This document shows, in pieces, positions 1 through 13,264 of a stretch of 13,264 bases of DNA. The first letter of the stretch is position 1, and every line of letters starts with the position of its first letter. Position numbers and translations under genes: made by a program. Source of the stretch: Chloroflexota bacterium. GTDB taxonomy: Bacteria > Chloroflexota > Limnocylindria > Limnocylindrales > CSP1-4. The stretch spans positions 1-13,264 of the forward strand of contig JAJYDP010000062.1 of assembly GCA_021777365.1 (NCBI GenBank), in the 5' to 3' direction. The notes beneath the pieces were generated by a model. It saw nothing but the letters and a program-made list of their open reading frames with translations, searched no databases and was not told the origin of the DNA.

Positions 1-935
1 GCTTCGAGATGACCGCGCCGGCGGGGAGCGTGCAGGTCCAGCGGGGCGCCTACGACGAGTACGCGCCATCGCCCAGCTTCGACGGCGTCAACGACGTCCC
101 GCGCCTCGGGACGTACCTGCTGCGCATGGTGGTCGACGAGGCGTCGAACTGCCCGGGCTGCCGGGGCTGGCTCGCGGTCGGCCGGTTGGACGCGAACGCC
201 GCGCTCACCTCCCCGGCACCCTCCGGGTACCAGCCGCTGGTCCGGTCCCCAGACGAGCTCGAGGCGGCCTTGGCCAGGGACCGGTCCGCCCTCGTCGGGC
301 AGGTCGTGTTCGTCGACGGACAGATCACGCCAGGGCGCGCCAGCGGCTGCGCTGGGCCCGGCCCGTGTTCGATCGGGATTCTGGACGGCACGCCCGAGCA
401 GGTCGTGACCACCCCGTACACCGTCTCCCAGTTCGTGCCCGGCGACGACGTCCCGACCCACAATGTGCTCGCGCTCGTCGTCCGCGCGGACGGCCTCGAG
501 TACCTCGGCTTCGGCGCGGTCCCGCTTCCGCTCGCGGAGCTCGCCGATCCGCTCGTGACGAACGGCCTGCCGCTCCAGGTGCACCCGGTGACCGCCTGGC
601 TGGTCGACGCCGGGCTGACCATGCGCTGCCCGGCGCCCGATCCCGCGATCCCGCCCGACACCCCCTTCGTGGTCTGCGGGGGTGCGTGGCTCACCGCGGG
701 CCCGGTGCAGCCCGCCCACGTGACCGGCAACGTCGGCTCCATCACCCCGCCTGCCGGCGGCATCCGGGTGCAGCCTGCCGCCTACTCCGAGTTCGCGGCC
801 GATCCGGCGCGGGAGCCCGACGGTATCGGCGATCAGCCGCGTCAGGGCACGTATTTTGTGCGCATGGTCCCCGACCCACGCCCCGGCGCCGATCCGGCCA
901 CTGGCTGGCAGATCGTGGCCCGGCTCGCGCCGTGA
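1..935 (+). CDS. Exported-type protein with a repeated module, 5' end missing (gene A)
   Basis: I do not recognise a family. The frame is open to the window edge: the codons before the first ATG (position 9) read Phe-Glu, and the repeat homology runs right up to the edge, so that ATG is most likely internal and the N-terminus is missing. A roughly 62-residue module occurs twice. The first copy covers about 9-197 and the second about 745-932, at the extreme C-terminus. Each has a Pro-Ala-Gly start, a VQ..AY-[DS]-E-[YF] block, a 'GTY-x-x-RMV' block and a 'GW-x-x-[VA]-x-RL' end. The equivalent Tyr codons (51 and 783) are 244 codons apart. Between the copies are several Cys residues in pairs (for example C-P-G-C), suggesting disulfides and an extracytoplasmic location. 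The stop is TGA at 933-935, 34 nt before the next gene, so co-transcription with it is likely. Confidence 0.75.
   Translation, partial: FEMTAPAGSVQVQRGAYDEYAPSPSFDGVNDVPRLGTYLLRMVVDEASNCPGCRGWLAVGRLDANAALTSPAPSGYQPLVRSPDELEAALARDRSALVGQVVFVDGQITPGRASGCAGPGPCSIGILDGTPEQVVTTPYTVSQFVPGDDVPTHNVLALVVRADGLEYLGFGAVPLPLAELADPLVTNGLPLQVHPVTAWLVDAGLTMRCPAPDPAIPPDTPFVVCGGAWLTAGPVQPAHVTGNVGSITPPAGGIRVQPAAYSEFAADPAREPDGIGDQPRQGTYFVRMVPDPRPGADPATGWQIVARLAP
9..932 (+). repeat. Protein-level duplication inside gene A (two copies, 244-codon period)
   Basis: Copy 1 (about 9-197) and copy 2 (about 745-932) align along their length with shared PAG, VQ, AY, EY/EF, GTY, RMV and GW-x-x-[VA]-x-RL positions. They have diverged at DNA level, so the duplication is old. 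About 180 codons of unrelated sequence separate them. More copies may exist upstream of the window. Confidence 0.65.
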
Positions 936-969
936 GCGGGGACCGACGGCCGTGCACGGGCAACCGCCC

Positions 970-3309
970 ATGAACGCTCGAATCCGGCTCCTCGCCGCCG
1001 TCGCCTCCCTCGTGCTCGTGGCCGCCTGCGGCTCGGCGACCACGGTGCGCCTCAGCCCACCCGCGGTCGGCCCCACAATCAGCAACCTGCCCTCGCCAGC
1101 GCCGTCGGCACTCGGCATCAGCACGGGTCCGCTGCCCTCGGCGACGTCCGCTGCGGCGGGTTCGGTCGACCGCGTGGGCGTCTTCCCGGGTGGTTTCTGG
1201 GCCACCCGGGGCACGAAGCTCCTCATTTCCGCCGACGGTGGGACGAGCTGGAGGGCCGGCACGCTGCCGTCGCCCTCGCCGCTCGCGGTGGACGTCCTCG
1301 ACGCGCGCCACGCCTGGGCGGTGTACCCGGTCGGCGCCACGGAGACCGGGCAGGCCGGCCGGAGCAGCGACGTGCTGCAGCTGTTCGTCTTCCGGACCAG
1401 CGACGGCGGCACCACCTGGGACGCGGCGAAGCTGACCGAGAACGTGGCCGACTCGATCGTCGTGCCGGCATTCCGCGATGCCGAACACGGCTACATCCTC
1501 GCGTCCGCTCTGCGCCAGAGCAGCGGGGTCAGCTCGCTCCTCGCCACCAGCGACGGGGGCGCCACCTGGGCCCCGGCCGGCCAGGGCGCCTGGCTGGGCG
1601 CCGAGTTCGGCACCGGGCCTGAGGGCACCCTCTGGGCGGGCAGCGAGCCCACCGCGGGGCCCGAGCAGCGCCCCCTCCTCGACGTCAGCCGCGACGGCGG
1701 GCAGCACTGGACCGACGCCCGGCTGCCCGGCCTGGTGGGCGCCACCGGCGCGCGCTACTCGCTTCTCGGACCACCCTCGTTCTTCGGCACGCCGGGCGTG
1801 GTGGCGGTCCTCGACGAGTCGGGATCGGCGCAGATCGTGCGGATCTTCACGAGCGCAGACGGCGGGCGGGCGTGGACGCAGGCCGCGGACCTCGGCCGGA
1901 GCGATCTCGCCTCGTTCGCCGTGCCGCTCACGTTCGCCGCCGCCGGACCATCGCGCTGGCTCGTCGGCGGGCTCGACGGCGCATCCCTGCGCGTCACGGG
2001 CGACGCCGGGCGCACGTGGCGCGACGTGCCCGCCGACGGGCTCCCGGCAGGCATCACCGGCCTCCTGTTCGCCGACGCCTCCCACGGAGCCGCGGAGGTC
2101 GCGCCTGACGATGCGCTCTACGTCACCGCGGACGGGGGGATGACGTGGACGCCGGCGTCCCTGGCGCCGTCTGCCGCAGCTTCGCCGGGACCGGGCGCCT
2201 GGACCGGCCTGCGCTGGAGCGCGCCCGCCGTGCTTCCGAAGGGCGACGCGCGCTATGCCACGCCCGATGACGTCGTGGCGTGGGCGGGCGGCTACGTCGC
2301 CGCCGGCTTCCTGCAGTACGACGGCGGCGATGCGCCCGCCGCCTGGTGGTCGGCGGACGGTCGCAGCTGGACACGGGCCGTGGCGGGCCACACGCAGCCC
2401 GCGGCGTCGATGCGCTGGCTCGCAGCGCTCGGCGACCGGCTGGTGGCGATCGGGACGGGAGGCGCTCCGGTGTGCACGGCACCCGGCCCCGGGGAGACGT
2501 GCGCCCCTCTGCCGGTGCTCACCTGGACCAGCCCGGACGGGCGCACCTGGACAGAGGGGCCGTCCGCGGCCACATTCGGCGGCGCCACGATCGCTGCGGT
2601 CGCCGCGGGGCACGGCCGGATCGTGGCCGTTGGAGACACGGGCTTCGACCATCCCGCGATCTGGACCTCGACCGACGGGACGACGTGGACCCGGGAGGCC
2701 CTGCCCGCTGCGACGTTCGCACAGGCGCACCCAGGAGCCGTCGTCGCGTTCGCCGGCGGGTTCGTGCTGGCCGGTGGAGTGGGCGGTGTGCAGCCGCCCA
2801 GCGGCGGCGTGGTGCCCAACGTGCTCTCGTCACCGGCGATCTGGGTCTCGGCGGACGGCCTCTCCTGGCGGCGGGCGAACCTCGCCGACCCGGCGAACGC
2901 CGGGCAGGTCGTGACGCTGGTCGCAGGCGCCGATGGCCTGCTCGCGGTCGGCCCCACGCCGACCGGCTACACGGCGGCCGTCTGGACCTCCGGCGATGGG
3001 CGGACCTGGACCCGCCTGTCGGATCCGAACGTGCTACCCGGCGGGTCGATCGCCTCGGACGGGCGGCACATGATCGCTCAGGTCTACGTCAGCGACGATC
3101 GGGTCTCGTTCTCGGCGTCGAGCGACGGCACGACCTGGCAGCCGCTGGCGGACACCGGCGCCACGGCCACCATGCCGCGCTGGCCGGGCCCGCAGAACCC
3201 CACCATCTCGGCGGTCCGCGTCACCCCCAGCGGGCTCATCGTCCTCGGCTCCGACGGGCGCGACGGCAGCTCGCCGATCTGGGTGGCGCCCGCGGTGGTC
3301 GGGCCGTGA
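970..3309 (+). CDS. Lipoprotein with two tandem Asp-box beta-propellers (gene B)
   Basis: This is a predicted lipoprotein of 779 residues. The ATG at 970 was chosen because it gives an N-terminus of Arg residues, a hydrophobic core and the lipobox V-A-A-C with Cys20; upstream in-frame starts would bury the signal peptide. Residues about 80-400 carry canonical Asp boxes (S/T-x-D-x-G-x-x-W, mostly 'DGG') near 86, 143, 193, 240, 295, 343 and 390, as in sialidase/BNR and YCF48-type propellers. Residues about 410-779 carry a different, one-residue-shorter motif (W-x-S-x-DG-x-x-W) six times, near 459, 519, 565, 625, 672 and 715. No sialidase catalytic set was identified, so a binding or sensing role is more likely than enzymatic activity (inference). 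Cys502 and Cys511 could form a disulfide loop before the second short motif. No good Shine-Dalgarno is visible. Its stop overlaps the next start. Confidence 0.88.
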   Translation: MNARIRLLAAVASLVLVAACGSATTVRLSPPAVGPTISNLPSPAPSALGISTGPLPSATSAAAGSVDRVGVFPGGFWATRGTKLLISADGGTSWRAGTLPSPSPLAVDVLDARHAWAVYPVGATETGQAGRSSDVLQLFVFRTSDGGTTWDAAKLTENVADSIVVPAFRDAEHGYILASALRQSSGVSSLLATSDGGATWAPAGQGAWLGAEFGTGPEGTLWAGSEPTAGPEQRPLLDVSRDGGQHWTDARLPGLVGATGARYSLLGPPSFFGTPGVVAVLDESGSAQIVRIFTSADGGRAWTQAADLGRSDLASFAVPLTFAAAGPSRWLVGGLDGASLRVTGDAGRTWRDVPADGLPAGITGLLFADASHGAAEVAPDDALYVTADGGMTWTPASLAPSAAASPGPGAWTGLRWSAPAVLPKGDARYATPDDVVAWAGGYVAAGFLQYDGGDAPAAWWSADGRSWTRAVAGHTQPAASMRWLAALGDRLVAIGTGGAPVCTAPGPGETCAPLPVLTWTSPDGRTWTEGPSAATFGGATIAAVAAGHGRIVAVGDTGFDHPAIWTSTDGTTWTREALPAATFAQAHPGAVVAFAGGFVLAGGVGGVQPPSGGVVPNVLSSPAIWVSADGLSWRRANLADPANAGQVVTLVAGADGLLAVGPTPTGYTAAVWTSGDGRTWTRLSDPNVLPGGSIASDGRHMIAQVYVSDDRVSFSASSDGTTWQPLADTGATATMPRWPGPQNPTISAVRVTPSGLIVLGSDGRDGSSPIWVAPAVVGP

Positions 3310-5672
3310 CCGCGCACGATCCGTCGGCGCACGTGGCCAGGCGGGGACCGCGCACCACGCGACAGGCGCTTCGTCGACGAGCCGGCCTGGCGAGCGCCGT
3401 GCTGCTCGTCGCCGCCTGCGGAGGTCGAGCGCCGTCGGCCACCCCGTCGCCAGCGCCGCTCGTGCCGGGCTCGTCGCTCGGTGCTGCGTCCGTCGCGACC
3501 ACGGGCACGCCGGGCGCGCCGGTGTTGGCGATCGGGGTCCCGCTGCTGGTGGGCCAGCACACCGGTATCAAGGCCGCCCTCGCCGACAGTGCCAGCGGCC
3601 CGGTGGTGAGCGTCTACGAGCCACAGCTCGCGGTGCCCGGCCCGCTGCCCCTCGGGTCGGGCCAGCCCGTGGGCTGGAACTGCCCGGCGAGCCCGGTTGG
3701 CCTCGTGGGCGCCTCATCGGTCAGCTGGACCACCGCCGGCCAGTCCATCCTCGCGCTCGCCGGGGATGCCTCGGCCCCAGGACCCGTGGGCATCGGGTTC
3801 ACGCCCGACTGCGCCCGCACCACGGTCCTCGCGCCGCATTCGGCGACGTCCTGGGCGGCGTCCGTTGCGCCGTCCATCCTGAACGCCGGGGTGTGGTTCC
3901 TCGGCATGAAGCCGGGTGACCCGAACACCGTCGTCGCCTGGTCGCCGGCCACGGGGCAGCTCGCGATGAAGGGCGGCTTCGAGTCCTGGACCGGCGACGG
4001 TGGGCGCACCTGGACCAGCGGCGAGACCGATCCGGCGATCCCGGCGGGTTGGGACTGGTCCGGCGCGTTCTGGCAGGTCGGGCCGGGGAGGCTCGTCGCC
4101 TCGCGCGGTCCTGGGTTCAGCGTCGATCCTGCCGCGTCGATCCCGACGGACATCACCTGGGATCCGACGGCCGGGCAGGTGCCGCCGCTGATGGCGACCG
4201 GCGTCTTCCGGGACCGCGTGCTCTTCGGTGGGCGGGACGCGGCCCTCGAGTCGGTGGCTACCGACGGCTCCGGGATCACGCGCCTCCCCATCGCCACCTG
4301 GCGCATCTCCGCGGGGTCGCGGTTCGTGGCTGCCGAGGGGAGGGACCTCGCCACCGGCGCCCCCACCCTCGCGGTCTCGTCCGATGGGGTGCACTTCGCG
4401 AGCGTCGCCCTGCCGGCCGAGTTCGCGCAGGCCCCGACCGACTCGGTCGCGCTGCTCGCGCTCGACAACCGGGTGCTACTGACCGACCGGTCTGCGGTCG
4501 CCGATCCGCGCGGGGCGGCCATCCACGTCTGGTCGGTCCCGGTGACAGGCGCGCCTGCATCTCCGCCATCGCCCACCCCGATCCCGACGCCGTCGATCCC
4601 GTCTCCGCCGCCCGCCGAACTGACCTCGACCTGGACGCCGGTGACGCTCCCGAGCGTGCTGTCGGTCGATGCCTTCGGCGGCCCGGGCGGCGGGTTCTCC
4701 GCCCTGCCCGGCGGCGGCTTCATCGATTTCGTCCCGGCCCCTCCCACGCGGACCCTCGTCTTCACCTCGCTCGACGGCTCGCGCTGGATGCAGGTCGGCG
4801 AGGTGACGGGCACGGACGCGCACGGCATCTCCGGGCCGGTAGCCAGCGACGGCCACGTCTTCGTGGCCCTTGGCTCCGAGCAGGGAGGCCAGGGCGGCTA
4901 TGGCATGCAGCAGAACGGCGCGACGTGGGTCTCGCGCGACCTGCGCAGCTGGACGAAGGCGCCCCACCAGGCGGCGTTCGGGGGCGCGGAGTTACACGCC
5001 ATCGCGGCGGGCCCCGCGGGCTTCGTCGCGACCGGGTTCGACCAGGGCGGCCAGTCGATATGGACCTCGCCCGACGGGCTCCACTGGTCTCTCGTGACCA
5101 GCGACCAGCCATCGGCGAGCGACACGGTCGAGGCGACCGCAGTCATCTACAGCCGGGGCGAGTTCGTGATGGTGGGCCGCCTCGACAACGACGCGGCTGC
5201 GTGGACATCGCTCGACGGCCGGCACTGGACCATCCACGCGCCGCTGCCGGGCGGCTCGGACGTGGTGCTCGAAGGGCTCGCATCGACGCCGTCCGGCTTC
5301 CTCTCGCTGGGCACCGGCGGCCCGCAGGTGGAGGTGTCGCCCGGCGTGTTCCTCTCGCCCGTCGCGCCGTGGACCTCGACCGACGGCGCGAGCTGGATCT
5401 CCGGACCGTCGAGCCCGGCCCTCTTCGGCGCCTACCCGACGCTCGTGTCGGCCCCGGGGGGCTTCGTCGCGGCCGGCACGGTCGGCTCGACGGGCTCCGG
5501 ACTCTGGACCTCGCGCCACGGGACCGACTGGGTGCCGGTGGCCGGCGTGCCGCTGGTACCCGCCGACCAGCTGCAGTCCCCGCAGCTGCTCTCGGACGGA
5601 CGGCACGTCCTCCTGATCGAAGCCGGCCCGAGCGGCCGGACCGCTCTCGTGTCGGGCGGGCTGACGCGATGA
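3306..5672 (+). CDS. Lipoprotein with C-terminal six-repeat WTSxDG propeller (gene C)
   Basis: This is a predicted lipoprotein of 788 residues starting at GTG 3306, whose GTGA overlaps the stop of gene B (TGA 3307-3309), so translational coupling is likely. An in-frame GTG at 3333 is an alternative. A basic N-terminus leads to a hydrophobic stretch and the lipobox V-A-A-C (Cys38 from 3306). Residues about 45-415 form an unrecognised beta-rich region with one canonical Asp box near 229-236. A Pro/Ser/Thr-rich linker lies at about 418-438. Residues about 440-788 carry six short Asp-box-like motifs near 486, 541, 586, 633, 689 and 734; the second and the last are degenerate (RDLRS and RHGTD). 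The layout of anchor, domain, Pro-rich linker and six-repeat propeller mirrors the sigma-linked protein at 11046. The ligand is unknown. The stop overlaps the next ATG. Confidence 0.87.
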   Translation: MTAHDPSAHVARRGPRTTRQALRRRAGLASAVLLVAACGGRAPSATPSPAPLVPGSSLGAASVATTGTPGAPVLAIGVPLLVGQHTGIKAALADSASGPVVSVYEPQLAVPGPLPLGSGQPVGWNCPASPVGLVGASSVSWTTAGQSILALAGDASAPGPVGIGFTPDCARTTVLAPHSATSWAASVAPSILNAGVWFLGMKPGDPNTVVAWSPATGQLAMKGGFESWTGDGGRTWTSGETDPAIPAGWDWSGAFWQVGPGRLVASRGPGFSVDPAASIPTDITWDPTAGQVPPLMATGVFRDRVLFGGRDAALESVATDGSGITRLPIATWRISAGSRFVAAEGRDLATGAPTLAVSSDGVHFASVALPAEFAQAPTDSVALLALDNRVLLTDRSAVADPRGAAIHVWSVPVTGAPASPPSPTPIPTPSIPSPPPAELTSTWTPVTLPSVLSVDAFGGPGGGFSALPGGGFIDFVPAPPTRTLVFTSLDGSRWMQVGEVTGTDAHGISGPVASDGHVFVALGSEQGGQGGYGMQQNGATWVSRDLRSWTKAPHQAAFGGAELHAIAAGPAGFVATGFDQGGQSIWTSPDGLHWSLVTSDQPSASDTVEATAVIYSRGEFVMVGRLDNDAAAWTSLDGRHWTIHAPLPGGSDVVLEGLASTPSGFLSLGTGGPQVEVSPGVFLSPVAPWTSTDGASWISGPSSPALFGAYPTLVSAPGGFVAAGTVGSTGSGLWTSRHGTDWVPVAGVPLVPADQLQSPQLLSDGRHVLLIEAGPSGRTALVSGGLTR

Positions 5673-8338
5673 GCGCGGGCGTCGATCGACGTCACGGCCG
5701 GTGGGTCCCGCTCGCCGCGGCCACGGCCGTCGGCATCCTGCTCGCGGGCACGCTCCTCGCCGCCGTCCTGCAGCACCCGGTGGTGCCCACGGGAACGCCG
5801 TCGCGCGTGAGCCCGACGTCGTCGCCCGCCGGATCCCCGTCCGCGCCCGCGGCCACCCTTGTCGATCGCGTCGCCGGCACGTTCTCCGGGGTCAGCTGGT
5901 CGCCTGATGGGCGCGCCTTCCTGGCCATCGTCCAGGCCAGCGATGGCACGAGCGACGTCCGCGTGTATGGCGCCGATGGGCGCCGGCTCTGGGTCGAGCC
6001 CGGATCGGGGGCAACCTGGGTGGACGCGACGCACGTCGCGGTCCTCGTGCCCGACGGACCGGTCGTCGTCTGCAGCACGGACGGCTCGTCGCGGATCACC
6101 ATCGCGGGGTCCTGGCGCGCCGTGTTCGGGAGCGGTCACGGGGCACTCGCACTGCTCGCCTCGCCGGGCGCCCTGCCGGGTGCCACGTTCACTGTCTGGC
6201 GCCTCGACGGCACCCGGAGTGCCCCGGAGCCCGGGATCCCGGCGGCGTGGTCGCCCGACGGCAGCCGCCTCGCGTACTGGCTCTCGCTCGTCACCGGTCA
6301 GGGGCGCACGCAGCGCCCGATCGTTTTCGCGGCGACCGGAGCGCCGACGCGCGCAGTTCTGGCGGTCCTCGACCAGGAGTCGATGGGCCAGGTGATCGCC
6401 TTCCCGGCGCATCCGCTCGACGGGCGGACGCCGGTCGCCTGGAGCCCGGACGGACGCTGGATCGCGGGCGACCTGGCCGGCCAACCTTTGGGCCCCGTCG
6501 TCCTCGGCGTGCCGTCCCCCCGGGCCGATCCGAGCGTGGCGCCCGCGGTCGTCTCGCTCCCCGCCAAGCTCCACCTCGCCGGCTGGACCAGCGACAACCG
6601 GCTGCTGCTCGCGTACATGGCGCAGGCCGCGACCTGGGGCAGTGCGACGCGGACGCTCAGCGCGGGTTTGCCCCCTGGCGCACGCGCCATGGCGGACCCC
6701 TGCGGCCGCACCCTGCTGCTCGACGCCACCGGTCGCGCGATCGGCACCGTCTCCAGCGACGCGTCGGGCTTCGCGTTCCTCGGTCCACCCGTCCCCGCGA
6801 TCTCGCCCGACGGGACCCTGCTCGCCGAGCCCAGTTGTGCGGATACCGCGAGCGAGCTCCTCCTCGCCAGCGTCGCCGCGCTCGCTCCGGCGCCCGCGCC
6901 CTCGCCGCTCGCGCTCGCATCGTCCACGTCCCCGCCGCCGGTCGTGGCGGCCAGTGGCTGGCCGGTCGCCCTCCCCGGCGACGGGACGTCGACGCCTGTC
7001 CTCGGGGCTGACGGGACGCTGTACGTCGCGGTACCCGATCAAGGCACGCGCCAACCCTGGGGCCTCTTCGCCTTCGACGCGAGCGGCCACGTCCGCGCGG
7101 GCTGGCCATACCGCTTGCCCGCCGCTGGGCCGTCGATGAAGCTCGTGGCTGCCCCGGACGGCACGCTCTACGTCGGCGCCGCGCAGGAGATCGTCGCGCT
7201 CGGGCCCGACGGCGCACCCCGCCCGGGCTGGCCGGTCGCGCTGCCGTCCACCCTGACCGGGATGGTCCTCGCCGCTGATGGCACCCTCTACGCGGAGTCC
7301 TGGTCCGCGGGCCAGGGCGACACGCTCACCGCGCTCGGGCCCGACGGTCGGACCAAGGCCGGCTGGCCGGTGTCGCTGCCCGCGCCCGGCGCCCAGCTCC
7401 TCGTGGCGCCCGACGGCACCGTGTACGACATGGGCGAGGTCAGCAGCTGGCCCAACGAGACGATGCGCATCAGCGTGCTCGACCCCTCCGGGCTCCCGAA
7501 GGCCGGCTGGCCGATCACCCTGCGCGGGGCGGAGCCGGGGATGGCTCTCGCGCCTGACGGCACCCTCTACGCCTGGTGGTTCGAGGGTACGCCGGGCAAG
7601 GTCGCCGGCTGGACCATCGCATCCACGCATGTCGAGGCCCTGGGCCTCGACGGACGACCCAACTCGGGATGGCCGGTGACGCTCGCCGGGCTCGCCTCGG
7701 TGCCCGCGTTCGGCGCGGATGGTACCGCCTACCTCACGCTCGGCTCGACGCAGGGCGGCACCGGCGCCGTGCTCGCGCTCGACCGCACCGGCCACACGCT
7801 GCACGGCTGGCCGGTCCGCCTGCCCGACGGCCTGCGGGGGTTGTGGGCGCTCGACGCGCAGCCCGGCGGGATCGGGAACGCGCGGCCGCCCGTGGTCGCG
7901 GCCGACGGGACGCTCGTCCTGGGCGTGTGGCACGCGAGCGCCGGCGGGACGCTCGGTGCGGAGGGCACGATCCTGCTCGATGGGCGCTCCGGGACGGTGC
8001 TCACTGGCTGGCCGGTCATGCTGCCGGCGGGCACCATGTTCGCGCGCTCCGCTCCCAACGCGGTCCCTGGTGGGGCCGAGCTGCCGCCGGCCCTGCGGAG
8101 CGCCGGCGGGATCGCCTATGCACGCATGCTTCCCGGCGGCGGCTGGCAGGTCGAGGCCCACGACCGCCAGGGCCGGCTCGTGTCGGGCTGGCCGCAACGG
8201 CTCCCCCTTGCCACCGTGCCCGCCTGGCTCGGCCTGGGGCCTGGCGACCGTCTCGTCGTCGAGGCGGTGCCCCTCGGCGGGACGGATCAGCGCACGATCC
8301 TGAGCGCCTTTGACCCGCTCGGGGGCGTGGCGCGGTAA
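5669..8338 (+). CDS. Membrane-anchored protein with a PD40-like propeller and nine GWP repeats (gene D)
   Basis: This protein has 889 residues. The ATG at 5669 overlaps the stop of gene C as ATGA; the same frame stays open far upstream, but that extension lies inside gene C and is rejected. A basic N-terminus precedes one hydrophobic helix (about 13-34) with no lipobox, giving a signal anchor or uncleaved signal. A Ser/Pro-rich spacer follows. Residues about 70-400 contain W-S-P-D-G motifs near 77, 194 and 258 and I-S-P-D-G near 378, typical of PD40/WD40-like (TolB-type) propellers. An Ala/Pro-rich linker at about 405-429 leads to nine G-W-P motifs at residues 430, 478, 520, 565, 613, 667, 713, 780 and 840, usually GWPVxLP, each paired with a D-G-T-[LAV]-Y/V-type strand, resembling PQQ-like quinoprotein repeats. 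Two propellers displayed outside the membrane is the likeliest reading. No enzymatic residues were recognised. Confidence 0.88.
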   Translation: MSAGVDRRHGRWVPLAAATAVGILLAGTLLAAVLQHPVVPTGTPSRVSPTSSPAGSPSAPAATLVDRVAGTFSGVSWSPDGRAFLAIVQASDGTSDVRVYGADGRRLWVEPGSGATWVDATHVAVLVPDGPVVVCSTDGSSRITIAGSWRAVFGSGHGALALLASPGALPGATFTVWRLDGTRSAPEPGIPAAWSPDGSRLAYWLSLVTGQGRTQRPIVFAATGAPTRAVLAVLDQESMGQVIAFPAHPLDGRTPVAWSPDGRWIAGDLAGQPLGPVVLGVPSPRADPSVAPAVVSLPAKLHLAGWTSDNRLLLAYMAQAATWGSATRTLSAGLPPGARAMADPCGRTLLLDATGRAIGTVSSDASGFAFLGPPVPAISPDGTLLAEPSCADTASELLLASVAALAPAPAPSPLALASSTSPPPVVAASGWPVALPGDGTSTPVLGADGTLYVAVPDQGTRQPWGLFAFDASGHVRAGWPYRLPAAGPSMKLVAAPDGTLYVGAAQEIVALGPDGAPRPGWPVALPSTLTGMVLAADGTLYAESWSAGQGDTLTALGPDGRTKAGWPVSLPAPGAQLLVAPDGTVYDMGEVSSWPNETMRISVLDPSGLPKAGWPITLRGAEPGMALAPDGTLYAWWFEGTPGKVAGWTIASTHVEALGLDGRPNSGWPVTLAGLASVPAFGADGTAYLTLGSTQGGTGAVLALDRTGHTLHGWPVRLPDGLRGLWALDAQPGGIGNARPPVVAADGTLVLGVWHASAGGTLGAEGTILLDGRSGTVLTGWPVMLPAGTMFARSAPNAVPGGAELPPALRSAGGIAYARMLPGGGWQVEAHDRQGRLVSGWPQRLPLATVPAWLGLGPGDRLVVEAVPLGGTDQRTILSAFDPLGGVAR
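6956..8203 (+). repeat. Nine GWPVxLP repeats encoded in gene D
   Basis: The Gly codons of the G-W-P motif are at 6956, 7100, 7226, 7361, 7505, 7667, 7805, 8006 and 8186, giving spacings of 48, 42, 45, 48, 54, 46, 67 and 60 codons. The first copies are regular and the last ones longer. At DNA level the ggctggccggt core recurs nearly unchanged in several copies. The spacing fits one propeller blade per repeat. Confidence 0.8.
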
Positions 8339-8398
8339 GACCGGCAGACCCTCGACAACGGGCGGGGCCGAGCGCAGGATGGAGCGGTCCCGCGACTC

Positions 8399-8405
8399 GA
8401 GGGGG
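8399..8405 (+). promoter_or_regulatory. Ribosome binding site deciding the start of gene E
   Basis: GAGGGGG sits 9 nt before ATG 8415. It is the clearest Shine-Dalgarno among the first five genes and supports the shorter start over ATG 8379, whose upstream sequence is weak. Confidence 0.6.
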
Positions 8406-8414
8406 ATCGGCCCG

Positions 8415-9053
8415 ATGCTCCAGGCGTGGTGGAACGCGACCATGGACGCGCGGCGGGTGATCAGCCTGCTGATCGGCGTCGCGGGCCTCGCGCTGATCGC
8501 GCTCAGCGTCGCCGTATCGACCGTGCCACTGGCGCTCGACGGCACCCTCGTCATGGCCGTGTGCATCCCGGCCCTCGGGGCGGCGGTGGGTGGATATGTC
8601 GGCCACCGCTCGTCCGACCCTCGCCGCGCACGCCTGTGGGCGTTCGCCTACGGCATCTCGAGCGGCGCGCTCGTCGTCGGCATGTTCGCGATGGCCGCCC
8701 TGCTCCGACCTACCGTGCAGGCCATGCCGGGTCTCGGGGATGCCTGGGCCGGCCTCTTCGTCGTCGGCTGCCTCCTCGGGTTCGTCGGCGCGCTCCTGTG
8801 GGAACGCGACCCCCGCCGCCGGCGCGTCTCGGCACGGCTGCTCCTTGCGGTCTGGCTTATCGCCGGCGGTGCCGTGGTGAGCGTGAGCCGGGGCCCGTGG
8901 GCATGGCTCGGGGCACTCGCCTTCCTGGCCGGCTTCGGCGTGCTCCTCCACGCCCTCGTCAGCAACGCAGCGCTCCACCAGGGCGCGGCCGTGCCGGGCC
9001 TCTGGCCGTCCGCTTCGGTCGGCCCGGATCCGACGCACCGCCGGACGTCGTGA
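8415..9053 (+). CDS. Six-helix integral membrane protein, unknown function (gene E)
   Basis: This protein has 212 residues from ATG 8415. That start is preferred over ATG 8379 because a strong Shine-Dalgarno (GAGGGGG, 8399-8405) lies 9 nt upstream of it; the next in-frame ATG, at 8442, has none. Six hydrophobic segments are visible at about 16-36, 45-63, 74-97, 110-129, 140-157 and 162-182. They are joined by short Arg-rich loops (HRSSDPRRAR and ERDPRRRR), which by the positive-inside rule face the cytoplasm. The C-terminal 25 residues are polar. I recognise no conserved active-site or transporter motif. It follows gene D by 76 nt with no obvious terminator, so it may be the last gene of that operon, but it has its own good ribosome binding site. 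Confidence 0.8.
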   Translation: MLQAWWNATMDARRVISLLIGVAGLALIALSVAVSTVPLALDGTLVMAVCIPALGAAVGGYVGHRSSDPRRARLWAFAYGISSGALVVGMFAMAALLRPTVQAMPGLGDAWAGLFVVGCLLGFVGALLWERDPRRRRVSARLLLAVWLIAGGAVVSVSRGPWAWLGALAFLAGFGVLLHALVSNAALHQGAAVPGLWPSASVGPDPTHRRTS

Positions 9054-9076
9054 ACGGGTGCAGCGGCCCGGTCGGC

Positions 9077-9103
9077 GTCGTGGACGGCGGGTGGCGACAC
9101 GAC
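9077..9103 (+). terminator. Possible terminator hairpin after gene E
   Basis: GTCGTG (9077-9082) and CACGAC (9098-9103) form a perfect 6-bp inverted repeat with a 15-nt loop, 24 nt after the stop of gene E. There is no T-run, so intrinsic termination is uncertain. It is the best candidate end for the first operon. Confidence 0.28.
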
Positions 9104-9217
9104 TCCTTGGGCTATCCGCCACGGTCCTCGAGCCCAACGCACCGCGCCCTCCACGCCCCAGAGACCCGCCGGGGTGTTGGGGATCTCGGGTCACGTCGCG
9201 GCGGGCGAGCGGTGGCG

Positions 9218-9223
9218 TAGGAT
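9218..9223 (+). promoter_or_regulatory. Possible -10 promoter element
   Basis: TAGGAT is preceded by a GC-rich stretch, with no recognisable -35. It resembles high-GC housekeeping -10 boxes and lies upstream of the broken membrane-protein frame at about 9291. The evidence is weak. Confidence 0.22.
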
Positions 9224-9290
9224 CGCGTGCAAGCGGTTCCGGCGGGGAGCTGTGCGCGGCGAGGGAGCGGGCCGAATCCGCCCCGTCGAC

Positions 9291-9674
9291 GTGTGGCGCG
9301 GTGCGACGGCGGGGACCAGCATCGCGATGTTCCCCAGCGTCGTCGTCGCCGCTCGATTCGACACGCCGCTGCTGGCCTTCGTCGAGACCGCGGTGTTCGG
9401 ACTGCTGGCTGTCCCCGTCGTGATCGTCCCCGCGCTGGCGACCGGCCGACGGCGGGACATCTTCGGGATCCCCGGGCCGACCCCGTCTCACCGGCCACTG
9501 TGGCAGGCGACGCCAAGCGTTACCCGATCGTTGCCTCAGCCTCGCCACATGCGTGGCACACCCCCCGCCTCGGACGCATGCTCCCCGTGCTGGGGTGTCT
9601 CGAGCGTTCGTGTGCCGGGCCGCACCCAGAGGACTGAGACCCACGAACTGGTTGACGCGCCGACACCTCGCTGA
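9291..9674 (+). pseudogene. Decayed or truncated small membrane-protein frame
   Basis: From GTG 9291 to about 9490 this frame has the GC-rich third positions of a real gene and encodes two hydrophobic stretches: roughly ATG 9327 to 9360, then 9366-9440, which ends in an Arg-rich segment. After about 9490 third positions become mixed (many codons end in T or A) and the product becomes Pro/Ser/Arg-rich without pattern, up to the TGA at 9672-9674. No start has a good Shine-Dalgarno; GTG 9252 has GGGGAG only 2 nt away. The best explanation is a gene remnant whose 3' part was lost or frameshifted, but a genuine small protein or chance hydrophobicity is possible. Confidence 0.25.
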
Positions 9675-9716
9675 CCATCGCCGGACGAAGCGCAATCGGG
9701 CCGGCGTCTCCTGTTC

Positions 9717-9757
9717 GGCGAAGCTCGCCCTGGCGCGCTCCGGGCATCTCGCTGCCC
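9717..9757 (-). terminator. Pair of small hairpins beyond the minus-strand gene
   Basis: Two perfect 5-bp stems lie 34-74 nt past the TAG of the minus-strand gene: GGGCA/TGCCC (9742-9746 and 9753-9757, 6-nt loop) and GGCGA/TCGCC (9717-9721 and 9725-9729, 3-nt loop). There is no T-run. They could mark the 3' end of that transcript, but short GC stems are common by chance in this base composition. Confidence 0.22.
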
Positions 9758-9790
9758 CTGCTGCAGGCGGCCGAGGAAACCGGGGTGTCG

Positions 9791-10078
9791 CTACACGCCT
9801 CGGAGGAGCATCACGAGAACCGCCACGCCGCAGACGGCCATCGCGACGACGAGCAGCGCCAGCACGCCGAGGAAGCCCCACAACGCGCTGGAAACGCACG
9901 CGAGTCCCAGCCACGACAGGACGACGATCAGGCCCACCGTGGTTCGGTGGGCGAGGTAGGAGCCCCCGGGGCGGCCGGCTTGCGAGCGAAGCCAGCGAAC
10001 GGCAAGTCCAACGCCCAGGAGGAGGGCCAATCCGACGGCGAGCGTAACGAACTGATTCCCGAGCACCGGCCCGAACAC
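9791..10078 (-). CDS. Small three-helix membrane protein, unknown function (gene F)
   Basis: This is the only convincing full minus-strand gene. Starting at GTG 10078 it encodes 95 residues, ending at TAG (9791-9793). Three hydrophobic helices are visible at about 9-27, 48-66 and 70-92, with an Arg-rich loop after the first (RWLRS to about residue 45). An upstream in-frame GTG at 10096 would add six residues but lacks a Shine-Dalgarno, whereas GGAAGGGG (10092-10085) lies 6 nt before GTG 10078. A third possible GTG at 10066 has AAGGAG 11 nt upstream. Plus-strand ORFs over the same bases translate to low-complexity His/Gln/Arg-rich products, which supports the minus-strand reading. No family was recognised. 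It is divergent from the sigma-factor gene, with about 420 nt between the starts. Confidence 0.68.
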   Translation of the reverse strand: MFGPVLGNQFVTLAVGLALLLGVGLAVRWLRSQAGRPGGSYLAHRTTVGLIVVLSWLGLACVSSALWGFLGVLALLVVAMAVCGVAVLVMLLRGV

Positions 10079-10129
10079 TCCTTGCCCCTTCCGCACCGGC
10101 GTGCCGTTGCGTTCCTGCAGCCGAGTCGA

Positions 10130-10142
10130 GCATGCACCATGC
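10130..10142. promoter_or_regulatory. Small palindrome, possible operator
   Basis: GCATG (10130-10134) and CATGC (10138-10142) are perfect inverted arms separated by CAC. It lies in the divergent region upstream of gene F, where an operator would be expected. The arms are short and this could be chance. Confidence 0.2.
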
Positions 10143-10290
10143 AGGCGACGTGCGTCCAGTTGACGAAACGCCAGCGGCAGGCTCCATGCTGGGGGCGGGT
10201 CCAGGCCACAATCGTCGGCTTTGCCATCCCGCCCAAGGGCTGTGCACGGGCCGGGTCCAGGACCTGCCGCCGACGTTCCTCCCGTCGCGG

Positions 10291-10404
10291 CTCTGGATCA
10301 CCGGTGCGGGCTGGCTGGTCTGGATCGGCGAGGCGCTCGCCGCGGACGGCAGCGCCGTCCTGCTCCTCGACGCCGCGCCGATCGCGGGGCTCGAGCACCC
10401 GTAG
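10291..10404 (+). pseudogene. Possible dehydrogenase-like N-terminal fragment
   Basis: This 37-codon stretch, ending at TAG 10402-10404, reads in one frame as L-W-I-T-G-A-G, then I-G-E-A-L-A-A-D-G and a hydrophobic strand ending L-L-D-A-A-P. The order of TGAG, an IG helix, ADG and a hydrophobic strand ending in Asp recalls the nucleotide-binding start of short-chain dehydrogenases, but the glycine spacing is abnormal and nothing follows. It has GC-rich third positions. It could be a gene scrap or coincidence. Confidence 0.15.
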
Positions 10405-10445
10405 GGAGCGCCCGCGCCCTCTCCCAGTCCGCTCTGACGAAGATC

Positions 10446-10470
10446 GAACCTTCCGCGCGCGTCCGTCGTC
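10446..10470 (+). promoter_or_regulatory. Candidate ECF-sigma promoter upstream of the sigma gene
   Basis: GAACC (10446-10450) is followed after 16 nt by CGTC (10467-10470), matching the general ECF pattern of a GAAC-type -35 and a CGTC-type -10 at 15-17 nt spacing. It lies 27 nt before ATG 10498, which would suit autoregulation by the encoded sigma factor. CGTC occurs three times within these bases, so chance is a real alternative. Confidence 0.42.
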
Positions 10471-10497
10471 TGGACGTGTATGGTCGGCAGGGAGGCG

Positions 10498-11049
10498 ATG
10501 GTGGCGGACCGGGAGGACAGCGGGGGCCGCAGCGAGGCCGAGCGGGCGGCCGCGTTCGCGCGCCTGACAGACCGTGCCCTGGCGCCCTCCTACCGGCTCG
10601 CGGCGCTGCTGCTGGGCAGCGAGATCGAGGCCCAGGACGCGGTGCAGGACGCCGCCCTCCGCGCCTGGGACCGCTTCGCCGACCTGCGGGACCCGGCGCG
10701 CTTCGAGGCCTGGTTCGGGCGCATCCTCGTGAACGGCTGCCGCGACCGGCTGCGGCAGCGCCGGCGGGTGCGCACGCTGCCCATGGACTACGTCCCCGAC
10801 CTGCCGGCACCCGACGGCCTGCCGCGCCTCGTCGAGCGCGACGCCCTGCGCCGTTCGCTCGCCGAGCTCACCGCGGACCAGCGCACGGTCGTGGTCCTGC
10901 ACTACTTCGCCGGCCTCTCGCTCGAAGAGGTGGCCGAGCACACCGGTGCGCGGCCCGGCACGGTGAAGTCCCGCCTGCACGCCGCGCTCGCGGTGCTCCA
11001 CGCCGCCTACGACGCGGCCCAGCGCACCGGCGGGGGGAGTCTGCGATGA
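10498..11049 (+). CDS. ECF-family RNA polymerase sigma factor (gene G)
   Basis: This sigma-70 family ECF regulator has 183 residues from ATG 10498 and would redirect RNA polymerase to specific promoters. Region 2 spans about residues 14-90, with the typical D-A-V-Q-D-A-A-L-R-A-W segment (47-57, core polymerase binding) and an F-x-x-W-[FL]-x-x-I-L-x-N segment (69-79), then a basic stretch. A short Pro-rich linker follows. Region 4 (about 112-168) has L-T-x-D-Q-R and a helix-turn-helix with G-L-S-x-E-E-V-A and G-T-V-K-S-R-L (139-160), which reads the -35 element. AGGGAGG (10489-10495) precedes the start. ATG 10480 and GTG 10501 are alternatives, since the spacing to ATG 10498 is short for the full motif. 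The TGA overlaps the next ATG as ATGA, and the partner gene encodes a membrane protein, the usual sigma/anti-sigma arrangement. Confidence 0.93.
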   Translation: MVADREDSGGRSEAERAAAFARLTDRALAPSYRLAALLLGSEIEAQDAVQDAALRAWDRFADLRDPARFEAWFGRILVNGCRDRLRQRRRVRTLPMDYVPDLPAPDGLPRLVERDALRRSLAELTADQRTVVVLHYFAGLSLEEVAEHTGARPGTVKSRLHAALAVLHAAYDAAQRTGGGSLR

Positions 11050-13058
11050 ACGACGAACGGTTCGAGCGCGACCTCCACGCGGTGCTCGAGGCGCTGGCGC
11101 CACGGGACGTCCCGGCCGAGCTGCGCGCCGCCGTGGCGGCCGTCCCGCAGCGGCCCGCCCGGCGCTGCCGGCGCTGGCAGGGGCGCCTCCTCGCGGCCGC
11201 CGCTGCGGTGGTGATCCTCGCGGCCGCCGCGCTGGTCGCGATCCTTGCCCGCCCGGCGGTGGGGCCGGGGTCGGCGCTGCCCACGCCCCACAGCGCGCTC
11301 GTCAGCGGCTTCGTCGAGCAGACCGACGGGCTCTACGGCTACCGCATGCTGCGCCCCGCGAACTGGACACCCGAGGGAGGCGGACTGCCGTTCGGTCGTG
11401 GGTACTTGGCGCCCGGCTTCGAGGGCACGCAGGTGCAGGGGATCGTCATGACGGTGGTGAACCTGCAGGTGGCCGGGGAGGCCGCGGAACCGACCGGCAC
11501 CATCGGGGACTGGGTCCTGTTCGGGCAGCACCCGACCCTCCAGGCCTGGACGGCCGCCATCGAGGCGGGCTGGAGACGCGACGGCTGGGGCTTCACGCTC
11601 CTGCGCTCGCTGCCCACGGCGAAGATCTACGCGCTCACCTCGCTCGGCGGCAGGCCGACACCCGTCCTCGTGCTGTCGGCCTACGCGATCGCCGAGGGCC
11701 AGCCGTTCCTGCTCCAGCTGCAGGGCAGCGGCACGTACCGGGATCTGACCCGGCTGGAGAGCGACGGTGTCCTCGACGACTTCGCCACGATGGTGGCGAG
11801 CATCCGGGCGGTGCCACCCGAGGCACAGAACGTCGCGCCGCCCCTCCCGACCCCGGCGTCGCCGGAGCCGTACCAGCCGACGGCTCCTCCCGGCCCATCG
11901 CCCGTGGCCTCGTTCGCGCTGCCCTCGACGCTCGGCGCCTTCACGACACCGGTCCCCCCGGCGGCCGACGTCCCCTGGACCGGCATCCGCTGGACGCGCC
12001 TCGCGGCCGGTGATCCGCTCGCGCAGGTGCGCTCGGTCGTGCGCTGGAGCGGTGGCTTCCTCGCTGTCGGCCTCGACCAGCAGGGCCCGAGCGGCTGGTG
12101 GACGCCCCTGTGGCGCTCGAGCGACGGGGCCCACTGGCAACCCCTGGGCCCCGTGCTGGGAACGAACGCGCTCGTGCTCGGCGTGGCGGCGGGAGGTCAG
12201 CTCGTGGCGTTCACCGCTGCCGGCGGCACCGCATCGTGCCCGCCGTCGATGTGCGGCAGCCTGTACGGCCCGATCACGTCGTGGACCTCGGCGGACGGCC
12301 TGGCCTGGATCGCCCACGCCGGTCCGGACCTGCCGCTGCCGCCCGACGGCGAACCGCACGTCTCGCTTGCGGGCGGGCCCGCCGGTGCGGTCGCCGCGTT
12401 CGCGCCTGTCTCGGGCGGGGCCGACCTGACGGCCCGGGTGGCGACCTCGCCCGACGGCGTCACGTGGTCGCTGCTGCCCCTTGCCGCCTTGCCGGCCGAC
12501 ACGCTCCTCTGGGACGTGCACGCCACGGCGGCCGGGTTCGTCGCCGCGGGGCGCACGTGGCCGGCCGGCGGCTCGATCACCGGGAGCCTCGCGCTCACCT
12601 CGCGCGACGGCCGCACCTGGACGAGCACGCCGCTGCCCATCGCCGCCGACCGCGTGGCGCTGGTCGATGGACTCCTCCAGGGCGCGGGCGGCTTCCTCGC
12701 CACGGGCTCCGACTACGGGCTGCTGGGGACCACCCTCTGGTGGCGCTCGAGCGACGGCCGGACCTGGCAGGCGCTGGCGGACTATCCGCCGCTCGGCACC
12801 TGCCCGATCGCCGTCTGTGGTCCGGACACCCAGCCCGAGGGCGACCTGGGCGCCGACGGCACCCGCATGGTGGCCTATCGCGGCGGCACCGATCCGGGGG
12901 TGTGGACGTCCGCCGATGGCCGATCCTGGAGCCGGCTCGCGGAGCCTGGCACCCCGCTCTCGGTATTCCAGGCGAGCGGCGAGCTCGTCGTGCTGCCCGA
13001 TGGCGTGCTCCTGACCGACGGGTCGACGACCTGGTTCGGGCAGGCGCAGACGCGCTGA
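11046..13058 (+). CDS. Transmembrane putative anti-sigma protein with extracellular propeller (gene H)
   Basis: This 670-residue protein starts at ATG 11046, overlapping the sigma stop, with GGGGGGAG 7 nt upstream. Residues 1-46 form a short, mostly helical tail ending in an Arg-rich stretch (36-47), followed by one Ala/Val-rich helix (about 47-68). By the positive-inside rule the tail is cytoplasmic and the rest extracellular. The tail lacks the His-x3-Cys-x2-Cys zinc motif of ZAS anti-sigmas, so the anti-sigma role rests on gene order and topology. Residues about 95-255 look like a PsbP/Mog1-type domain (G-Y-x-M-x-x-P-x-x-W start; a strand then 'DDF-x-x-M-V-x-S-I' at the end), which is an inference. 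A Pro-rich linker (257-292) leads to six W-x-S-x-DG-x-x-W-type motifs near 356, 413, 466, 517, 566 and 620. Two C-P-x-x-x-C loops (398/403 and 586/591) could be disulfides. A ligand-sensing membrane regulator is the favoured role. Confidence 0.86.
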   Translation: MNDERFERDLHAVLEALAPRDVPAELRAAVAAVPQRPARRCRRWQGRLLAAAAAVVILAAAALVAILARPAVGPGSALPTPHSALVSGFVEQTDGLYGYRMLRPANWTPEGGGLPFGRGYLAPGFEGTQVQGIVMTVVNLQVAGEAAEPTGTIGDWVLFGQHPTLQAWTAAIEAGWRRDGWGFTLLRSLPTAKIYALTSLGGRPTPVLVLSAYAIAEGQPFLLQLQGSGTYRDLTRLESDGVLDDFATMVASIRAVPPEAQNVAPPLPTPASPEPYQPTAPPGPSPVASFALPSTLGAFTTPVPPAADVPWTGIRWTRLAAGDPLAQVRSVVRWSGGFLAVGLDQQGPSGWWTPLWRSSDGAHWQPLGPVLGTNALVLGVAAGGQLVAFTAAGGTASCPPSMCGSLYGPITSWTSADGLAWIAHAGPDLPLPPDGEPHVSLAGGPAGAVAAFAPVSGGADLTARVATSPDGVTWSLLPLAALPADTLLWDVHATAAGFVAAGRTWPAGGSITGSLALTSRDGRTWTSTPLPIAADRVALVDGLLQGAGGFLATGSDYGLLGTTLWWRSSDGRTWQALADYPPLGTCPIAVCGPDTQPEGDLGADGTRMVAYRGGTDPGVWTSADGRSWSRLAEPGTPLSVFQASGELVVLPDGVLLTDGSTTWFGQAQTR

Positions 13059-13082
13059 CCCGCACGCCCAACACCTGTTGCG

Positions 13083-13099
13083 GTCGGCAGTCAGCCGAC
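13083..13099. terminator. Hairpin between converging genes
   Basis: GTCGGC (13083-13088) and GCCGAC (13094-13099) form a perfect 6-bp stem with loop AGTCA, 25 nt after the stop of gene H and 34 nt past the stop of the minus-strand fragment. It could terminate both converging transcripts. There is no T-run. Confidence 0.35.
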
Positions 13100-13132
13100 T
13101 CGCTGCTCGGCCGCCGGTGCAGCCCCGCACCC

Positions 13133-13264
13133 TCACCCCGGTCCGATCTCCTCCCAGGTCGCGCCGCCGTCGGTGGTGCGGTACAGACGTCCGACGAGCC
13201 CGAGCGCCCAGCCGTCGGTCGCGGACACGAACGAGACCGGCTGCACGCCCTCGATCGACGCCTA
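13133..13264 (-). pseudogene. C-terminal end of a YCF48/Asp-box protein, interrupted
   Basis: On the minus strand, 42 codons ending at TGA (13135-13133) read as a blade of the YCF48/BNR type: a strand 'PVSFVSATDGWALG', then R-L-Y-R and the canonical Asp box T-T-D-G-G-A-T-W, closing with a short acidic/Gly tail. This is too short for a protein, and the frame is broken by TAG at the very edge of the window (13264-13262), just before the blade. Either the gene has an in-frame stop or frameshift and is a remnant, or the blade belongs to an upstream frame that cannot be seen here. GTG 13246 is the only possible local start and has no obvious role. The Asp box has the canonical 'DGG' spacing, unlike the short motif of gene H. 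Confidence 0.5.

Follow-up and report, generated by a model that had tools for sequence, protein, structure and literature searches.

The G/H locus

Gene G (10498..11049, forward strand) lies within a window that comprises the whole stretch of 13,264 nt analysed, and encodes an ECF sigma factor of 183 aa. The Pfam models Sigma70_r2 (residues 32–90) and Sigma70_r4_2 (residues 115–165) both score above cut-off and correspond to the sigma2 and sigma4 domains; the other models above cut-off are overlapping sigma-70 ones only. A composition of sigma2 and sigma4 alone is that of group 4, and the original prediction of a standard ECF sigma factor therefore holds. Among the NCBIfam models, TIGR02937 is above cut-off and TIGR02983 is below it (124 bits, cut-off 141.55), and a SigI model is absent from the 25 families listed of 92.

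An ECF-type promoter motif, GAAC-N17-CGTC, can be read directly ahead of G (10446..10470, forward strand; GAAC at 10446–10449, CGTC at 10467–10470), and AGGGAGG (10489..10495, forward strand) is, from its sequence, probably the ribosome-binding site for the ATG at 10498. We favour this ATG over that at 10480 as the start of G because the GAAC/CGTC motif stands ahead of it. The motif occurs elsewhere in the window at 1483 (forward strand) and 9945 (reverse strand), both within open frames, and these instances look like chance. Among related sigma genes, GAAC-N15–18-CGTC was found within 170 nt upstream in 63/144 (four of the 148 pairs described below, with less than 170 nt upstream, were left out), as against 5/288 genic control windows, while mononucleotide shuffling of the 144 upstream regions left it in 1.5 on average and never in more than 5; for the looser AAC-N15–18-CGT the counts were 73/144 and 32/288 genic controls, the windows in all cases being taken upstream of the sigma profile match rather than of proven starts. 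AAC/CGT promoters are known for ECF sigma factors, and autoregulation is described as common (PMC8103513); the motif ahead of G agrees with both. G has an AAC/CGT-type motif upstream as well as a membrane partner in ATGA overlap. It is likely to be autoregulated from this predicted promoter.

That partner, gene H (11046..13058, forward strand), encodes a single-pass membrane protein of anti-sigma type of 670 aa, all parts of which are given here on the forward strand. Residues 1–46 (11046..11183) form a cytoplasmic, probably sigma-binding tail, as indicated by AlphaFold2, family conservation and covariation with sigma factors, in which helix 1 (residues 4–16) and helix 2 (residues 24–31) are predicted at low confidence (block pLDDT 49–68). 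Residues 45–67 (11178..11246) are the transmembrane helix, judged by a predicted helix of hydrophobic sequence, and are followed by an extracellular PsbP-fold domain (residues 86–255, 11301..11810; AlphaFold2, with a Foldseek match to PsbP 2xb3), a disordered Pro-rich linker (residues 262–306, 11829..11963; AlphaFold2 pLDDT below 50) and a beta-propeller with six S-x-D-G-x-x-W motifs (residues 310–670, 11973..13055). The layout first proposed, with a tail of about 46 residues, one membrane helix, a PsbP-like domain, a Pro-rich linker and a six-motif propeller, is confirmed. The zinc-binding cytoplasmic motif said to be missing is indeed so, H-x3-C-x2-C being absent from residues 1–130. A role in photosynthesis for the PsbP-like domain was considered and dropped, the fold being its sole basis.

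Upstream, on the forward strand, lie genes A (9–935), B (970–3309), C (3306–5672) and D (5669–8338), with B, C and D joined by 4-base overlaps. Their products have homologues in other genomes among the outer domains of tail-type proteins (A to L076, 49% over 317 residues; B to L035, 61% over 486; C to L027, 72% over 470; D to L017, 40% over 475, and to L003, 37% over 397). B and C have lipoprotein-like starts, D has a transmembrane segment preceded by only about 12 residues, with the tail missing, and A extends past the left edge of the window, so that its N-terminus lies outside. The C-terminal end of a BNR/Ycf48-like protein (13140–13264, reverse strand; SATDGWALG...RTTDGGATWEEIG) enters from the right edge.

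Extent of the tail family

A protein search with H returned 13 proteins, and one with the tail only returned P0001, P0002 and P0012 and no others. A single-protein genome scan with H found no relatives; five Chloroflexi loci came from a second scan, in which an alignment was the query. These relatives rule out H as a unique protein, and an assembly or gene-calling artefact is likewise ruled out by near-identical copies of H (P0001, 99%; P0002, 85%) and by occurrence of the arrangement in other genomes. P0012, named Paceibacterota, has the tail fused in frame to a P-type ATPase and is a probable assembly chimera.

The tail, of about 45 residues, has a consensus of roughly FERxLRxxLxxxAxxxAPxxLRxRVxxIP. 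Its profile matched 67/151 sampled genomes of the class of genome G003 at E≤1e-3, 67/177 genomes of that one Chloroflexota class at E 1e-5 and 22/301 genomes of the phylum at E 1e-4, a single genome giving as many as 9 matches. When 32 full-length relatives were made into a profile, the search returned 617 proteins, and the tail is present in all 120 that were listed. Three of these 120 carry an organism name, in each case 'Candidatus Limnocylindrales bacterium' (an order of Limnocylindria). The short-tail family is expanded in one Chloroflexota class, which is probably Limnocylindria. Where one of the 120 bears a protein name, it is that of a photosystem II assembly factor, a sialidase or a hypothetical protein, and never 'anti-sigma factor'.

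When tail profile A4 was searched against all PDB chains at E≤10, no anti-sigma factor was among the four chains listed, and no anti-sigma family was among the 25 listed of the 35 Pfam families matched by 122 full-length tail proteins. Among the 25 listed of 28 NCBIfam families, NF052375 'anti-sigma factor' was matched by 16 of the same 122 proteins (E≤0.01) and 'putative anti-sigmaE protein' by one; in a rescan of ten tail proteins, two matched NF052375 over the tail and transmembrane segment at 17.6 and 19.3 bits, against a cut-off of 100. We take this similarity as no more than a weak pointer. No published account of the short-tail family was found among the titles and abstract starts listed from the open-licence literature on ECF and anti-sigma factors, Chloroflexota and propellers.

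Pairing with sigma genes

The original prediction called for a survey of whether the pairing of sigma factor and propeller protein is conserved, and was to be given up if homologues of H were mostly found without a neighbouring sigma gene. They are not: of the 153 non-redundant tails left after removal of 19 duplicates, 148 are directly preceded by an ECF sigma gene on the same strand. Only the tail sequence was used for searching; of the 19 seed rows in profile A4, however, 15 had been retained after a sigma neighbour was seen; without the 17 seed pairs, 131 of 136 tails are still paired. The tail match lies no more than 30 nt from the sigma stop codon in 132 of the 148 pairs, and an ATGA overlap, as between G and H, is the commonest spacing (53/148). 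Five tails have no sigma gene upstream: L003 stands at a contig start and L114 near the end of its locus, and the others are L100, L116 and L136. In genomes G001–G003 no adjoining sigma gene was found for L026 (contig start), L032 (a weak match) or a second weak match in L028, and in two genomes outside the group none was found at any of eight weak, re-scored tail matches. At L003 (G003, 1–4377) two sigma/anti-sigma-type units stand in tandem, a tail protein with a SecDF head, its start cut by the contig, being followed by a second ECF sigma gene and then a tail protein bearing a different propeller.

We also took a census from the sigma side, using 163 of 215 PF08281 matches in six genomes picked for having several tail matches; removal of 25 that were non-ECF by the sigma profile used here and three at contig ends left 135 ECF sigma factors. 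The next gene encodes a tail-type protein in 60 cases, another protein with a short N-terminus and a transmembrane segment in 28, one with a longer N-terminus and a transmembrane segment in 23, a zinc-type protein in 12 and no membrane partner in 12, fractions that describe the six chosen genomes and not the whole class. The zinc and transmembrane classes were assigned by simple motif and hydropathy rules, and the tail profile and the sigma profile both derive from the sigma–tail pairs. The 60 tail-type partners are distributed as 15 in G036, 13 in G150, 12 in G096, 8 in G003, 7 in G128 and 5 in G139. The 28 short-N-terminus partners missed by the tail profile (e.g. L196, L197, L204–L209, L222, L230 and L253–L256), one of which begins MTDNYESRLRARLGALERAVP, are possibly further short-tail families. 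A published survey linked 72% of Chloroflexi ECF sigma factors to class I domains, having dropped domains of fewer than 50 residues (PMC7406223). The tail of H had been called unusually short, and this stands beside class I (zinc or RskA-like) domains; it does not stand for the six tail-containing genomes, where the short tail is the commonest membrane partner (60/135, against 12/135 of zinc type).

Exchangeable outer domains

Many tail proteins, H included, match no Pfam family. Of the 130 full-length members, 122 were surveyed (eight were left out), and gave BNR in 22, Sortilin-type in 22, PSII_BNR in 19, BNR_2 in 11, DUF4232 in 6, Kelch in 3, PD40, AMIN-like and PepSY in 2 each and a SecDF P1 head in 1, with overlapping counts. 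At least three Asp-box-like motifs are present in only 30/130 members (1/130 when shuffled), and the six-motif propeller is therefore, by sequence, one sensor type among several. P0004–P0008 combine the tail and a PsbP-like domain with a PSII_BNR propeller (one protein) or a SecDF P1 head (four), and P0011 and P0013 have the tail and a propeller with no PsbP-like domain. The PsbP-like domain of H shares 54–84% identity with those of P0002, P0004–P0008, L001 and L002, and 39% with that of P0009. In P0009 and P0010 this domain stands behind a zinc-finger-like N-terminus with the motif HVAACPEC (zf-HC2, 20.2 and 20 bits, below the cut-off of 22.2); P0009 matched 22 of 298 genomes, each across part of the protein. 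The tail is not tied to the propeller-based sensor originally proposed, being found with many other outer domains, and the PsbP-like domain is in turn found without the tail in P0009 and P0010. A solitary H-type PsbP-like domain with a lipoprotein-like start was seen at L351, in another Chloroflexota class (that of G005).

Covariation and co-fold of tail and sigma factor

Mean-field DCA was applied to 148 and to 177 sigma–tail pairs, with helix 1 taken as tail residues 3–18, helix 2 as 20–38, sigma2 as ending at residue 95 and sigma4 as the part from residue 108 on. With 177 pairs the best couplings (sigma–tail, window numbering) were Y32–P23, A29–V22, Y171–F6, Q46–E25 and L121–L10, the first not to fit a helix 1–sigma4/helix 2–sigma2 arrangement being L77–E4 (sigma2 with helix 1), and the top score was 2.50, as against 1.60 for the highest of 31 shuffles. 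Fitting couplings accounted for 8 of the best 10 (shuffles gave 4.9 on average and at most 9), 15 of 20 (10.3, 16), 23 of 30 (14.9, 21) and 32 of 50 (24.8, 33). With 148 pairs they numbered 9 of 10 (shuffle mean 5.05, highest value 7 in 40 shuffles; Fisher P=0.033), 14 of 20 (P=0.17), 20 of 30 (14.5, maximum 19; P=0.14) and 30 of 50 (P=0.25), the Fisher tests past the top 10 not being significant. Random halves gave 8 and 7 of 10, 15 and 11 of 20, and 19 and 14 of 30. Coupling strength in part reflects co-inheritance, and the domain pattern is the better argument; it is moderate, most of the strongest couplings linking helix 1 to sigma4 or helix 2 to sigma2, as described for CnrY.

A co-fold of one tail–sigma relative (18 of 101 alignment rows, misplaced in a trial alignment, being left out) predicted a closed sigma factor, contact not thereby being proven. 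The best structural match was SigW bound by RsiW; the closed form also matches SigG1 lacking an anti-sigma factor, and the structure searches matched sigma chains, with no match of the tail to an anti-sigma chain.

Discussion

Our working hypothesis, which draws on features computed directly (architecture, gene overlap, cross-genome pairing, sensor swapping, promoter motif and tail–sigma covariation), is that G and H form a sigma/anti-sigma pair belonging to the short-tail family, in which the two-helix tail holds G, the outer domains sense and G is released. We consider this very probable: the anti-sigma role first proposed for H is supported by the pairing in 148 of 153 tails and by a covariation that is partly domain-specific. 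In the resting state, we infer, the tail would bind G physically and inhibit it, its helices wrapping the sigma factor, the first over sigma4 and the second over sigma2, so that closed G is kept off RNA polymerase by a class II, CnrY-like grip. The PsbP-fold and propeller domains would bind an extracellular ligand or partner, and a signal through the single transmembrane helix, by intramembrane proteolysis or conformational change, would free G; release may come about by regulated proteolysis of the kind seen in RsgI, or by a conformational switch such as that put forward for CnrY. Freed G would then transcribe its own operon from GAAC-N17-CGTC in positive feedback, and probably other genes too.

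FecR-like proteins have pro-sigma activity. The pairing and the covariation demonstrate a partnership and not its sign, and would suit a tail that binds G as such a co-activator or membrane tether, helping it to fold or act. We regard this as improbable, given that the predicted closed sigma factor resembles inhibited complexes (although SigG1 without an anti-sigma factor matches too), that an N-terminus of zinc-finger-like, anti-sigma type replaces the tail before the same sensor in P0009 and P0010, where sigma neighbours were not seen, and that CnrY is described with a two-helix tail that clasps both sigma2 and sigma4 and is inhibitory (PMC4598750). H might instead be a surface propeller protein that is a mere co-transcribed target of G, its tail an ordinary signal-anchor; genes B, C and D bear related outer domains without a tail or an intervening sigma gene and can be outputs of this kind. 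Yet the tail is conserved while the outer domain swaps, follows a sigma gene in nearly every case and covaries with it, none of which a signal-anchor requires, and we think such a role very improbable.

A different question is the class to which the pair belongs, since the tail could be a shortened class I domain that has lost helices and zinc, with another ancestry and grip but the same function. Contacts of helix 1 with sigma4 and of the last helix with sigma2 are common to classes I and II (PMC7406223), the best match of the co-fold involves RsiW, a named class I member, and the weak similarity to NF052375 in 16 of 122 members points the same way. Class I domains, however, average 101±33 residues, with a fourth helix that binds sigma2, and about 56% of members carry H-x3-C-x2-C (PMC7406223); H has 46 residues, two predicted helices (AlphaFold2) and no zinc motif, and we consider a class I origin rather unlikely. 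Possible, though tentative, is that the tail of about 45 residues defines a separate, undescribed class of ECF anti-sigma domain, a main ECF control module of one Chloroflexota class, with up to 15 or more pairs per genome and swapped sensors, mostly propellers among those recognized, and that tail-less lipoprotein sensor copies such as B and C serve as co-sensors, decoys or outputs. If so, names like 'photosystem II assembly factor' and 'sialidase' would conceal a modular system of one grip and many sensors.

The Chloroflexota lineage concerned is little cultured, and much of its extracellular sensing may pass through sigma/anti-sigma pairs unrecognized by databases. With the 45-residue profile, proteins under those two names, as well as hypothetical ones, become signalling annotations, and ligand discovery by propeller type becomes possible. 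Comparison of a zinc-type and a short-tail grip before one sensor (P0009 and H), and of many sensors behind one grip, would be a direct test of sensor–grip coupling, and short anti-sigma factors could be offered for synthetic circuits.

Among known systems, H is like class I (ChrR, RskA, RseA, RsiW) in that the partner is often encoded next to the ECF sigma gene and in the predicted interfaces of helix 1 with sigma4 and the last helix with sigma2 (PMC7406223), and unlike it in having no zinc motif and a tail of about half the mean length. Its outer domains share folds with PsbP, the photosystem II extrinsic protein, and with BNR/Ycf48-type propellers, no photosynthetic role being implied, and databases label related tail proteins 'photosystem II stability/assembly factor-like' or 'sialidase family'. 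The layout is like that of RsgI/SigI of Clostridium thermocellum, where a short intracellular N-terminus (residues 1–54 in RsgI6), a transmembrane segment and a variable C-terminal sensor recur in the nine RsgI paralogues of the genome, the same logic of one grip and many sensors (PMC12203970). RsgI, however, works with SigI and binds its C-terminal domain, and G matches ECF-type models above cut-off; RsgI has a self-cleaving periplasmic domain, and the membrane-proximal domain of H is PsbP-fold by Foldseek; the sensors of RsgI include carbohydrate-binding and hydrolase domains, while those recognized in the tail family are mainly propellers. Short two-helix anti-sigma domains are already known in class II (CnrY, NepR), where the helices clasp sigma2 and sigma4 from outside. 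The tail of H may be of this kind: two helices are predicted in it, helix 1 covaries moderately with sigma4 and helix 2 likewise with sigma2, and the co-fold of a relative has a closed sigma factor. Descriptions of class I, of class II (CnrY) and of class III domains each give a dual sigma2/sigma4 interface (PMC7406223), and PMC4598750 and PMC8103513 give it for CnrY too. The PDB search with the tail profile (E≤10) listed no match to the chains of CnrY/CnrH (Cupriavidus metallidurans, PDB 4CXF) or NepR, and CnrY itself is described as without sequence similarity to NepR (PMC4598750). The sensor of CnrY is a separate protein, CnrX (PMC4598750), whereas H bears its own PsbP-like and propeller domains. 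By analogy, then, the G/H pair appears to resemble RsgI in layout and CnrY in grip.
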